Assembly (NCBI RefSeq): GCF_001650905.1
Contig: NZ_LXYG01000017.1
Span: 372,001-436,000 of the forward strand
Source of the DNA: Balneola sp. EhC07
Lineage (GTDB): Bacteria > Bacteroidota > Rhodothermia > Balneolales > Balneolaceae
Reading direction: 5' to 3'
DNA length: 64,000 nucleotides
Positions 1 to 64,000 of the stretch are shown piece after piece. A model generated the notes under the pieces. The model was not told the DNA's origin and did not search any database. It was given only the letters and a program-made list of their open reading frames with translations. The translations under genes were made by a program, and so were the position numbers. How positions within the stretch are numbered: position 1 is the first letter of the stretch; the number at the start of each line of letters is the position of its first letter.

Positions 1-1875
1 GATGTTTTTTATGGATTATATTTGAATGTAGAACACATCGATAATGAATTTCTGAAAAAAGAATTTGATGGTGACTCCGGCAACTTATATAAGTGCCTTT
101 ATCCGGCAGATCTTAGCTATCGGGGACCCAATTCAGATGATTATAGTGGTTACGAAGAATACGGAAGAAGGCCTTATGATCTCAAAACTAATGAAACCGA
201 AAATGATTATTCCGGATTGGCTTCATTTATTGAATTCTTAAACAATTCAAGTGATCAGGTTTTTGAAGAACAGATCCATGACTATTTGGACGTGGATGCG
301 ACACTGAGATGGATGGCAATTGATGTACTAACAGGTAATTGGGATAACTACCGGTACAACAAGAATAATTTTTATTTATACAACGACCCGGTAAAGAATA
401 GTTTTACTGTAATTCCATATGATTATGATAATACATTAGGGATTGATTTTATAAATAGAGATTGGGCAACCAGAAACTTATATACTTGGGACAGAACAGG
501 GGAGCCAAGACCCCTCACCAAAAGATTGCTGGAAGTTCAGAAGTTTAAGGATTGGTACAGCTACTATCTTAACGAAACCATAGAAACTGTTTTTAATCAA
601 GATAGTTTATTTCCTGAAATCGATCGTTTAAAGGCTATGGTTCAGACATCAGCTGAATCAGATACTTTCAGAGTGAAAGACTGGCCAGCTTTAGATTTTG
701 AGGATTATGACAAATCTTTTACTCAAGCTCTAGGCGGACATGTTCCATATGGATTGAAGCCATTTATAACTCAACGAACAAATTCAGCGCTCAGTCAACT
801 CGAACTAAATAATATATATCCGATTATACACACCACTTCTTCAAAGCTTCTTACTGATAATGGGAGTAAAACAATTGTTGTTGAAGCTGAAGTAAATGAT
901 GACGACCTGAATGTTGTGAGTGCCAAATTGGATATTTTAGAATTTTTAAATCCGTTTGAACTTAAAGATGATGGAGAAGGATTTGATGAAACAGCAGGAG
1001 ACGGGATTTTTACAGGCGCAAAGGATATTGGAACATACTCAGATGATGTGAACTTTTTTGTATTGGCTCAGGATCAGGAGGGGAAATCAAGTCGGTATCC
1101 ACAAAATCCTGCAAAAAATTTAGTACAGGAAAATTCTGATGTCACCGCTGAACTTGTTATCAATGAGTTAATGGCAAGCAACAGTTCAACCATTCAGGAT
1201 GAAAGCGGTTCATATCCGGATTGGGTTGAAATTTATAATACGACCGATACTGAAATTTCAATGAGCGGATATTTTCTTACGGATGACTTGTCGAATCCTG
1301 ATAAGTGGGCATTCCCGGATACAACGATTCCTGGGAAAGGATTTTTATTGATTTGGACAGATGATGACGAAAAAGAAGGTCCAATGCATGCCTCATTTAA
1401 CCTGAGTAAAGCAGGAGAAGATGCCGGCCTATACAAACAAAATGGAAGTGATTTTGAAGCAGTGAATACACTTACATTTGGTGCACAAACAACAGATGTT
1501 TCATATGGGAGAGATAAGGACGGTAGTACAGAGTTTGTGTTCATCGATAATCCAACTCCGGGAGAATCAAACGGTATGCCGGTAAGCAATGAAGAACTTG
1601 GCTCAACCCCAAAAACAGTTCAATTGTATCAAAATTACCCGAATCCATTTAACCCAAGCACAACAATTTCTTTCGAGCTGGATAAGCAGGATAAAGTGAA
1701 ACTGGAAATTTTCAATATTACGGGACAGTTAGTAGAGACTATTCAAAATGAGGTGTTTAGTGCCGGGAAGCATTCAGTAAAATTTCGTGCTGATAATCTT
1801 TCAAGCGGAGTTTATTTTTACAGACTTAGAACTTCCGCCTCAACACAGACAAAGAAATTTACTTTAATCAAGTAG
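1..1875 (+). CDS. CotH-family secreted protein with lamin-tail and type IX sorting domains (5' end cut by window)
   Basis: The reading frame is open from base 1: it encodes GLYLNVEHID before the first TTG at 22, a motif typical of CotH proteins, so the true start lies outside the window. The first roughly 270 residues resemble CotH spore-coat kinases (DVLTGNWDNYRYNKNNFYLY and the IPYDYDNTLG segment with its Asp residues). A lamin-tail-like domain follows (VINELMASNSS, PDWVEIYN, then GYFLTDD). The last 80 residues are a Por/type IX sorting domain (NYPNPFNPSTTI, ending in KKFTLIK). The protein is probably exported across the outer membrane and anchored or released by T9SS. Its substrate is unknown. 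Confidence 0.88.
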   Translation, partial: DVFYGLYLNVEHIDNEFLKKEFDGDSGNLYKCLYPADLSYRGPNSDDYSGYEEYGRRPYDLKTNETENDYSGLASFIEFLNNSSDQVFEEQIHDYLDVDATLRWMAIDVLTGNWDNYRYNKNNFYLYNDPVKNSFTVIPYDYDNTLGIDFINRDWATRNLYTWDRTGEPRPLTKRLLEVQKFKDWYSYYLNETIETVFNQDSLFPEIDRLKAMVQTSAESDTFRVKDWPALDFEDYDKSFTQALGGHVPYGLKPFITQRTNSALSQLELNNIYPIIHTTSSKLLTDNGSKTIVVEAEVNDDDLNVVSAKLDILEFLNPFELKDDGEGFDETAGDGIFTGAKDIGTYSDDVNFFVLAQDQEGKSSRYPQNPAKNLVQENSDVTAELVINELMASNSSTIQDESGSYPDWVEIYNTTDTEISMSGYFLTDDLSNPDKWAFPDTTIPGKGFLLIWTDDDEKEGPMHASFNLSKAGEDAGLYKQNGSDFEAVNTLTFGAQTTDVSYGRDKDGSTEFVFIDNPTPGESNGMPVSNEELGSTPKTVQLYQNYPNPFNPSTTISFELDKQDKVKLEIFNITGQLVETIQNEVFSAGKHSVKFRADNLSSGVYFYRLRTSASTQTKKFTLIK

Positions 1876-1882
1876 TTTAGAT

Positions 1883-2257
1883 ATGAAGCCATTTAATATA
1901 GAAATCACAAGTATTGAAAAAGGGCCTGAAGAGCTGGAACTTCAGCTACCAATAAAAGCCAAAGCTATAAAAGAGCTTCCGGGAAAAGACAGGCCAGATT
2001 ACATTCTTGCTTCGTTGGAATCTTCAATTCTATGGGTAAACAAAGAGAAAGGAATTAACAAAGAAATTGATTTTGTAGTGCTTTGCGCAAAATTTAAAGG
2101 GCAAAGTATAAATAGTGACATGAAAGGTATGACTGTTGCTGTCGCATATGTAATCGACAACTCAATAGAACAAGATGTGATGTTGAATTTTAGGAAATGT
2201 AAATATGTAGCAGTTGCAAAGGCTACAGCAACAAGTAAATGGAATATATTCAATTAA
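1883..2257 (+). CDS. Hypothetical protein, 124 aa
   Basis: ATG start 7 bp after the CotH-like gene, so it may be co-transcribed. The product is soluble-looking with no signal peptide or membrane segment. It alternates short beta-like stretches (LELQLPIKAKAI, MTVAVAYVI) with charged turns and ends KWNIFN. I do not recognise a family. It converges with bshA, leaving only 18 bp between stop codons. Reality as a gene rests on the clean ATG, tight spacing and ordinary composition. Confidence 0.6.
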   Translation: MKPFNIEITSIEKGPEELELQLPIKAKAIKELPGKDRPDYILASLESSILWVNKEKGINKEIDFVVLCAKFKGQSINSDMKGMTVAVAYVIDNSIEQDVMLNFRKCKYVAVAKATATSKWNIFN

Positions 2258-2275
2258 GATCTAAATAAGCTTTTT

Positions 2276-3418
2276 TCAGCTAACACTTAGTAACTCACTT
2301 CTTACCACTTTGTAATAATCTTCATACTGATTAACAACGAGGTCCTGATTAAACAATTCCGCTCGTTTCCGCGCATTTTTGCTCATTCGGTCATGAAGTT
2401 CCGGATTTGTAAGTATCTCTACAGCATTATCTGCCATACAATCGATATCGTCAAGATCACAAAGAAACCCGGTTTCGCCCTGAATATTAACCTCAGGTAA
2501 TCCACCAATGTTAGAACTAATCACGGGAACGGAACAACTCATTGCTTCTAAAGCAGCCAAGCCAAAAGTTTCTGAACCTGAAGGAATCAAAAACAGATCA
2601 GCAATTGAAAGTACTTCTTCTACCTGATCCAGTTTCCCCAGGAATCGTACATGATCACAAATTCCGAGATCACGACATTGCTGCTCTGTCCGTTGACGGT
2701 CGGGCCCGTCGCCTACAAGTAAAAGTTTAGCTTCGATTCCGTGTTTCAGGATCCGATCAAAAACAGTTACAACCTCAGGTACTCGCTTTACTTTCCTAAA
2801 GTTAGACACGTGCACCACAACTTTTTCTCCATCAGGACAAATAGCTCTTTTAAAATGACTCTTATTCGATTTCTGAAATCTTTCCAGATCAATAAAGTTC
2901 GGAATAACTTTAATGTCATTTTTTATATCAAAACGTTCGCAAGTTTCACGTCTCAGATAGTCAGAAACAGCGGTAACTCCATCACTCTTGTTAATCGAGA
3001 ATTCCACTACATGCTTATAGCTCGGGTCGCTACCTACTAAAGTTATATCTGTACCGTGTAAAGTTGTAACAACCGGAACATGAATTCCTTTTTCAGCCAT
3101 TATTTGTTTAGCAAGGTAAGCACTTGTTGCATGCGGAAGCGCATAATGAACGTGAAGAAGATCAAGATTCTCATACTCGATCAGATTGACCATTTGTGAA
3201 GCTAATGCCAGCGCATAAGGAGGATATTCGAACAAAGGATACGCATTAATAGCCACCTCATGATAAAAAATATTGGAATCCAGCGTTTCTAATCTGGCTG
3301 GTTTAGCATAACTCAGCATATGGATCATATGACCTTTTGAGGCTAATACTTTCGCAAGCTCTGTTGCAACCACTCCACTCCCACCAAACGTGGGGTAACA
3401 AACAATTCCAATATTCAT
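2276..3418 (-). CDS. bshA: N-acetyl-alpha-D-glucosaminyl L-malate synthase BshA
   Basis: GT4-type glycosyltransferase of 380 aa, the usual BshA length. It transfers GlcNAc from UDP-GlcNAc to L-malate, the first step of bacillithiol synthesis in the cytosol. The N-terminus MNIGIVCYPTFGGSGVVATE is the family signature with the glycine-rich acceptor loop. The C-terminal nucleotide-binding half carries the EX7E-type element SETFGLAALEAMSC. The deacetylase BshB and ligase BshC are not in the window. It is transcribed alone, diverging from the YebC-family gene across a 157-bp spacer. Confidence 0.9.
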   Translation of the reverse strand: MNIGIVCYPTFGGSGVVATELAKVLASKGHMIHMLSYAKPARLETLDSNIFYHEVAINAYPLFEYPPYALALASQMVNLIEYENLDLLHVHYALPHATSAYLAKQIMAEKGIHVPVVTTLHGTDITLVGSDPSYKHVVEFSINKSDGVTAVSDYLRRETCERFDIKNDIKVIPNFIDLERFQKSNKSHFKRAICPDGEKVVVHVSNFRKVKRVPEVVTVFDRILKHGIEAKLLLVGDGPDRQRTEQQCRDLGICDHVRFLGKLDQVEEVLSIADLFLIPSGSETFGLAALEAMSCSVPVISSNIGGLPEVNIQGETGFLCDLDDIDCMADNAVEILTNPELHDRMSKNARKRAELFNQDLVVNQYEDYYKVVRSELLSVS

Positions 3419-3575
3419 GTATAATCTTATCTTTTTTTAAAGTTACTCAATCTTCTTCTGTTTCAGAATTTCTAACACAACCTTTAACAGTTTGGTTTCA
3501 TAAAAAATTTACGATGGCTATGTACTATTATGTATATTTACAACCCTGAATCAGCAACTTAATTGTAGTAATCTA

Positions 3576-4334
3576 ATGGCAGGACATTCTAAATGGGCGA
3601 ATATTCGCCATAAGAAGGCGAAGGAAGACTCCAAGAGGTCAAAAGTATTTACAAAAGTGATCAAAGAATTAACTGTAGCGGCGCGTGAAGGCGGTGGTGA
3701 TCCTACGGGTAACCCTCGTTTATCGTTAGCGATTGATAATGCGAAAGCTGTAAATCTTCCAAAAGACAATATGGAACGCGCAATTAAGCGCGGAACCGGA
3801 GAGGGAGATGACGCTGCTACTTATGAGGAAGTTACTTTTGAAGGTTACGGTCCGGGAGGTATTGCTTATTTTGTTGAAGTAACCACCGATAATAACACAC
3901 GTTCGGTTGCTGATATTCGACATATTTTCACAAAACATGGTGGAAACATGGGAACCAATGGATCGGTAAGTTTTTTGTTTGAGCAAAAAGGGATGATCCG
4001 TGTAGCTGCAGAGGGTAAAGACGAAGAAGAATTTATGCTGGAAGCTATTGAAGCCGGCGCAGATGATATACAATCAGAAGATGATTTATTCGTTGTGTAC
4101 ACGACTCGTGAAGATCTTTTTAATGCGCGAAAAGCATTGGAAGAAGGAGGGAATAAGATCGAGTCTGCAGAGTTGATCCGTGAAGCTACAACAGAAACAA
4201 AAGTTGACGCGGATACGGCTCTTTCAAATTTGAAAATGATGGACAAGTTTGAAGACAATGATGATGTAACCAATGTATTTACCAATATGTTGATGGATGA
4301 GGAAACACTGCAGGTAGCGGAAGAAATGGGATAG
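3576..4334 (+). CDS. YebC/PmpR-family transcriptional/translation regulator
   Basis: 252 aa, full length for the YebC/TACO1 family, beginning with the invariant MAGHSKWANIRHKK. The conserved NIERAIKRGTG-like segment appears here as NMERAIKRGTGEG, and the EGYGPGG motif is present. Family members act in the cytosol as DNA-binding regulators or as translation factors relieving stalling at proline-rich stretches; which applies here cannot be told. It sits 5 bp upstream of the Bat-like operon and may be co-transcribed with it. Confidence 0.92.
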   Translation: MAGHSKWANIRHKKAKEDSKRSKVFTKVIKELTVAAREGGGDPTGNPRLSLAIDNAKAVNLPKDNMERAIKRGTGEGDDAATYEEVTFEGYGPGGIAYFVEVTTDNNTRSVADIRHIFTKHGGNMGTNGSVSFLFEQKGMIRVAAEGKDEEEFMLEAIEAGADDIQSEDDLFVVYTTREDLFNARKALEEGGNKIESAELIREATTETKVDADTALSNLKMMDKFEDNDDVTNVFTNMLMDEETLQVAEEMG

Positions 4335-4339
4335 GCCTA

Positions 4340-4972
4340 ATGAAAACCTTGTTTTACATATTGATCGGATTTCTTTTTGTGGCTTCGGGCGATGGAAGAG
4401 AAGCTAATAAGGCATACAATGAAGGAAACTATGTTTTAGCAGATTCTTTATTCCGATTAGCTTTGGAAGAGGATCCCGAGAATTCTAAGCTGTATTTCAA
4501 TCTTGGAAATGCACTGGCAAAGCAGGGTAAAGTAGAAGATGCCATCGAAGCTTATCTGAACTCACAGGAATACGCTGAATCAGCCGAAGATAAAGCACTG
4601 GCTCAATACAACATTGGAACTATATTGGCTAAAAACGAAGACTGGAAACCTGCCGCGCATCATTTCAGAAACTCTTTAAAGCTGAATCCGGGAGATCATG
4701 AAGCGAAACATAATTACGAACTAGCAGCTATAAAAGCGTCAGAAGAAGAGAATGAGCAAAATCAGGATCAACAAAACCAGGATCAGGAAAAAGAACCTCC
4801 TACTGAATATGCCAAGGCGATGAAAAAACGGGCAGAGCAGTTGGTGGCAGAGCAAAGATATCAGGAAGCATTTAACTTGATGGAAAGTGCCGCCGCAAAC
4901 GACAAGACGGTTCAGCCTAATTACAATGATTTTATGGAACGAATTAAGACCGTAAGCACTATAGATAATTAA
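4340..4972 (+). CDS. BatC-like tetratricopeptide repeat protein
   Basis: 210 aa with a hydrophobic N-terminal signal (MKTLFYILIGFLFVASG). About three TPR units follow (NEGNYVLADSLFRLALEEDP, SKLYFNLGNALAKQGKVEDA, WKPAAHHFRNSLKLNPGDHEA). A Q/N/E-rich linker around residue 140 leads to a last helical pair. Such proteins sit in Bat operons beside VWA proteins BatA/BatB and BatD/BatE, probably in the periplasm. The next gene starts 2 bp after its stop, and the rest of the operon follows. BatA and BatB are not upstream: the YebC-family gene is. Confidence 0.72.
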   Translation: MKTLFYILIGFLFVASGDGREANKAYNEGNYVLADSLFRLALEEDPENSKLYFNLGNALAKQGKVEDAIEAYLNSQEYAESAEDKALAQYNIGTILAKNEDWKPAAHHFRNSLKLNPGDHEAKHNYELAAIKASEEENEQNQDQQNQDQEKEPPTEYAKAMKKRAEQLVAEQRYQEAFNLMESAAANDKTVQPNYNDFMERIKTVSTIDN

Positions 4973-4974
4973 TC

Positions 4975-5508
4975 ATGAAATACTTTTTAAGCATTTTATT
5001 AATGGCTTTGATCGCTGTGACTGTTCAGGCTCAGGATGCAGACAGTTTCTTTCACAGAGGGGCGAATTCGTACATTAATTCGCAACTGAATCAGGCCATT
5101 CAGATCGTTGATGAAGGACTATTTCAGCACCCGAATGATGCTAAGCTGAATGCACTGAAGCAAAAACTGGAAGAAGAGAAAGAAAAACAGCAACAGCAGC
5201 AACAAAATCAGCAAAACCAAAATCAGGAGCAGGAACAACAAGAGCAAGATCAGCAGGAACAAAACCAGGATCAGCAACAGGAGAATCAAGAGCAAAACGA
5301 AGAAGAGCAGCAGGAACAGGAGCAAGGTGAAGGAAGTGAAGAAAATGAACCTAAACCTGAAGAAGGAAAGGAAATTGATTCCAAAGAAATAAGTAAAGAA
5401 GATGCTGAAAAGATCCTGAAAGCTCTGGCTCAGAAAGAAAAAGAATTGTTGAAAGACTTCAAGAAAAAGAAATCAAAAGACAGCGCTACGCATGATAAAG
5501 ATTGGTAA
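4975..5508 (+). CDS. Bat-operon TPR protein with long Q/E/N-rich low-complexity segment
   Basis: 177 aa with signal peptide MKYFLSILLMALIAVTVQAQ and one TPR-like helical pair (residues about 27-60). Residues about 60-125 are then almost only Gln, Glu and Asn, built from QNQ, EQQ and QDQ units. The C-terminus is lysine-rich (KEKELLKDFKKKKSK). It resembles the charged C-terminal half of BatC proteins, so it may be a split or duplicated BatC. It overlaps the BatD start by 17 bp, implying translational coupling. The low-complexity tract is probably a flexible or coiled linker; its role is unknown. Confidence 0.7.
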   Translation: MKYFLSILLMALIAVTVQAQDADSFFHRGANSYINSQLNQAIQIVDEGLFQHPNDAKLNALKQKLEEEKEKQQQQQQNQQNQNQEQEQQEQDQQEQNQDQQQENQEQNEEEQQEQEQGEGSEENEPKPEEGKEIDSKEISKEDAEKILKALAQKEKELLKDFKKKKSKDSATHDKDW

Positions 5509-7246
5509 TAAGCCAGTACTACTTTTTGTCTTGTTAATTTCAGGAATTGCCAACCAGTTTTTATTGGCACAGGATGTGAGTGTACAGGCAACCCTCACAG
5601 AAACCAATATTTTCGAAGGAGAATCGGTTCAACTTGATATCGCAATTTCAGGAACCTCTCTTAATTCCCTGGAACGACCGGAGATCCCATCCATTTCCGG
5701 ATTAAGATATTTGCCGAACAGGACTATTTCAGGAAGCAACTACACTTATGTAAATGGTAAACCATCGCTGACACAAAGCTACGGTTTTCAGTTCATTGCT
5801 CAATCGCCCGGAAGTTATACTGTTCCTTCGATCAAGGTGAAGGTTAACGGGAAAGAATTTGCAACAAAGCCGATTGCGTTCAAAGTATTAGACCCCAAAA
5901 CCATCGACAACGGAAATGCTGAAAGAGCTCCTGATATTTATGTGAGATTAGAACCAACTACTCAAAATCCGGTCGTAGGTCAGCAGGTGGTAGCTGATAT
6001 CGTATTATATTTTAAAAGCGAAGTAGAAGTATCTAATTACAACACGGTTCCGGGATGGAAAGCTGAAGGTTTCTGGAAAGAGGAATTGAACAACCCAACA
6101 CAAGCCAGAACAACTTCAGTAATTATAAACGGAATTCGATATAAAAGAGCCCGGCTGTTACAGTATGCCCTTTTTCCCACTAAAGCAGGAGAGTTGACCT
6201 TAAGTCCGTACAGCTTAACGGTAAGGGTTCGTAACAGTAGAAGAACTGCGCGAGATCCTTTCAATTTTAGTTTTGGACAAGAAAACAAAGAATTAAAAAC
6301 TCTTCCGGTTACTTTGGATGTGGGACGACCACCGGCCATTGAAAATGCTGAATATATAGGAGCAGTTGGTGATTTTGAGATCAAAAGGACGATAAAACCT
6401 AGTTCTGCTTATGTGGGCGAAAGTGTGGAAATAGTAACTGAGATCACCGGCTCAGGAAACCTTCCACTTCTTAACAAACCCGAGTACGATTTTCCGGAGT
6501 CTTTAGAATTATATAATCCGCAGGAAAACACAAGTATTACTCGGGACAACAGATTGATTGCGGGCTCTAAAACGTTTACTGATATTATCATCGCTCGTAA
6601 TGACGGAACGTATTCAATCCCGGAAAAAAGGATAGCAACTTTTAATCCTGATAAAAACAGCTACGAATATTTTACGCTTTCAGAAATAAAATTCAGAGCG
6701 GATATAGATCCCAATGCTGCGGTAACCTCTTTGGAAGATATGCGCCTGGATATTGAACCGGTTACAGGATTAGCACAGTGGAAACAGAAAACAGGGACAC
6801 CTTTGACCGAAAGAAACTCAACATGGGTGATGCTGTTTACTCCCTTTTTGCTTTTTATAGGAGCATACGGGTATAAGAATTATTACGATAAATTGAATAA
6901 TGATGCCGGTTTTGCAAGATCCACAAAGGCCAAAGATAAAGCGATGGATATTTTGGACAACGCAAAAACCACAGAAGACATTAAAGAGGGATACCATAAA
7001 ATTCAAAAAGCTCTTTCGCAGTTTATAGCTGACAAACTGAATCTTCCGATAGCAGGAGTTTCGGGGCAGAGTCTAATCACAGAGATCCAAAAGAAGGGCG
7101 CAGATAAATCTGTAATAACGGAAGCGAAGAGAGTTTTTGATAAATGCGAAACCATAGCTTATGCACCAAATATTTCACAGGAAGGATTAGAAGATGATGT
7201 GGAAAAAACCAAACAACTGATCAAAGTTTTGGGGAAGGTTCTGTGA
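5492..7246 (+). CDS. batD: BatD family protein (aerotolerance/protein BatD)
   Basis: 584 aa beginning with a signal peptide (ends NQFLLAQ), then beta-rich BatD repeats with the typical SVQATLTETNIFEGESVQL opening. A single membrane span lies near residues 442-460 (TWVMLFTPFLLFIGAYGY), followed by a cytosolic helical tail of about 120 residues. BatD works with BatA/B VWA proteins in Bacteroides aerotolerance and MoxR-linked assembly; the biochemical function is not settled. It overlaps the previous gene by 17 bp and the next by 4 bp. Confidence 0.87.
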   Translation: MIKIGNKPVLLFVLLISGIANQFLLAQDVSVQATLTETNIFEGESVQLDIAISGTSLNSLERPEIPSISGLRYLPNRTISGSNYTYVNGKPSLTQSYGFQFIAQSPGSYTVPSIKVKVNGKEFATKPIAFKVLDPKTIDNGNAERAPDIYVRLEPTTQNPVVGQQVVADIVLYFKSEVEVSNYNTVPGWKAEGFWKEELNNPTQARTTSVIINGIRYKRARLLQYALFPTKAGELTLSPYSLTVRVRNSRRTARDPFNFSFGQENKELKTLPVTLDVGRPPAIENAEYIGAVGDFEIKRTIKPSSAYVGESVEIVTEITGSGNLPLLNKPEYDFPESLELYNPQENTSITRDNRLIAGSKTFTDIIIARNDGTYSIPEKRIATFNPDKNSYEYFTLSEIKFRADIDPNAAVTSLEDMRLDIEPVTGLAQWKQKTGTPLTERNSTWVMLFTPFLLFIGAYGYKNYYDKLNNDAGFARSTKAKDKAMDILDNAKTTEDIKEGYHKIQKALSQFIADKLNLPIAGVSGQSLITEIQKKGADKSVITEAKRVFDKCETIAYAPNISQEGLEDDVEKTKQLIKVLGKVL

Positions 7247-8007
7247 AAAAAGTATTGGCACTATCAATTCTTTTCTGTTTTACCGGAGTATTATTTGGAC
7301 AATCTTCACCTCAACTTAATTTTGATGAAGCCAATAATTTGCTGGAAGAAGGCAACTACAGAGAAGCTTTAAAAAAGTATCGACAAATTGAAGGGAATAA
7401 CTTTATTTCCGGAGAACTGTTTTTAAATATGGGCATCGCTTCTGTTCAAATCGATTCTTTAGGGCTAGCAAAGTTCTACTTTTTGCAGGCCTCAAAATTT
7501 GAGTCAACGCAACAAAGTGCAGATCAGGCGCTGGATTTTGTGAACTCACAATTCAGCAGACAGTCTGCAAAGCTTCCAAAATTGCCGTGGGACAGAGCCG
7601 TAGATCATTTCAAAGTAACTCCGGGTACGTTCGGACTGTTTGTGATCGGTTATTGTTTTGTTTGTCTGGCTTTACTGCTGATCATAGCAGGGTGGTTTAA
7701 TCTGATAAAGCTTCCAAAGCAAAAGAATATTATCATCAGTTGTTTAACCATTGCTGTACTGATCATCTCACTGTCATATTATGTGGATTATGTAGACCAA
7801 AGATATGACGAAGCTGTTTTGATCATGGATGAATCCAGTGTATCTGTTTCTCCATCTGAAAATTCAGAATTAGTGAGTATGGCGTACGAAGGATATGATC
7901 TGACCATTGACCGGAAAAAAAGTGCAATACAAGAAAACTGGTATTACATTAGATTAGGAAACGGACAATTCGGCTGGATAGAAGCCAAAGGAATCAAAAT
8001 TTTATAA
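7243..8007 (+). CDS. batE: BatE-like protein: TPR, two membrane spans, SH3-like domain
   Basis: GTG start overlapping the batD stop by 4 bp. The 254 aa comprise a signal sequence (CFTGVLFGQ), TPR helices (NNLLEEGNYREALKKYRQIE) and two hydrophobic spans (about 127-150 and 163-185). A C-terminal bacterial SH3-like domain follows, with typical endings NWYYIRLGNGQFGWIEA. This is the domain order of BatE proteins. It closes the bat-like operon, 13 bp before the dipeptidase. Confidence 0.82.
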   Translation: MKKVLALSILFCFTGVLFGQSSPQLNFDEANNLLEEGNYREALKKYRQIEGNNFISGELFLNMGIASVQIDSLGLAKFYFLQASKFESTQQSADQALDFVNSQFSRQSAKLPKLPWDRAVDHFKVTPGTFGLFVIGYCFVCLALLLIIAGWFNLIKLPKQKNIIISCLTIAVLIISLSYYVDYVDQRYDEAVLIMDESSVSVSPSENSELVSMAYEGYDLTIDRKKSAIQENWYYIRLGNGQFGWIEAKGIKIL

Positions 8008-8020
8008 TTCAAAAAAACTC

Positions 8021-9388
8021 ATGAGTAAATCACAAGAGTACATCGATCAAAACATCAGGAAATTTGAAGAAGAACTGTTTGACCTGCTTCGCATTCCCAG
8101 TGTGAGTACAGATTCTTCCAAAAAACCGGCGATCAAAGAAGCGGCGAATTTTCTGTTGAATCAGTTTGAGTCTTTTGATCTTGAAAGAGTAGAATTATTT
8201 GAAACTCCGGGAAATCCAATTGTATACGCTGAGCATTGTCCGCATGATGACAAGCCAACCGTTTTAGTGTACGGGCATTATGATGTGCAACCATCCGATC
8301 CCGATGAATTATGGGAATCTCCTGCTTTTGAACCGGTAGTAAAAGATGGAAATGTATACGCTCGTGGAGCGAGTGATGATAAAGGTCAGTCGTATACACA
8401 CGTAAAAGCGATCGAGTCTTTCAGAAAAACTGGGCAGGAAATTCCGGTAAATGTGAAATTTATTCTGGAAGGAGAAGAAGAAATCGGTTCTCCGAATTTA
8501 GTTCCGTTTATCACTGATCACAAAGACATGCTTGAATGTGATATGGTGTTGATATCAGATACTTCCATGTTCGGAAAAGATATGCCATCCATCACATACG
8601 GATTACGCGGATTGGCGTATATGGAAGTAGAAGTAGTAGGACCAAACCGGGATCTGCACTCCGGTGTATACGGCGGTGCGGTTGAAAATCCATTGAATGT
8701 TCTGTGTGAGATGATCGCCAAATTGAAAGATGAAGACGGAAGAATTCAGATTCCGGGCTTTTATGACAAAGTGGTCGATCTTACAGAAGCAGAAAGAGAA
8801 GCATCTGCGGCACTTCCTTTTGATGAAGAAGCGTATAAAAAGTCACTCGATATTGACGCCGTTCATGGTGAAAAAGGATACACCACTCACGAAAGAGCTT
8901 CGGCGAGACCAACTCTCGATGTTAACGGAATCTGGGGCGGATACACCGGCGAAGGTGCTAAAACCGTGCTTCCATCCAAGGCGAATGCAAAGATCAGTAT
9001 GCGTTTGGTGCCGGATCAGCATCCTAAAGAAATTGCAGAGCTATTCACAGAATATTTTAATTCCATCGCTCCGGATACGGTGAAAGTAAAAGTAACGGAT
9101 CATCATGGTGGACACCCATCGGTAACCGACCTTTCTTTTTACGGATTGAAAGCGGCTGCTCAGGCTTTTGAAGATGTGTTCGAAAAAGAAGTACTGTTTT
9201 CCCGTGAAGGCGGTTCCATTCCGATCGTTGCTGATTTCAAAAAAGTACTTGGTGTGGAATCTATACTGATGGGTTTTGGAATTACGAGCGATGCCATCCA
9301 TTCCCCAAATGAAAAATTCTCACTTCAGGATTTCCATAGAGGAATTAAAACGTCAGCGAGGTTTTTGGAGATCTTAGCAGAGGCTTAG
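8021..9388 (+). CDS. M20 family dipeptidase
   Basis: 455 aa zinc metallopeptidase of the M20 dipeptidase branch (CNDP/PepV-like), no signal peptide, so probably cytosolic. Seen motifs: YGHYDVQPSD with the first metal ligands, ARGASDDKGQ with the bridging Asp, and LEGEEEIGSPN with the catalytic Glu. GPNRDLHSGVYGG belongs to the lid domain, and SIPIV plus GITSDAIHSPNE at the C-terminus give the last ligand. Likely role: hydrolysis of dipeptides or short peptides. It follows batE by 13 bp and probably ends the operon; repeats begin right after its stop. Confidence 0.9.
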   Translation: MSKSQEYIDQNIRKFEEELFDLLRIPSVSTDSSKKPAIKEAANFLLNQFESFDLERVELFETPGNPIVYAEHCPHDDKPTVLVYGHYDVQPSDPDELWESPAFEPVVKDGNVYARGASDDKGQSYTHVKAIESFRKTGQEIPVNVKFILEGEEEIGSPNLVPFITDHKDMLECDMVLISDTSMFGKDMPSITYGLRGLAYMEVEVVGPNRDLHSGVYGGAVENPLNVLCEMIAKLKDEDGRIQIPGFYDKVVDLTEAEREASAALPFDEEAYKKSLDIDAVHGEKGYTTHERASARPTLDVNGIWGGYTGEGAKTVLPSKANAKISMRLVPDQHPKEIAELFTEYFNSIAPDTVKVKVTDHHGGHPSVTDLSFYGLKAAAQAFEDVFEKEVLFSREGGSIPIVADFKKVLGVESILMGFGITSDAIHSPNEKFSLQDFHRGIKTSARFLEILAEA

Positions 9389-9851
9389 AATATTGAACAA
9401 GGAATGTTCAATGCTGAACTAGTTGCTTTTTGATAATCTTGTCATCCTGAACGTGACTGCCGATAGGCAGGCTTGATTCAGGATCTGCGTAAGGCACATT
9501 TGTTGACCCGAGCAGTTACAGATTCTGAGTCAAGCTCAGAATGACGATGAGCTTAATGTATCATCCTGAGGATACTTCCGAAGGATCTGCACAGTTGGGT
9601 AATTGCGAAAATTCAGAAATAGGCTTAGGAGTGGAGTAAGATTCGCGCACCAACTCTTCCAGAGTTGAATATGGTGATTAATCATTAACTTGGGCGTTTA
9701 TAACTCTGGAAGAGTTAAAAGGTCCGTTTGGTTTTACCTCTCATACCGATTGTACAGTTCGGAATGCAGATTGGAAACGCTGCTTCGGGAAGCCAAAAGG
9801 CTCGGGATAAGAATTCGATTCAGAGTTAAGGGTCAGCGGGTACCGCTACTT
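9389..9851. repeat. Repeat-filled spacer between the dipeptidase gene and the 9852 gene
   Basis: No credible gene. It holds a CATCCTGA/TTCAGGAT-type inverted repeat (about 9437-9480), a related CTGAG(TC)AAGCTCAG element near 9528-9545, and the 65-bp inverted repeat 9652-9716. The rest has no coding signal I can support. Confidence 0.6.
9652..9716. repeat. Family A inverted repeat, copy A1
   Basis: Left arm AACTCTTCCAGAGTT (9652-9666) and right arm AACTCTGGAAGAGTT (9702-9716) are exact reverse complements. Each arm is also nearly self-complementary (AACTCT/AGAGTT). Arms start 50 bp apart. Confidence 0.9.
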
Positions 9852-10280
9852 CTATTTGCTGTAGCAAACTCCTTCAAAAATAACTTGGTTGGGATTTATA
9901 GAGCAATCAGTTATCTCATCAAACCAGAACTTGAAATGGTTTGGCTTATTATTCTCAATCAGTTTTTCCAATAGTTCTCGAACAAGATAATCACCGAAGG
10001 TTAGTTTAGTAAGTGCCTTATTCTCCAAAACCAGATTAATATCAGGATATCCTGCTCGGCCTAATTCATCTTGAGGTTCATCATAGCGATCGTCATCATC
10101 TTTAGATTCCGATACCCACTGTTTGTATTCTGAGCTCATGAGTTCAATAATTTTAGATTTCGGAATTTCACAAGTAAAGGAATGTTTGTTCATGTGACTT
10201 TTTGAAGAACTTAAACCCATTGGCGGAATCACGAAAGTATTCGCATTGATATTTTTACCATCTACAGAGATATTAACCAT
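9852..10280 (-). CDS. Hypothetical protein, 142 aa
   Basis: No signal peptide or membrane span. The sequence is acidic in the middle (ESKDDDDRYDEPQDE) and mixed elsewhere, with three cysteines (C37, C130, C139). I do not recognise a family. It stands alone between two repeat-rich spacers, antisense to the flanking operons. Its composition is protein-like and unlike the repeats, so it is probably a real accessory gene. Confidence 0.55.
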   Translation of the reverse strand: MVNISVDGKNINANTFVIPPMGLSSSKSHMNKHSFTCEIPKSKIIELMSSEYKQWVSESKDDDDRYDEPQDELGRAGYPDINLVLENKALTKLTFGDYLVRELLEKLIENNKPNHFKFWFDEITDCSINPNQVIFEGVCYSK

Positions 10281-11153
10281 ATTGATATTGGAGGCTCTTC
10301 TTAAAGTTAATTTGTTAGCAGTTTAGTAAAGTTAGTTCAGGGATGGAAATCTGAATTAACAAAAAAGTATTTCTCCGCAATGTTAGGGAGGGAACAAGGG
10401 TGGGTCCGGGAAGGATAAGAATTGTTTGAACCACAGAGAACACAAAGGGGTTGGAGAGTGAACAAGGTTGGGTGAAAGAATGGATGCGAAGATTCTAAAT
10501 CTCCCTTCGAAGGGAGACCGATCGAACACTTGTGTGAGATCAGAGGGATGTTGTGCAGTTTCTAAGCTATTAAACCGCACAACATCCTCCGTCCGCCAGT
10601 CGGCGGACACCTCCTTCAAAGGAGGATTTTTTCTTTTTCAATCGAGATCTCGGGCATTCGCCGCGAGATGATCGTATCCTTTAATAATTTCAGTTTCTCG
10701 AACAACTTCCAACTTACATCGACCTTTAGAATTATTCGCCCCAATAATTCTTGTCGGGAGTTTTTGGTACTGGAGCCTGTGCTGAGGAAGCTCAGTATCG
10801 GTCCAAAAGTACACATGATCAAGTAAATGTACTCACAATACATAAGTAAAGACCTCCTCTGTCTCCTCCTACAACAGGAGGAGGACTCGTTGATAAAAGT
10901 TAGAATCAACTTTGGAATTCCCCTCCTTATTCAAGGAGGGGCGAACTACTCAGAACCAAAGAATCTGTTTCGTAGCCGGGGAGGTCCGTTTCCAACGCAT
11001 AGCATCGAGACCAGATAAAAAGACTTAGCTTAGCACAAGGATATCTACTTTTGTCTTGATATCCGTTCGAAGGGCGGACACCTCCTTCAAAGGAGTATTT
11101 TTTCTATTCCAATCAAGATATCGGGCATTCGCCTGTCTTTGTCGGTAGACAAG
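10281..11153. repeat. Repeat-rich spacer upstream of the arginine operon
   Basis: About 870 bp without a supportable gene. It contains a family B copy (10484-10632) and a family D element beginning ATCTCGGGCATTCGCCG (about 10656-10691, again near 20088). A stretch with GGGAGTTTTTGGTAC (about 10756) matches, in reverse, sequence near 20270. CTCCTCC/GGAGGAGG inverted repeats occur at 10850-10945, and a partial B end at 11070-11105. Short open frames here run through the repeats and are not believable proteins. Confidence 0.65.
10484..10632. repeat. Family B composite repeat, copy B1
   Basis: Core shared with copies near 19820, 24409 and 27960. It begins TTCTAAATCTCCCTTCGAAG, continues through CGATCGAACACTTGTGTGAG to an inverted pair GGATGTTGTGC/GCACAACATCC, and ends in the palindromic CCTCCTTCAAAGGAGG. 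Confidence 0.85.
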
Positions 11154-11183
11154 TTGCGAGACGACAGTTTTTAATTAAATTTC
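11154..11183 (+). promoter_or_regulatory. Putative Bacteroidota-type promoter of the arginine operon
   Basis: TTG at 11154-11156 and TAAATTTC at 11176-11183 are separated by 19 bp. This fits the TTG-N19-TAnnTTTG consensus known for the Bacteroidota primary sigma factor, with one mismatch. Transcription would start near 11190, giving a leader of about 200 nt before the first enzyme gene. Confidence 0.5.
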
Positions 11184-11229
11184 AAATCGCCTATTGCATT
11201 GGAGTGTTCAATTCCCCATTTTACAAGCC

Positions 11230-11295
11230 ATGCAAAAATCTCTTGCACATAGAATTGACAGACGATCTGTACGGCGCATTCCGCGGCGGCGGTAA
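11230..11295 (+). CDS. Candidate arginine-rich leader peptide (21 aa) of the arg operon
   Basis: A 22-codon ORF, ATG at 11230 to TAA at 11293-11295. Translated in two parts it reads MQKSLAHRIDRR and then SVRRIPRRR. Eight of 21 residues are Arg, in pairs and a terminal triplet, using AGA, AGA, CGA, CGG, CGC, CGG, CGG and CGG. It lies about 40 nt after the predicted transcription start and 102 nt before the first arg gene. A run of codons for the pathway's end product in a short upstream ORF is the hallmark of ribosome-mediated attenuation. Translation and regulation are inferred. Confidence 0.6.
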   Translation: MQKSLAHRIDRRSVRRIPRRR

Positions 11296-11302
11296 CGCAT
11301 AG

Positions 11303-11330
11303 TGGTATGTCGTGTTTTCTACGATTACCA
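11303..11330 (+). promoter_or_regulatory. Candidate attenuator hairpin after the Arg leader peptide
   Basis: TGGTA-TG-TCGT pairs with ACGA-T-TACCA across a GTTTTCT loop, giving a 9-bp stem with a small bulge. It starts 7 nt after the leader stop codon. No strong T-tract follows directly, so whether this is the terminator, an anti-terminator or a pause structure is unknown. T-rich sequence occurs near 11365-11370. Confidence 0.35.
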
Positions 11331-11397
11331 TCTCATCTGAATTAATAAAAGCAGTTCAATTCTAATTTTTCCTTCGGGATTTCCATCTTTTACTCAC

Positions 11398-12039
11398 ATG
11401 TCGGTTTCTATCTATTTCGGTTCATCCAAGCACGCAGTTTATGCGGAAGAGATCTGTGCACTTATTGAAAAAGCAGCTCAACAGCGCGGAACAGGTATTG
11501 CAAAACGTGATCCCAATTACATCAAAACTAAATTTGATAATGAAAATGCAGTTATAGCCTTAGATGGGGATAAACTGGTCGGGTTTTGCTACATAGAGAT
11601 CTGGGAAAATAAAAAGTATGTGGCGAATTCGGGACTGATCGTTCATCCTGATTACAGAGGGCTTGGATTGGCAAAAAAGATCAAAGGAAAAGCATTTGAG
11701 TTGTCAAAGAAGAAATACCCAACTGCGAAGTTGTTCGGGATCACGACTAGCTTGCCGGTTATGAAGATCAATTCGGATCTTGGTTATAAGCCGGTAACAT
11801 TTTCAGAACTCACTCAGGATGAAACGTTCTGGAGAGGTTGTCAAAGCTGTCCGAATTACGACATCCTCTCCAGAAATGATCGTAAGAATTGTTTATGCAC
11901 AGGAATGCTGTACGATCCTAAGCATCCGAATAACAAACCAAAAGAAGAACGCGAAGCAAACATCAGAAAATTTTACCGTTGGGTGCAGATGAAGACCGCT
12001 TCTGTTCAAAAACTCATTAAACCGTTGAAGGTCTTTTAA
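11398..12039 (+). CDS. GNAT N-acyltransferase heading the arginine operon (ArgA-type role)
   Basis: 213 aa GNAT-fold protein with the acyl-CoA loop HPDYRGLGLAKKI (residues 83-95). As the first gene of an otherwise complete arginine operon it most likely acylates glutamate, the committed step, in place of classical ArgA or ArgJ. The C-terminal part has Cys148, Cys151, Cys165 and Cys167 (C-x2-C, C-x-C), which could bind a metal. Whether the donor is acetyl-CoA or succinyl-CoA is open; the carbamoyltransferase downstream hints at succinyl. No Shine-Dalgarno sequence is visible. A 97-bp spacer separates it from argG. Confidence 0.8.
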   Translation: MSVSIYFGSSKHAVYAEEICALIEKAAQQRGTGIAKRDPNYIKTKFDNENAVIALDGDKLVGFCYIEIWENKKYVANSGLIVHPDYRGLGLAKKIKGKAFELSKKKYPTAKLFGITTSLPVMKINSDLGYKPVTFSELTQDETFWRGCQSCPNYDILSRNDRKNCLCTGMLYDPKHPNNKPKEEREANIRKFYRWVQMKTASVQKLIKPLKVF

Positions 12040-12066
12040 ATTTATAGCTATTAAGCAGGGAGGCAG

Positions 12067-12113
12067 ATCCTGAAACAATACTGAATCAAGTTCAGCACGT
12101 GGTTCAGGATGAC
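12067..12113. repeat. Nested inverted repeat in the GNAT-argG spacer
   Basis: ATCCTGAA pairs with TTCAGGAT, and CTGAA-TCAAG-TTCAG lies inside. This belongs to the same CATCCTGA/TTCAGGATG intergenic element type seen near 9437. It could act as an RNA hairpin inside the operon transcript. Confidence 0.6.
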
Positions 12114-12136
12114 CTTTCAAGTAAAAGGAAATAATC

Positions 12137-13333
12137 ATGAAGAAAAATAAAAAAGTAGTACTAGCATTCAGTGGTGGTTTAGACACCAGTTATTGTGCCA
12201 TCCATCTTGCAAAAGAAAAGGGATACGAAGTGTTTACCGCCGCTGTAAACACCGGTGGATTTGATGAAGCAGAACAAAAAGCACTGGCACAGAAAGCTGC
12301 TGATCTGGGTATCGAAGATCACGTCTGCATTGATGTTGAGCAGGAATTCTATCAGAAAGGAATTAAATATCTGTTATTCGGAAATGTGTTAAAGAACCAT
12401 ACTTATCCGCTTTCAGTTAGTGCAGAGCGTGTTTTTCAAGCGGTGGCTATAGCAGAATACGCCAAGAAGATCGGCGCTGACGCCATCGCACACGGAAGCA
12501 CGGGAGCTGGAAATGATCAGGTTCGTTTCGATCTGATCTTTAATGTGCTTGCTCCGGAGATGGAGATCATCACGCCCATCAGAGACATGAAATTGAGTCG
12601 TGAAGAAGAAGTGGAATTCCTGAAAAGTCACGGAGTGGAAAAAGAATGGGCGAAAGCGAAATATTCCATCAACAAAGGATTGTGGGGAACGAGTGTGGGC
12701 GGTGCTGAAACACTCACTTCTCATCAAACACTGCCGGAAGAAGCGTGGCCAACAAAAGTTTCTGAAAGCGATGAATTAACAGTGGAAGTCGGATTTGAAA
12801 ATGGAGAACCAACTTCAATTAACGGTGAGAAGTTAACTCCTGTTCAGGTGATCAAAAAATTTCAGGAAATTGCGCAACCTTATGGAATTGGCAGAGACAT
12901 TCATGTAGGTGATACCATCATCGGAATAAAAGGCCGAGTTGGATTTGAAGCAGCAGCGCCCATGATATTGATCAAAGCGCATCAATTGCTGGAAAAACAT
13001 GTGTTGGGAAAATGGCAGTTGTACTGGAAAGATCAGTTGGGCGAATGGTATGGAATGTTGATGCACGAAGGACAATTTCTGGATCCGGTTATGAGAGATA
13101 TCGAAGCTTTTCTGGAAAATACTCAGCAAAAAGTGACCGGAAAGGTGTTTGTGAAATTAGAACCTAAGCAATTCGAACTGATCGGCATTGAATCTGAATT
13201 TGATCTGATGCAATCAAAACATGGTCAGTACGGGGAGATGAATCAGGGCTGGAGTGGCGAAGATGTAAAAGGCTTTACGAAGATCTTGGCAAACGCAACG
13301 CTCATTCAACAATCGGTACAGAACAATGATTAA
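12137..13333 (+). CDS. argG: Argininosuccinate synthase
   Basis: 398 aa, normal for ArgG. It joins citrulline and aspartate with ATP to give argininosuccinate in the cytosol. The N-terminal P-loop VLAFSGGLDTSYC is the ATP-pyrophosphatase signature. AHGSTGAGNDQVRFD and the SINKGLWGTSVGG segment are further ArgG-specific motifs. It overlaps argC by 8 bp. Its place near the front of the operon, ahead of the glutamate-phosphate steps, is typical of Bacteroidota. Confidence 0.95.
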   Translation: MKKNKKVVLAFSGGLDTSYCAIHLAKEKGYEVFTAAVNTGGFDEAEQKALAQKAADLGIEDHVCIDVEQEFYQKGIKYLLFGNVLKNHTYPLSVSAERVFQAVAIAEYAKKIGADAIAHGSTGAGNDQVRFDLIFNVLAPEMEIITPIRDMKLSREEEVEFLKSHGVEKEWAKAKYSINKGLWGTSVGGAETLTSHQTLPEEAWPTKVSESDELTVEVGFENGEPTSINGEKLTPVQVIKKFQEIAQPYGIGRDIHVGDTIIGIKGRVGFEAAAPMILIKAHQLLEKHVLGKWQLYWKDQLGEWYGMLMHEGQFLDPVMRDIEAFLENTQQKVTGKVFVKLEPKQFELIGIESEFDLMQSKHGQYGEMNQGWSGEDVKGFTKILANATLIQQSVQNND

Positions 13334-14291
13334 AGTTGGAATAATTGGCGGAGCAGGATATACAGCCGGTGAGTTGATCAGAATTTTGATCAATCACTCT
13401 AAAGTGGAACTGAATTCTGTTGTCAGTAAAAGTCACTCGGGACAAAAAATCCATGAGGCGCATCCGGACCTGATCGGTGAGATCGATCTGGTATTTGATG
13501 AGCAGTTAGATCAGGATGTGGATGTTGTTTTTCTTTGCTCAGGTCATGGGAAATCGAAAGGAATTATAGATTCAGGAGTAATTCCTGAAAAGGCAAAGAT
13601 CATTGACCTGAGTTCAGATTTTCGTTTGAAATCCGAAGGAAATGAATTTATCTATGGCTTGCCTGAGTTGAACAGAGATCTGATCAAAAAAGCAGAAAAA
13701 GTAGCTAACCCGGGATGCTTTTCAACTTGTATTCAGTTGTGCCTGTTACCTCTGGCTGCTGCTAATTTGTTGAACAATGATATTCATGTGTCAGCGATGA
13801 CGGGCAGTACCGGAGCGGGGCAAAACCCAACATCAACTACCCATTTTAGTTGGAGAAGTAATAATGCTTCAGTGTATAAAGCATTTACTCATCAGCATCT
13901 TGGCGAGATCACACAAAGTGTAACTCAGCTTAATAATGATTTTGATAGCACTATTAATTTCATTCCGTTTCGCGGGGCTTTTACCAGAGGAATATTAGCA
14001 GCCTGTTATCTGAAAACAGAGTTGTCCCTTAAAGAAGCCGTTGTGTTGTTCAAAGATTATTACAGTGGTCATCCATTTGTTCATATTTCAGAAAAAGCAG
14101 TGGATGTAAAACAAGTTGTGAATTCTAACAAGAGCGTCATTCATCTTCAGAAAGAGGGAGATCAATTACTAATAACGGGAGTTATAGACAACTTAGTAAA
14201 AGGTGCCTCAGGACAAGCAGTTCAGAATATGAATCTGATGTTTGGTCTGGAAGAAACTACCGGATTGAAATTGAAAGGGAGCACATTCTGA
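13326..14291 (+). CDS. argC: N-acyl-gamma-glutamyl-phosphate reductase
   Basis: 321 aa NADPH-dependent dehydrogenase reducing N-acylglutamyl phosphate to the semialdehyde. The Rossmann start VGIIGGAGYTAGELIRIL and the active-site motif NPGCFSTC with catalytic Cys131 are present. It overlaps argG by 8 bp and argD by 1 bp (TGATG), so translation is probably coupled. Whether the acyl group is acetyl or succinyl is not decided by this gene. Confidence 0.94.
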   Translation: MIKVGIIGGAGYTAGELIRILINHSKVELNSVVSKSHSGQKIHEAHPDLIGEIDLVFDEQLDQDVDVVFLCSGHGKSKGIIDSGVIPEKAKIIDLSSDFRLKSEGNEFIYGLPELNRDLIKKAEKVANPGCFSTCIQLCLLPLAAANLLNNDIHVSAMTGSTGAGQNPTSTTHFSWRSNNASVYKAFTHQHLGEITQSVTQLNNDFDSTINFIPFRGAFTRGILAACYLKTELSLKEAVVLFKDYYSGHPFVHISEKAVDVKQVVNSNKSVIHLQKEGDQLLITGVIDNLVKGASGQAVQNMNLMFGLEETTGLKLKGSTF

Positions 14292-15418
14292 TGGATTTAT
14301 TACCTGTTTATCCCTTGTTTGATGTGGAGCCCGTGAAAGCTAAAGGGAATTATGTTTTCACGGAAGACGGAACCAAATATTTAGATATGTATGGTGGTCA
14401 TGCCGTTATTTCTATCGGACATTCACATCCGCATTATGTGAAACGCATCACTGAGCAAATAAACAAGATCGGTTTTTATTCAAATTCTGTTCCCATCGGA
14501 ATTCAGAAAGAGCTAGCAAAGAAGCTGGGAGAACTTTCCGGATACGCAGACTGGAATTTATTTCTGTGCAATTCAGGGGCAGAAGCCAACGAGAATGCAC
14601 TGAAAATGGCATCTGCACACAATGGAAGAAAGAAAATTCTGGTTTTCGAAAAAGGATTTCATGGTAGAACTTCGCTTGCTGTTGCTGCTACCGACAATCC
14701 TAAGATCTTGTTTCCTGTAAATGAAGGAGCAGAAATTGTTCGACTAAAATTGGAAGATTTTGAGGGTGTTGAAGAAGCTTTAAAACAAGAAGATGTATGT
14801 GCGGTTTTGATCGAGGGCATTCAAGGGATCAGTGGCATTCATGCACCCACTCCTGAATTCCTGAAGCATGTCAGAAGGCTGTGTGATCAAACAAATACGG
14901 TTCTCATTCTGGATGAGATACAATCGGGGTTTGGAAGAACGGGTAAGTTCTTTGCGCATCAACATTCGGGAGTTGAGCCGGATATTATCAGCATGGCAAA
15001 AGGAATGGGCAATGGGTTTCCTGTTGGAGGAATTATCACGCATCCAAAGTTCGAGGCTACATTCGGAATGCTGGGAACAACATTCGGTGGAAATCATTTG
15101 GCCTGTGCAGCTTCTTTGGCGGTGCTGGAAGTGATGGAAAAGGAAAACCTGATTAAGCACGCAGAAGAAATGGGTGAATACCTGATGGAAGAATTGAAGC
15201 AGTTCCCGAAGGTAAAAGAAGTTCGTGGTGCAGGATTGATGATAGGAGTGGAATTCGAATTTGAGATCGCTGAAATGAGAAAGGCATTATTATATAAACA
15301 TCACATTTTTACCGGCTCCTCATCAAATAAAAATACCTTGCGGTTATTGCCGGCTTTGGGAATTGGAAAAAGAGAAACGGTGGATTTTTTAAAAGCTATA
15401 AAGGAAGAATTATCATGA
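14291..15418 (+). CDS. argD: N-acylornithine aminotransferase
   Basis: 375 aa PLP-dependent class III aminotransferase converting the glutamate semialdehyde derivative to N-acylornithine. Seen motifs: CNSGAEANENALK for the phosphate site, ILDEIQSGFGRTG, and SMAKGMGNGFPVGG with the PLP lysine at residue 237. The stop overlaps the next ATG (ATGA). Slightly shorter than Escherichia coli ArgD but complete. Confidence 0.93.
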   Translation: MDLLPVYPLFDVEPVKAKGNYVFTEDGTKYLDMYGGHAVISIGHSHPHYVKRITEQINKIGFYSNSVPIGIQKELAKKLGELSGYADWNLFLCNSGAEANENALKMASAHNGRKKILVFEKGFHGRTSLAVAATDNPKILFPVNEGAEIVRLKLEDFEGVEEALKQEDVCAVLIEGIQGISGIHAPTPEFLKHVRRLCDQTNTVLILDEIQSGFGRTGKFFAHQHSGVEPDIISMAKGMGNGFPVGGIITHPKFEATFGMLGTTFGGNHLACAASLAVLEVMEKENLIKHAEEMGEYLMEELKQFPKVKEVRGAGLMIGVEFEFEIAEMRKALLYKHHIFTGSSSNKNTLRLLPALGIGKRETVDFLKAIKEELS

Positions 15419-16362
15419 AACAGTTTTTCTCAATTGATGATGTAGACGATCTGAAAAGTCTGATCCAAGAAGGATTGGAAGTAAAGAAAAACCCATTTAA
15501 AGAGAAGGGAAGCATCCGAAATAAGTCGATCTGCTTGTTGTTTCTAAATCCAAGTTTGCGAACCAGGTTGAGTTCCCAAAGAGCGGCTCAGAATCTGGGT
15601 GTGGATGTAACTGTTTTTGATGTGGGCGCAGGCGGTTGGCAACTGGAGTTCGCTGACGGAGCTGTCATGAATGGAAACAAAGCGGAGCACGTCAAAGAAG
15701 CAGCACAAGTGATCGGTTCTTACTTTGATCTGGTGGCGATCCGTGCTTTTGCAAAATTGGAAGATCGCGAATCTGATTATTCAGAACAGGTTTTGAGTCA
15801 GTTTCTTAAACATTGTCCGGTGCCGGTGGTAAATCTGGAGTCTTCTACCAGACATCCTTTGCAAGCTTTTGCGGATCTGATCACTATTGAAACTCATAAG
15901 AAGATAGAGAAACCAAAAGTAGTACTGACTTGGGCGCCTCATCCGAGAGCACTTCCTCAGGCGGTGGCGAATTCGTTTTCGTTGTGGACTCAAAAAGCGG
16001 AGTATGATCTTACGATCACTCATCCCGAAGGCTACGAATTAGCTCCTGAATTTTCAGGGAATGCGCATATCGAATACGATCAGGAAAAAGCATTTGAAGG
16101 CGCTGATTTCATCTATGCAAAAAACTGGAGTAGTTATTCGGATTATGGAAAAATACTATCTGAAGATAAAAACTGGATGGTTGATGAGGCCAAAATGAAT
16201 CTCACGAATGACGCTAAATTCATGCACTGTTTGCCCGTTCGCAGAAATGTGGTTGTGAGCGATGCAGTAATTGACAGCGCGAATTCACTGGTAATCGAAG
16301 AAGCAACCAACAGAATTGTTTCGGCTCAAACTATATTCAATAAAATTCTGAAAAATGAGTGA
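15415..16362 (+). CDS. argF': N-acylornithine carbamoyltransferase (argF-prime), predicted succinylornithine type
   Basis: 315 aa of the AOTCase/SOTCase branch. The carbamoyl-phosphate motif is SLRTR (residues 47-51), with HCLPVRR near the C-terminus. The branch-specific stretch MNGNKAEHV has Ala90 where Bacteroides fragilis SOTCase has Pro90 and Xanthomonas AOTCase has Glu92. Published work showed that replacing that Glu with Pro, Ser, Val or Ala turns AOTCase into an N-succinylornithine enzyme. So N-succinylornithine is the predicted substrate (inference). It overlaps argD by 4 bp and argB by 8 bp. Confidence 0.9.
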   Translation: MKQFFSIDDVDDLKSLIQEGLEVKKNPFKEKGSIRNKSICLLFLNPSLRTRLSSQRAAQNLGVDVTVFDVGAGGWQLEFADGAVMNGNKAEHVKEAAQVIGSYFDLVAIRAFAKLEDRESDYSEQVLSQFLKHCPVPVVNLESSTRHPLQAFADLITIETHKKIEKPKVVLTWAPHPRALPQAVANSFSLWTQKAEYDLTITHPEGYELAPEFSGNAHIEYDQEKAFEGADFIYAKNWSSYSDYGKILSEDKNWMVDEAKMNLTNDAKFMHCLPVRRNVVVSDAVIDSANSLVIEEATNRIVSAQTIFNKILKNE

Positions 16363-17116
16363 AATAAAAGTCATAAAGATCGGTGGTAAAGTCATTGATG
16401 ACGAGGCAAAGCTGGATCAGTTTCTGAAGGATTTTGCACAAATTGAAGAAAAGAAAATTCTGGTTCATGGCGGTGGGAAAATAGCTTCCGATGTAGCAGA
16501 AAAGCTGGGACTGAAATCCAAAATGATCAATGGCAGAAGAATAACCGATTCCGATATGATCGATGTGGTGACCATGGTTTACGGCGGATTGGTGAATAAA
16601 AAGATCGTGGCAAAACTTCAGGCGTTGGGTTGTAACGCAATTGGTCTTTCCGGCGCTGATATGAACCTGATTCAATCGAAAAAAAGAGATCCGGAACCTA
16701 TCAATTTTGGTTTTGTGGGGGATATCGAACAAGTAGACGCGACGGTTTTAAACAGCTTATTGAGCGAAGGAATTACACCAGTAATTGCACCTCTGACACA
16801 CGACGGCAATGGACAGCTGTTGAATACAAACGCAGATAATATCGCGGGATTTATTACTTCAGGCTTGGCAGAGTATGGAGATGTTGCAATGGATCTGTGT
16901 TTTGATCTCGAGGGCGTTATGAATGGCGAGAAATTGATCACCGAAATGAATTTATTGTTATATCGCCATCTGGAAGGAAATGGAATCATAAAAGAAGGAA
17001 TGATCCCTAAACTGGATCTGGGTTTTAAAGCACTGAATGCAGGAGCTAAAAAAGTCAGAATTATAGGATTTGATGTGTTTAAAGATGAAGAAAAAGGAAC
17101 GAGGTTGGTTAGGTGA
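16355..17116 (+). CDS. argB: N-acylglutamate kinase
   Basis: 253 aa amino-acid kinase family member phosphorylating N-acylglutamate. Motifs KIGGKVIDD at the N-terminus, LVHGGGKIASDVA and LNTNADNIAG are as in ArgB. It lacks the N-terminal helix associated with arginine feedback inhibition in hexameric ArgB, so control may lie at expression level (inference). Its stop codon lies inside a 5 x 7-bp tandem repeat. Confidence 0.93.
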   Translation: MSEIKVIKIGGKVIDDEAKLDQFLKDFAQIEEKKILVHGGGKIASDVAEKLGLKSKMINGRRITDSDMIDVVTMVYGGLVNKKIVAKLQALGCNAIGLSGADMNLIQSKKRDPEPINFGFVGDIEQVDATVLNSLLSEGITPVIAPLTHDGNGQLLNTNADNIAGFITSGLAEYGDVAMDLCFDLEGVMNGEKLITEMNLLLYRHLEGNGIIKEGMIPKLDLGFKALNAGAKKVRIIGFDVFKDEEKGTRLVR

Positions 17117-17147
17117 AAGGTGAAAGGTGAAAGGTGAAAGGTGAAAG
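17113..17147. repeat. Tandem heptamer GTGAAAG x5 across the argB stop
   Basis: Five perfect head-to-tail copies of GTGAAAG, the first containing the argB TGA stop (17114-17116). Copies change frame each time and several offer GTG starts. The array ends 37 bp before the argE ATG. Such short arrays are prone to copy-number slippage. Confidence 0.95.
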
Positions 17148-17184
17148 CCACCTTATTTACTTATCTACTTATGAACATAGTATT

Positions 17185-18240
17185 ATGAAAAAACTACAAC
17201 AAAACGCCATAGAATTACTAAAGCAACTGATATCCATTCAATCTTATAGTGGGGAGGAGGATAAAACTGCGGATATGATTGAAGAGTATTTAAAGGCGCA
17301 GGGTTTTGATGCTCAGAGAAAGAAGAACAATGTTTGGGCGTGGGCAGGAGAAAGAGATGCATCAAAGCCGACGATTCTTCTGAATTCTCATCACGATACA
17401 GTGAAAACTTCTTCCAAATGGAGTTACGATCCATTCAGCCCAACTATTGAAGAGGGAAAATTGATCGGGTTGGGAAGTAACGACGCCGGCGGTCCATTGA
17501 TTAGTTTGTTGCATACTTTTATTCATTTGGCAGGTACTGATCAAAACTACAATCTGGTTTTTCTAGCCTCTGCTGAAGAAGAAACTTCAGGCAAACAAGG
17601 CGTTCCAATTGTGTTAGAAGAATTGGGGAAGATCGATCTTGGAGTGGTGGGCGAACCGACATCTATGGACATGGCAATTGCTGAGCGAGGGTTGATCGTT
17701 CTGGATTGTGTAGCTCACGGGAAAAGCGGTCATGCTGCAAGAAGTGAAGGAGAAAACGCTCTTTATAAGGCGATGAAGGACATCGAGTGGTTCAGAAATT
17801 ATGAATTTGAAAAGAGATCGGAAGTACTAGGGAAAGTGAATATGACGGTGACACAGATCTCAGCCGGATCTCAGCACAATGTGGTGCCCGATGTATGTAA
17901 GTTCGTTGTTGATGTCCGCCCGAATGAGCATTACACTAACAAAGAAGTTGTTGAGCTCATTAAGGAAAATGTGAACTGTGAAGTAAATCCAAGATCGCTG
18001 AACCTAAACGCATCCGGTATTTCTGAGAATCATGCTGTGGTTATGAAAGGCAAAGTGCTTGGAATAAAAACCTATGGTTCGCAAACTATGTCGGATCAGG
18101 TTCACATGCCGTTTCCTTGTATTAAAATGGGACCGGGAGACACGCATCGCTCACATACCGCCGATGAATATATTTACCTGAGCGAGATCGAAGAAGGTAT
18201 CGAAACTTATATTGAGTTATTAAATAATTTGGAATTATAG
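17185..18240 (+). CDS. argE: N-acylornithine/N-acylcitrulline deacylase (M20 family)
   Basis: 351 aa from the ATG at 17185; a longer frame from GTG 17134 starts inside the heptamer array and is less likely. It is an M20 metallopeptidase: LNSHHDTV, GSNDAGGPL, and SAEEETSGKQG with the catalytic Glu. With an argF-prime pathway it should remove the acyl group from N-acylcitrulline rather than from N-acylornithine. Same strand as argB, 68 bp downstream, and 77 bp before argH. Confidence 0.88.
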   Translation: MKKLQQNAIELLKQLISIQSYSGEEDKTADMIEEYLKAQGFDAQRKKNNVWAWAGERDASKPTILLNSHHDTVKTSSKWSYDPFSPTIEEGKLIGLGSNDAGGPLISLLHTFIHLAGTDQNYNLVFLASAEEETSGKQGVPIVLEELGKIDLGVVGEPTSMDMAIAERGLIVLDCVAHGKSGHAARSEGENALYKAMKDIEWFRNYEFEKRSEVLGKVNMTVTQISAGSQHNVVPDVCKFVVDVRPNEHYTNKEVVELIKENVNCEVNPRSLNLNASGISENHAVVMKGKVLGIKTYGSQTMSDQVHMPFPCIKMGPGDTHRSHTADEYIYLSEIEEGIETYIELLNNLEL

Positions 18241-18251
18241 GAAAGGAAAAG

Positions 18252-18297
18252 TCCCCTCTTGAGAGGGGATTCAGGTGTGTGTGTAAATAGACACACT
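18252..18297. repeat. Two adjacent inverted repeats between argE and argH
   Basis: TCCCCTCTTGAGAGGGGA (18252-18269) is a perfect 18-bp palindrome. GTGTGTGTAAATAGACACAC (about 18277-18296) is a hairpin. They may modulate or partly terminate transcription into argH, or simply be an intergenic repeat. Confidence 0.7.
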
Positions 18298-18317
18298 CAG
18301 AAATAAAGGAAGTTATT

Positions 18318-19616
18318 ATGGCAAAAAAACTTTGGGAAAAGGGAATTAAAACGGATCAATTCATTGAAGAGTTTACCGTTGGGAAAGACCGTGAACTGGA
18401 TCTTGAACTGGCAAAACATGATGTGCGCGGAACCATTGCTCATATCACTATGCTGGAATCCGTAGGCTTATTGGAGAAATCTGAGCTAGAGATTCTGATC
18501 AGAGAACTGGAGAATATTCAGGAGCAGATCATTGCAAAAGGAAAGTTTCAGATCGAAGACGGGGTGGAAGATGTGCATTCCCAGATCGAATTGATGTTGA
18601 CCAAAGAACTGGGTGATGTAGGTAAAAAAATCCATTCCGGCCGATCCAGAAATGATCAGGTGTTAGTTGATATTCGTTTATTCCTGAGAGAACAATTAGA
18701 GGAAATACGATCACTCACCAATGACTTATTTTCTGCACTTATCGATAAGGCAGACATGCACAAAGATGTATTGATGCCGGGATATACACATACTCAGGCG
18801 GCAATGCCGAGTAGTTTCGGATTGTGGTTTTCCGCTTACGCAGAGAGTTTAGTTGATGACGTGGAGATATTGAATGGTGCATATAAAGTTGTGAACAGAA
18901 ATCCGTTGGGATCAGCGGCGGGTTATGGTTCCAGCTTTCCGCTTAATCGACAAATGACTTCTGACCTACTTGGATTTGAAAGTATGGTCTACAATTCAGT
19001 ATATGCCCAAATGGGAAGGGGAAAAACAGAACAGGTTGTTGCTTCAGTGCTGGCAAATCTGGCTTCAACCTTGAACAAGCTAGCCGCTGATGTGTGCCTG
19101 TACAACAGTCAGAATTTTCAATTCTTGAAATTACCTGATGAGCTTACAACGGGTTCCAGTATTATGCCCCACAAGAAAAATCCGGATGTATTTGAATTGC
19201 TTCGCGCTAAAACCAATGTGCTGATGGCGCTTCCAAATCAGATCATGATAACCTTAAGCAATCTCACTTCCGGGTATCACAGAGATTTTCAGCTGTTGAA
19301 GGAATTGTTATTCCCGGCCATCAAAGAAATGAAAAGCTGTCTGAAAATCGTTTCTTATTCTGTGTCAAAAATTGAACCGGTTAAGGACATTTTGGATGAT
19401 CCAAAATATAAACTCATCTTTTCTGTAGAGGCTGTTAATGAATTAGTGGTAAAAGGAATTCCTTTTCGCGAAGCCTATCAGCAAGTTGCAAAACAGATCG
19501 AAGACGAAAGTTTTGTACCTCCAAAAGAACTGAATCACACGCACGAAGGCAGTATCGGAAATTTGATGTTAGAGGAAATTCAGGAGAGGATGGAGAGGGT
19601 GTTGAATATCGAATAA
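18318..19616 (+). CDS. argH: Argininosuccinate lyase
   Basis: 432 aa, somewhat shorter than the usual 450-460. It cleaves argininosuccinate to arginine and fumarate, the last step of the pathway. The family signature GSSIMPHKKNPD is intact, as are VHSQIELMLTKELGD and HSGRSRNDQV. It starts ATGGCAAAAAAACTTTGGG after an AAGGAAG-like sequence. It is last in the arg operon, and a repeat-rich spacer follows. Confidence 0.94.
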   Translation: MAKKLWEKGIKTDQFIEEFTVGKDRELDLELAKHDVRGTIAHITMLESVGLLEKSELEILIRELENIQEQIIAKGKFQIEDGVEDVHSQIELMLTKELGDVGKKIHSGRSRNDQVLVDIRLFLREQLEEIRSLTNDLFSALIDKADMHKDVLMPGYTHTQAAMPSSFGLWFSAYAESLVDDVEILNGAYKVVNRNPLGSAAGYGSSFPLNRQMTSDLLGFESMVYNSVYAQMGRGKTEQVVASVLANLASTLNKLAADVCLYNSQNFQFLKLPDELTTGSSIMPHKKNPDVFELLRAKTNVLMALPNQIMITLSNLTSGYHRDFQLLKELLFPAIKEMKSCLKIVSYSVSKIEPVKDILDDPKYKLIFSVEAVNELVVKGIPFREAYQQVAKQIEDESFVPPKELNHTHEGSIGNLMLEEIQERMERVLNIE

Positions 19617-19819
19617 TGAATGTTCAATATTGATTGAAGGTAATGGTTTTTAAAAAAGTCATTCTGAGGGAACAAGGGAGGGTTAGCAATGGCTGGGAAT
19701 TGTTTTAACCACAGAGAACACAAAGGGTTTTTGGGATGGGACTTTAATAATGATTTCTTAGCTGGTTTAAGAGTCTCCCTACCTAATGTTAGGAAGAGAA
19801 CAAGGGTGGGGCAGGTAAT

Positions 19820-19970
19820 TGATGCAAAAGTTCTAAATCTCCTTTTGAAGGGAGACCGATCGAACACTTGTGTGAGATCAGAGGGATGTTGTGCAGCTTT
19901 CGAACTAGTAAACCGTACACATCCTCCGCCCGCCATTCGGCGGACACCTCCTTCAAAGGAGGATTTTTTC
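19820..19970. repeat. Family B composite repeat, copy B2
   Basis: Same core as B1 (CGATCGAACACTTGTGTGAG, then the palindrome CCTCCTTCAAAGGAGG), with a degenerated inner inverted repeat (CCGTACACATCC instead of CGCACAACATCC). Confidence 0.85.
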
Positions 19971-20160
19971 TATTCCAAGCTTCTGCTTAGAATCTCAATA
20001 TTAAAATTTTAAACCATGGACTTGGTCATTCTTGCGAAGGCAGGAATCCGGATCGTTATTAAGGCTATACCCTTTTATTCCAATCCAGATCTCGGGCATT
20101 CGCCGCGAGATGACCGTATCCTTTAATAATTTCTTATGGGTGAGATATATTCCGTGCACC

Positions 20161-20225
20161 AACTCTTCCAGAGTTGAATATGATTACGACTAATAAATTT
20201 GTACACATATAACTCTGGAAGAGTT
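20161..20225. repeat. Family A inverted repeat, copy A2
   Basis: Arms AACTCTTCCAGAGTT (20161-20175) and AACTCTGGAAGAGTT (20211-20225), starts 50 bp apart; interior differs from A1. Confidence 0.9.
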
Positions 20226-20309
20226 ATAGATCAGTTTTGCTCTCATTCCTTTCTGTACTTTTGTACCGACAAAAGTACCAAAAACTCCCGGCGGAGATGC
20301 TTCCGGGCA

Positions 20310-20390
20310 GATCATCTACGAACCTCTGAATAAAACCAAATGCTCGCTTTGCGAACAGGTTTTATTCGTTGAGGTTCTGTTATGATGATC
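20310..20390. repeat. Long nested hairpin, 81 bp
   Basis: GATCATC (20310) pairs with GATGATC (20384). GAACCTC-T-GAATAAAACC (20320-20337) pairs with GGTTTTATTC-GTT-GAGGTTC (20358-20377). TCGC-TTT-GCGA forms the tip. Could be a palindromic repeat or a structured RNA. Confidence 0.7.
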
Positions 20391-20486
20391 AGCTGTTCCT
20401 TCACCATCTCAATGCCGGATTTTTGAAAGAGCTACAAAACGAGAAAAAATGGAGTGTCATCAGATACTTCCGAAGGATTTGTAGGC

Positions 20487-20723
20487 TTAATCCGCTTGTT
20501 TAACTCTTATAGGGTGATTCACAAACTTCTTACCGTTCAGTTGTTTTATTGCTGTTTTAGCTTCTTCTGAGTTCGGCATTTCAACAAAACCAAAGCCCTT
20601 TGATTTTCGCGTGCTTTTATCCAGAACCAAGTCACAGCTTTCAACCACACCATATTTTTCGAAAAGTTCTTGGACTTCTTTTTCTGTAATGCTTCGTGTA
20701 AGGTTTCGGACTAGTATTTTCAT
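20487..20723 (-). CDS. RRM-domain RNA-binding protein
   Basis: 78 aa comprising a single RNA recognition motif. RNP2 is ILVRNL (residues 3-8) and RNP1 is KGFGFVEM (residues 42-49), followed by AIKQLNGKKF. Such small RRM proteins are common in Bacteroidota and cyanobacteria and bind single-stranded RNA; targets are unknown. Monocistronic, flanked by repeat-rich spacers. Its last codons fall a few bases after a repeat copy. Confidence 0.88.
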   Translation of the reverse strand: MKILVRNLTRSITEKEVQELFEKYGVVESCDLVLDKSTRKSKGFGFVEMPNSEEAKTAIKQLNGKKFVNHPIRVKQAD

Positions 20724-21040
20724 GAATATATGATATTAGAATTCTGCTCATCCACATAATAGCGGTAATGGTAAGCGCTCTGTAAAGGTCAGGCTTATTA
20801 TCGGGATTCCCTAACTTCAAAGGAGGATTTTCTCCTAGACGATTACACGCTCCTGTGCCAACTCTTCCAGAGTTGAATATGATAATTACTCATAAATTGG
20901 GGCATTTAAACTCTGGAAGAGTTAAAAGATCTGCTATTCCTTCACCATCTCGAAGCCGCATTTCTGAAAGAGTTATTTTTACCATTTCCGAATAATACAT
21001 GTAAGGAAGTAATCCCGTTGAAGAGGGCTACAAGTCTTTA
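20724..21040. repeat. Spacer with family A copy and B fragment
   Basis: Holds a B-end fragment (CTTCAAAGGAGGATTTTCTCC, about 20816-20836), family A copy A3 (20860-20923) and the repeat tail 20934-20978 also seen at 20391-20434. No gene. Confidence 0.6.
20860..20923. repeat. Family A inverted repeat, copy A3
   Basis: Arms AACTCTTCCAGAGTT (20860-20874) and AACTCTGGAAGAGTT (20909-20923), starts 49 bp apart. Confidence 0.9.
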
Positions 21041-21619
21041 TTACCAAACGAGAATACCGGTATCGATAATGCTTACAAGCCACCCGATCAAACCAATTGT
21101 AAAGATTATAGCTACAAGAGTATTCAGGAACTTGGTGTCTTTAAATACAGATATAGTAAAAAAAATCAGCCACACACTTAGTGTTCCAAATTGTCCAATA
21201 TCTAACGGGATACCGGTTTCGAAATGTTCCAGAACGCCATCCGCAGCGTCTACAAAAACATAAATAATCCCAAGGATAAAGAAGCGTTTTCTATTAGATG
21301 TGAAATGTTCCCGGAAGTCTACCACTTCTTCTCCCTGAACGGGAAACAAGAGTCCACTCATCAGATAAGTTACGATTGCATAAGCTAGCAGATTGATAAA
21401 ATGGAACATTCGGAAGTCTTCTATGGGAGAGAGCGCAAAGCTGCTTATCCAAATCAAAACTACTGCAAATAACATATTGAAAGTCCATAGTAAATGAACC
21501 CAATACACTTTTGATTGCTTTCGGGTATCCAGTATTAAAGATAATCCGCTCAATAAATGAACTACTGCCAATCCAAGAATGATGGAAATGAAAACAGATA
21601 TGTGCCCGAAAATTGTCAT
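21041..21619 (-). CDS. Hypothetical integral membrane protein, 192 aa
   Basis: Five or six predicted membrane helices. Examples are residues 3-25 (IFGHISVFISIILGLAVVHL), 41-62 (WVHLLWTFNMLFAVVLIWIS), 75-95, 113-128, 147-160 and 165-185. Charged loops face alternately. I do not recognise a family. ATG start. It is followed downstream by repeats and preceded by another minus-strand hypothetical gene, 116 bp away. Confidence 0.7.
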   Translation of the reverse strand: MTIFGHISVFISIILGLAVVHLLSGLSLILDTRKQSKVYWVHLLWTFNMLFAVVLIWISSFALSPIEDFRMFHFINLLAYAIVTYLMSGLLFPVQGEEVVDFREHFTSNRKRFFILGIIYVFVDAADGVLEHFETGIPLDIGQFGTLSVWLIFFTISVFKDTKFLNTLVAIIFTIGLIGWLVSIIDTGILVW

Positions 21620-21735
21620 ATGAAGTAGCTAGTTAAAGAAAGAAGCTAGTGATTCTACATAGAAATCAAAATAAGTTCGTCATCCTTACCTCGATTCAGG
21701 ATTTGTGGAAGTATCAATTTAGATTCAATTATTTA

Positions 21736-22200
21736 CTATAGATCTGAAGATTTTACTGCTTCTCCTTGTTCAACTACGGATGCGCCGCAACACTTCAATA
21801 ACCAACGCAAGCTATCAAAGCCGGAGATGGGAAATCCGACAACTAATATGTAAACATATAAGGTGTTTTCATCAGCAACCTGAGCAGACCACCAAAACCA
21901 ATCACGTCCTTCACCAAACCATCGAACATTCTGAATGCCATCAAGTAGTCTGTCATCATTGTTATCAGGCAATACATTGTTTGTAAACCAGGACTCCAGC
22001 ATCTCATAGCTTTCTGTTGTCAACCAGTCTTCCTTACCTTCGCAAACACTATTTACTGAAAGGATCACAGTAAGGGCTTCAATTGCTTTTTCCAGAACTT
22101 TGGATGCGTTGTTATTGCAACCAACTTCAACTCGCATTAAGGTAGTATCACTACTTTTATCACTCCCAAACAAGAGCCGTTTTAATTCATCATGTGCCAT
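21736..22200 (-). CDS. Hypothetical protein, 154 aa
   Basis: ATG at 22200 (MAHDELKRLLFG) is preferred; an in-frame ATG exists three codons upstream. Soluble, tryptophan-rich in the middle (VRWFGEGRDWFWWSAQVADE), with CC near the C-terminus. No family recognised. Same strand as its neighbours; operon membership unclear. Confidence 0.6.
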   Translation of the reverse strand: MAHDELKRLLFGSDKSSDTTLMRVEVGCNNNASKVLEKAIEALTVILSVNSVCEGKEDWLTTESYEMLESWFTNNVLPDNNDDRLLDGIQNVRWFGEGRDWFWWSAQVADENTLYVYILVVGFPISGFDSLRWLLKCCGASVVEQGEAVKSSDL

Positions 22201-22278
22201 TAGTATCAACTATAAAGTTTAATTTCCAGCCGTTCTAGAGAATACCATTCAGCTGTTTTTGTTATATGCGGAATAGAA

Positions 22279-22671
22279 TTAGTTCTTTTTTGCACGCGCC
22301 ATCCAAATGGCAATAAATGCCCATGCAATCTCTAATGCAGTAACAATTGGTTGACTGGGATCTTCAAAACCGAATCGTATAATTCCAAAAAGACGAGCCA
22401 CACCGGCTGTCAGAAATACAAAGAATAGCATCATTAATGCATAATGTACTCTGCTTTTATCTGCCGCAGACCACATTAAGAAAATAGCCATTCCTAATTC
22501 TAGTCCACCATAAAAAGCAGTTATTTCTACTAAAGTGTTTGGACTATAGTGCGTAAAGCCAACTAAGTCACCTAAAAGCTCAGGTGTAACCAGGAAAGCA
22601 AAAGCATAAACGGCAAGTATCAGCGCACTGATACGCACAAAAATGACAGATTTTTTTTCTAAGTTTTTCAT
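22279..22671 (-). CDS. DUF4345-like four-helix membrane protein
   Basis: 130 aa with four membrane helices. The fold pattern of DUF4345 is seen in SALILAVYAFAFLVTPE, ITAFYGGLELGMAIFLMW, MMLFFVFLTAGVARLFGI and the final EIAWAFIAIW. Function unknown. Lies 13 bp downstream of the antiporter gene on the same strand, so it is probably co-transcribed. Confidence 0.72.
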   Translation of the reverse strand: MKNLEKKSVIFVRISALILAVYAFAFLVTPELLGDLVGFTHYSPNTLVEITAFYGGLELGMAIFLMWSAADKSRVHYALMMLFFVFLTAGVARLFGIIRFGFEDPSQPIVTALEIAWAFIAIWMARAKKN

Positions 22672-22684
22672 AGAATGAAGAAAG

Positions 22685-24160
22685 TTAATTTTTAGAATGT
22701 AAAGATTTCTCTCCTTTTAAAATTCCTCTGATTTCAGTCATTAACTGTTTTTTAGCGAGTATCAAAAGTTTATCGTTAGATCTCATTTCAGTAGTACCCC
22801 TGGGGACGATGAATTTCCCTTCACGGTTTATGATCACGATCAATGCTTTGTCAGGGAAATTCAGATCAACTACACTTTTGCCAACTACAGGATCCTTGCT
22901 TTCGATCATGATTTCCTTTAGTGCACTTTTGGTATCAATGGAAGGTTCAAACTCGATCGGGAATTTTGTTTTTGGCGGAATGGGAGAATCAACTCGGAGG
23001 CGACGAGCAACCCATGGGATAGTCGGTCCCTGAATGATCACCGATGTTACAACTACAAAAAAGACAATACTGAAGATCATCTCCGCATTTTCTACTCCGG
23101 CAACCAATGGGAAGGTCGCCATAATAATAGGAACGGCGCCCCGGAGGCCTGTCCATGAAACCATTAGCTTACTTCGGGCATTGAATCTGGAAAACATCAA
23201 CGACATAAAAACGCTGATTGGTCGTGCGAGCAGGATCAAAACGAGTGCAATTAATAAACCCTGAATAGAAATGGCAATGATCTGTTTCGGAAATACTAGA
23301 AGCCCAAGACTCAGGAACATGGCAATTTGCATAAGCCAGCCCACACCATCAAAAAAGCTGATCAAACTGCGACGATGAATAAAATTTGAATTACCAAGCA
23401 CTAGACCGGCAAGGTAAACGGCCAGAAATCCACTGCCTCCTAAAAGATCCGTTGTAGCGTAGATCAATGGAACAAATGACAAAGTTAGTACAGGATACAG
23501 TCCATCATATTCCAAATTGATCCGGTTGGTAACCCATGTAATTGTTTTTCCGAACAAGTATCCTGCAGCCAATCCAATAGCTATCTGTCGCAGAAAAAGG
23601 AATACTAAAGATAATCCGCTAAACTCAGGCAATGTGAGTAGTTGGATGATGCCGATAGTTAGAAATATAGCTACGGGATCATTAGTGCCGGATTCGAATT
23701 CCATTAATTCCTTCAGACGATATTTAAATCCCATCGCTTTGGAACGGAGAACCGAAAATACAGCAGCGGCATCTGTTGATGATACAATGGCTCCTAATAA
23801 AATCCCTTCAAGCAAGCTAAAGCCAAGTAACCAATATGCGAACGCGCCTACAACAAGGGCACTTATTAAAACACCGAGGGTGGAAAGCGCAATGCCGGGA
23901 GAAATGATAGGACCTACTTTTTTCCATTGTGTATCAAGTCCACCGGAAAAAAGAATATAGATAAGCGCGATGATACCAAGTGATTGTGCCAGCTGATAGT
24001 CATCAAAATACACCCAGTTTAATCCATCAGAGCCGAAAATCATGCCTACACCCAAAAAAATAAGCAAAGCCGGAACGCCGTACCGACTTGCCAGCTTACT
24101 TGAAAAGATGCTGATCAAGAGCAAAGCTGCAGCTGTTAACATGTAGACGGATATGGTCAT
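22685..24160 (-). CDS. nhaP2: K+/H+ antiporter, CPA1 family (NhaP2/CvrA type) with RCK_C domain
   Basis: 491 aa with about 12 membrane helices in the first 390 residues, then a cytosolic TrkA-C/RCK_C-like domain (about 405-485, DLNFPDKALIVIINREGKFI). Exchanger motifs GAIVSSTDAAAVFSVLR and ESGTNDPVAIF carry the conserved ion-pathway acidic residues. Likely exports K+ (or Na+) for H+, relevant for a marine organism. An inverted repeat sits 31 bp before the start codon. Confidence 0.86.
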   Translation of the reverse strand: MTISVYMLTAAALLLISIFSSKLASRYGVPALLIFLGVGMIFGSDGLNWVYFDDYQLAQSLGIIALIYILFSGGLDTQWKKVGPIISPGIALSTLGVLISALVVGAFAYWLLGFSLLEGILLGAIVSSTDAAAVFSVLRSKAMGFKYRLKELMEFESGTNDPVAIFLTIGIIQLLTLPEFSGLSLVFLFLRQIAIGLAAGYLFGKTITWVTNRINLEYDGLYPVLTLSFVPLIYATTDLLGGSGFLAVYLAGLVLGNSNFIHRRSLISFFDGVGWLMQIAMFLSLGLLVFPKQIIAISIQGLLIALVLILLARPISVFMSLMFSRFNARSKLMVSWTGLRGAVPIIMATFPLVAGVENAEMIFSIVFFVVVTSVIIQGPTIPWVARRLRVDSPIPPKTKFPIEFEPSIDTKSALKEIMIESKDPVVGKSVVDLNFPDKALIVIINREGKFIVPRGTTEMRSNDKLLILAKKQLMTEIRGILKGEKSLHSKN

Positions 24161-24190
24161 AAACTTCTTTTAAGAATTGAAACAGATGTG

Positions 24191-24212
24191 TGCATTTTGA
24201 CCTCAAAATGCA
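24191..24212. promoter_or_regulatory. Inverted repeat upstream of the antiporter gene (possible operator)
   Basis: TGCATTTTGA-CC-TCAAAATGCA: perfect 10-bp arms with a 2-bp centre, 31-52 bp upstream of the antiporter start. The placement suits a dimeric repressor site or an mRNA hairpin; nothing further supports either. Confidence 0.4.
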
Positions 24213-24274
24213 TTTATGAAAGAACTTAAAATAGAGAAAAAAATGCTAGGGTATGGAATTGTGAAATTTTAGTC

Positions 24275-24704
24275 GGAGCGTGTTTCCCGACGAACCCATC
24301 CCTGTCCCTTCCCTTCTTCGAGGGAAGAGGACTTCGATAATAACTTCTTAACTGGTTTAAGAGTCTCTCTCCCTAAAGTTAGGGAGAGAACAAGAGTGGG
24401 TCAGTAGATTGATGCGAAAATTCTAAATCTCCCTTCGAAGGGAGACCGATCGAACACTTGTGTGAGATCAGAGGGATGTTGTACAGTTTACAAGCTCAGA
24501 AGCTGCACAACATCCTCCGTCCGCAGGCGGACACCTCCTTCAAAGGAGGATTTTCTCATAAATGAGTACATGTTCCGTGCACCAACTCTTCCAGAGTTGA
24601 ATAGGGTGATTACTCATAAATTGGGGCGTTTATAACTCTGGAAGAGTTAAAAGATCGATTTGGGTTTCCTCTTGTTCTGAAATCCCGTCAGGAATGCGGC
24701 TCTA
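24275..24704. repeat. Long family B copy B3 plus family A copy A4
   Basis: B extension 24275-24400 (GACGAACCCATCCCTGTCCC, then TCTCTCTCCCTAAAGTTAGG) leads to the B core 24409-24556. Family A copy A4 follows at 24584-24648 (arms start 50 bp apart). No gene in this 540-bp spacer. Confidence 0.85.
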
Positions 24705-25241
24705 TTATTTCACCCGATATCTCTTTTGTACAGTTCCGCTTTTTGAAGAAGATACATCCATCAACTCAAGTTGTTGCTCTTCCTTTCCATTACTAAATAA
24801 AGGAATTCCATTTCCAAGCAGAATTGGAATCACTGTAATAGTCATTTCGTTAATCAGATTTGCTTCAAGAAATTTTTGAATTGTAATTCCTCCGTCTATG
24901 TAAAGATGAGTTTTCCCTTCTTTAGTCAGTTTCCGGACAATATCTTTTGGCGCTCCGGATTCGAACCTCACTTTGCCCGATAAATGCTCAGGTGCGGTTA
25001 ATTTTTGGGTGGTCAGTACAATTACTTCGATTCCTTCGTAATACCAATCATCGAAAGTCAAAACTTTTTCATAGGAGTGTCGCCCCATCACAATTGCGTC
25101 TACTGTTGAAATGAACTCACTGTATACTAAACCAATTTTAGCAGCATCTTCATATTCTTTCCTCAGAAGCCATTTGATATCGCCATCCGGTTTTGCGATA
25201 AAACCATCGGCGCTGGTAGCAATATAAACGGAGCATTCCAT
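24705..25241 (-). CDS. Dihydrofolate reductase-like (RibD C-terminal) family protein
   Basis: 178 aa, DHFR/RibD-C fold as in YwjB/YyaP proteins. The start SVYIATSADGFIAKPDGDIKWL, AIVMGRHSYEKVL and HLYIDGGITIQKFL followed by IPILLGNGIPLF are typical. NADPH-dependent reductase of unknown substrate. Stands alone between a repeat spacer and the cassette-like array. Confidence 0.85.
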   Translation of the reverse strand: MECSVYIATSADGFIAKPDGDIKWLLRKEYEDAAKIGLVYSEFISTVDAIVMGRHSYEKVLTFDDWYYEGIEVIVLTTQKLTAPEHLSGKVRFESGAPKDIVRKLTKEGKTHLYIDGGITIQKFLEANLINEMTITVIPILLGNGIPLFSNGKEEQQLELMDVSSSKSGTVQKRYRVK

Positions 25242-25273
25242 ATGTGATCGGATTATTTAGAGAGTAAATGTAA

Positions 25274-25414
25274 TGTAATAATAGAATTTCAACCGATTTA
25301 ACTTAAAATCTCTCTTCTTAATGTTAGAGCTAGAATAGGAGTGGGTTAGATAGTTTAGAATCTCAATCTTTGACGTCATCCTAATAGAGTCCGTTAGAAA
25401 TGCTTGTTATGCCT
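25274..25414 (-). repeat. Degenerate attC-like site 4 (end of array)
   Basis: On the minus strand the clear half is ATTAGGCATAACAAGC then ATTTCTAACGGACTC, overlapping the stop of the 25413 gene. The other half is weak (CGGTTGAAATTCTATTATTAC, 25274-25296). Between them lies a decayed copy of the B extension (CCCACTCCTATTCTAGCTC, then AACATTAAGAAGAGAGA). Confidence 0.5.
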
Positions 25415-26321
25415 AATTTTTATTTCTTCTAAGATAATCAATAAGTTTTCTATCTAAGTTGGAACCTTGAGAATATTTTTCATCAAGTTTATTATTAAAG
25501 GCTTTGAGAAATAATGAATCATTACTTGGTTGAAAAAAATATTCCATCATTTCTTGACTAATATTATGATCATTGTAAACCAATTGATTTGTTACTGGAT
25601 CATAAGAATAGATGATGGTTACTTCATTCTCATCAAATAATGAGTAAGAATTGCCTTCAAATTCTATTCCTAAATCTTGGATTAAATCGTAGCGCAAATA
25701 AAGATCATAGGAATATTTAACAAAAATATCACCGCCATATTCTCGAATATTATTGGTTTCAATCTTTCCATTAATACCTGCATAATTAAAACTGTCATTT
25801 GAACTATCGATGAATTCTAATACTAAAGAAACCTTCCCTGATTCCACGCGAAATACTTTATTTGAAAACAACCAATGTCCAGACCCTCTTCCATAAAGAA
25901 ATTTATATCCAAATAATTTGTGTTGGTCTAAAGTGTTATAAATTCTGAGTTGTGGATACTCATTATGCAAGTATAAATATTCACCAAAAATGATTGATAG
26001 ATTATCATCAATAACATAAAAATTTGTTTCAGAATAATTAGTTCCAATGAATAATAGGTATTCAGACTCAATATCATTGTCTAGATTTATTTTAGTAAGA
26101 TTTAGAAGAGGTTCTTTTTCATCATACATATAAGATTTAGTTGAAACAGCTTCAGAAAAAAATAATTTTCCAAATTCTATAATAAGGCTCTTATCCGATG
26201 GCTGTTCTAACGCTTTTTTCAGCCACTCCTCAGGAACTTGCTCACCAATATTGATTTGAGCAAAAATATTTTGACCAATTAATACTAAGGCAAGTAATAA
26301 TAAGAAAGAAAGCTTATTCAT
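25413..26321 (-). CDS. Hypothetical secreted protein, 302 aa (cassette gene 4)
   Basis: ATG at 26321 (MNKLSFLLLLALVLIGQNIFAQ, a clear signal peptide); a longer frame reaches into the attC-like site and is rejected. The mature part is rich in Asp, Asn and Tyr, without cysteines or membrane spans. I recognise no family. It starts 9 bp after the GTTGTCTTGCC half-site and its stop overlaps the next half-site, as compact cassettes do. AT-rich compared with the arg operon. Confidence 0.68.
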   Translation of the reverse strand: MNKLSFLLLLALVLIGQNIFAQINIGEQVPEEWLKKALEQPSDKSLIIEFGKLFFSEAVSTKSYMYDEKEPLLNLTKINLDNDIESEYLLFIGTNYSETNFYVIDDNLSIIFGEYLYLHNEYPQLRIYNTLDQHKLFGYKFLYGRGSGHWLFSNKVFRVESGKVSLVLEFIDSSNDSFNYAGINGKIETNNIREYGGDIFVKYSYDLYLRYDLIQDLGIEFEGNSYSLFDENEVTIIYSYDPVTNQLVYNDHNISQEMMEYFFQPSNDSLFLKAFNNKLDEKYSQGSNLDRKLIDYLRRNKN

Positions 26322-26329
26322 GATTATTA

Positions 26330-26602
26330 GGCAAGACAACCCTGCGTTTAAGCGGCACAGAGTTTTTTGTTTTTATTGAAGTAACTGAATTGTTTTTATT
26401 GTCACAAGTCTAAATTCTTATCCGGAGTATGTATTCCGACGAACCCATCCCTGTCCCTTCCCTTAAAAAAGGGAAGGGGACTTCGATAACAATTTCTTAG
26501 TTGGTTTAAGAGTCTCTCTCCCTAATGTTAGGGAGAGAACAAGAGTGGGTCAGACTAGCTTGGAAATGAGATAAACTGCAAGGCATGTCCGCAGTATCAG
26601 TA
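26330..26602 (-). repeat. attC-like site 3 with B-repeat insert and damaged half-site
   Basis: The 3' half is good on the minus strand: GTGCCGCTTAAACGCAGG then GTTGTCTTGCC. The 5' half, right after the 26603 gene, reads CTGATAC-TGCGGAC and seems to have lost the AACAAGC...AA part. The loop contains a B extension (about 26416-26553). About 120 bp next to the 3' half (26350-26470) closely match 27745-27868. Confidence 0.6.
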
Positions 26603-27358
26603 CTAATGCACCTTTTGATTTAATTGCCCAAAAACATCATCTAATATTGGAATTAACGTAGAGCAATTTTCTGATAATTCTGTTTTAGTGCTATTATATC
26701 TACTTAAAACTTTTTTATCTATATGTGCATTATCTAGTAAAGTATAAAAATACTCGAATGAAGTTGAGTAATTTTTAGATTGAAGAATTTTACAGTACAA
26801 ATCTACGTGATTATTGAAGTGCTGTGCTTGAAATCGTAGTAGATCACCTAAATTATCTGCGCCCCATTCTCCTTTTTGTGATACTTGTATTAACCACCAG
26901 GCTTTTTGCTCCTTACTAAAACATGGATTTTCTTCAATAAATTGGACGTGATCAATTATAAAATAATCGTCTTCATTCGGAGCAATTACAGGATCATTAA
27001 AATCATAATGAGTGGCTTCAACATTATGGTTATATACTAATTTTCCATCGGCAGCTGCAAATAGAGTATAATAATTAGAAAAAGTGATGAAATCTTTTGG
27101 CATTGATTCCAAAAACATTGAACAATTACGGTCAGTTGGACTTTTTTTTGCGACCTGATACAATGAATCCGTTTTTACAGCTTCTGTTTTTAGCGAGTCG
27201 TATAATACTTTATGAAGGTCAGAGTAAATTTTTTTTAGACTATCCTGAGTTGTAAATATTGATTCCTTTTTTACTTCTTGTTTTTGTTGAGTGCAAAAGA
27301 CAGTAAGAGATGAGAATATAAGTAAGAAAAAAAATCTATAGCTCAACTTGGTTTTCAT
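26603..27358 (-). CDS. Hypothetical lipoprotein, 251 aa (cassette gene 3)
   Basis: ATG at 27358 (MKTKLSYRFFFLLIFSSLTVFC) gives a lipoprotein signal with a lipobox-like TVFC; the upstream in-frame start lies in the attC-like site. The mature part begins TQQKQEVKKES and has a helical, acidic body with three further cysteines. No family recognised. Preceded directly by the GTTATCGGT half-site. Confidence 0.68.
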   Translation of the reverse strand: MKTKLSYRFFFLLIFSSLTVFCTQQKQEVKKESIFTTQDSLKKIYSDLHKVLYDSLKTEAVKTDSLYQVAKKSPTDRNCSMFLESMPKDFITFSNYYTLFAAADGKLVYNHNVEATHYDFNDPVIAPNEDDYFIIDHVQFIEENPCFSKEQKAWWLIQVSQKGEWGADNLGDLLRFQAQHFNNHVDLYCKILQSKNYSTSFEYFYTLLDNAHIDKKVLSRYNSTKTELSENCSTLIPILDDVFGQLNQKVH

Positions 27359-27476
27359 ACCGATAACGATCCTGCGTTTAAGTGGCACGTCACAATTTAA
27401 GATTTTAGTTAAAAGCTTCAAACGAGCATGCGCTGAACTTGATTCAGTGTCCGCTTGAAATGCTTGTTATACTGCC
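27359..27476 (-). repeat. attC-like site 2 (118 bp, best preserved)
   Basis: Minus-strand order: GGCAGTATAAC (R''-like), AAGCATTTCAAGCGGAC (L''-like), a loop containing TGAATCAAGTTCA, GTGCCACTTAAACGC (L'-like), then CGTTATCGG (R'-like). Length and the two imperfectly paired half-sites fit integron attC sites; core motifs RYYYAAC and GTTRRRY are met only approximately. Confidence 0.65.
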
Positions 27477-27482
27477 TGGGAC

Positions 27483-27716
27483 TCATTTTTCAATTTGGGA
27501 TTGAATTTCGGTGGCTTTTTTTATGCATTCAACAAGTGTGACATCAGGATCACCACCAGTTTTTGAAACAATTCTACCAAACAAATCAGAACCTGATACC
27601 TGATATGCACCGTTACTTATTTCTTCAATTTTGAAATACCAACCATCAAGCTTTCCTGCTATAGGGAATCTTAGTTCAACATCAATAGGATTGAATTTTC
27701 TAATCTCCTTTTTCAT
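27483..27716 (-). CDS. Hypothetical small protein, 77 aa (cassette gene 2)
   Basis: ATG directly after the half-site GTTATACTGCCT; stop six bases before GGCAGTATAAC. The cassette therefore has almost no non-coding sequence outside its attC. The product is a small soluble protein (KLDGWYFKIEEISNGAYQVS, then GDPDVTLVECIKKATEIQ). A one-domain antitoxin- or HicB-like fold is possible, but I cannot support it. Confidence 0.65.
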   Translation of the reverse strand: MKKEIRKFNPIDVELRFPIAGKLDGWYFKIEEISNGAYQVSGSDLFGRIVSKTGGDPDVTLVECIKKATEIQSQIEK

Positions 27717-27717
27717 A

Positions 27718-28215
27718 GGCAGTATAACGACCCAGCGTTTAAGCGGCGCAGAGTTTTTCGTTTTTGTTGAAGTAACTGAATTGTTTTTATTGTCACAAGT
27801 CTAAATTCTTATCAGGAGTATGTTTTCCGACGAACCCATCCCTGTCCCGTCCCTTAAACAAGGGAAGGGGACTTTGATAACAATTTCTTAGCTGGTTTAA
27901 GAGTCTCTCTCCCTGATGTTAGGGAGCCTGCCTGCGGTAGGCAGGAGAACAAGAGTGGGTCAGTAGATTGATGCGAAAATTCTAAATCTCCCTTCGAAGG
28001 GAGACCGATCGAACACTTGTGTGAGATCAGAGGGATGTTGTGCAGCTTCCGAGCTATTAAATCGCACAACATCCTCCGTCCGCAGGCGGACACCTCCTTC
28101 AAAGGAGGATTTTCTCTTAAATGAGTACATGTTCCGTGCAACAACTCTTCCAGAGTTGGACATGATTATGAAGTTCTGAACCCTAATCGAGCCCGCTTAA
28201 AGCGCTTGTTATCGC
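27718..28215 (-). repeat. attC-like site 1, oversized, containing B4 and half of A
   Basis: 5' half on the minus strand: GCGATAACAAGCGCTTTAAG, then CGGGCTC. 3' half: GCGCCGCTTAAACGCTGG, then GTCGTTATACTGCC. Between them lie one family A arm (28143-28157), B core (27960-28116) and B extension (27812-27950). The site is about 500 bp instead of about 100. Confidence 0.6.
27812..28157. repeat. Family B copy B4 with single family A arm, inside attC-like site 1
   Basis: Contains B extension, a GCCTGCCTGCGGTAGGCAGG insertion (about 27926-27945), B core, and only the left A arm AACTCTTCCAGAGTT (28143-28157). The right arm is missing. Confidence 0.8.
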
Positions 28216-28733
28216 ACTCTAGGATTATACCATTCAAAATCTTCAATTCTTTGAAATACTATATTTTTAAGCTTGAGTTCGGCAAATACTTGTTTAACCT
28301 TTTTTGTGCAAAAAATTGTTAGTGAGTCATTTGGGATAAAAATATCGCTTCTATCCCAAGTATCTATTTCAAACTGAATTCCGTTAATGAAACCTTTTTC
28401 TTTTGGTCTCAATCTTGAACCACATCTACCTTTAATACAAAAACCAGAATAATTCTCACTGAGTTTTCCACCTATTACAACATCATATGTTCTCCATCCA
28501 GAAATACAAGATGACAGCAATAAAGTTTTTAAGCGGTTAGAAATCAAGAAATTAAAAGGATCTTGAAGCCTGATAACATCATTTTCATAATAACCTTGAG
28601 ATTTTTTAACTGGTAATGGTGAGGCAAGAGAAATGCTGCATTTAAAAAGATCAACATCATTGTATGGCTCAATCACTTCATAAAACAGATCAATGCTCCG
28701 AGTAGAATGACTTAATACATAAAAGTTTGTCAT
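28209..28733 (-). CDS. Hypothetical protein, 174 aa (cassette gene 1)
   Basis: ATG at 28733. The TAA stop is part of the half-site GCGATAAC, so gene and recombination site overlap. Soluble, with five cysteines including CIKGRCGSRLRPKEKGF. The ending (DSLTIFCTKKVKQVFAELKL) vaguely recalls immunity-type proteins such as the DUF1629 group; I cannot confirm that. No family assigned. Confidence 0.65.
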   Translation of the reverse strand: MTNFYVLSHSTRSIDLFYEVIEPYNDVDLFKCSISLASPLPVKKSQGYYENDVIRLQDPFNFLISNRLKTLLLSSCISGWRTYDVVIGGKLSENYSGFCIKGRCGSRLRPKEKGFINGIQFEIDTWDRSDIFIPNDSLTIFCTKKVKQVFAELKLKNIVFQRIEDFEWYNPRVR

Positions 28734-29002
28734 GTGTATTGATTGGGCGCTAAAATAAAATTATCCAAACAAGGATTTTCCGAGTTTGACCGGATAAAAT
28801 CCACAAAACAATCTTAAAATACTAGTAAACAAAGAAGTTAGGATTTGTTCATCCCCTCGTTACAAACGTCTTGTTAGGAATGCAGAGCTGAAACTCCGCC
28901 TTATGGAGGCAGGAGCTTGCCGCACCATATTTCGCAGCAGGGTCACGAAACGAGGTTAACGCGCCTCTTATTCTTTCGGAATTGCGTTAAGCTATTATAG
29001 AT
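28734..29002. other. Spacer with a possible further degenerate attC half-site
   Basis: On the minus strand TTCCTAACAAGACGTTTGTA at 28861-28880 resembles the TAACAAGC half-sites, but no convincing partner is seen. A hairpin CTGCCTCCATAAGGCGGAG-like lies near 28895-28915. No gene. Confidence 0.35.
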
Positions 29003-29650
29003 TTAGTTTGCTATGAAGAAATTCCATTCGATATTGATATTCTCACTTAATTTGAAATCCGTAAGCTTTCCCTTAAATCCATGTATATGATCAACACCGC
29101 AGATAAAAATTCCTTTAGAAATTGGTGATTTCATACAATGGTCATAGATGTTTTTAAGCATCTCAAGTTCTCTTTTTTCGTTAATCAAGAGTTCAGTTTC
29201 ATAACTATTTGAAAGTTTTTTATCATTTATTCCAACTAATGCATTTTGTTCTAATGTCTTTATTCTTTGTACGATTTTAAAGCAATCATCGCTGTTGAGA
29301 TATTCATAGCCAAACTTTTTTATAAAAGAGGCGTGCTGTTTCCATAAATTTGAATATTCTTGATTGATTAGACTAATTTGTTCAGCCCCACTAAATAACT
29401 TACTAAAATCAAATTGATAAGTGTCAACTGGAATGTGTTCAATAGGATGTTTTTTTAAGTAGTAACTAATAGCTATTGCTTCATTTGAAACGGGTGTGTT
29501 TGCATTAACATATATCTCTCTAAAAGTCTTTTTATCTAGCTCTTCGAATATTACTTCTGGTTTAAAACTCTCAATGATTTTTAGCAATTCATTGGGATTA
29601 CATTTTCCATAGTTTTTATGGAATGATGAAATTATCGTGATATTACACAT
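29003..29650 (-). CDS. Hypothetical protein, possibly TraB/PrgY-like, 215 aa
   Basis: ATG at 29650. The start (ITIISSFHKNYGKCNPNELL, then FKPEVIFEELDKKTF) and the end (GIFICGVDHIHGF) recall TraB/GumN-type proteins, which have a histidine near each end and an EELD motif after the first strand. The match is loose. No signal peptide. AT-rich like the cassette genes and on the same strand, so it may belong to the same accessory region. Confidence 0.55.
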   Translation of the reverse strand: MCNITIISSFHKNYGKCNPNELLKIIESFKPEVIFEELDKKTFREIYVNANTPVSNEAIAISYYLKKHPIEHIPVDTYQFDFSKLFSGAEQISLINQEYSNLWKQHASFIKKFGYEYLNSDDCFKIVQRIKTLEQNALVGINDKKLSNSYETELLINEKRELEMLKNIYDHCMKSPISKGIFICGVDHIHGFKGKLTDFKLSENINIEWNFFIAN

Positions 29651-29731
29651 AGTATTTTATTTTAGTATCACCACTGTAACATATTCTATACAAACTATTG
29701 GTTTATTTATTTGTTTGCATTACATCCAATC

Positions 29732-30997
29732 CTACAACTCCAAATCCATCGTCTTTCTTTCGCCATCACGCAAAACAGTAATTGTAGTCAATTGCCCTTT
29801 TTTGAGTTTGTTGAGCATGGTCATGTAGGCGTAAATATCGGCAAGTTCTTCACCGGCAATTCCTACAATAATATCTCCGCCTTGTACCCCGGCGTTTGCA
29901 GCTGCACGACCTTTAGTTACACCCGTGATCTTCATTCCTTCACCTTCATAGCCGTAATCCGGGAGCACGCCTAAGGTTGGTCCTTCTAAACTCATAGACT
30001 GACGTTGTTCACCCGGAGCCTCCACAAAAGCCAGTTCGTCTTTTTGTAGTTCATCCAGTTGCACCATTACCCGCACTAAATGATGAAGTGCCAAAGCTGT
30101 GCCATTCATATTTATATACTCGGTGTCGTCAGAAGGTCGGTGGTAATCGGCATGTGTATCCGTGAAATAATGAAGCACGGGAATATCTTTATAATAAAAA
30201 CTGGTGTGATCACTTGCTCCGGTTCCGTCTTTTACCAAATTCAGATCCAGATCTCCGGTATTGGCAGAATCTATGATGGCTGTCCAGTTTTCAGCGGTTC
30301 CGATTCCGAAGATCATCAATTTTTTATCAACCATTCTACCGATCATATCCATGTTGATCATAGCAAGAGCGTTTTCCAGATCTACTGTTGGATTATCTAC
30401 ATAATAAGCAGAGCCTAGTAAACCCATTTCCTCGCCTGAAAAAGCCAGAAACAAAACATCTTTCTTTGGTCGATTTGCAGAGAAATACTCAGCCAGTTCC
30501 AGCACTCCGGCAGTTCCCGAAGCATTATCATCAGCGCCATTGTGAATGCGTTCTTCCTCTCCGCGGTATAAGGAGCCGAATTCTCCGAATCCCAAATGAT
30601 CGTAATGCGCTCCAATAATGATCAACTCATCAGAGTTCCCGGTTCCTTGTAGTAAACCAACCACATTTTTGGAAAGTAATTTTTCTCCTTCAGCATCATC
30701 TCCTGCATGTGGATTTCTCAACACTGCGGTATTAATGGTGAATTCCTGAAAGTAGGTTTCGTTATCTCCTGCGGGTTCCAAACCAAAATCCCGGAAATGA
30801 TCGGCAATGTAGTTTGCTGCAATAGCTTCGTTAGCGGAACCGGCTTCGCGACCTTGTAGAGAATCACTTGCCAAAAAGGTAATGTGCTTTTCAATATCAG
30901 CGGGAGTAATGTCTCCGGATTGATTATTGCACGCAACAAAAAATGTGAGTGCTGAAAGAATCAAAAATGCAGAGGTGGAATGTATTTTAAGTTTCAT
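29732..30997 (-). CDS. M28 family zinc aminopeptidase-like lipoprotein with PDZ domain
   Basis: 421 aa. Lipoprotein signal peptide with lipobox FVAC at Cys23, so probably membrane-anchored outside the cytosol. M28 metal-site motifs: GAHYDHLGF, HNGADDNASGTAGVLE, FSGEEMGLLGS with the catalytic Glu pair, NMDMIGR, and ASDHTSFYYKDIPVLHYFTD. A C-terminal PDZ-like domain spans about 335-420 (ITGVTKGRAAANAGVQGGDI). It probably degrades peptides in the periplasm. Confidence 0.9.
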   Translation of the reverse strand: MKLKIHSTSAFLILSALTFFVACNNQSGDITPADIEKHITFLASDSLQGREAGSANEAIAANYIADHFRDFGLEPAGDNETYFQEFTINTAVLRNPHAGDDAEGEKLLSKNVVGLLQGTGNSDELIIIGAHYDHLGFGEFGSLYRGEEERIHNGADDNASGTAGVLELAEYFSANRPKKDVLFLAFSGEEMGLLGSAYYVDNPTVDLENALAMINMDMIGRMVDKKLMIFGIGTAENWTAIIDSANTGDLDLNLVKDGTGASDHTSFYYKDIPVLHYFTDTHADYHRPSDDTEYINMNGTALALHHLVRVMVQLDELQKDELAFVEAPGEQRQSMSLEGPTLGVLPDYGYEGEGMKITGVTKGRAAANAGVQGGDIIVGIAGEELADIYAYMTMLNKLKKGQLTTITVLRDGERKTMDLEL

Positions 30998-31036
30998 AGA
31001 AATTCGTTTTGCGATATTAATTAGATGTAAAAGGCA

Positions 31037-31552
31037 TTAGTGTAGTTCCACGCCTTGCGTGGTAAATGAAAGTCCTTGTTGTCCGGAAGTAGATATCATG
31101 ATAGCTTCAAAAAGTGGACTATTTGAAGTACTTTTTACTCCCCAATCGAATAAAAAATTTGCTCCTGGTCCACCGGTTTTGTCACTCTCATCGATTATAA
31201 TTTCCGCTGTTTCCATAGGGGCAAGATATATTGGTTTATCAAAGTAAGACCTGATAGAAGCTCCTTGACTATCGAAGTATTCGGCTTTTTTGATATAAAT
31301 GGTATCAGCAGGATTTAAGTTTCTCATACTTATTATTACCGTAAGGTCATGAGTGCGGTGCTCATTTCGACTATAAATTTGAGAGTAAACAGATAGATAT
31401 GTTTTCCCAGATTCAAGGTTATTTAGTCGCGAAATATCTGCAGCTCGTTTGTCCCAATTAGTCGGATTAACGGAGCTCATCTCTTTTTTCAGTTCACAAG
31501 AGCTAGTTAATGCACATGCAATCAAAAGTAAAATTGGTCGAATTTGTTTCAT
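31037..31552 (-). CDS. DUF3124-type lipoprotein
   Basis: 171 aa with lipoprotein signal (lipobox TSSC, Cys19). The body GKTYLSVYSQIYSRNEHRTH, the YFDSQGASIRSYF stretch and GGPGANFLFDWG match the DUF3124 pattern. Function unknown, probably periplasmic. It lies 39 bp upstream of the M28 peptidase on the same strand and may be co-transcribed. It diverges from the TPP-riboswitch transcript. Confidence 0.78.
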   Translation of the reverse strand: MKQIRPILLLIACALTSSCELKKEMSSVNPTNWDKRAADISRLNNLESGKTYLSVYSQIYSRNEHRTHDLTVIISMRNLNPADTIYIKKAEYFDSQGASIRSYFDKPIYLAPMETAEIIIDESDKTGGPGANFLFDWGVKSTSNSPLFEAIMISTSGQQGLSFTTQGVELH

Positions 31553-31645
31553 ATCAGGAGCCTTAGGATTAATGGGTAAAGTTAACAGTTTTTTTCGTGT
31601 TTTGATGAAATAGTGCGTAGTTTTACAACCGTAGTTTAACTACAA

Positions 31646-31728
31646 AGGTTAGGGGTGCTTTTGCAAAGTGCAAAGGCTGAGATCACACCCTACTACCTGA
31701 TCCGGGTAATACCGGCGGAGGAAAACCT
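31646..31728 (+). promoter_or_regulatory. TPP riboswitch (THI element)
   Basis: P1 stem AGGTT (31646-31650)/AACCT (31724-31728). Conserved GGGGTGC at 31652-31658, CTGAGATCACACCC at 31677-31690 and ACCTGATCCGGGTAATACCG at 31694-31713, then GCGGAGGAAAACC. These are the diagnostic pyrimidine- and pyrophosphate-sensor segments. It ends about 120 nt before the TonB receptor start, so the receptor should be repressed when thiamin pyrophosphate is plentiful. Confidence 0.96.
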
Positions 31729-31851
31729 GTTCGCTTATCTATTTTTAAGATGCGCTTGTTTCGCCTCCTCTTTTTTAAATAAACTTATAATTTTTGTCGC
31801 GACGCCAAATCTAAAACTACGGCTACCCGGCATTCCTAAAGAAGAGGAACT

Positions 31852-34257
31852 ATGTTTCAACTAATCAAATCATCGCTGATGGTGGCGATCCTAATCACCA
31901 TGCTGTCAACTTTTGCAGCAGCACAAATTCAAATTTCCGGGAAAGTACTGGAAGCTCAGACAAAAGAACCTTTGATCGGAGCCACTGTTCTACAAACCGG
32001 AACCTCTAACGGAGTATCCACAAATACAGACGGTTCTTTTGAGATCGATCTTTTAGATGGCGAAGATAGGTCATTAAGAATCAGTTTCACCGGTTTCAAA
32101 ACTAAAACTGTAACTGTTGTTAGAAGTCAGTCAGGTCTGCAAATTCTGTTGCTTCCGGACACTTATGTTAGCGACGAAGTTCTGGTAGAAGCCACAAGAG
32201 TGGATGAATCCATTCCGGTTACTTTTTCAAACCTTGATAAGGAAGAAATACAAAAAAGGAACCTTGGTCAGGATGTACCTTACTTGTTAAATCTGACTCC
32301 TTCTACTGTTGTGACCTCAGATGCAGGAGCCGGAATTGGATATACGGGAATTCGGATCAGAGGCGTTGATCCGGCTAGAATTAACGTGACCATAAATGGA
32401 ATTCCGGTAAATGATGCAGAATCACACAGTGTGTTTTGGGTGAACCTGCCGGATATTGCTTCTTCCATTGATAACATTCAGGTACAGCGTGGGGTTGGGA
32501 CATCCACAAATGGTGCTGCAGCTTTTGGAGGGTCGATCAATTTACAAACCAGTAGTAATAGTTTAGATCCTTATGCAGAAATAAATACGGGCGTGGGTTC
32601 TTTCAATACTCGTAAAGCCAATATTCAGTTAGGCTCAGGCTTGATGAAAAACGGTTGGAGTTTTGAAGGAAGATTATCTCAAATCACTTCGGATGGTTTT
32701 ATAGATCGAGCTTCTTCGGACCTGAATTCATTTTACCTTTCCGGTTCAAAAAGAGGGAAAAGAAGCTTGCTAAAAGCGGACATTTTTTCCGGTGACGAGG
32801 TTACCTATCAAGCATGGTACGGCGTTGAGGAAAGTGTACTTGAAAGTGGAAACCGTACTTTCAATGAAGCCGGAATGGAAAAATCAGGATCACCTTATCA
32901 AAATCAGGTAGATGATTATGGACAGGATTATTACCAATTACATTACTCTTATAATCTGCAAGATAATTGGTCGTTGAATACTTCGCTTCATTACACAAAA
33001 GGTGCTGGCTATTATGAGGAATACAAAGGCGGAGAAGATCTCGCAGACTATGGTATTACTCCAGCTAATCCAGGCGACCCAACCGAATCAGACCTGATTC
33101 GGAGAAGATGGTTGGATAATGATTTCTACGGAATGGTATTCTCAACAAAGTACACTCATTCTACAAGCTGGAACCTGACTTTTGGTGGAGGATTAAACAA
33201 ATATGACGGTGACCATTTTGGAGAAGTTATCTGGGCGAGATTTGCAGGAAACAGTGAGTTTGAAGATCGTTATTACGATAACAATGCGATCAAAACAGAT
33301 GCTAATGTATACGGTAAAGCGCAGTACTTTTTTAATGAGAATCTAAGTTCATATCTGGATCTTCAGGTTCGTACAATTAGCTATGAATTTGACGGAATCG
33401 ACATTCAGAATAATACAGTAGTTGATATCAGAGATACAGATAACCTCACTTTCTTCAATCCTAAATTCGGGTTGAGTTACACTGTGAATGATGGAAATCG
33501 TCTATTTGCATCTTTTGGGATAGCAAGTAAGGAACCCACTCGTGATGAGTATGTAGAGTCATCAGCAGCAAGTCGCCCAGATCCGGAAACGCTGTATAAT
33601 GTTGAAACAGGATATCGTGGAGATTTCGGGCAATTCTTTGTGGGTGCTTACGGATATGCGATGTTGTACGAAGATCAGCTAGTCGTTACCGGACAGATCA
33701 ATGATGTTGGCGGAGTAGTTCGGGAAAACGTACCGAATAGTTCTAGATTGGGAATAGAATTGGAAGGTGGTGTTTCCATAACATCAAACTTTAGTTGGGC
33801 TGCTAACGCTACATTCAGCAGAAATAAGATCGAAAATTATAATGAGTTTATAGACGATTATGATAATGGTGGTCAGATCGAAAGAAACTATTCAGATACT
33901 GATATAGCGCTTTCACCAAGTATCATTGCTAATTCAATTCTGGGTTTTTCGGAGAATGGTTTGACAACCGAACTGACCACGAAATATGTTTCTAAGCAGT
34001 ATTTGGACAACACTCAAAATGATGCTCGTTCAATCGACCCCTATTTAGTGAATGATCTTAGAATCAGTTATGCATTTACGAACCTGAGTTTTGCAAAGGG
34101 AATCACTGCAAATTTGATGATCAACAACTTGTTGGATGAGAAATATGAAACCAATGGATATACATTTGGCTATGTATTTGGCGGAGAACAACGATTCAAT
34201 TACTATTACCCGCAAGCCGGAAGAAATTTCTTGCTACAAGTGAAGTGGGAGTTTTAG
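31852..34257 (+). CDS. TonB-dependent outer membrane receptor, predicted thiamin (or precursor) importer
   Basis: 801 aa. Signal peptide ends FAAAQ. A carboxypeptidase-like regulatory domain (about 25-110, ISGKVLEAQTKEPLIGATVL) is followed by the plug domain (about 115-230, including RIRGVDPARINVTINGIPVN) and a 22-strand-type barrel ending in aromatic VKWEF. The TPP riboswitch directly upstream indicates that the cargo is thiamin or a thiamin precursor. This link is known for the Bacteroidota outer-membrane thiamin transporters; the substrate here is inferred from regulation. Confidence 0.9.
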   Translation: MFQLIKSSLMVAILITMLSTFAAAQIQISGKVLEAQTKEPLIGATVLQTGTSNGVSTNTDGSFEIDLLDGEDRSLRISFTGFKTKTVTVVRSQSGLQILLLPDTYVSDEVLVEATRVDESIPVTFSNLDKEEIQKRNLGQDVPYLLNLTPSTVVTSDAGAGIGYTGIRIRGVDPARINVTINGIPVNDAESHSVFWVNLPDIASSIDNIQVQRGVGTSTNGAAAFGGSINLQTSSNSLDPYAEINTGVGSFNTRKANIQLGSGLMKNGWSFEGRLSQITSDGFIDRASSDLNSFYLSGSKRGKRSLLKADIFSGDEVTYQAWYGVEESVLESGNRTFNEAGMEKSGSPYQNQVDDYGQDYYQLHYSYNLQDNWSLNTSLHYTKGAGYYEEYKGGEDLADYGITPANPGDPTESDLIRRRWLDNDFYGMVFSTKYTHSTSWNLTFGGGLNKYDGDHFGEVIWARFAGNSEFEDRYYDNNAIKTDANVYGKAQYFFNENLSSYLDLQVRTISYEFDGIDIQNNTVVDIRDTDNLTFFNPKFGLSYTVNDGNRLFASFGIASKEPTRDEYVESSAASRPDPETLYNVETGYRGDFGQFFVGAYGYAMLYEDQLVVTGQINDVGGVVRENVPNSSRLGIELEGGVSITSNFSWAANATFSRNKIENYNEFIDDYDNGGQIERNYSDTDIALSPSIIANSILGFSENGLTTELTTKYVSKQYLDNTQNDARSIDPYLVNDLRISYAFTNLSFAKGITANLMINNLLDEKYETNGYTFGYVFGGEQRFNYYYPQAGRNFLLQVKWEF

Positions 34258-34276
34258 AATAGTTTAAAAATATCGT

Positions 34277-34320
34277 CCCCACCCGTAGGGGCAATTCATG
34301 AATTGCCCCTACGGGTGGGG
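34277..34320. repeat. 44-bp perfect palindrome
   Basis: CCCCACCCGTAGGGGCAATT followed by its exact inverse around the centre CATG. It lies 19 bp after the TonB receptor stop. GTAGGGGCAATTCATGAATT-type palindromes are a known dispersed element type in several phyla; here it may also help end transcription. Confidence 0.9.
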
Positions 34321-34349
34321 AATAAACGATGACAGATTCAAACAGAACA

Positions 34350-34382
34350 AAAAAAGCCCGACTCAATGAGCCGGGCTTTTTT
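34350..34382. terminator. Bidirectional intrinsic terminator
   Basis: AAAAAAGCCCG-A-CTC-AAT-GAG-C-CGGGCTTTTTT: a GC-rich stem with A-tract before and T-tract after. It serves the convergent TonB receptor (+) and sucC (-) genes. Confidence 0.88.
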
Positions 34383-34411
34383 ATGAATTCTTTATCTGTA
34401 ATGTATTTAGA

Positions 34412-35617
34412 TCAAGCCATTACTTTAGAAACCGCTTCTGCAGCTTCTTTAAGAAGAACAGCAGAAATCACATTCATTCCTGAATTGTCGATGATCTCTT
34501 TAGCTTCTTCAGCATTGGTTCCCTGAAGACGAACAATGATCGGTACATTCTTTACTTTTTCAGCGATCTCAGGATCTTTAACAGCTTCAATAACTCCGTT
34601 AGCAACTCTGTCGCAACGAACAATTCCACCAAAGATATTGATCAGAATCGCTTTCACATTTTTATCTTCCAGAATAATTCTGAATCCGTTTTTAACAGTT
34701 TCAACATTAGCTCCACCACCAACATCAAGGAAGTTAGCAGGTTCACCACCTGAAAGTTTAATAATATCCATAGTTGCCATTGCAAGTCCGGCGCCATTAA
34801 CCATACAACCTACGTTTCCGTCTAGTTTGATGTAGTTCAGGTCGTACTTAGAAGCTTCCAGTTCTGCAGGATCTTCTTCAGCTTCGTCTTTCAATTCAGC
34901 CAGTTCAGGATGACGGTACAATGCGTTTCCGTCAAATGTCACTTTAGCATCCAGAGCGAAAATTTCGTCATCCGGAGTTACGATCAATGGATTGATCTCG
35001 AACATATCAGAATCAGTTTCTTCATACGCCTTATACAAAGCCATGATGAACTTAATGCAGGATTTAAGCGCTTTGCCTTCTAAACCAAGTGAAAAAGCAA
35101 TACGACGAGCTTGATTTACCTGAAGTCCCATACCCGGCTCTATCCATTCTTTGATGATCTTTTCAGGAGTCTCTTCAGCAACTTTTTCGATCTCAACTCC
35201 ACCTTCGGTAGAAGCCATGATCACATTTTTACTAACTGCGCGATCAAGTAGCACGCCTACATAAAATTCTTTTTTGATGTCAACACCATCCGTTACATAA
35301 ATGGTTTGAACAAGTTGTCCTTCTTCTCCGGTTTGGATAGTAACAAGTACATCGCCTAAAAGAGATTCAGCAGCTTCTTTAACTTCATCAATAGTTTTGC
35401 ACAGGATAACGCCTTTTGCATCGTTCTTTTTAGTGCGTCCTTTTCCACGTCCGCCGGCATGAATCTGAGCCTTTACAACAAAAAGTGAAGCTCCGTTTTC
35501 TTTCATTTTTTTAGCGGCATCAACGGCGCCTTCAACGGTAGTGGCAGCAATTCCATCAGGAACGGCAACTCCGTATTCTTTTAAAATTTCTTTAGCTTGA
35601 TACTCGTGGATTTTCAT
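34412..35617 (-). CDS. sucC: Succinate-CoA ligase (ADP-forming) beta subunit
   Basis: 401 aa ATP-grasp protein of the TCA cycle, pairing with SucD (not in the window) to make ATP or GTP and succinate from succinyl-CoA. Motifs: MKIHEYQAKEILKEYGV start, KAQIHAGGRGKGRTK, NPLIVTPDD, GNVGCMVNGAGLAMATMD, and FGGIVRCDRVANGV. Monocistronic and divergent from pyrR. It is a source or sink of the succinyl-CoA that the arg pathway is predicted to use. Confidence 0.95.
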   Translation of the reverse strand: MKIHEYQAKEILKEYGVAVPDGIAATTVEGAVDAAKKMKENGASLFVVKAQIHAGGRGKGRTKKNDAKGVILCKTIDEVKEAAESLLGDVLVTIQTGEEGQLVQTIYVTDGVDIKKEFYVGVLLDRAVSKNVIMASTEGGVEIEKVAEETPEKIIKEWIEPGMGLQVNQARRIAFSLGLEGKALKSCIKFIMALYKAYEETDSDMFEINPLIVTPDDEIFALDAKVTFDGNALYRHPELAELKDEAEEDPAELEASKYDLNYIKLDGNVGCMVNGAGLAMATMDIIKLSGGEPANFLDVGGGANVETVKNGFRIILEDKNVKAILINIFGGIVRCDRVANGVIEAVKDPEIAEKVKNVPIIVRLQGTNAEEAKEIIDNSGMNVISAVLLKEAAEAVSKVMA

Positions 35618-35732
35618 GTAACAGTATTCTTTTTAAGTGTTAAAAAAGCGATTTTTCAAGACTTCTAAAATAGGGAGAATAGGAGCTAAAGGAAAGAAAA
35701 TGAAATGTTCGATTATTTCATTTCACAAAAGG

Positions 35733-35764
35733 TTGTGATTTGAGTTGAATGTGGCTTAAATTTG
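35733..35764 (+). promoter_or_regulatory. Putative promoter of pyrRB
   Basis: TTG (35733-35735), 21 bp, then TAAATTTG (35757-35764), an exact TAnnTTTG box. The predicted start near 35771 leaves only about 10 nt before the pyrR ATG. Confidence 0.6.
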
Positions 35765-35781
35765 GGTGAATTTTAAAATCT

Positions 35782-36336
35782 ATGGATCCATTGCAGAAAG
35801 CACAGATCATGACCGAGGAAGACCTGAATCGCACTTATTTGCGGTTTGCACATCAATTCCTTGAATCTTATGAAGACCCAACCAGGCTTGCCATTGTCGG
35901 CATGCAAACCCGGGGCGTTTACATAGGTCGCCGTATTGTAGAAGTAATCAAACAGGAATTTGATATAGATATCGACTTCGGAGTGCTTGACGTGACTTTT
36001 TACCGGGATGATTTTCGCTCAAAACTCAAAATGCCGGAAGTACAGATAACAGAAATTCCTTTTGATCTCTACGACAGAGACATCATGTTAGTGGATGATG
36101 TGTTGTACACCGGAAGAACAGTTCGTTCGGCCATGGATGCTTTGATGGCATACGGAAGACCCAGAAAAATTCAGTTTTGTTGCATGGTAGATCGAGGTCA
36201 TAGGGAATTGCCTGTAGCAGCAGATTTTACAGGAATATATGTTCCAACTCATGAGAATGAAGAGATCAGAGTAAAAGTTCAGGAGTTTGATGGTGAGGAT
36301 GCCGTGTATTTAGTAGATATGGAGGAAGATATATGA
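35782..36336 (+). CDS. pyrR: Bifunctional PyrR: pyr regulator / uracil phosphoribosyltransferase
   Basis: 184 aa phosphoribosyltransferase. The PRPP-binding loop MLVDDVLYTGRTVRSAMDAL (residues about 107-126) and the GMQTRGVYIGRR segment are typical of PyrR. PyrR proteins bind pyr mRNA and, in some lineages, keep UPRT activity. It overlaps pyrB by 4 bp. No PyrR-binding loop is evident in the very short space between promoter and start codon, so its target in this genome is unclear. Confidence 0.92.
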   Translation: MDPLQKAQIMTEEDLNRTYLRFAHQFLESYEDPTRLAIVGMQTRGVYIGRRIVEVIKQEFDIDIDFGVLDVTFYRDDFRSKLKMPEVQITEIPFDLYDRDIMLVDDVLYTGRTVRSAMDALMAYGRPRKIQFCCMVDRGHRELPVAADFTGIYVPTHENEEIRVKVQEFDGEDAVYLVDMEEDI

Positions 36337-37283
36337 GCGTAGATCTGGAAAAATATAACTTCACTCAAAAACATCTTCTGGGATTGGCAGATTACTCCGC
36401 TGATGATATTCGATTTGTGCTGGAACAGGCTAAATATTTCAGAGAAATACTGGATCGACCTGTACCGAAAGTCCCGACTCTCAGAGACAAAACCATCGTT
36501 AATCTTTTCTACGAAAACAGCACAAGAACACGCTTGTCTTTTGAGCTTGCACAGAAAAGAATGGGGGCCGATGTAGTAAATTTTTCGGCGAGCACTTCTT
36601 CCACAAAGAAAGGAGAGTCACTCAAAGATACAATACAGAATATCAGTTCCATGAAAATTGATATGGTGGTGGTTCGGCATGAAAGTCCGGGAGTTCCTCA
36701 CTTTTTAACTCAATGTGTGGATGCTGCTATTTTGAATGCAGGAGATGGAGCTCATGAACATCCTACTCAGGCGTTGCTGGATATGTTTACCATGCAACAA
36801 ATTCATCCGGAGCTGAAAGGAAAGAAGATCGCCATTATTGGGGATATTGCTTACAGCAGAGTAGTTAGGTCCAATATAATCGGATTAACAAAGCTCGGTG
36901 CTGAAGTTGTAATTTGCGGTCCCAAAACACTGATGCCGGTTTTTGTAGAAGATCTTGGGGTTACGGTTTCTCATAACTTGGAAGAGACACTGGCTTGGTG
37001 CGATATCGCCATGGCATTGAGAATCCAACTTGAAAGACAGGGAAAAGGGACGGAATTATTTCCATCGCTACGAGAATACCATGAAAGGTTTGGAATCAAA
37101 CTCTCACATTTAGAAAAATATCCGGACTTTAAGATCATGCATCCCGGGCCGATCAATCGCGGAGTTGAAATGGAAAGCGAAGTTGCTGATAGTGATCGTG
37201 CCATTATCCTCAATCAGGTTACCAATGGTGTGGCAGTAAGAATGGCAGTGCTTTATTTGCTGAGTGGCGGGAATAGGGTTTGA
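36333..37283 (+). CDS. pyrB: Aspartate carbamoyltransferase catalytic subunit
   Basis: 316 aa. It condenses carbamoyl phosphate and aspartate in pyrimidine synthesis. Motifs FYENSTRTRLSFELAQKRMG (carbamoyl-phosphate site), GDGAHEHPTQALLD, and MHPGPINRGVEM. No regulatory subunit PyrI is adjacent. Start overlaps the pyrR stop (ATGA). Shares its carbamoyl phosphate substrate with argF-prime. Confidence 0.95.
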   Translation: MSVDLEKYNFTQKHLLGLADYSADDIRFVLEQAKYFREILDRPVPKVPTLRDKTIVNLFYENSTRTRLSFELAQKRMGADVVNFSASTSSTKKGESLKDTIQNISSMKIDMVVVRHESPGVPHFLTQCVDAAILNAGDGAHEHPTQALLDMFTMQQIHPELKGKKIAIIGDIAYSRVVRSNIIGLTKLGAEVVICGPKTLMPVFVEDLGVTVSHNLEETLAWCDIAMALRIQLERQGKGTELFPSLREYHERFGIKLSHLEKYPDFKIMHPGPINRGVEMESEVADSDRAIILNQVTNGVAVRMAVLYLLSGGNRV

Positions 37284-37351
37284 TATTTTCTTATTATAGA
37301 AATTAAGAACTAAATAAAGGCATCATCAGCACATCAGCAGATCATATCAGT

Positions 37352-38404
37352 ATTAATAACCCTTCAGTTACGGTAGGAATACCTGCGTATAATGAAGAAG
37401 ATCATATTGAAAGAATCATAAATGAATTTATAGAAAATTCATACTCAAATGTTATTGAAATACTTGTAGCCGACGGCCAAAGTACAGACAGAACGAGAGA
37501 AATAGTTGAAGAAATTTCTAAAAAAGATAACAGAGTTAAATTGATTGAAAATCCGGATCAGTTTCAGTCTTATGGTCTAAATAGAATGATCGCGAAAGCG
37601 AAGGGCGAAATATTTGTTCGTGCCGATGCGCATTGTGATTATGCGAGGGATTATATAGAAAAGTGTGTTGAAAACCTGAACCGGCCAAATATAAAGAATG
37701 CCGGCGGTGCTGCTAGATTTTTGGCTTCTAATTTAGTGCAAGCAGGCACAGCAATTTCAGTGCTAAGTGTAATGGGCAATGGAGGAGCAAAACATTATAA
37801 TCCGGACTATGAAGGTTATTCAGATACGGTTCCGATGGGGTGTTTTTGGACTTCAGATCTTAGGGCGTTACAAGGATTTAAGGAATCTAACTATACCAAT
37901 GAAGATGCCGAGATCAATTATAGGATACGGGAAAATTTGAAAGGTAAAATTTATATTAGTCCCGATATCAAGCTTTGGTATTATCCCAGGAAGAGATTTC
38001 ATCAACTCTTTATGCAGTATTTCAGATATGGGAGAGGGAGGGTGCTTACTTCAAACGCCCATAATGGGAAAATTCCATTCAGAAGCAAAGCGCCATTTAT
38101 ATTTGTTGGGCTAATGACAATTTTATTACTGGTAGATCAGTTTTTGTTAAATGGTCTGCTTGGATCTATATATATATTATCCGCAGTGATGTTTTTGTTA
38201 CTTTTAGAAGTGTTCAGGATCTCATTTAAAGAGAAGAATTATTTTAAGGATGAGGTCTGGAAGAATGAATCACGTGAAGCACCCAAACCCGTTTTTGTAG
38301 CAATTTCCGCCTTTTTTGTATTGGTAATAATGAATACTTCTCACTTTATGGGCTACGGATACCAAATTATTAAAACGAAATTTTTTAAGGCAAAGGGTTG
38401 GTAG
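37352..38404 (+). CDS. GT2 family glycosyltransferase with C-terminal membrane segments (start codon unusual)
   Basis: The frame is open from 37307. It encodes PSVTVGIPAYNEEDHIERII and then EILVADGQSTDRTREI, the GT-A nucleotide-sugar site, so the protein must start upstream of 37361. No ATG, GTG or TTG exists there; ATT at 37352 is the best guess, and the TTG at 37541 would delete the active site. RADAHCDYA and TNEDAEINYR supply the later acidic motifs. Membrane spans lie around the last 90 residues, as in ExoA-type enzymes. First gene of the exopolysaccharide cluster. Confidence 0.75.
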   Translation: MNNPSVTVGIPAYNEEDHIERIINEFIENSYSNVIEILVADGQSTDRTREIVEEISKKDNRVKLIENPDQFQSYGLNRMIAKAKGEIFVRADAHCDYARDYIEKCVENLNRPNIKNAGGAARFLASNLVQAGTAISVLSVMGNGGAKHYNPDYEGYSDTVPMGCFWTSDLRALQGFKESNYTNEDAEINYRIRENLKGKIYISPDIKLWYYPRKRFHQLFMQYFRYGRGRVLTSNAHNGKIPFRSKAPFIFVGLMTILLLVDQFLLNGLLGSIYILSAVMFLLLLEVFRISFKEKNYFKDEVWKNESREAPKPVFVAISAFFVLVIMNTSHFMGYGYQIIKTKFFKAKGW

Positions 38405-38411
38405 CTAGGTT

Positions 38412-39545
38412 TTGGATAATAAACTCAAAGTTGTTCAGCTGTCATCAGTACACCCTGCATTCGATACCAGAATTTTCTTCAAAATCTGTACATCTATAAA
38501 GAATGCAGGATTTAGTGTCGATCTTATTATACAACATAAAGATGATGAAGTTGTAAACGGAATCAATATCTGCTCTCTTCCAATAGTTCAAAGGAAGCTT
38601 GATAGACCGTTAAAGGTTATCCCAAAACTATTTCTAAAATGCATAGCCTATGGAAAAGACACGATATTCCATTTTCATGATCCGGAATTAATACCAGTTG
38701 GCCTATTATTAAAAGTATTTGGCTATAAAGTAATTTATGATGTCCATGAAAACGTACCTAAAGATGTGCTTTCTAAAGACTGGCTTCCTGTAAAATTAAG
38801 GGCGTTAATTTCAAAATGGATCGATAGACTAGAGCAATATTGTGTTTCTAAATTTGATGCTGTTATTGTAGTTACTCCAGAGATAAAGAGCAGGTTGGAT
38901 TCACAAAGAACCATTATGGTTCAAAACTTTCCTATAGTTCAGGAAAAGATTAATGAAGTTAGTAAGTCTTCAAAAGACTACCTGTTTTATGTTGGGGATA
39001 TTACACTTATTCGCGGGATCAAGGAGATGATCAACTCTTTGTACATTGTTAATAAGAAACAGGATCATCCAATTCGATTAAAACTGGGTGGAAAATTTTC
39101 TCCAGAATCACTACATGCTAAAATGAAGGATGAAAAAGGGTGGGAATACGTAGATTTTATCGGGTGGCTTAGTAGAGAAGAGTTAAAAAAAATAGCAGAA
39201 AATGCGATCGCCGGGTTTGTACTTTTTCACCCTGTTCCAAGCCATATCAATGCTCAACCCAATAAACTATTTGAGTACATGTTGGAAGAGTTGCCGGTAA
39301 TAGCATCTGACTTCCCACTATGGGAACGATTTATTAATGACAATAAATCAGGTATTTTAGTCAATCCTAATAATACAGAAGAGATCGCAGATGCTGTTAT
39401 TAAATTAATTGAGAACCCGGATGAAGCAAAAAAAATGGGGAAAAACGGACGAAATGCTATACTTAGTAAGTATAATTGGAAGAGTGAAGAAGAAAAGTTA
39501 CTGAGATTATATCGATCTCTGAATAAATGTGAGGTGAATAATTAA
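38412..39545 (+). CDS. GT4 family glycosyltransferase
   Basis: TTG start at 38412, 7 bp after the previous stop. 377 aa, GT-B fold: N-terminal part with HPAFDTRIFFK and HFHDPELIPVG, and a C-terminal half containing NKLFEYMLEELPVIASDFPLW with the donor-binding glutamates. Probably adds a sugar to the lipid-linked polysaccharide repeat unit at the cytosolic face. Overlaps wecB by one base (TAATG). Confidence 0.85.
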   Translation: MDNKLKVVQLSSVHPAFDTRIFFKICTSIKNAGFSVDLIIQHKDDEVVNGINICSLPIVQRKLDRPLKVIPKLFLKCIAYGKDTIFHFHDPELIPVGLLLKVFGYKVIYDVHENVPKDVLSKDWLPVKLRALISKWIDRLEQYCVSKFDAVIVVTPEIKSRLDSQRTIMVQNFPIVQEKINEVSKSSKDYLFYVGDITLIRGIKEMINSLYIVNKKQDHPIRLKLGGKFSPESLHAKMKDEKGWEYVDFIGWLSREELKKIAENAIAGFVLFHPVPSHINAQPNKLFEYMLEELPVIASDFPLWERFINDNKSGILVNPNNTEEIADAVIKLIENPDEAKKMGKNGRNAILSKYNWKSEEEKLLRLYRSLNKCEVNN

Positions 39546-40603
39546 TGAAAAAGATTGTTACGGTTGTAGGTGCCAGACCTCAATTTATAAAACTAGCTCC
39601 ATTTTCAAGAGCGCTTAAAAGCCACTTTAAGGAAGTGATAGTTCATACCGGACAGCATTATGACAAAGCTATGTCTGAAGTGTTTTTCACAGAATTAGGA
39701 ATCAGGCAACCGGATTACAATTTAGAAGTCGGTTCAAGTAGCCATAGTCAGCAAACAGCTGCAATGATGGTAGGAATCGAAGAAGTTTTGTTGAAAGAAA
39801 AACCAGACCTGGTAGTAGTATTTGGGGATACGAATTCTACATTAGCTGCAACATTAGTAGCTTCGAAATTAGGTGTTAAAACGGTTCATGTTGAAGCAGG
39901 GTTGAGAAGCTTTAATCGAGCAATGCCGGAAGAATTGAATAGAATTGCCTCCGATCATTTAAGCGATTTGTTATTTGCGCCAACAGAGAGAGCCATGCTT
40001 AATTTAACAAATGAAGGCTTGAGTGGTAAAAGTATTAACACCGGTGACATCATGGTTGACAGCGTAAAGTATTCTGTTGAACAAACATACAATGAAGCTT
40101 TTATTTCGGAAGAGTTAAATCTAAAAGACGAAGAGTATTATCTGCTTACCCTACACAGACCTTCTACGGTAGATAACTCTTCTTTATTAAATGAAATACT
40201 GTCAGAGCTTAATAAACTGGACAAAAAGATCGTATTTCCGGTTCACCCCAGAACAAATAAAAATATAGATCATAGTAAATTACCTGAGGAGAATAATTTT
40301 ATTTTCATCAACCCGATAGGACATATTGGTTTTCTGAATCTGATGTCACGATCGCATAAGATCATTACTGATTCAGGTGGAATACAAAAAGAGGCATATA
40401 TATTAAAAGTGCCTTGTATTACATTAAGAAGTGAAACAGAATGGGTAGAAACTGTAGAAAGTGGATGGAATTGTTTGATAGATCCCGTCAATAATAACAT
40501 ATCTGATGGGATCCGGAATTTTATTGTTCCGGAGAAGCATGGGAATCTATTTGGTGAAAATGTAGCCCAAAAAATGGTTGATGAGATTAAGAATATTATT
40601 TAG
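39545..40603 (+). CDS. wecB: UDP-N-acetylglucosamine 2-epimerase (non-hydrolysing)
   Basis: 352 aa. It interconverts UDP-GlcNAc and UDP-ManNAc, supplying ManNAc-type sugars for surface polysaccharide. Motifs VVGARPQFIKLAPFSR at the start, HTGQHYD, VFGDTNSTLAATLVA, HVEAGLRSFNR and MPEELNR, and ITDSGGIQKEAY in the second domain. In the glycan cluster; the partner WecC dehydrogenase is absent. Confidence 0.92.
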   Translation: MKKIVTVVGARPQFIKLAPFSRALKSHFKEVIVHTGQHYDKAMSEVFFTELGIRQPDYNLEVGSSSHSQQTAAMMVGIEEVLLKEKPDLVVVFGDTNSTLAATLVASKLGVKTVHVEAGLRSFNRAMPEELNRIASDHLSDLLFAPTERAMLNLTNEGLSGKSINTGDIMVDSVKYSVEQTYNEAFISEELNLKDEEYYLLTLHRPSTVDNSSLLNEILSELNKLDKKIVFPVHPRTNKNIDHSKLPEENNFIFINPIGHIGFLNLMSRSHKIITDSGGIQKEAYILKVPCITLRSETEWVETVESGWNCLIDPVNNNISDGIRNFIVPEKHGNLFGENVAQKMVDEIKNII

Positions 40604-40742
40604 ATATAAATTTAAAATGTAAGGTTAAACTTGGTCTAATTATTCTAAGTTTTAGAAGATGAAATTTTATATAAATGGTTCACCTATTAATTGGTTAATT
40701 TAACTGACAAAATATAAACGGAAGTGTAAGACAAGCTTTAAA

Positions 40743-41936
40743 ATGCCCTCTCAAAAAATAGATTTACTCGATTTTGCTACGATTCTTGCAAAAAGAAAAA
40801 AAACAATTCTTTCAATAGTTCTCATTCTTACGATAGTAGGCTTTGTTTTGGCTTTTATTTGGCCTAAAGCCTATAAGTCAGAAGTCTCTTTTATTGTCAC
40901 TGATGGTAACGCAGTTAACTTTTCGAGCGGGGGCATTTTGAGCGGTTTGGCTAATCTCTCTGTGAATGGAACAAATATTACTGCAGACCAAGCATTAGTC
41001 TTAATCAGAAGTAAAGAAATACAAGATAAAGTAATAGAGAACTTCAATCTGAAAGAAGTATTCGGTACAGATATCCGGGAAGCATTAAGAAAAAAACTGG
41101 ACAATAGAATATTAGTAGATGAAAAAAGAGAAGGTGGGTTAGGCTTTAATCAAATTATATCTATTTCCATTTCATATACTGATGAAGAGCCACAAAGAGC
41201 ATATGATATTTTACAGTTTTACTATGATCTGCTTGAAGAGAAAATTGAAGATCTAAATCGCAAAAATGTTGAAGACGGATATTTACTCCTTCAAAACCGA
41301 CTTAATCAAAACGAAAAAGAATTACTTATAGCAGAAGATAGTTTAGTAAGCTTTCAAACGAGGTATGGAATACTGGAAGTGGAAGAACAAGCTAAAGCAC
41401 AAGTTCAGGCAATAGCTGATCTGAGAGCACAAATAGTAAAGCTTGAAGTTGAAATAGGGTATGCGGAAGAAATATTGGGTGAAAACAGTTCGAAAATATC
41501 CGATCTGAAATTTCAAAAAGCTGAAGTGGAGAAAAAGTATAATCAGCTTATAAATGGTAATTCTTCCTTAGACGATCCCTATGATTCATTTCTTTCCGTT
41601 AAGGAACTCCCTGAACTTTTTATTGAATATTTGAGAAGGTACAGGGAAGTAGTTGTTCAGGAAGAAATCTATAAAGTTCTCTATCCACAATATGAACAAC
41701 AGAAGCTAAATTATGAAGAAGTTAACTCAGGGCTTCGTGTAATTGATCCTGCTCTGGTTCCAACGTATAAAGTTAGCCCCAAAAGGGCATATATAATTAT
41801 AGCAGCATTTCTTTTTGGACTGTTTCTTTCCCTTATTATCGTGTTGGTTCAGGAATGGAAAAGATCATTACAAACAGATAATCCTGAAGAATATAGCAGA
41901 GTTCGGAGGTTTATAGACTCTCTCAAGAGCTGGTAA
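40743..41936 (+). CDS. Wzz-type chain length determinant protein
   Basis: 397 aa inner-membrane polysaccharide co-polymerase. One membrane span lies near residues 20-38 and a second near 349-369 (AYIIIAAFLFGLFLSLIIVL), preceded by a proline-containing VDPA-type segment (RVIDPALVPTYKVSPKRA). A long periplasmic coiled coil lies between. It has no C-terminal kinase domain. It sets polymer length with Wzy. Stop and Wzy start overlap (TAATG). Confidence 0.85.
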   Translation: MPSQKIDLLDFATILAKRKKTILSIVLILTIVGFVLAFIWPKAYKSEVSFIVTDGNAVNFSSGGILSGLANLSVNGTNITADQALVLIRSKEIQDKVIENFNLKEVFGTDIREALRKKLDNRILVDEKREGGLGFNQIISISISYTDEEPQRAYDILQFYYDLLEEKIEDLNRKNVEDGYLLLQNRLNQNEKELLIAEDSLVSFQTRYGILEVEEQAKAQVQAIADLRAQIVKLEVEIGYAEEILGENSSKISDLKFQKAEVEKKYNQLINGNSSLDDPYDSFLSVKELPELFIEYLRRYREVVVQEEIYKVLYPQYEQQKLNYEEVNSGLRVIDPALVPTYKVSPKRAYIIIAAFLFGLFLSLIIVLVQEWKRSLQTDNPEEYSRVRRFIDSLKSW

Positions 41937-43222
41937 TGATATCCATAAGTAAAACTTTTAATGGTATTATAATAATAGTCCCCGTCATTATTGGGGCATA
42001 TCTATCCGGGATGGTATATCTGTCTGAAGGTTCCGCCATCCCTCTTACAGTTTTTCAAATTGCTCTGGTAGTAGCATTTTTTTTCTTTTGTTTTAAAAAA
42101 ATTGCTGATCGGGACCTGTCATTTTCTTTTTACGGTTTGGAGATTGAATACCTTCTTTTTCTTTCCATTATCTTTTTGTCATTAATATACAGCCCGGAAA
42201 GAGCAGAAGGTCTGTTTTATGTGACAAGGTATATAGTGCTTATCGGATTAACGTATATTATTTACAATTCAATAAACACTAAAAAAGAACTTAGAATAGT
42301 TTGCTATGCCATAATAGGTATTGCTGTAATAGTTGCATTTCAGAATATAGTTAACAATGTTTTGAATCCTGAAGTTGCTGCATTTAACTATATCAACGAA
42401 GGTCAGAAGATCATAAGGGCAAGAGGAGCTGAGGCTGATCCAAATGTTTTTGCCAGTAACTTTTTTATGCCCATAATGTTATTAATAGCTTTAATGGGAG
42501 AAGCTAAAAACTTTAAGCACAGATTGTTTCTGTATGGTTTGTCAGGGATCATCATACTTTCTGTTTTACTTACCTATTCAAGAAGTTCCTGGGTTGCAAT
42601 ATTCATAGCAGCAATGTTGGTTATGATTTACCAGAAAAAATATAGTTTTCTCTTCTACTCTGTAATTGTAACGGGCTTGGTATTTTTAGGTAGTGATTCT
42701 GTCCGTAATGTTGTGTTTAGTGTGGCAGAAAGAGTGGCAGACATATTTGCGGGAACGTCTGATGATTCTTCAAGATTCAGATTAATTTTATTAGAAACGG
42801 CTATTCTTATGTGGCTGGATAGTTACACCTTTGGGGTGGGTTACCAGGGCTTTTCAACGATGTTCCAGAATTATTATCCTCCCCAGGAAGTAGGCGGTGT
42901 ATTTGAGCCTCACAATGAATACTACACAGTATTAGCTGAACTTGGATTGATCGGCTTTGTGGTATTTATGTTCCTGCTATGGAAGATTGTAAAAACAGGA
43001 TGGAATACCTTAAAAGCATATAATGCTCAAGGTTACAGTACTTCGATATCTCTAGGTCTTTTTGCGTCCTTTATAGCCTATTTAGTATTTTTTCAGTTTT
43101 TAGGAGGGATGCAATTACATAGTATTCTTACCATTAACATCGGGTTACTCTTTTGCGCTTCTAAGTTTGTAAATACCGAAGAAGACAGTGAGTCAGCTCT
43201 TCAAACTGAGCCCGTAGTTTGA
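41936..43222 (+). CDS. O-antigen ligase/polymerase-like membrane protein (Wzy)
   Basis: 428 aa with about 11 membrane helices and the large periplasmic loop typical of the Wzy_C/O-antigen ligase family (GVGYQGFSTMFQNYYPP, then EPHNEYYTVLAELGLIGF). The HNxY-type signature is conserved in these enzymes. It probably polymerises the repeat units. Its 3' end overlaps the convergent GT4 gene by 30 bp. Confidence 0.82.
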   Translation: MISISKTFNGIIIIVPVIIGAYLSGMVYLSEGSAIPLTVFQIALVVAFFFFCFKKIADRDLSFSFYGLEIEYLLFLSIIFLSLIYSPERAEGLFYVTRYIVLIGLTYIIYNSINTKKELRIVCYAIIGIAVIVAFQNIVNNVLNPEVAAFNYINEGQKIIRARGAEADPNVFASNFFMPIMLLIALMGEAKNFKHRLFLYGLSGIIILSVLLTYSRSSWVAIFIAAMLVMIYQKKYSFLFYSVIVTGLVFLGSDSVRNVVFSVAERVADIFAGTSDDSSRFRLILLETAILMWLDSYTFGVGYQGFSTMFQNYYPPQEVGGVFEPHNEYYTVLAELGLIGFVVFMFLLWKIVKTGWNTLKAYNAQGYSTSISLGLFASFIAYLVFFQFLGGMQLHSILTINIGLLFCASKFVNTEEDSESALQTEPVV

Positions 43223-44365
43223 TAAGAGATTATTCTGAAAAATTGATTTCCCGTAATTTTCTTTGATGATCTTATTTAAACTTTCAGGTTTGTAGCTGGA
43301 ATATTCCTTGCTCATCGCCAGGATATCCGAAGGGTCAAGATCTTTTATTTTGTTTGAAAGAATACCTGTTCCTTTGTCAATCACTTCTTTGTTGCCGCCC
43401 ACATCAGTGCAAACCAAAGGCAACCCACAGGAAGCTGCTTCCAGAATAGATACATTAAAGCCTTCACGTCTGCTTGGAAGAACGTAAAAGTCTGAAGCTT
43501 GGTAGTATTTGATTAGCTCGTTTGGGCTAACAGGCGGGATGAAATCAATATTGTTAAAAGGATTTTCCTTTATACTTTTTAAGATCTTATGTGAATGTCC
43601 GGTGTTTTCAGAATTTCCAATGATATGAAAGCAGATATGGGATAGAGCTTTATTTCGGGTAATGGTTTCTACAAGCAGATCTACGCCTTTTTCTGATCTT
43701 AAACTGCCAACGGTTAATACATGAGTTTTTGAATCATCCCAATTCAGTTTTTTACGAAGACTTATTTTCTCAGTTTTTGATGCAGGCTTATAAGCATCTG
43801 TATCAACCATGTTATAAATGATGTCCGATTTATGTCTCAATTCAGGGAATCGCTTTTCAATATCCTGTTTAAGTTTAGGGCCTGAATAGAGAACTCTGTC
43901 GGCTTTAAATAAAGACTCGTTTATCAATTCTGATAAAACGGGAGTGTCTTTAGTTTGATACCAATCACTTCCATGAATAGTTAAAACAGTTTTGAAGCCC
44001 GCCTTTTTTAGTTCAGGGAGAATTAACCCATCAGGATAAGCCCAGTGAACATGAACAATATCATATTGTTTTTTCTGAAGGAAACTCAACATCTGATTAG
44101 ATAAAGATCTTTGGATAAGACCGGGAAACCTTCTTTTTGGGAAAGAAAGATACTGAACTCTGAAGCTTTGATCGGGATCACAAAGAAGTTCAGACTTTGA
44201 AGCCTTCCATCTTCCTGTATATGGGATAGCATGAGGAGTAGGCACAATCAGATCAACTTCGTTTCTGTGATCCTCATTCAAAAGATCGAATTGATCCTGA
44301 ATAAATTTTCCTTGATGCGGAAAAAGTTTTGTTGGGTAAAGATGACTAATTAAAGCTATTTTCAT
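43193..44365 (-). CDS. GT4 family glycosyltransferase
   Basis: ATG at 44365 (MKIALISHLYPTKLFPHQGK) is chosen over an in-frame start 6 codons upstream. 390 aa, GT-B fold: HVHWAYPDG and TIHGSDWY in the acceptor half, and TVGSLRSEKGVDLLVE plus SRREGFNVSILEAASCGLPL (EX7E donor site) in the second half. Transcribed against the rest of the cluster. 3' overlap with the Wzy gene. Confidence 0.86.
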   Translation of the reverse strand: MKIALISHLYPTKLFPHQGKFIQDQFDLLNEDHRNEVDLIVPTPHAIPYTGRWKASKSELLCDPDQSFRVQYLSFPKRRFPGLIQRSLSNQMLSFLQKKQYDIVHVHWAYPDGLILPELKKAGFKTVLTIHGSDWYQTKDTPVLSELINESLFKADRVLYSGPKLKQDIEKRFPELRHKSDIIYNMVDTDAYKPASKTEKISLRKKLNWDDSKTHVLTVGSLRSEKGVDLLVETITRNKALSHICFHIIGNSENTGHSHKILKSIKENPFNNIDFIPPVSPNELIKYYQASDFYVLPSRREGFNVSILEAASCGLPLVCTDVGGNKEVIDKGTGILSNKIKDLDPSDILAMSKEYSSYKPESLNKIIKENYGKSIFQNNLLSNYGLSLKS

Positions 44366-44419
44366 CGCCTGAAGATACTCCAAACTTGTCAGATTCTAAA
44401 CAGTGTTTAATTTTTAAAC

Positions 44420-45913
44420 GTGATCAATAAAGCATACACGTCGAAAGGAATTGTTTCCAATACTTTTTTCAGTATTGCAAGCAAAGTGTTTCCAATTATC
44501 ATCTCTTTGATCTGTATTCCTGTCATCATCAAAGGGTTAGGGGAAGAAAAGTACGGGGCATTTACAATAGCTTTGGTTTTTATAGGCTATTTCAATCTGT
44601 TTGATCTTGGTTTAGGTCGCGCTATTACAAAATTGATCTCCGAAAGAATTGGAAAAGACAGAGACAAAGAGATCGGTGATATCTTCAAAACGGGAGTAGC
44701 ACTCACATTTCTGCTGGGTATTATTGGAGGAGTGATATTCTACCTTGTCGCAGAACCTATCACTATAAACTTTCTGAAACCACCTGAGGATTTCTTAGAT
44801 GAAGTTATAAGGGGATTAACGTTTCTGGCAATAGGAATCCCTTTCGCGATCATGATAAACAGCTATCGTGGTGTACTGGAAGCTTTGCACGAATTTAAAT
44901 CAATTACGTTAGTACAAATCGTTTTGGGAGCGATAACTTATTTCGGAATTATAATTCTGATGGAGTTCACTAAAGATCTGGCTTATATCATCGCCTATAT
45001 GAGCGCGGTTAAATTTATTCATTTTGTTTGCTACAGGTTTATCACTAATTCAAAAATGAGTTACAGCCTTACAGATACATCATTTGAGAAAAAGTATATA
45101 AAAAATTTGTTCAGTTTCGGAGGGTGGATCACGGTATCAACTATTATAAGCCCGATAATGACGGCGCTGGACAGGTTGATCGTAGCTTCAAAAGAAGGGA
45201 TGGAGAACGTAGCCTATTATTCCACTTCAAGCGAAATAACCCAACGAGTGGGGATGTTGCCAAGTGCATTAGTGGGAGTCTTGTTTCCTGTTTTTTCAAG
45301 AAATCAGGATTTTAACGACGAACAAAATTCAAAGATCTACAAAGCAAGTTTTAATCTTCTACTCCTTGCCAGCGGTATCTTCGCTATAGTCTTTATCTGT
45401 TTTGGAGAAGATTTTCTTACAATTTGGATCGACGAAAATTTTGCAACAGAAAGTTTTTTGGTGCTTCAAATTATTACAGTTGGGGCTTTGTTTAATTTTC
45501 TTGCCAGAATTCCCTTTTCATTTATTCAGGGATTAGGAAGGCCTGATATCACTGCTAAATTTCATATCATAGAGTTGCCGGTGTTTCTGGTATTGCTGTT
45601 TGTGCTTACCGATAAATACGGAATTGTTGGAGCGGCATATGCATCTTCAGCCAGAATGTTACTGGATTTTATTCTATTACATATTTACTCTACCAGAAAA
45701 TTTAAGGTCGATCTCAGTATTCTGTCTCTTATACTAGGAGCGATTATTCCTGTAGCTTTATCCTTTTACATTTCCGGCGCAGGTTTGAGTTTCTCGGTAA
45801 AAGTTGGAGTAGTATTACTACTTATAGCAATTCTCACATTAGTTTTTTGGATGTACGTTTTTGATGAAAATTTAAGATCACGCATAAAAGGAATGATCGG
45901 AGGTAAGAATTGA
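44420..45913 (+). CDS. Polysaccharide flippase (Wzx-like, MOP superfamily)
   Basis: GTG start at 44420. 497 aa with about 14 membrane helices and the family opening TSKGIVSNTFFSIASKVFPI. It carries lipid-linked oligosaccharide across the inner membrane for Wzy. Divergent from the GT4 gene across 54 bp; its stop overlaps the next TTG start (TTGA). Confidence 0.87.
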   Translation: MINKAYTSKGIVSNTFFSIASKVFPIIISLICIPVIIKGLGEEKYGAFTIALVFIGYFNLFDLGLGRAITKLISERIGKDRDKEIGDIFKTGVALTFLLGIIGGVIFYLVAEPITINFLKPPEDFLDEVIRGLTFLAIGIPFAIMINSYRGVLEALHEFKSITLVQIVLGAITYFGIIILMEFTKDLAYIIAYMSAVKFIHFVCYRFITNSKMSYSLTDTSFEKKYIKNLFSFGGWITVSTIISPIMTALDRLIVASKEGMENVAYYSTSSEITQRVGMLPSALVGVLFPVFSRNQDFNDEQNSKIYKASFNLLLLASGIFAIVFICFGEDFLTIWIDENFATESFLVLQIITVGALFNFLARIPFSFIQGLGRPDITAKFHIIELPVFLVLLFVLTDKYGIVGAAYASSARMLLDFILLHIYSTRKFKVDLSILSLILGAIIPVALSFYISGAGLSFSVKVGVVLLLIAILTLVFWMYVFDENLRSRIKGMIGGKN

Positions 45914-46800
45914 ATAAAGGTCTTGTTTCAATAATTACTCCCGTATATAACGGTCAGGATTTTCTGGACAGAAGCATCAAAAGTGTGCTTGCCCAGACTT
46001 ACGAGAACTGGGAATTGCTTTTGATTGATGATGGTTCCTCAGATAATTCAGTACAGATTATAAAATACTATCTGGAAGACAACAGGATTAAACTTCTTAG
46101 AAACGAATCAAATTCTGGGATTCCGACTACCAGAAACAAAGGAATTGAAAACTCAACTGGTGAGTTCATTGCACTTCTTGATCAGGATGATGAATGGCTC
46201 CCTCATAAATTAGAAAAACAGGTAAACAGGTTTTTAGAAATCGATGATTCTTTTGGTCTCATTTATTCAAATGTAGAAGTTCGAACTGATCAGGGGATAC
46301 TAGCGGATCAAAAAAAAGAAATTGAACCGGAGGTAAGTATACAAAGCAATCTTGAATTAATGCTTAGCAGGAATTTGATAACCTCACCAACTGCAATGGT
46401 CAAAAGGAAGGCATTAGAAGAAGTAGGTTTGTTTGATGAATCAATTCGTTGGGGCGGGGATGACTATGATCTGTGGATACGAATCGCCCATAAATATAAG
46501 TTCGATTACATAGATGAAGTACTTTGTATCAGGCATGAACATCAGCAGAATTACAGTGCAGATAAAAAGCGGATGATGTTTAAAACCATTGAATTAGGCG
46601 AAAAATATGTAGAGCAATTTGGGTTGGAGCCAAGTTTATCTAGAAAGCTTAAATCGAATCACTACTATAGATATGGAATAGAATCGATCAAAAAGCTAAG
46701 GGTTTTATCAGGCTTGAGCTATGTGATTAAATCCCTGTTTATTTCTAAACAAGGATTTATTGAGTTGGGGAAGACACTCAGAAACAGATTCAGAAATTAA
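45910..46800 (+). CDS. GT2 family glycosyltransferase
   Basis: TTG start overlapping the flippase stop by 4 bp. 296 aa with the GT-A motifs VSIITPVYNGQDFLDRSIKS, LLIDDGSSDNS, ALLDQDDEW (DxD-like) and a WGGDDYDLWIR acidic motif. Cytosolic; adds one sugar to the repeat unit. Last plus-strand gene of the cluster, one base from the convergent Wza-like gene end. Confidence 0.86.
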   Translation: MNKGLVSIITPVYNGQDFLDRSIKSVLAQTYENWELLLIDDGSSDNSVQIIKYYLEDNRIKLLRNESNSGIPTTRNKGIENSTGEFIALLDQDDEWLPHKLEKQVNRFLEIDDSFGLIYSNVEVRTDQGILADQKKEIEPEVSIQSNLELMLSRNLITSPTAMVKRKALEEVGLFDESIRWGGDDYDLWIRIAHKYKFDYIDEVLCIRHEHQQNYSADKKRMMFKTIELGEKYVEQFGLEPSLSRKLKSNHYYRYGIESIKKLRVLSGLSYVIKSLFISKQGFIELGKTLRNRFRN

Positions 46801-46801
46801 A

Positions 46802-48514
46802 TTAGTTCCTTCTGAAGTTCTCAATTGCTAAGTACGTAGTGATCAAACCTGTAATGGTGGTAAGACCGGTCATGATCAATTGAGTTCGCTGATTTTTGAG
46901 TTGAGCTTTTTGAATTTCATAAGCCCTGCGTGCATTAAGCTCTTCAACAGGCTGCCGATCAACAAAGATCTTATCTCCGGAACTCAATTCTGTTTCTCCA
47001 ACTTTAAACCAGGTCGCATTACCTGCTTTCAATATAAAGATCCGTTCTTTGTCAGCTGAAAGCGCAAACCCTCCGGCTTGTGTGATATACTCATTTACAG
47101 TTTTGGTGCCCGAGTATCCGAAATATCCCGGATTGTTGACTTGACCAAATACAAAGATGGTTTGATCATCTTTAGGAATGTAAAGTCGGTCACCGTCAAA
47201 GATCCTTAACCCTTGTAGCTGTGAATTGTCAGTAAGGTCAATGAAAACCTGATTTTGAGAAAGTTTAGTTTCTGCATCTAAATACTCGAGACCCTGAAGG
47301 TATTGGTCAGAAGTTCTTTTCATCAGATCGGCATTGAACTGATTTGGAATTTCATTTTTACGCCCGCCACTTCGAACTAAATAGGCTGCAGCCGGTAATG
47401 CATCAGGGGATAAACCACCAGCCGTTTGCAATAACTCGAGTGCTGTTGTTGTTCCGCTTTCAATAGGGAAATTACCGGGAATATTTACTTCACCATAAAC
47501 CCATGCAGAAGCTGATTTATCAAATTCATCTCCAAATGGTGCAATAACCCGATCGTTTGGGAGTAGTTGAAAAGAATCCCAGTTATCAGACTCAACAACG
47601 ATTTGTTCAATTCCCGTGACGCCTCTTCTGTAAATATAAAGTTTAGAGGTGTCAGCAACTTCTTCAAAGCCACCGCCAAGTTCCAGTATAAGAGCAGGAG
47701 TGTCTCCTTTTTTATACTCGAATTCAAAGTCTGCTTTTACCGCTCCGGAAATACTAACTTTCGGAGTTTCACGATTGGTTGGGGTAACACTGATCAAGTC
47801 GCCGTCTTTAACAAAAGGATTACTCGACAGATCACCGGTCCGGAAATATTCTATAAGATCTGCTTCAGATTTAGTTCCATCATTATGAAAGATCTGGATA
47901 GACCTGAAGGAGTAATTTCCATTTTTGAGAAAATCACTCGAATTAGGAATAGAGTTGGATAAATCTCTGCTACCCGATGTTAAGGAAGAAAATATAGCCT
48001 GATCTATTCTTGATTGTGGTAAAGTCAGATATTTTCCCGGATAAGGAACTCCTCCGGTAACATGAAAAATTATTGGGCGAGGACTGTCAATAGAAATTCT
48101 GACGGAAGTACTGCTTATAGCGCTTTCGCCTGCAGTTTTAATTTTCTCTTCGGCTTCAGGAATAGTGAGAGAAGCAACTGAAACTGCTCCAATAGACGGT
48201 AATATCACATCGCCCTGAGAATTCACGAGAACACCGCGAACCATTATCTTTTGGGTACCCTCGATTTCAATAGAGATCAGGTCGTTTGAGCCTAATACAT
48301 AGCTTTCACGATCAATGATTCCCTCAAGCGGTTTGATTCTGGAAGCAAGTTGTGCACCTAACGGGTCCTGAAAATAAATTCCCTGTAATGCTTTTGTGAG
48401 GTCGAAATTAAAAGCATCCTCATTTTGCCCGTTTCTTTGAGCAGAAAGTAAAGAAGGTATCAGAAGAAAAAATAAAACGCCGAGAAATTGAGTGTAAAAG
48501 CGATGCTTGAACAT
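46802..48514 (-). CDS. Polysaccharide export protein (Wza-like, SLBB repeats)
   Basis: 570 aa with signal peptide ending LLSAQ. Poly_export domain around residues 70-160 (SYVLGSNDLISIEIEGTQ, then VRGVLVNSQGDVILPSIGAV). Several SLBB beta-grasp domains follow, including KVSISGAVKADFEFEYKKGD, VYGEVNIPGNFPIESGTTT and VFGQVNNPGYFGYSG. A C-terminal span is present (residues about 546-563). It should form the outer-membrane export channel. No lipobox is obvious. Confidence 0.88.
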   Translation of the reverse strand: MFKHRFYTQFLGVLFFLLIPSLLSAQRNGQNEDAFNFDLTKALQGIYFQDPLGAQLASRIKPLEGIIDRESYVLGSNDLISIEIEGTQKIMVRGVLVNSQGDVILPSIGAVSVASLTIPEAEEKIKTAGESAISSTSVRISIDSPRPIIFHVTGGVPYPGKYLTLPQSRIDQAIFSSLTSGSRDLSNSIPNSSDFLKNGNYSFRSIQIFHNDGTKSEADLIEYFRTGDLSSNPFVKDGDLISVTPTNRETPKVSISGAVKADFEFEYKKGDTPALILELGGGFEEVADTSKLYIYRRGVTGIEQIVVESDNWDSFQLLPNDRVIAPFGDEFDKSASAWVYGEVNIPGNFPIESGTTTALELLQTAGGLSPDALPAAAYLVRSGGRKNEIPNQFNADLMKRTSDQYLQGLEYLDAETKLSQNQVFIDLTDNSQLQGLRIFDGDRLYIPKDDQTIFVFGQVNNPGYFGYSGTKTVNEYITQAGGFALSADKERIFILKAGNATWFKVGETELSSGDKIFVDRQPVEELNARRAYEIQKAQLKNQRTQLIMTGLTTITGLITTYLAIENFRRN

Positions 48515-48521
48515 AAAGTAT

Positions 48522-49427
48522 TTAATTAATTTTAGCCCTGTATAAAGATACAGGGAGTCTTGCCATTACGATGCCCGCAATAACGGAAAGAGCACCAATA
48601 TATTGAAATAGGGTGAGTACTTCATCCAAAATAATCACTCCAAAAACCAATCCCAGAACCGGTACCAGATTTTGATAGGTCGCAGTCCGAACAGCTCCTA
48701 TTTTTACAATACCATTATTCCATATTAAGTACGCAATTCCAACAGAAAGCGTGCCTGAATATAATACACCTCCATATGCTTTTGGAGAAATAGAACTCCA
48801 ATCTATTTGAACCAGTGATGGGAGTCCGATCAATGAAAGACAAATAAATCCAATAAGCGCCATGAATGCAGAAAACTGAGTGGAATTATAGAACTTCAGA
48901 TACCTTTTGGATAATATAGTGTAAACAGCCCAAACGATTGCAGACATAATAGTGATGATATCGCCCAAAAAAGTCTCAGACTGAAATGAGATCTCATTAT
49001 TTCCACCTGCAACGATCAAAGCCACTCCTGAAAAAGCGAAGAGCACCCCAATAGATTTTACAGTTGTAAGTTTTTCGTCCGTAAAGAACTGAGATAGTAA
49101 AGCCACCCAAATTGGAATAGTGCCCAGCATTACTGAGGCATTAGCTGCTTTGGTCAGGTTTATTCCGACTATAAACAACATTTGATAAAGGAGGTTTCCG
49201 ATAAGACCGATACCTACCAAAGCCCAGAAATGTTCTCTCTTTACTTTGAGGGAAAAACCCTTTCTTTTGGCTGCATAATACAGCAATGCAAAGGCAAGGA
49301 AAAAGCGGATAGCATTAAAGCTGTATGGGTCAAATTCATTGAGCGCTATTTTTACAACGCTGAAATTTAAAGCCCAAATTACAGCAACACCAATAAGAGT
49401 TAGATCTGTAAGATATTTTTTTATCAA
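48522..49427 (-). CDS. EamA/DMT-family transporter
   Basis: 301 aa with ten predicted membrane helices in two EamA halves (AVIWALNFSVVKIALNEFDP near the N-terminus, then AIVWAVYTILSKRYLKFY in the second half). Probably exports a small metabolite or amino acid; substrate not predictable. Seven bases upstream of the Wza-like gene on the same strand. Confidence 0.85.
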   Translation of the reverse strand: MIKKYLTDLTLIGVAVIWALNFSVVKIALNEFDPYSFNAIRFFLAFALLYYAAKRKGFSLKVKREHFWALVGIGLIGNLLYQMLFIVGINLTKAANASVMLGTIPIWVALLSQFFTDEKLTTVKSIGVLFAFSGVALIVAGGNNEISFQSETFLGDIITIMSAIVWAVYTILSKRYLKFYNSTQFSAFMALIGFICLSLIGLPSLVQIDWSSISPKAYGGVLYSGTLSVGIAYLIWNNGIVKIGAVRTATYQNLVPVLGLVFGVIILDEVLTLFQYIGALSVIAGIVMARLPVSLYRAKIN

Positions 49428-49499
49428 TCGGGTAAAATTATGAGGCTGAAAATACGATAATCAGCCTTCTGAAACGATCGCAAAAAGATCCTGAAACAA

Positions 49500-51302
49500 T
49501 TATGCTTTTGCAGGTGTTGTTTCTTCCCCTTTCCCAAGCGTTTTATTGATATAAAGTTGCTGTACAATCGATAACACGTTGAAGATCAAATAATACAAAC
49601 TTAAACCCGAAGCAAAACTGTTGAAAATGAATAACAACATGACCGGGAAAATGTACTGCAATACCTTCATTTGCTGAGCCATAGGATTGCTTCCGCCTCC
49701 TCCACTCATACCGCCGGTTAATCTGCTCTGAAATACCATTGCTAACGACATAAGCAGTACAAAACCACCAATTGCATCACCTAAAAACGGAATAGAAAAA
49801 GGCAGGTTTATAATATAATCCGGAGCTGAAAGGTCACTTGCCCATAAGAATTCTTCCTGGCGAAGCAGAATAGAATTCTGGAAAAATCTCCAAAGAGTGA
49901 TCAGGATCGGGAATTGAAGAAGATTAGGCAAACATCCACCCAGAGGGTTCACTTTATTCTTCTTATAAAGCTTCATGGTTTCCTGCTGCTGCTTCTGCGG
50001 ATTATCTTTGTACTTGTCCTGCAGTTCTTTGAGTTGAGGCTGAAGCTCTCTCATTGCAGCCATACTCTTGTAACTCTTAAAGGTAAGAGGGGAGAGAACC
50101 AGTTTTACAGCAGCTGCAAATATAATTACCAGTACACCATAGTTACTGATGAATCCACTAAAGAATGTGAAAAAAGGAATTACAATAAAACGAACAAAGG
50201 GATCAGAGAACCAGCGAAGCCAGTTATATCCAACTTCAACCATGTCATAAGCATGCTCATCTACCTGTTTGATCTCATAGTACTTCAACGGACCAACAAA
50301 AAGCTTATAAGAAAGAGCTCCATCACTTGGAATGGAAGAGGTGATTGAAGCGGTGTACTTATGCTTTGTTAAAGGATCGTCGTTTTCACCGGTAACTTCA
50401 CCTGTCAGATAAGCACTTTCTGTTTGGTGTTGTGGCTTAATAAATTGTGTAAAGAACTTTGTTCTGGTAGCCGACCAATCAATATTTCCATTAAAAGTTT
50501 CTTCCTGACGTCCCGGCTCATCAACTTTAAATTTTTCCAGTTCTTCTCCAAGATATACATAAGCAGCTGCATCTATGCCTTCCTGCTTTTTATCTTTTTC
50601 AGAAACATTCAGCTTTGATGTCCAGCCGAAATCTACAGCTCTTCCAATAATATAATCACTAACACCAATGAATTGAACATCGAAGTCGATTTCATAAGTA
50701 TCTGCCAAGAAAGTGTAGGTGTAAACTATCTGGCGACCATCTTTGAGCTGAAGAGCATATTTGAGCTCTCGTGTATCACCTTCATTAAGTGTGAGAGAAG
50801 AACCGGTTGTGATTTGACTGAATAAAAGGTTCTGAGTATCTACATTCAGGTTTTCTGTAGTCAAAAACCCAAAGTTATATGCAGATTTTGTTGAGTCAGA
50901 GATCAGTTGAAAAGGAACTCCGCTCCAGGAATTATATTCTGAAAACGTAAAAGAAACAGGTCCGGCTCCCTTATTTGAGAAAACCGCTGTGTAAAGTGGA
51001 GTGGTAACCACAAATTGAGATCGTTCTGTAGCTTCACTGCTGGCAAATATACCGGATTGGGGAACATTAGCTTCCTGTTGATCAGTGGCTTGCTCTCTTA
51101 TCGTTGGCTGAGATGGAGTTTGATCAGTTACAGAAGGCGTAAAATCTTCACTTTCCGCAGCTTCGATTTGCGCTAAACTGTCTTGTCGGGCTCTTTCCGC
51201 AATTTGTGCAGCTCGTTCTTCTTCGCTGGGCATGCTTACAACAAACCAAGCCACCATTATTAAAAAGATCAGTCCAAGTCCGGTTGCGGTGTTTTTATCC
51301 AA
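49500..51302 (-). CDS. yidC: Membrane protein insertase YidC
   Basis: 600 aa, the long Gram-negative form. N-terminal anchor (residues about 5-23), an Ala/Gln/Glu-rich linker, a large periplasmic beta domain to about 355, then the conserved five-helix insertase core with YGVLVIIFAAAVKLVLSPLTF and PLGGCLPNLLQFPILITLWR. Inserts inner-membrane proteins alone or with Sec. Follows rnpA by 12 bp, the classic rpmH-rnpA-yidC order, lacking the small yidD gene. Confidence 0.94.
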   Translation of the reverse strand: MDKNTATGLGLIFLIMVAWFVVSMPSEEERAAQIAERARQDSLAQIEAAESEDFTPSVTDQTPSQPTIREQATDQQEANVPQSGIFASSEATERSQFVVTTPLYTAVFSNKGAGPVSFTFSEYNSWSGVPFQLISDSTKSAYNFGFLTTENLNVDTQNLLFSQITTGSSLTLNEGDTRELKYALQLKDGRQIVYTYTFLADTYEIDFDVQFIGVSDYIIGRAVDFGWTSKLNVSEKDKKQEGIDAAAYVYLGEELEKFKVDEPGRQEETFNGNIDWSATRTKFFTQFIKPQHQTESAYLTGEVTGENDDPLTKHKYTASITSSIPSDGALSYKLFVGPLKYYEIKQVDEHAYDMVEVGYNWLRWFSDPFVRFIVIPFFTFFSGFISNYGVLVIIFAAAVKLVLSPLTFKSYKSMAAMRELQPQLKELQDKYKDNPQKQQQETMKLYKKNKVNPLGGCLPNLLQFPILITLWRFFQNSILLRQEEFLWASDLSAPDYIINLPFSIPFLGDAIGGFVLLMSLAMVFQSRLTGGMSGGGGSNPMAQQMKVLQYIFPVMLLFIFNSFASGLSLYYLIFNVLSIVQQLYINKTLGKGEETTPAKA

Positions 51303-51314
51303 AAGTCTGCGGTT

Positions 51315-51746
51315 TTAAATAGTTTGATTTGTAGAAAGCAGTCGGTTACGGAGTTCATCCAGCATAGTTACCACATGAGTTTGAACTTCTGCAAATCTGA
51401 GATTTGTATTACGCGCAATGAGCACACAGTGAAGACCAACGCCCAGCTCCTGTACGGTCTGGATGATCTCATGCTGATTCAGACGAAATGATTCTCTCAT
51501 AACTCGTTTAGCATTATTTCTTTGTACAGCATTGCCTGTTTTTTTGGGTGAGATAAATCCGATTTTAAAATCCCACTCAGAAGTATTAAACGCAGTGTAG
51601 CGAAGATTCACCGATGGTGATTTAATGAGCGCTGTTCCGGAAAATAAATTCTGGAAGTTTCGCTTACCACGTAAGATTCGAGATTTAGGTAAGGTAAATC
51701 TACGAGGTGGAGCAACAGTTATGTTACTTTGCCCCTTTTCGCTCAT
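51315..51746 (-). CDS. rnpA: Ribonuclease P protein component
   Basis: 143 aa from ATG 51746 (GTG 51755 also possible). The start lies inside the 3' end of rpmH, in another frame, overlapping 23 bp. [19 protein letters not shown] is the usual beginning of RnpA, so 16-20 residues precede it. The RNA-binding RNR motif is present as [18 protein letters not shown]. Works with RNase P RNA in tRNA 5' maturation. Confidence 0.9.
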
Positions 51747-51882
51747 CACTAACACTCAGCTTGTGGCGACCTTTAGCTCGTCGGCCTGCAATTACTTTGC
51801 GTCCGTTTTTTGTAGACATACGCTCTCTGAAGCCATGCTTGTTCTTGCGTTTTCTATTACTTGGTTGAAATGTACGTTTCAT
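51724..51882 (-). CDS. rpmH: 50S ribosomal protein L34
   Basis: 52 codons from ATG 51882 to TAA 51724-51726. It begins [20 protein letters not shown] and contains [18 protein letters not shown], both diagnostic for L34. It runs 6-8 residues past the usual end ([10 protein letters not shown]) because its tail is read through the rnpA start region. No dnaA gene or TTATCCACA-type box follows, so this is not an origin region. Confidence 0.93.
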
Positions 51883-51986
51883 TGGATTTGGATGTTTTTT
51901 GCGTTCAATTCGTATCCGAAAAAGGCTTTAAATATAAGGATTATATCCGAAAATCTTAACTATATTTTGAATATTATTTTAAACGC

Positions 51987-53180
51987 CTACTCTTCCTGAA
52001 CCGGGAAATTTAACTCTACTTTTGTGCCCTCATTTATGGCAGAAGAGATCAAGAAATTACCACCTTTTTGGTCTAATAAACGAAGTGCTTCCACTAAACC
52101 AATTCCAAATCCTTGTATACCCGAGTCCGTTTTCTGGGATTGTACATACTCGAGTTTATGCAGTGCTTCCAGTTTTTCTTTTGGAATCCCGGTTCCGTTA
52201 TCTTCAACGATAACTTTAATGAAATTGTAGTCCTTTACTTTAGTCTTACCAAAGGATATTTCAATAGAGCCTTCCACGGGAGAAAATTTTATAGCGTTAG
52301 AAACTACATTTCCGATAATGTTAATGATCTGATTGGGTGCCATTGTATTTATCGAGCAACTATCTGTGCATTGATTTTCAAAAAGCAGATCAATTTCTTT
52401 TAATGTACTTTGCATGGAATAAAGAGAACTTACTCTGTCAATGATTGTAGACACAGAAGTGCCAAACTCATTTTCATTCTTGTCTATTTCGTACTGAAGA
52501 CTTCCTTCCGCATATTCTAACAGATTTTTAGCAGATTGTTTGATCATGCCAATGTTCTTCAGGGTTTTATTATCCTCAATTTCAGTTTCCAAAAGGCTGG
52601 AAAATCCAATAATTCCGGAGAGGGGACCTCTGATATCATGCCGGGTTTTAGTAACCAGCTTCTCCTGTTTGTTGAGTTTCTCTGATTGAACACTAGCTTT
52701 CTTTTTCAAGACCAGATAGTCAGCTACCTGTTGATTGACTAATTTTAAACTATGTATTTGTTGATCGGTTAGATCAAGAGTTTCCGTATGCAGCAAGCAA
52801 GAAGAACCGATAAAAACACCTTTTTCATCTTTAAAAGGAAAACCTAAGTAGTATTTAAGATGAGGTGATCCCGTTACAAGTGGATGAACCTGAAACTGAT
52901 CGTCTTCCCGAAAATCCTCAATTTCATACATTTCTTCATTATTGATCGTGATATAACAAATAGATTCTTCCACAGGAATATGTTCAAATTCCATTCCACA
53001 TTCTGCGACTGTCCATTGGTTTTCATCATCGATCAAATTTATCTGAGAGTATAACGCTCCTGAAATATGGCAGATCAATTCTGAAAATCTTGCCAGTACC
53101 CGGTCCTTTTCGTTGTAGTCCAAAGAAAGTTCAAGAAGTGAAGAAGCCCGATTCTTACCCGAAATATTAGATGTATCCAT
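51987..53180 (-). CDS. Soluble GAF-domain sensor histidine kinase
   Basis: 397 aa without membrane spans. GAF domain about 20-160; H-box TRHDIRGPLSGIIGF with phospho-accepting His181. The HATPase region has N-box IIGNVVSNAIKFSP, G1 VEDNGTGIPKE and G2 GFGIGLVEAL. Senses an intracellular signal, unknown. No response regulator gene is adjacent, so it is an orphan in this window. The GAF lacks an obvious haem or tetrapyrrole cysteine motif, though several cysteines occur. Confidence 0.88.
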   Translation of the reverse strand: MDTSNISGKNRASSLLELSLDYNEKDRVLARFSELICHISGALYSQINLIDDENQWTVAECGMEFEHIPVEESICYITINNEEMYEIEDFREDDQFQVHPLVTGSPHLKYYLGFPFKDEKGVFIGSSCLLHTETLDLTDQQIHSLKLVNQQVADYLVLKKKASVQSEKLNKQEKLVTKTRHDIRGPLSGIIGFSSLLETEIEDNKTLKNIGMIKQSAKNLLEYAEGSLQYEIDKNENEFGTSVSTIIDRVSSLYSMQSTLKEIDLLFENQCTDSCSINTMAPNQIINIIGNVVSNAIKFSPVEGSIEISFGKTKVKDYNFIKVIVEDNGTGIPKEKLEALHKLEYVQSQKTDSGIQGFGIGLVEALRLLDQKGGNFLISSAINEGTKVELNFPVQEE

Positions 53181-53418
53181 AATAACCTATCTTAATTTAC
53201 CCATTATAGAGATTTAAACATCACATACACAATGTTTATCTCATGTAAAACCAAGTTACGAATAGTATCACGTTTGGGATTGGTTCAAATAAAGGCGACC
53301 TTAAGGAAGCAAGTTAAAGGTCAGGTATCGGCATTTCTTAGTAGTTAGTACAGTATTTGTTTTCCCTTCTCTAGTTTGTAAACACAATTTTTAATTTTCA
53401 CAGCCGAAAATGATAACA

Positions 53419-53437
53419 ATTCACAATTTTTGTGAAT
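53419..53437. promoter_or_regulatory. Inverted repeat in the csp upstream region
   Basis: ATTCACA-ATTTT-TGTGAAT, 7-bp arms, 38 bp before the cold-shock gene start. Could be an operator or part of the 5' UTR structure. Confidence 0.35.
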
Positions 53438-53474
53438 ACGATCTGTACATGTGAGCAATATTTATATTTTTATA

Positions 53475-53684
53475 ATGGAATACGGTAAAGTAAAATGGTT
53501 CGATGCAGAAAAAGGATTTGGATTCATCGCACCTGAAAATGGAAGCAAAGATGTTTTCATGCACAGAAACAACATCGAGAACCTTGGATTTAACGAAGGT
53601 ATCAAAGATGGAGAATCTGTAGAATTTAAAATTGAAGAAACGGACAAAGGACTCAGCGCAGTAGATGTGTATGTTCTTGAATGA
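53475..53684 (+). CDS. Cold-shock domain protein
   Basis: 69 aa from ATG 53475; an in-frame GTG at 53451 would add eight unusual residues. Single CSD with YGKVKWFDAEKGFGFI (RNP1) and DVFMHRNNI (RNP2-like). Binds single-stranded RNA or DNA as a chaperone. Monocistronic: a long non-coding region precedes it and an intrinsic terminator follows at 53705. Confidence 0.93.
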   Translation: MEYGKVKWFDAEKGFGFIAPENGSKDVFMHRNNIENLGFNEGIKDGESVEFKIEETDKGLSAVDVYVLE

Positions 53685-53704
53685 TCGTTAATTCAATGAT
53701 TTTC

Positions 53705-53739
53705 AAAAGCCCGGTTTCGAAAGAGGTCGGGCTTTTTTT
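53705..53739. terminator. Bidirectional intrinsic terminator
   Basis: AAAAGCCCG ... CGGGCTTTTTTT, a 9-bp stem with A-tract and T-tract, between csp (+) and pyrH (-), which converge on it. Confidence 0.88.
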
Positions 53740-53757
53740 ATGGAACAAGTTATTTAA

Positions 53758-54477
53758 TCACTCCCAAACAACCGTAGTTCCTTCGTCTTCTCCGTCTACC
53801 ACGATCTTCTTGAAATTCCCTCTTTCATTCATATTGAATACAATGATCGGAGTGTTGTTTTCGCGGCAAAGAGTGAACGCGGTAAGATCCATTACAGACA
53901 GGCGTTGTTTTAAAACATCATCACCGGTAATGCGATCGTATTTTTTGGCGTTGTCATTTTTCTCCGGATCAGAATCATAAATTCCATCCACTCTGGTTCC
54001 CTTCAGAATTACATCAGCTTCAATTTCAATGGCGCGTAATGCTCCTGCGGTGTCAGTGGTGAAGTAAGGATTTCCGGTTCCAGCTCCAAAGATTACTACG
54101 CGACCTTTTTCTAAGTGACGAACTGCTCTCCGGCGAATAAAAGGCTCGGCAATCGCCTCCATTCTGATGGCGCTCATCAATCTTGTTTGAACGCCTTGTT
54201 GTTCTAAAGCATCCTGCAAAGCCATGCTGTTGATCATCGTTGCAAGCATTCCCATATAATCGCCCTGCACACGATCCATTCCTTCAGTAGCTCCTTTTAC
54301 ACCACGGAAGATATTTCCTCCGCCTATAACTACACAAACTTCAACGCCTTCTTTCTGTACACTTTTTATCTCTTCAGCATATTGAGTGAGTATATCTCCG
54401 TCAATTCCGTGTCCCTGAGCTCCTAAAAGTGCTTCGCCACTGAGTTTTAAAAGGATGCGTTTGTATTTATTTGCCAC
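53758..54477 (-). CDS. pyrH: UMP kinase
   Basis: 239 aa hexameric amino-acid-kinase-fold enzyme phosphorylating UMP. Motifs [41 protein letters not shown], and [12 protein letters not shown]. Last of the rplM-rpsI-rpsB-tsf-pyrH block, but separated from tsf by an intrinsic terminator, so it may depend on read-through or its own promoter. The frr gene often following pyrH is absent. Confidence 0.95.
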
Positions 54478-54504
54478 TGTAGTTGGTTTTTGAAATTATG
54501 GGTC

Positions 54505-54540
54505 AAAAAAAAGGCTGTTTTGAAAATTCAAAACAGCCTT
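54505..54540 (-). terminator. Intrinsic terminator between tsf and pyrH
   Basis: On the minus strand AAGGCTGTTTTGAA pairs with TTCAAAACAGCCTT around a TT centre and is followed by TTTTTT. The stem is perfect over 14 bp. Confidence 0.9.
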
Positions 54541-54558
54541 AAGGTAAAGAAAATTTGA

Positions 54559-55392
54559 TTAAGCCTCTTCGCCTAATTGAATTCTGCGAAAGGACTTAAT
54601 AAGTGGAGTGTTATTTTGCTCCAGATATTGTTTTACGGTAATTCCGTTGTCCTTAACAAATTTTTGTTCCAGTAAAACGCGCTCTTCGTAGAATCTGCGA
54701 AGTTTTCCCTGAGCAGCTTTTTCAGCGATCTCAGCAGGCTTACCTTCGTTAATCAATTGCTCTTTAGCAATTTCCAATTCTTTTTCTACAGTAGTAGCGT
54801 CAACTTCATCACGGGTAACAGCCAATGGATTCATTGCAGCAACTTGCATTGCAACGTCGCGAGCGATGTCTTCATTTTCTACATCGCCATCAAACTCAGC
54901 TAAAACACCAAGTTGGTTTCCGGCGTGGATATAGTCAATGATAGATCCTTCAGTAGTTACCAGAATGCAGTTAGAGATCTCGATCTTCTCACCGATCTTT
55001 CCAACCATTTCCTGTAAGTGGTCAGCAATTGCTTTTCCATCAACTTCAGCTTTTAACAGGTCATCGATGTTGTCGATGTTACCTTCGTAAGCCGCGTTCA
55101 GAAAGCCATCAGCCTGAGCCTGGAAATCTTCGTTACGAGCCACGAAATCTGTTTCGCAGTTCACTTCAATAGCTACAGCTTTTTTCGCATCATCGCTAAC
55201 TCTGGAAAGAATCAATCCTTCCTTTGCATCACGATCAGCGCGCTTGTCAGCTACTTTTTGACCTTTTTTACGAAGCAATTCAACAGCAGCATCAAAATCG
55301 CCATCTGTTTCGGACAATGCTTTTTTGCAGTCCATCATGCCCGCTCCGGTCATGTCTCTTAGTTTTTTTACGTCAGCAGCAGAAATACTCAT
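54559..55392 (-). CDS. tsf: Elongation factor Ts
   Basis: 277 aa. Exchanges GDP on EF-Tu. N-terminal UBA-like module (AADVKKLRDMTGAGMMDCKK) and the core VAIEVNCETDFVARNEDF are diagnostic. Lies 30 bp downstream of rpsB as in most bacteria; a terminator follows. Confidence 0.96.
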   Translation of the reverse strand: MSISAADVKKLRDMTGAGMMDCKKALSETDGDFDAAVELLRKKGQKVADKRADRDAKEGLILSRVSDDAKKAVAIEVNCETDFVARNEDFQAQADGFLNAAYEGNIDNIDDLLKAEVDGKAIADHLQEMVGKIGEKIEISNCILVTTEGSIIDYIHAGNQLGVLAEFDGDVENEDIARDVAMQVAAMNPLAVTRDEVDATTVEKELEIAKEQLINEGKPAEIAEKAAQGKLRRFYEERVLLEQKFVKDNGITVKQYLEQNNTPLIKSFRRIQLGEEA

Positions 55393-55422
55393 TTCTCTGA
55401 ATAGTTTTTTTGAAAGTTAAAA

Positions 55423-56304
55423 TTATTCTTCTTCGTCAGTGTCAGCAGACTCTTTAGCGTCAACCGGTTCTACAGTCGGCTCATCAGCTTTTTTCTTTGA
55501 ATCGTCTGATTTCTTTTTCTTACGAGAACGAAGTTTTGTTTTTACTTCTGGAGTTTCGTTGTCTTCTTTAGCTTCAGAAGCAGCACTTTCCATTACTTCT
55601 TCTTCTTGATGCGCTTCTCTTTCAGCTGCACCTTCAATGATAGCGTCAGCTACTTGTGAAGAAACTAATTGGATCGTTCTTGCGGAATCATCATTACAAG
55701 GAATAATGAAATCAGGTACATCAGGATCACTATTGGTATCAACCATAGCGATTACAGGGATATGAAGTTTAATAGCTTCGTTTACTGCAAGATGTTCTTT
55801 AAGGATATCAACTACGAAAATTGCACCGGGAAGTCTGCCCATGTTAGCAATACCACCTAAAGTGTTTTCCAGTTTTTCCTGCTCTCTTTCAAGCATCAAA
55901 CCTTCTTTCTTGGTAAGCTCATCCATTGTTCCGTCAGTCTTCATACGCTCGATCTCTTGCATACGACTGATACTTTTACGAACTGTAGAAAAGTTTGTAA
56001 GCATTCCGCCTAACCATCTGTGAGTTACAAAAGGCATTCCTGAACGTATAGCTTCTGTTTTGATGATCTCGGTTGATTGCTTTTTTGTACCTACGAAAAG
56101 AATGGTCTTTCCGGCACGGGAAAGTTTCTGAATTTCATCAAGAGCATCCTGTAGATACTGTTGAGTCTTTTTAAGGTCAATGATGTGAATGTTGTTGCGT
56201 TGCATAAAGATGAAGTCTTTCATCTTTGGATTCCAACGGCGAGTCAGGTGACCGAAATGTGCACCGGACTTTAATAGTTCTTCAATTGAAGCTGCTTTAG
56301 GCAT
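55423..56304 (-). CDS. rpsB: 30S ribosomal protein S2 with charged C-terminal extension
   Basis: 293 aa versus about 240 usual. The S2 core covers residues 1-232 ([26 protein letters not shown], and the VDTNSDPD segment). The last 60 residues are a low-complexity Glu/Lys/Ser tail containing [14 protein letters not shown] and ending TDEEE, a feature of some Bacteroidota S2 proteins. A structured leader of 130 nt precedes it. Confidence 0.95.
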
Positions 56305-56340
56305 TGTATTAAGATATGTGTTTAGGTTAATCCGCTACGT

Positions 56341-56410
56341 GGGTCAATCCCAAAAACCAATCCCGGTTCAAGACCGAAACACCAGGCTTTGAGTCGCCAC
56401 ATATGTGTGG
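56341..56410 (-). promoter_or_regulatory. Structured leader upstream of rpsB (possible autoregulatory RNA)
   Basis: Minus-strand order of hairpins: CCACA-CATA-TGTGG (56397-56410), CCTGGT...ACCGGG (56362-56386) with CGGT-CTTGA-ACCG as an alternative, and GGG-ATTGA-CCC (56341-56351). GGGATTG occurs twice. Such structure between rpsI and rpsB fits an S2-binding leader; this is inference. Confidence 0.4.
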
Positions 56411-56434
56411 TTAATTTGTTGTTGCGTAAATGTA

Positions 56435-56821
56435 TTAACGCTTAGAGAACTGGAACTTCTTACGCGCTTTTGGCTGACCGTACTTTTTACGCTCTACCAT
56501 TCTGTCATCACGTGTAAGTAGTCCATGACTTTTCAATGCGTCATGTACTTCTTCGTTCTCACCATCCAGAGCTCGTGCAAGTGCATGAGAAATTGCTCCG
56601 GCTTGTCCTGATTTTCCACCGCCACGTACAGTAACTTTGATGTCGTACTTGCCTTCAAGTTCAGTTACGTTCATTGGCTGTGTAGCTATGTTCTGCATAG
56701 CTTTTACAGGTAAATATTCTTCTATTGGTAATTTGTTGACTAAGAATTCACCTTTTCCCGTTTTGATATACAAACGCGCAGTTGAGGTTTTTCTTCGTCC
56801 TATGTAATTAGCTTGTGCCAT
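56435..56821 (-). CDS. rpsI: 30S ribosomal protein S9
   Basis: 128 aa. GRRKTSTARLYIKTGKGEF start and the C-terminal LLTRDDRMVERKKYGQPKAR, then KKFQFSKR, reach the P-site tRNA. 12 bp after rplM, the universal pair. Confidence 0.97.
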   Translation of the reverse strand: MAQANYIGRRKTSTARLYIKTGKGEFLVNKLPIEEYLPVKAMQNIATQPMNVTELEGKYDIKVTVRGGGKSGQAGAISHALARALDGENEEVHDALKSHGLLTRDDRMVERKKYGQPKARKKFQFSKR

Positions 56822-56833
56822 GTTATAAATCGA

Positions 56834-57277
56834 TTAAAGCTCGATGATTTCAGGGTTCTGAGCTGCTTGGTTATGTACAGGTCCGGCATAAACTCTGACG
56901 TTCGTCAATAATTGACGGCCAAGTTTAGTTTTCGGAAGCATACCTTTAACAGCTTTCATTACAAGAGAGGTAGGATCTTTTTTCAACATATCTTCAGCTG
57001 TAATAAAGCGCTCACCACCAGGATAAAATGTGTGATGGAAATATGTTTTATCGGTCATTTTTTTACCGGTCAACTTCACTTTTTCTGCATTGATAACGAT
57101 TACATTGTCACCGGTATCCATGTGCGGAGTGAAAGTTGGCTTATTCTTGCCTCTCAAAATTGATGCTACAACACTACTCAAGCGGCCCAATGGCTGATCT
57201 TCAGCGTCGATCAAAACCCACTTCTTTTCAATGTCGGAAGGTTTTGCTGAGTATGTTTTAAAACTTAAAGTATCCAC
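56834..57277 (-). CDS. rplM: 50S ribosomal protein L13
   Basis: 147 aa. WVLIDAEDQPLGRLSSVVAS and KMTDKTYFHHTFYPGGERF are the usual L13 segments. First gene of the rplM-rpsI-rpsB-tsf block; the promoter should lie within 57278-57502, shared divergently with the next gene. Confidence 0.97.
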   Translation of the reverse strand: MDTLSFKTYSAKPSDIEKKWVLIDAEDQPLGRLSSVVASILRGKNKPTFTPHMDTGDNVIVINAEKVKLTGKKMTDKTYFHHTFYPGGERFITAEDMLKKDPTSLVMKAVKGMLPKTKLGRQLLTNVRVYAGPVHNQAAQNPEIIEL

Positions 57278-57502
57278 GATTAAACTCGTTTTTGTGTTTT
57301 CTTGGAAAGTCGAAAAAGATAGGGGTAATTCTGCTATGTATCAACATCTAATTGCACATTTAATTTCGAAATTTCCTTTAAACGATTTAAACAGGGTATT
57401 GCATTAAAAATAGTTTAACGAATCATGAGCCTTAGTATCAAAATGAGTTGATTTTTACTAAATAAGGATTAAATTGATGTTTAATTCACAAGCCGGAATA
57501 CT

Positions 57503-57919
57503 ATGAGATATTTAACAATTTTGTTGGTTGCTCTGTTCTTTTCATGTAGTGAAAATATAACTTCTACAAATCCCACCCCTGAGTTTCAAAAAGAATTCGA
57601 GATCGATCATGGAGAAACATTGACTTTTGGAGGAACGGAAATATCTATACGGTTTGCGGATGTGACAGACTTCCGTTGTAATGTAGCAGATATTGATTGT
57701 GTTTCGTCAGGTGACGCAACTATTTTGTTGGATGTTGATAATGAGCAGGAAGAAATTAATCTATACCATCCGGATCAGGATTATTCGTGGCAAAAAAAGC
57801 CGGCGTCATTTATAAGTGATTATCAGATCGAGTTTTTAAGTTTAAGTCCTGAAATACGCAAAACAAATGATGAGCCAAAAAGAAATTATAGAGCAAAAAT
57901 TATAGTAACTCCTAAATAG
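57503..57919 (+). CDS. Hypothetical lipoprotein, 138 aa
   Basis: Lipoprotein signal MRYLTILLVALFFSC with lipobox Cys15. The mature domain has two cysteines in a DFRCNVADIDCVSSGDATI segment and a beta-rich pattern, reminiscent of small Bacteroidota secreted domains with that RC...DC spacing. No function assigned. Monocistronic. Confidence 0.75.
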   Translation: MRYLTILLVALFFSCSENITSTNPTPEFQKEFEIDHGETLTFGGTEISIRFADVTDFRCNVADIDCVSSGDATILLDVDNEQEEINLYHPDQDYSWQKKPASFISDYQIEFLSLSPEIRKTNDEPKRNYRAKIIVTPK

Positions 57920-57983
57920 TATTCTGCCTTCTGTCTTATCTCGCAGAATTTCACCATTTTGATGATCAACAAATTAATTGATC

Positions 57984-58343
57984 ATGTTTAAAGGATTACG
58001 CACAGTAATTTACCCTGCTCCGAATTTGAAAAAAGCTAAAGAATGGTATTCCGTTGCTTTAGGTGAACAACCATATTTTGACGAAGAGTTTTATGTCGGC
58101 TTTGATATCGGGGGCTATGAGTTAGGACTGCAACCTGAGCGAACTCCCGGAACCGCAGGTTCTATCGTTTACTGGGGAGTTATAGATATACAGGAGACGT
58201 GGAATAAACTTATCGAACTGGGAGCTACCGCCGATGAGAAAATCATGCATGTTGGTGGAAACGTATATGTTGCTACGGTAGTAGATCCTTTTGGGAATCT
58301 TTTCGGCATTATCCAGAACCCTAATTTTGAAGCAAAAGAATAA
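57984..58343 (+). CDS. VOC (glyoxalase/bleomycin resistance) superfamily protein
   Basis: 119 aa from ATG 57984 (a TTG two codons upstream is less likely). betaalphabetabetabeta pattern: LRTVIYPAPNLKKAKEWYSV at the start, and VATVVDPFGNLFGIIQNPNF, the usual C-terminal DPxGN motif. Substrate unknown. The next gene begins 1 bp after its stop. Confidence 0.85.
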   Translation: MFKGLRTVIYPAPNLKKAKEWYSVALGEQPYFDEEFYVGFDIGGYELGLQPERTPGTAGSIVYWGVIDIQETWNKLIELGATADEKIMHVGGNVYVATVVDPFGNLFGIIQNPNFEAKE

Positions 58344-58344
58344 T

Positions 58345-59733
58345 ATGTACAAAACCATTGGACTTGCGAAAGAGATCGAGTCACCTGAAAATCCCGGAGC
58401 ATTAGAAAAGCGAGTCGCATTAATTCCGGATGATGTTAAAAAATTAGTCGACTTTGGATGTGAAGTGTTTGTGGAGCACGGAGCAGGAGAGGGAGTTGGA
58501 TTTTCAGATGAAGAATATGTTGAATCGGGGGCTAAGCTTCAGAAGAATGAGGAGCTCTATCAAAACAAAGAGATGGTCATCAAATTCAAAGGGCCTGCGA
58601 TGGAAAGTATTCCTTTAATGGAATCAGGAAGCACACTTTTTTGTATGGCACATTTTAGTTCGTTTCCGGAACGGGCAAAACTTCTTGAAGATCATAAAAT
58701 CAACGTGGTAGCGATGGAATATGTGGTTCAGTCACCGGAAAAAATCCCAAACGATCTGATACTGGGATTAATGGCAGCTGAAAATTGTCTGGAAGCTGAT
58801 ATCAGAAGAGCAGGAGTGAGCGGAGTTGAATTCCATGTAATTGGCTACAGTGAAAGGATGAGTGGAGCAGTTCGTCGCTTTATGGATCATTCACCGAAAA
58901 GCTTAGTGCTCCATCCTGAAGATGTAAGTATTGAAGAATTGGGATCTCTGAACAGAAACTCAGTCATTGTATATGATTCTGCCTCTTTTGATGATCCGAA
59001 TAAAATCATCTCAAAAATAGAAGTGGGAAGAACATTCGATATTCATTCTTTTATAACCGATCATGGTGATGAGGCATTAAGATATTACCGGCTTGTAAAT
59101 CCATCTCCGAAATTCGGTAAAAGAAAGATCGAAGCACTTCATGAAACAGGAAGAGCAGGCGCCCGATACGGATTGGAATTATTGAAAGACAAAAGTTCTA
59201 AGAAGAAGTCTTCGGAAGAAGCAATTGCTGTAGTTCTGGGTTATGGAAATGTAGGAATGGGCGCAATTGATGAATGTCATCGAAATGGAGTCCGAACTAT
59301 TCATGTGCTTGGAAAGGATCAAACTCAAAAAGGAAATATAGAAGAGTATTTAAAGGATGCAGATCTGATCATAAACGGGGCTGAACAACCGGCTCATTTG
59401 CGGGGTGTAAATTATCTGGTGACCAAAGAGCATGCTAAGAATTTACTTGAAGACGGAACTGTGGTTATTGATCTGGTGGGCGGAAGCGCCACAAACAGAA
59501 GTGCCGTCGAAAATGTAATTGAGTGTACTTATTTAACCGATCCTTATTTTGAAGAAGACGGAGTTCTGTTCTCAGCATTATGGGGTTGGCCGATGATGGG
59601 ATTTATGAGAGAAACTGCTATTAAATACAGTGGACAAATTGCAGATATCCTGATCGGAGAGGATAAATTCATTGACGGATTGAATAAAATGACTCCCGGA
59701 GTGGAACAGGCGTTAGTTTGTGGGAGATTTTGA
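58345..59733 (+). CDS. AlaDH/PNT-type NAD(P)-dependent dehydrogenase
   Basis: 462 aa from ATG 58345. The N-terminal half matches alanine dehydrogenase/transhydrogenase N-domains (GLAKEIESPENPGALEKRVA, then IPDDVKKLVDFGCEVFVEHG). The C-terminal half has a Rossmann site VVLGYGNVGMGAIDECHRNG. It could be a saccharopine- or alanine-dehydrogenase relative; the substrate is not clear. Coupled to the VOC gene upstream. Confidence 0.8.
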   Translation: MYKTIGLAKEIESPENPGALEKRVALIPDDVKKLVDFGCEVFVEHGAGEGVGFSDEEYVESGAKLQKNEELYQNKEMVIKFKGPAMESIPLMESGSTLFCMAHFSSFPERAKLLEDHKINVVAMEYVVQSPEKIPNDLILGLMAAENCLEADIRRAGVSGVEFHVIGYSERMSGAVRRFMDHSPKSLVLHPEDVSIEELGSLNRNSVIVYDSASFDDPNKIISKIEVGRTFDIHSFITDHGDEALRYYRLVNPSPKFGKRKIEALHETGRAGARYGLELLKDKSSKKKSSEEAIAVVLGYGNVGMGAIDECHRNGVRTIHVLGKDQTQKGNIEEYLKDADLIINGAEQPAHLRGVNYLVTKEHAKNLLEDGTVVIDLVGGSATNRSAVENVIECTYLTDPYFEEDGVLFSALWGWPMMGFMRETAIKYSGQIADILIGEDKFIDGLNKMTPGVEQALVCGRF

Positions 59734-59752
59734 ATTGAGAATAGTTAAGCAA

Positions 59753-61486
59753 ATGCTAAAAGTTCTATGTTGCAGTTTTCTATTCCTTTTTCCGGTTTTA
59801 ATATCGGCCCAGACAATTTCCATTGATGAGAATTTTTCTGATTGGGAAAGTATAAGCTCTTTTTATGATGATGCATCAGGAGATAATTCCGGATATCCAA
59901 TCGATTTCAAAACTCTGAAGATCTATAACGATGATCTATACATTTATTTTTATCTGGAAGTTGGTGAAGAGATAAATCTGCAGGAAGGGAACAATATCTC
60001 CTTATTGATCGATCTTGACAGTAATTCTGAGACAGGGGAATTTTTTTCGGGGATTGGATACGAATTCATTTTCAATTTCGGGCAACGAAGTGGTCGGTTT
60101 TATGATCCTCAATCTTCCGGTTTTAATTCCTATGATATTGGCTTGGTAACAGCGCCTACAGTTACTTCATCGGTATTTGAAATGAAAATTGATCGTGCTG
60201 CAGAAATAGATGGTACATCACTATTTACTTCCGGCTCATTTGATTTTATGATTCGTTCGTCTGAATCAAATGGAGACTTGTTACCGGATAACGGGTCCGG
60301 AACGTTGACGTATGCATTCAACGATGAGAATATCTATGAAGCTGAAAACTATTCCTTGAAGAAAAGAAATCCGAACGATCTCAGAGTTTTATCCTACAAT
60401 GTTGAAAGGGATAATTTGTTCAATCCATCAGCAAAAGAGAATTTCCGAAGAATTTTTCAAGCTATTGATGCTGATATTATTGGATTGGAAGAGGTCTATG
60501 AAAATAGTGGCGAACAGGCAGCCTCTTTGATTGAAGAATTCCTTCCTTCTGAAACCGGAGAACAGTGGTATAGTGGCGATGTTGGAAATGATAATTTGAT
60601 CGTGAGTCGCTATCCCGTGATCAAACAAAAAAGTTTATCCGGAAATGCAGCTTATTTATTAGACTTGGGAGATAGAAAGTTATTAGCAGTTGTAGCACAT
60701 CCACCTTGTTGCCAAAATAATGATGGAAGACAAAGAGAGATCGATGAATTCATGGCGTTTGTTAGAGATTCAAAATCCGGTTCAGAATTCGATATTGAAG
60801 AAAATACTCCGATAGTGATTATGGGTGATATGAATCTAGTTGGTTTAGCGGATCAGCAAACCACCTTAATTACCGGGGATATTACTGATGAAAGCAGTTA
60901 CGGATCAGATTTTATTCCCGATTGGGACAATACTAACCTTGAGGATCTTAAACCGGTAAATCCGGGATTGCCAACAACATTTACATGGTATTCTTCCGGA
61001 TCGTCATTCAGTGCAGGAAGGTTAGATTATATGGTTTACACTGGCTCAGTTATGGAAGCAGAGAATGCATTTTCTTTACACACTCCGGAAATGCACCCGG
61101 ATTCTTTGGTCGCTTACGGTTTACAGAAAGAGGATGTTGTGTTAGCCTCTGATCATCTTCCAATTGTAGGAGATTTTAGTTTTAAAATACCTACAGGAAA
61201 TGAGGAAACCGGTATGATACCTGCCGATTTTCAGCTTTTTCAGAACTATCCGAATCCCTTTAACCCATCAACGACTATTCATTTTCAACTTCAAAGAGCG
61301 GCGTTTATAAAGTTAGAAATATTTGATGCACTTGGCAGGAAAGTGGAAACTCTTTTAGAGGGAAAAAAAGGAGGTGGATTACAAGCTGTAAATTTTGATG
61401 CAAGTTCATATTCTAGCGGAATATATTACTATATGCTTACCATTGATGAAGCATCTGTAACCAAAAAGATGATTTTAGTTAAGTAA
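59753..61486 (+). CDS. Secreted endonuclease/exonuclease/phosphatase-domain protein with type IX sorting domain
   Basis: 577 aa from ATG 59753, giving a signal peptide MLKVLCCSFLFLFPVLISAQ; an upstream GTG at 59720 would overlap the previous gene. N-terminal beta domain to about 200, then an EEP domain (about 205-480): LRVLSYNVERDNL, ADIIGLEEVYEN, VAHPPCC, IVIMGDMNLVG, RLDYMVYTG and ASDHLPIVGDF hold the metal and catalytic residues. The last 80 residues are a T9SS sorting domain (NYPNPFNPSTTI ... KKMILVK). Extracellular nuclease or phosphodiesterase. Confidence 0.88.
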   Translation: MLKVLCCSFLFLFPVLISAQTISIDENFSDWESISSFYDDASGDNSGYPIDFKTLKIYNDDLYIYFYLEVGEEINLQEGNNISLLIDLDSNSETGEFFSGIGYEFIFNFGQRSGRFYDPQSSGFNSYDIGLVTAPTVTSSVFEMKIDRAAEIDGTSLFTSGSFDFMIRSSESNGDLLPDNGSGTLTYAFNDENIYEAENYSLKKRNPNDLRVLSYNVERDNLFNPSAKENFRRIFQAIDADIIGLEEVYENSGEQAASLIEEFLPSETGEQWYSGDVGNDNLIVSRYPVIKQKSLSGNAAYLLDLGDRKLLAVVAHPPCCQNNDGRQREIDEFMAFVRDSKSGSEFDIEENTPIVIMGDMNLVGLADQQTTLITGDITDESSYGSDFIPDWDNTNLEDLKPVNPGLPTTFTWYSSGSSFSAGRLDYMVYTGSVMEAENAFSLHTPEMHPDSLVAYGLQKEDVVLASDHLPIVGDFSFKIPTGNEETGMIPADFQLFQNYPNPFNPSTTIHFQLQRAAFIKLEIFDALGRKVETLLEGKKGGGLQAVNFDASSYSSGIYYYMLTIDEASVTKKMILVK

Positions 61487-61518
61487 TTTTGCAGGATCAA
61501 ACTCGATAGAGAAGCTCT

Positions 61519-62148
61519 ATGAACGAAAAACTTATTCAAAAACTAAACATCAAAGAAGAGCAAAATGTTTTATTGATCAATTGCCCGGAAGAACTGGAAT
61601 CTGATTTTAAAGGGTTAAGTCTTGAAAAAAATTCAGCAACTAAAAAAGCTTACGATTCAGTAATCATTTTTGTTCACAATGAAAAAGAGTTAGCAGAACT
61701 ACTCCCGAAGAATCAGAAATTTTCTAAAAAGGACGGGAAGTTATGGGTGGCTTATCCTAAAAAGAGTGGTAGCATTTCTTCTGATCTGAACCGGGATATT
61801 ATTTGGGGAATAGTAAACGGGTTAAAAATGAATCCCAATAAACTGATCTCAATGAATACGGATTGGTCGATAATGAGTCTTGCCAAAAAAGGAGCTCAGA
61901 AAAAACCTTCTAAATTTGGACAAGACCCGCCCGGAGTTGACCGTAAAACTAAAACAGTAATTCCTCCCAAAGACCTCCAACAAGAATTGAACGCAAACCC
62001 AGAAGCCCAAATCTTTTTCGATTCCTTAGCTTTCAGTCACCGAAGAGAATATGTGAGATGGATTCATGACGCCAAAAAAGATGAAACCAGAGCGCGAAGA
62101 ATCAAAAAGACGATAGAACTTTTACTGGAGGGGAAGAAGGTGAAGTAG
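61519..62148 (+). CDS. DUF3052/YdeI-OmdA type protein
   Basis: 209 aa. N-terminal half resembles DUF3052 (KLNIKEEQNVLLINCPEE, then KLWVAYPKKSGSISSDLNRD). The C-terminal half has the OmdA/YdeI motif FFDSLAFSHRREYVRWIHDA, then KKDETRARRIKKTIELLLEG. Family members are linked to bacteriocin or peptide resistance in some species; role here unknown. Cytosolic. Confidence 0.82.
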   Translation: MNEKLIQKLNIKEEQNVLLINCPEELESDFKGLSLEKNSATKKAYDSVIIFVHNEKELAELLPKNQKFSKKDGKLWVAYPKKSGSISSDLNRDIIWGIVNGLKMNPNKLISMNTDWSIMSLAKKGAQKKPSKFGQDPPGVDRKTKTVIPPKDLQQELNANPEAQIFFDSLAFSHRREYVRWIHDAKKDETRARRIKKTIELLLEGKKVK

Positions 62149-62247
62149 AGATCTGTAGTTGTAATTACTGCGGGATAAATCCCTTGCTAGCAAACCTAAA
62201 GAAAAGCGAATTTGGCAAAATAGATATTAAGTAAACAAGCGAGGACT

Positions 62248-62847
62248 TCAGTCCGGTTGAACCTTTTGGGACGAAGAAAAAGTATTCTTAGTTATGCGGA
62301 AAAAACTACCATATGTGGAATCGGGTTCACGATTATCATGGAACCTGATAATCATTTTATTTTCAATAATAAAAGCTGTGTCTGGATAAAATGAATTAAT
62401 ATCATATGGGTCTTCTATGAAGAAAATTTTTTCATCTTCGATCAAACAAACTCCGGAAAAATCATTTGTGAAACCAAACATCATATGGATTTTCGAAACA
62501 CAGGAGTCATCCTCGTAAATAGTCAATTCAATTGCTGAAAGATCATCAACGAGATTTGCCTCAAGAATGGAGGCGCCGCGAAACCAATTCGGATTATAAA
62601 AATGAACAAGGGTGGTTATCAGAATAAACGTTAATGATAACTTGAAATAGAGAGGCTTCTTTTTTGGTTCACAAAGCCCAAAAAGAACTAAAAATGAAAA
62701 CACAAAAAACAGAAATAAAAATATGTATTCCGCATAGATAAATAGGAATCTATAAAAAGTCTCATAAAAGAAGTATATCAAATTGAACGAAGCCCCAATT
62801 AGTATTAAAACAATGGGAAAAGCATCTGAGATCTTGGGTTCTTTCAT
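62248..62847 (-). CDS. Hypothetical membrane protein, 199 aa
   Basis: Three to four N-terminal membrane helices (ISDAFPIVLILIGASFNLIYFF, then FLFIYAEYIFLFLFFVFSF and KPLYFKLSLTFILITTLVHF). A soluble C-terminal domain carries two cysteines and the YEDDSCVSKIHMMFGF segment. No family recognised. Divergent from its neighbour; convergent with the OmdA-type gene. Confidence 0.65.
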   Translation of the reverse strand: MKEPKISDAFPIVLILIGASFNLIYFFYETFYRFLFIYAEYIFLFLFFVFSFLVLFGLCEPKKKPLYFKLSLTFILITTLVHFYNPNWFRGASILEANLVDDLSAIELTIYEDDSCVSKIHMMFGFTNDFSGVCLIEDEKIFFIEDPYDINSFYPDTAFIIENKMIIRFHDNREPDSTYGSFFRITKNTFSSSQKVQPD

Positions 62848-62899
62848 GTATGATTTTTTTGCTAAAAAATTACCGGGGTTTTCTGCGATATAGTTTCGT

Positions 62900-63493
62900 C
62901 TACTCCTTTGCTATTCTTGTATTAACCGAACTAATCAAATCTTCAGAAAGCAACATACTCATTAAAGCCTGGTTTGATTCATCAAATTCCATAAAAAACC
63001 AGTTTGAATGTATATCTTCGTTTATAGCTACGATATACTTGCCTGCATTTACTTTTAGAGAAAAGTCTTCTTTTTGAGCTTCTACATTTTCAGCACCAAA
63101 TTGAGACTCAAATATAACTTTCATAGTATTGAACATGGACTCCGTTTTGGTTTCCTCACTTACCAGTTTTATGCCCATTTCCATGGAATATCTAATAAGT
63201 GCATAATTATTATTATGGACTCCCTCGATCCATTTTAAATCAGGGTTGTCAAAACTAAATTCTAAACCTGTTCCAATGCCGGAAAACATCGCAATCATAT
63301 CTTTTTTGCTGGCAATAGTGAAAACTTTAGGATAGACATATTCCATTATGGCCTCATATTCACCTGCTGAAATAAGAGTCATATATTCATCTAGGCGGGC
63401 TTCTATTTTATCTTTTTCAGATGAAGAAAGCTTTTGAGCTTTTACAGTGATGTTCAGCAATAGAAACAGAATCAGTAATAAATATTTAGGCAT
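62900..63493 (-). CDS. Hypothetical secreted protein, 197 aa
   Basis: Signal peptide MPKYLLLILFLLLNITVKAQ, then a helical/beta soluble domain (EYMTLISAGEYEAIMEYVYP, then FSFDNPDLKWIEGVHNNNY), reminiscent of NTF2-like secreted domains of Bacteroidota. No catalytic motif identified. Monocistronic. Confidence 0.7.
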   Translation of the reverse strand: MPKYLLLILFLLLNITVKAQKLSSSEKDKIEARLDEYMTLISAGEYEAIMEYVYPKVFTIASKKDMIAMFSGIGTGLEFSFDNPDLKWIEGVHNNNYALIRYSMEMGIKLVSEETKTESMFNTMKVIFESQFGAENVEAQKEDFSLKVNAGKYIVAINEDIHSNWFFMEFDESNQALMSMLLSEDLISSVNTRIAKE

Positions 63494-63698
63494 AAGATCA
63501 TTTTTAGTTCAGTGCTATTCAAAAATAAACTTGTCGTTTATATCTTCCTAATAATTTCAATTCAAGTCCGGGCAATTAAAACGTTTCTTAAAACCATCCT
63601 GTAATAATCACATCTCTTTTTGCTACTAATTCAGTATTCGTTATTATCATGGAGTCTGTCTGAGGCAGGTATATTCATCCACATAAGAAAATTTATTT

Positions 63699-64000
63699 AT
63701 GGAATTATCTCTATCCAATATTTCAAAGACGTATAAAAATGGCGTAAAAGCACTTGACGATGTAACTATTGATATTTCAGCAGGAATGTTTGGGCTTCTG
63801 GGTCCGAACGGTGCAGGGAAGTCTACGTTGATGAGAACCATCGCAACGTTACAAGCTCCTGATTCAGGGATAGCTTCATTAAATGGTATAAATATTCTTG
63901 AGGACAAGATCGCTCTTCGCCAGACATTGGGGTATTTGCCACAGTCATTTGGTGTTTATCCGAAAATGAGTGCAGAAGATCTGTTGCTGTATTTTGCGAG
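63699..64000 (+). CDS. ABC transporter ATP-binding protein (cut by window end)
   Basis: ATG at 63699: MELSLSNISKTYKNGVKALD followed by Walker A GPNGAGKST and the Q-loop LGYLPQSFGVYPKM. The first 100 residues are visible; the signature and Walker B lie beyond the window. The GLLGPNGAGKSTLMRTIATL type is typical of ABC-2 exporters. A minus-strand frame over it is a shadow. Confidence 0.9.
   Translation, partial: MELSLSNISKTYKNGVKALDDVTIDISAGMFGLLGPNGAGKSTLMRTIATLQAPDSGIASLNGINILEDKIALRQTLGYLPQSFGVYPKMSAEDLLLYFA

Follow-up and report, generated by a model that had tools for sequence, protein, structure and literature searches.

Integrons are usually described as the association of one integrase, one adjacent attI site and one array of cassettes, and arrays found without an integrase, or CALINs, are commonly explained either as decayed integrons or as the product of off-target insertions. 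The term CALIN denotes a cluster of attC sites lacking an integron integrase (IntegronFinder, PMC9024848), and the attI site is normally described in cis, beside intI (PMC3053210, PMC12901181); outside class 1, attI sites are poorly described in the literature. Cassettes located outside the main integron are also produced by insertion at attG sites (Loot et al. 2024, cited in PMC12901181), and attI sequence away from intI is found in the Delta-attI gene cassettes of mobile integrons, where truncated attI pieces lie inside class 1 and 2 integron cassettes (PMC12901181). In the open-access literature, searched both for orphan or multiple attI sites and for Balneola or Gracilimonas integrons, no report of an arrangement like that proposed here was found, most subscription papers and all preprints being outside the scope of the search.

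The window analyzed here is a stretch of 64,000 nucleotides (G000:C17:372001-436000) from the 3.6 Mb genome of Balneola sp. EhC07. A sequence-only reading had proposed that it contains a CALIN within a Balneola-like genome. The genus was correctly recognized, and the stretch does contain a real integron cassette array with no integrase beside it; a complete integron, defined by an intI adjoining attI, is not present, no IntI match being found at the window locus or in the genome. All genes of the array lie on the minus strand. Its features, from the upstream host gene onwards, are the following:

29732..30997, minus strand: upstream host gene, an M28-type aminopeptidase with a PDZ-like C-terminus (family matches)
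29003..29650, minus strand: 215-aa gene between host gene and attI, inserted together with the repeat at 28852-28959
28753..28818, minus strand: orphan attI-like site, head of the array (model R1; conserved module at about 28750-28852)
28209..28733, minus strand: cassette 1 gene, 174 aa, no family match
27726..28213, minus strand: attC of cassette 1, a canonical stem with a dispersed repeat of about 370 nt in its loop (sequence and fold)
27984..28039, plus strand: whalefall-1 (RF01762) motif within the repeat of the attC loop (Rfam, 42.3 bits)
27483..27716, minus strand: cassette 2 gene, 77 aa, with exactly complementary head (27718-27728) and tail (27466-27476)
27361..27472, minus strand: attC of cassette 2, intact (covariance model R2)
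26603..27358, minus strand: cassette 3 gene, 251 aa, lipoprotein-like (open reading frame)
26335..26355, minus strand: L'/R' half of the attC after cassette 3 (pattern match)
25413..26321, minus strand: cassette 4 gene, 302 aa, secreted-protein-like (open reading frame)
25391..25411, minus strand: R''/L'' half of the last attC (pattern match)

Searches of Pfam, NCBIfam and PADLOC suggested no function for the cassette proteins: that of cassette 3 has no match in any of the three collections, and that of cassette 4 has only a sub-threshold match in Pfam and nothing in NCBIfam or PADLOC. Viral contigs, searched for relatives of cassette 1, contained none.

The half-site motifs on which the sequence-only reading was based are all found where it had placed them, on the minus strand: the R''/L'' halves (TAACAAGC..AAGCGG) at 25391-25411, 27451-27469 and 28193-28211, and the L'/R' halves (CCGCTTAAACGC..GTT) at 26335-26355, 27365-27385 and 27726-27746. 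For the latter pattern the 64 kb contain three matches, where shuffling predicts 0.00, and the whole genome contains 25, as compared to 2 for the reversed pattern. A covariance search of the region and the genome, which had been suggested as a check, was positive: the R2 model, for which 11 attC sites of 90 nt from outside the window were used and pairing was confined to the R and L arms, gives the attC at 27361-27472 a score of 41.5 bits (E=1.2e-9 in the window, 7.0e-8 genome-wide). Altogether, R2 detects one full attC and one weak partial match in the window, and 24 attC-like matches at E<=1 in the genome. The minimum-energy fold of 27361-27472 taken by itself is not the attC stem, and an Rfam search of the window returned no attC match. 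The attC consensus of the window also flanks the cassettes adjoining intI in Balneola relatives.

The observation that attC-like sites separate the genes is confirmed, with the qualification that the site at 27361-27472 is the only intact one, accompanied by one interrupted by a repeat and by two half-sites. For the interrupted site, the predicted fold of the 497-nt stretch at 27720-28216, bottom strand, pairs the R and L arms and places the repeat within the terminal loop (z=-6.67). After gene 26603 the L'/R' half is kept and the R''/L'' half was not found; after gene 25413 the R''/L'' half is kept and the L'/R' half was not found. Positions 26336-26535 are 94% identical to 27727-27926. The sequence CCTAACAAGACG at 28865-28880, evaluated as a further attC, was rejected, being part of a separate palindromic repeat.

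Cassette ends could be defined exactly. The head and the tail of the cassette carrying gene 27483, indicated by the earlier reading as the inverse of each other, do match perfectly over 11 nt (GTTATACTGCC/GGCAGTATAAC); the pair TGCCTAAT/ATTAGGCA, proposed in the same way for gene 25413, is real, with the correction that its members are offset by a 3-nt indel. Over the 12 scorable cassettes of the genome, head/tail complementarity amounts to 76/108, as compared to 46.2 +/- 5.3 in shuffled sequences (0/5000).

The array resembles a CALIN in its attC-flanked cassettes without a nearby integrase, and differs in its attI-like head, which recurs at fixed loci. Moreover, the default of IntegronFinder 2 is to call a CALIN from two normal-length attC sites upwards, so that this array, in which a single such site is intact, may escape being reported. 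Describing the locus as a CALIN was accurate as to the lack of an integrase and incomplete otherwise, because the attI-like head, one of many attI sites without intI, had been missed. In comparison with a sedentary chromosomal integron, the attC family and the cassette pool are those of the intI-linked arrays of Balneola relatives, whereas here the attI lies 340 kb from the intI locus and several attI sites are found in one genome. The protein encoded by a cassette of the orphan array on contig C15 has a 100% identical counterpart in the G017 main array, and for two further cassettes from outside the main array the identity to main-array cassettes is 68% and 87%.

In most of the intI-containing relatives checked, the core ATANTANTATGTTA precedes the start of IntI homology by 188-216 nt. 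A model based on sequence alone (R1), trained solely on 11 intI-adjacent attI sites, yields five matches in the genome (E-values of 5e-4 to 5e-12): the main attI, a further site within the main array, and the sites heading the arrays on C18, on C15 and in the window. An intact version exists at the same locus in G053, and the window site shares 93% identity with it over 101 nt. The match of the window site to R1 is of the weaker kind (23.1 bits, E=3.0e-4 genome-wide), and a T takes the place of the usual G at the predicted crossover, which immediately precedes TTAGCGCC (28753).

The boundaries of cassette 1 are exact. Its DNA (28753-28188) recurs in another species, G017, in a different array, with 86% identity over 566 nt; the homology begins exactly at TTAGCGCC, the point where other attI sites are cut, and ends in R''/L''. 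The cassette follows an attI here and an attC in G017, the homology starting at the identical base. The aminopeptidase gene has orthologues in all 8 Balneola genomes, and in G053 141 nt separate its stop from the end of the attI; at this locus G053 carries three other cassettes and other species none, so that the cassettes do not form the conserved syntenic block that would have refuted the earlier reading. An attI-like site of its own stands at the head of the array; capture of the array's cassettes by IntI is inferred, on the indirect evidence of the exact boundary and of the differing cassettes in relatives.

The main integron of this genome, located at C17:61-70 kb, 340 kb from the window array, has flanking genes common to G017, G037, G053 and G043, and is collinear with the G017 locus except for a gap, where the sequence passes from position 14937 of concatenated G017 to position 16034, only 17 nt lying in between. 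In G017 the gap holds intI (14944-15909), while the attI and the first cassette are retained in this genome: the main integron has lost intI through a clean deletion of about 1.1 kb, which left the attI in place. The presence of an IntI hidden elsewhere in the genome was rejected, as a TIGR02249 search yielded nothing above 81 bits and the IntI of the close relative G037 found Xer-like matches only; the genome-wide search proposed by the sequence-only reading thus supports an integrase-less array. An intI within an assembly gap is not strictly excluded, the genome being 98.6% complete and in 20 contigs. The same G037 query detects IntI proteins, 68-100% identical, in 6 of the 7 other Balneola genomes, the exception being G058, so that absence of intI from related genomes, which would also have spoken against the proposal, does not apply. 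A second integrase of the genus, of about 280 aa, was considered as a possible partner and discarded, having no attC and no attI nearby in Balneola.

Within Balneola, Gracilimonas and a few relatives, 47 orphan attI sites were identified, along with 8 sites featuring an integrase in the intI position. A simple attI pattern selects sites in 18 of 92 Balneolaceae genomes, the reversed pattern giving none, and R1 in 20 of 92; a single genome may contain up to seven attI-like sites. Nearly all orphan sites lie 55-640 nt downstream of a host gene. Grouping them by this gene gives 28 contexts, in 26 of which the site has the direction of the gene immediately preceding it (p=3e-6); the window and G053_C23 sites being one locus, the stricter number of contexts is 27. 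At orphan sites the match between the head and the tail of the first cassette averages 6.5/8, versus 4.9 in shuffled controls (p=1.6e-7). Unlike Delta-attI pieces, the orphan sites serve as landing points on the chromosome, downstream of host genes. One of them, following a phytoene desaturase gene (TIGR02734), is found in five Balneola genomes, its attI ending 142 nt from the stop in the present genome, G017, G037 and G053, and 96 nt in the fifth; neither intI nor an intI remnant is present in any of the five, and the first cassette is different in each. Other sites are shared behind a 186-aa gene, by three genomes, and behind an 831-aa gene, by four Gracilimonas.

We consider it likely that these observations reflect a dispersed integron, in which the window array was built at an orphan attI by IntI acting in trans and is now frozen and decaying. 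At least four cassettes would have been assembled at an attI lying just downstream of, and co-directional with, a housekeeping peptidase gene, by an integrase encoded elsewhere, at the conserved main integron of the genus. One IntI would fill several attI sites in the clade, that of the window among them, and the deletion of intI would have left this array frozen, with its attC and attI sites exposed to decay. The identity of the attC and attI sites, the exact ends of the cassettes, the loss of intI and the varying content of fixed sites are directly shown by the data. Recombination in trans is an inference, not supported by experiment: orphan sites lack intI in every genome having them, and yet their cassettes differ, for which the main-locus IntI acting in trans is the simplest account. 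The signs of decay found in the window array, namely the G-to-T change at the attI crossover, the repeats inside two attC sites and the two attC halves, fit the loss of intI. The type of an orphan attI is not in every case that of the resident IntI, so that integrases no longer present may have filled some of the sites; in G053 the cores are CGCATATTAATATG at the main site, GGATAATATTATG at the peptidase site and GGATAATATCATG at the desaturase site. Read-through transcription of cassettes from the host gene is likewise inferred, from orientation only, and would be weakened at those sites where terminator-like hairpins are found between host gene and attI.

Alternatively, every orphan site may once have been a full integron, whose own intI was later deleted. 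This seems unlikely to us as a general account, even if such a deletion is precisely what is seen at the main site of this genome, and several attI sequence types coexist within one genome. In G018, moreover, some extra attI copies extend towards or into intI, and the intI fragments adjoining them indicate that some orphan sites are relics of whole integrons. At the desaturase site, however, the lack of any intI remnant in five genomes with differing first cassettes implies that the content changed after intI was already absent there. Furthermore, G040 contains a 180-nt attI unit, 98.9% identical to its own intI-adjacent attI, which ends short of the intI start and is located at the crossover of an older attI: copies of attI can therefore arise without intI. 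A second G040 copy starts at the identical base, the 5' boundary TTATATTG being common to both. The attI module thus looks like a unit moving in a cassette-like fashion; how the sites spread is less certain. An extension of the preferred reading, filling in trans, to Balneola and Gracilimonas at large, with one integrase, several conserved attI sites behind co-directional housekeeping genes, cassettes as extras of host operons and an attI module copied around the genome by the integrase, is plausible, and is put forward only tentatively.

A further possibility, insertion of the cassettes at non-classical genomic attG sites without any attI, as in an ordinary CALIN, is disfavoured, and we regard it as very improbable. 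An attG site requires little beyond a short core, whereas the 60-100 nt upstream of these arrays match intI-adjacent attI sites (E from 5e-4 to 5e-12), with no match in the reversed-pattern control. Lone attC sites, such as that at C2:16983, may be of the attG type, and it is well established that cassettes can enter genomes in this way (Loot et al. 2024, cited in PMC12901181); the present case differs in its target, an attI homologue over 60-100 nt rather than a minimal core. Finally, the view that the region merely contains four unrelated genes with dispersed repeats between them, such repeats being indeed present, is already refuted by the exact R'/R'' pairing, the covariance matches, the identical attC family adjoining intI in relatives and the transfer of cassette 1 with exact boundaries.

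We class the window array as being of CALIN type and as belonging to the chromosomal integron of Balneola, and the arrangement with orphan attI sites as a novel integron variant. Many of the integrase-less arrays considered here have a third explanation, in that each begins at an attI landing site of its own; captured genes would thereby become part of host operons, at several places of the genome at once, and tools seeking only intI and attC would miss the organising element. The idea is testable in Gracilimonas amylolytica LA399, a cultured isolate featuring both kinds of site, an intI-linked attI and two orphan ones.

Two genes bordering the array deserve mention. Gene 24705, RibD_C-like, is a possible fifth cassette: its sole relative among the compared loci lies downstream in the G022 orphan array, without clear attC sites around it. 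The 215-aa gene (29003..29650), not found at the corresponding place in G053, shares 31% identity with a gene of the orphan-attI array of G003.

Within Balneolaceae, whalefall-1 (RF01762) is present as a dispersed repeat, with 11 copies in the Balneola sp. EhC07 genome and 42-60 in each of two g6 genomes, and copies are frequently paired in inverted orientation, with a spacing of about 86 nt. To our knowledge, RF01762 is described as a noncoding RNA, with whale-fall metagenomes as its only known source; whalefall-1 may instead be a MITE- or REP-like element, not an RNA gene. Three copies were matched by Rfam in the window:

Window 10497-10552, whalefall-1
Window 24425-24480, whalefall-1
Window 27984-28039, whalefall-1, within an attC loop

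Two attC sites of the array have in common a 200-nt stretch (window 26336-26535 and 27727-27926, 94%), spanning R'/L' plus the same embedded repeat. Such a match makes it probable, as far as sequence comparison can tell, that the repeat-bearing attC was duplicated or, alternatively, that the two sites recombined via the repeat. Another repeat, also found in two other Balneola genomes (G028 and G017), imitates an R'' site:

Window 28852-28959, repeat of about 108 nt, inverted ends CCTCGTTACAAACGTCTTGTTAGG...CACGAAACGAGG

The surrounding region of about 8.7 kb (window 21000-29724), located between the RRM protein and M28 peptidase genes and further containing genes for an antiporter and for a RibD_C-like protein, is missing or mostly different in other Balneola. 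The TonB-dependent receptor-like gene at 31852 is probably a thiamine-type transporter, because it is preceded by a riboswitch, identified by Rfam scan of the window:

Window 31641-31740, plus strand, TPP riboswitch

In G040, a further genome carrying attI sites, an older attI has at its crossover point a unit near-identical to the main attI of the same genome, as if, from the sequence arrangement, attI had moved in cassette fashion:

G040 C2:2943-3188 (locus L199), 180-nt attI unit

Six Balneola genomes, but not that of Balneola sp. EhC07, encode a second tyrosine recombinase, about 280-335 aa long, which resembles IntI at both ends and is missing about 55 middle residues:

G017 C3:357946
G037 C4:22772
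G053 C19:21195
G043 C1:2286827
G028 C33:386947
G058 C17:11797
Locus L129:862-1695

In G018, likewise an attI-carrying genome, a relative of this recombinase directly follows an orphan attI, one without adjacent intI.
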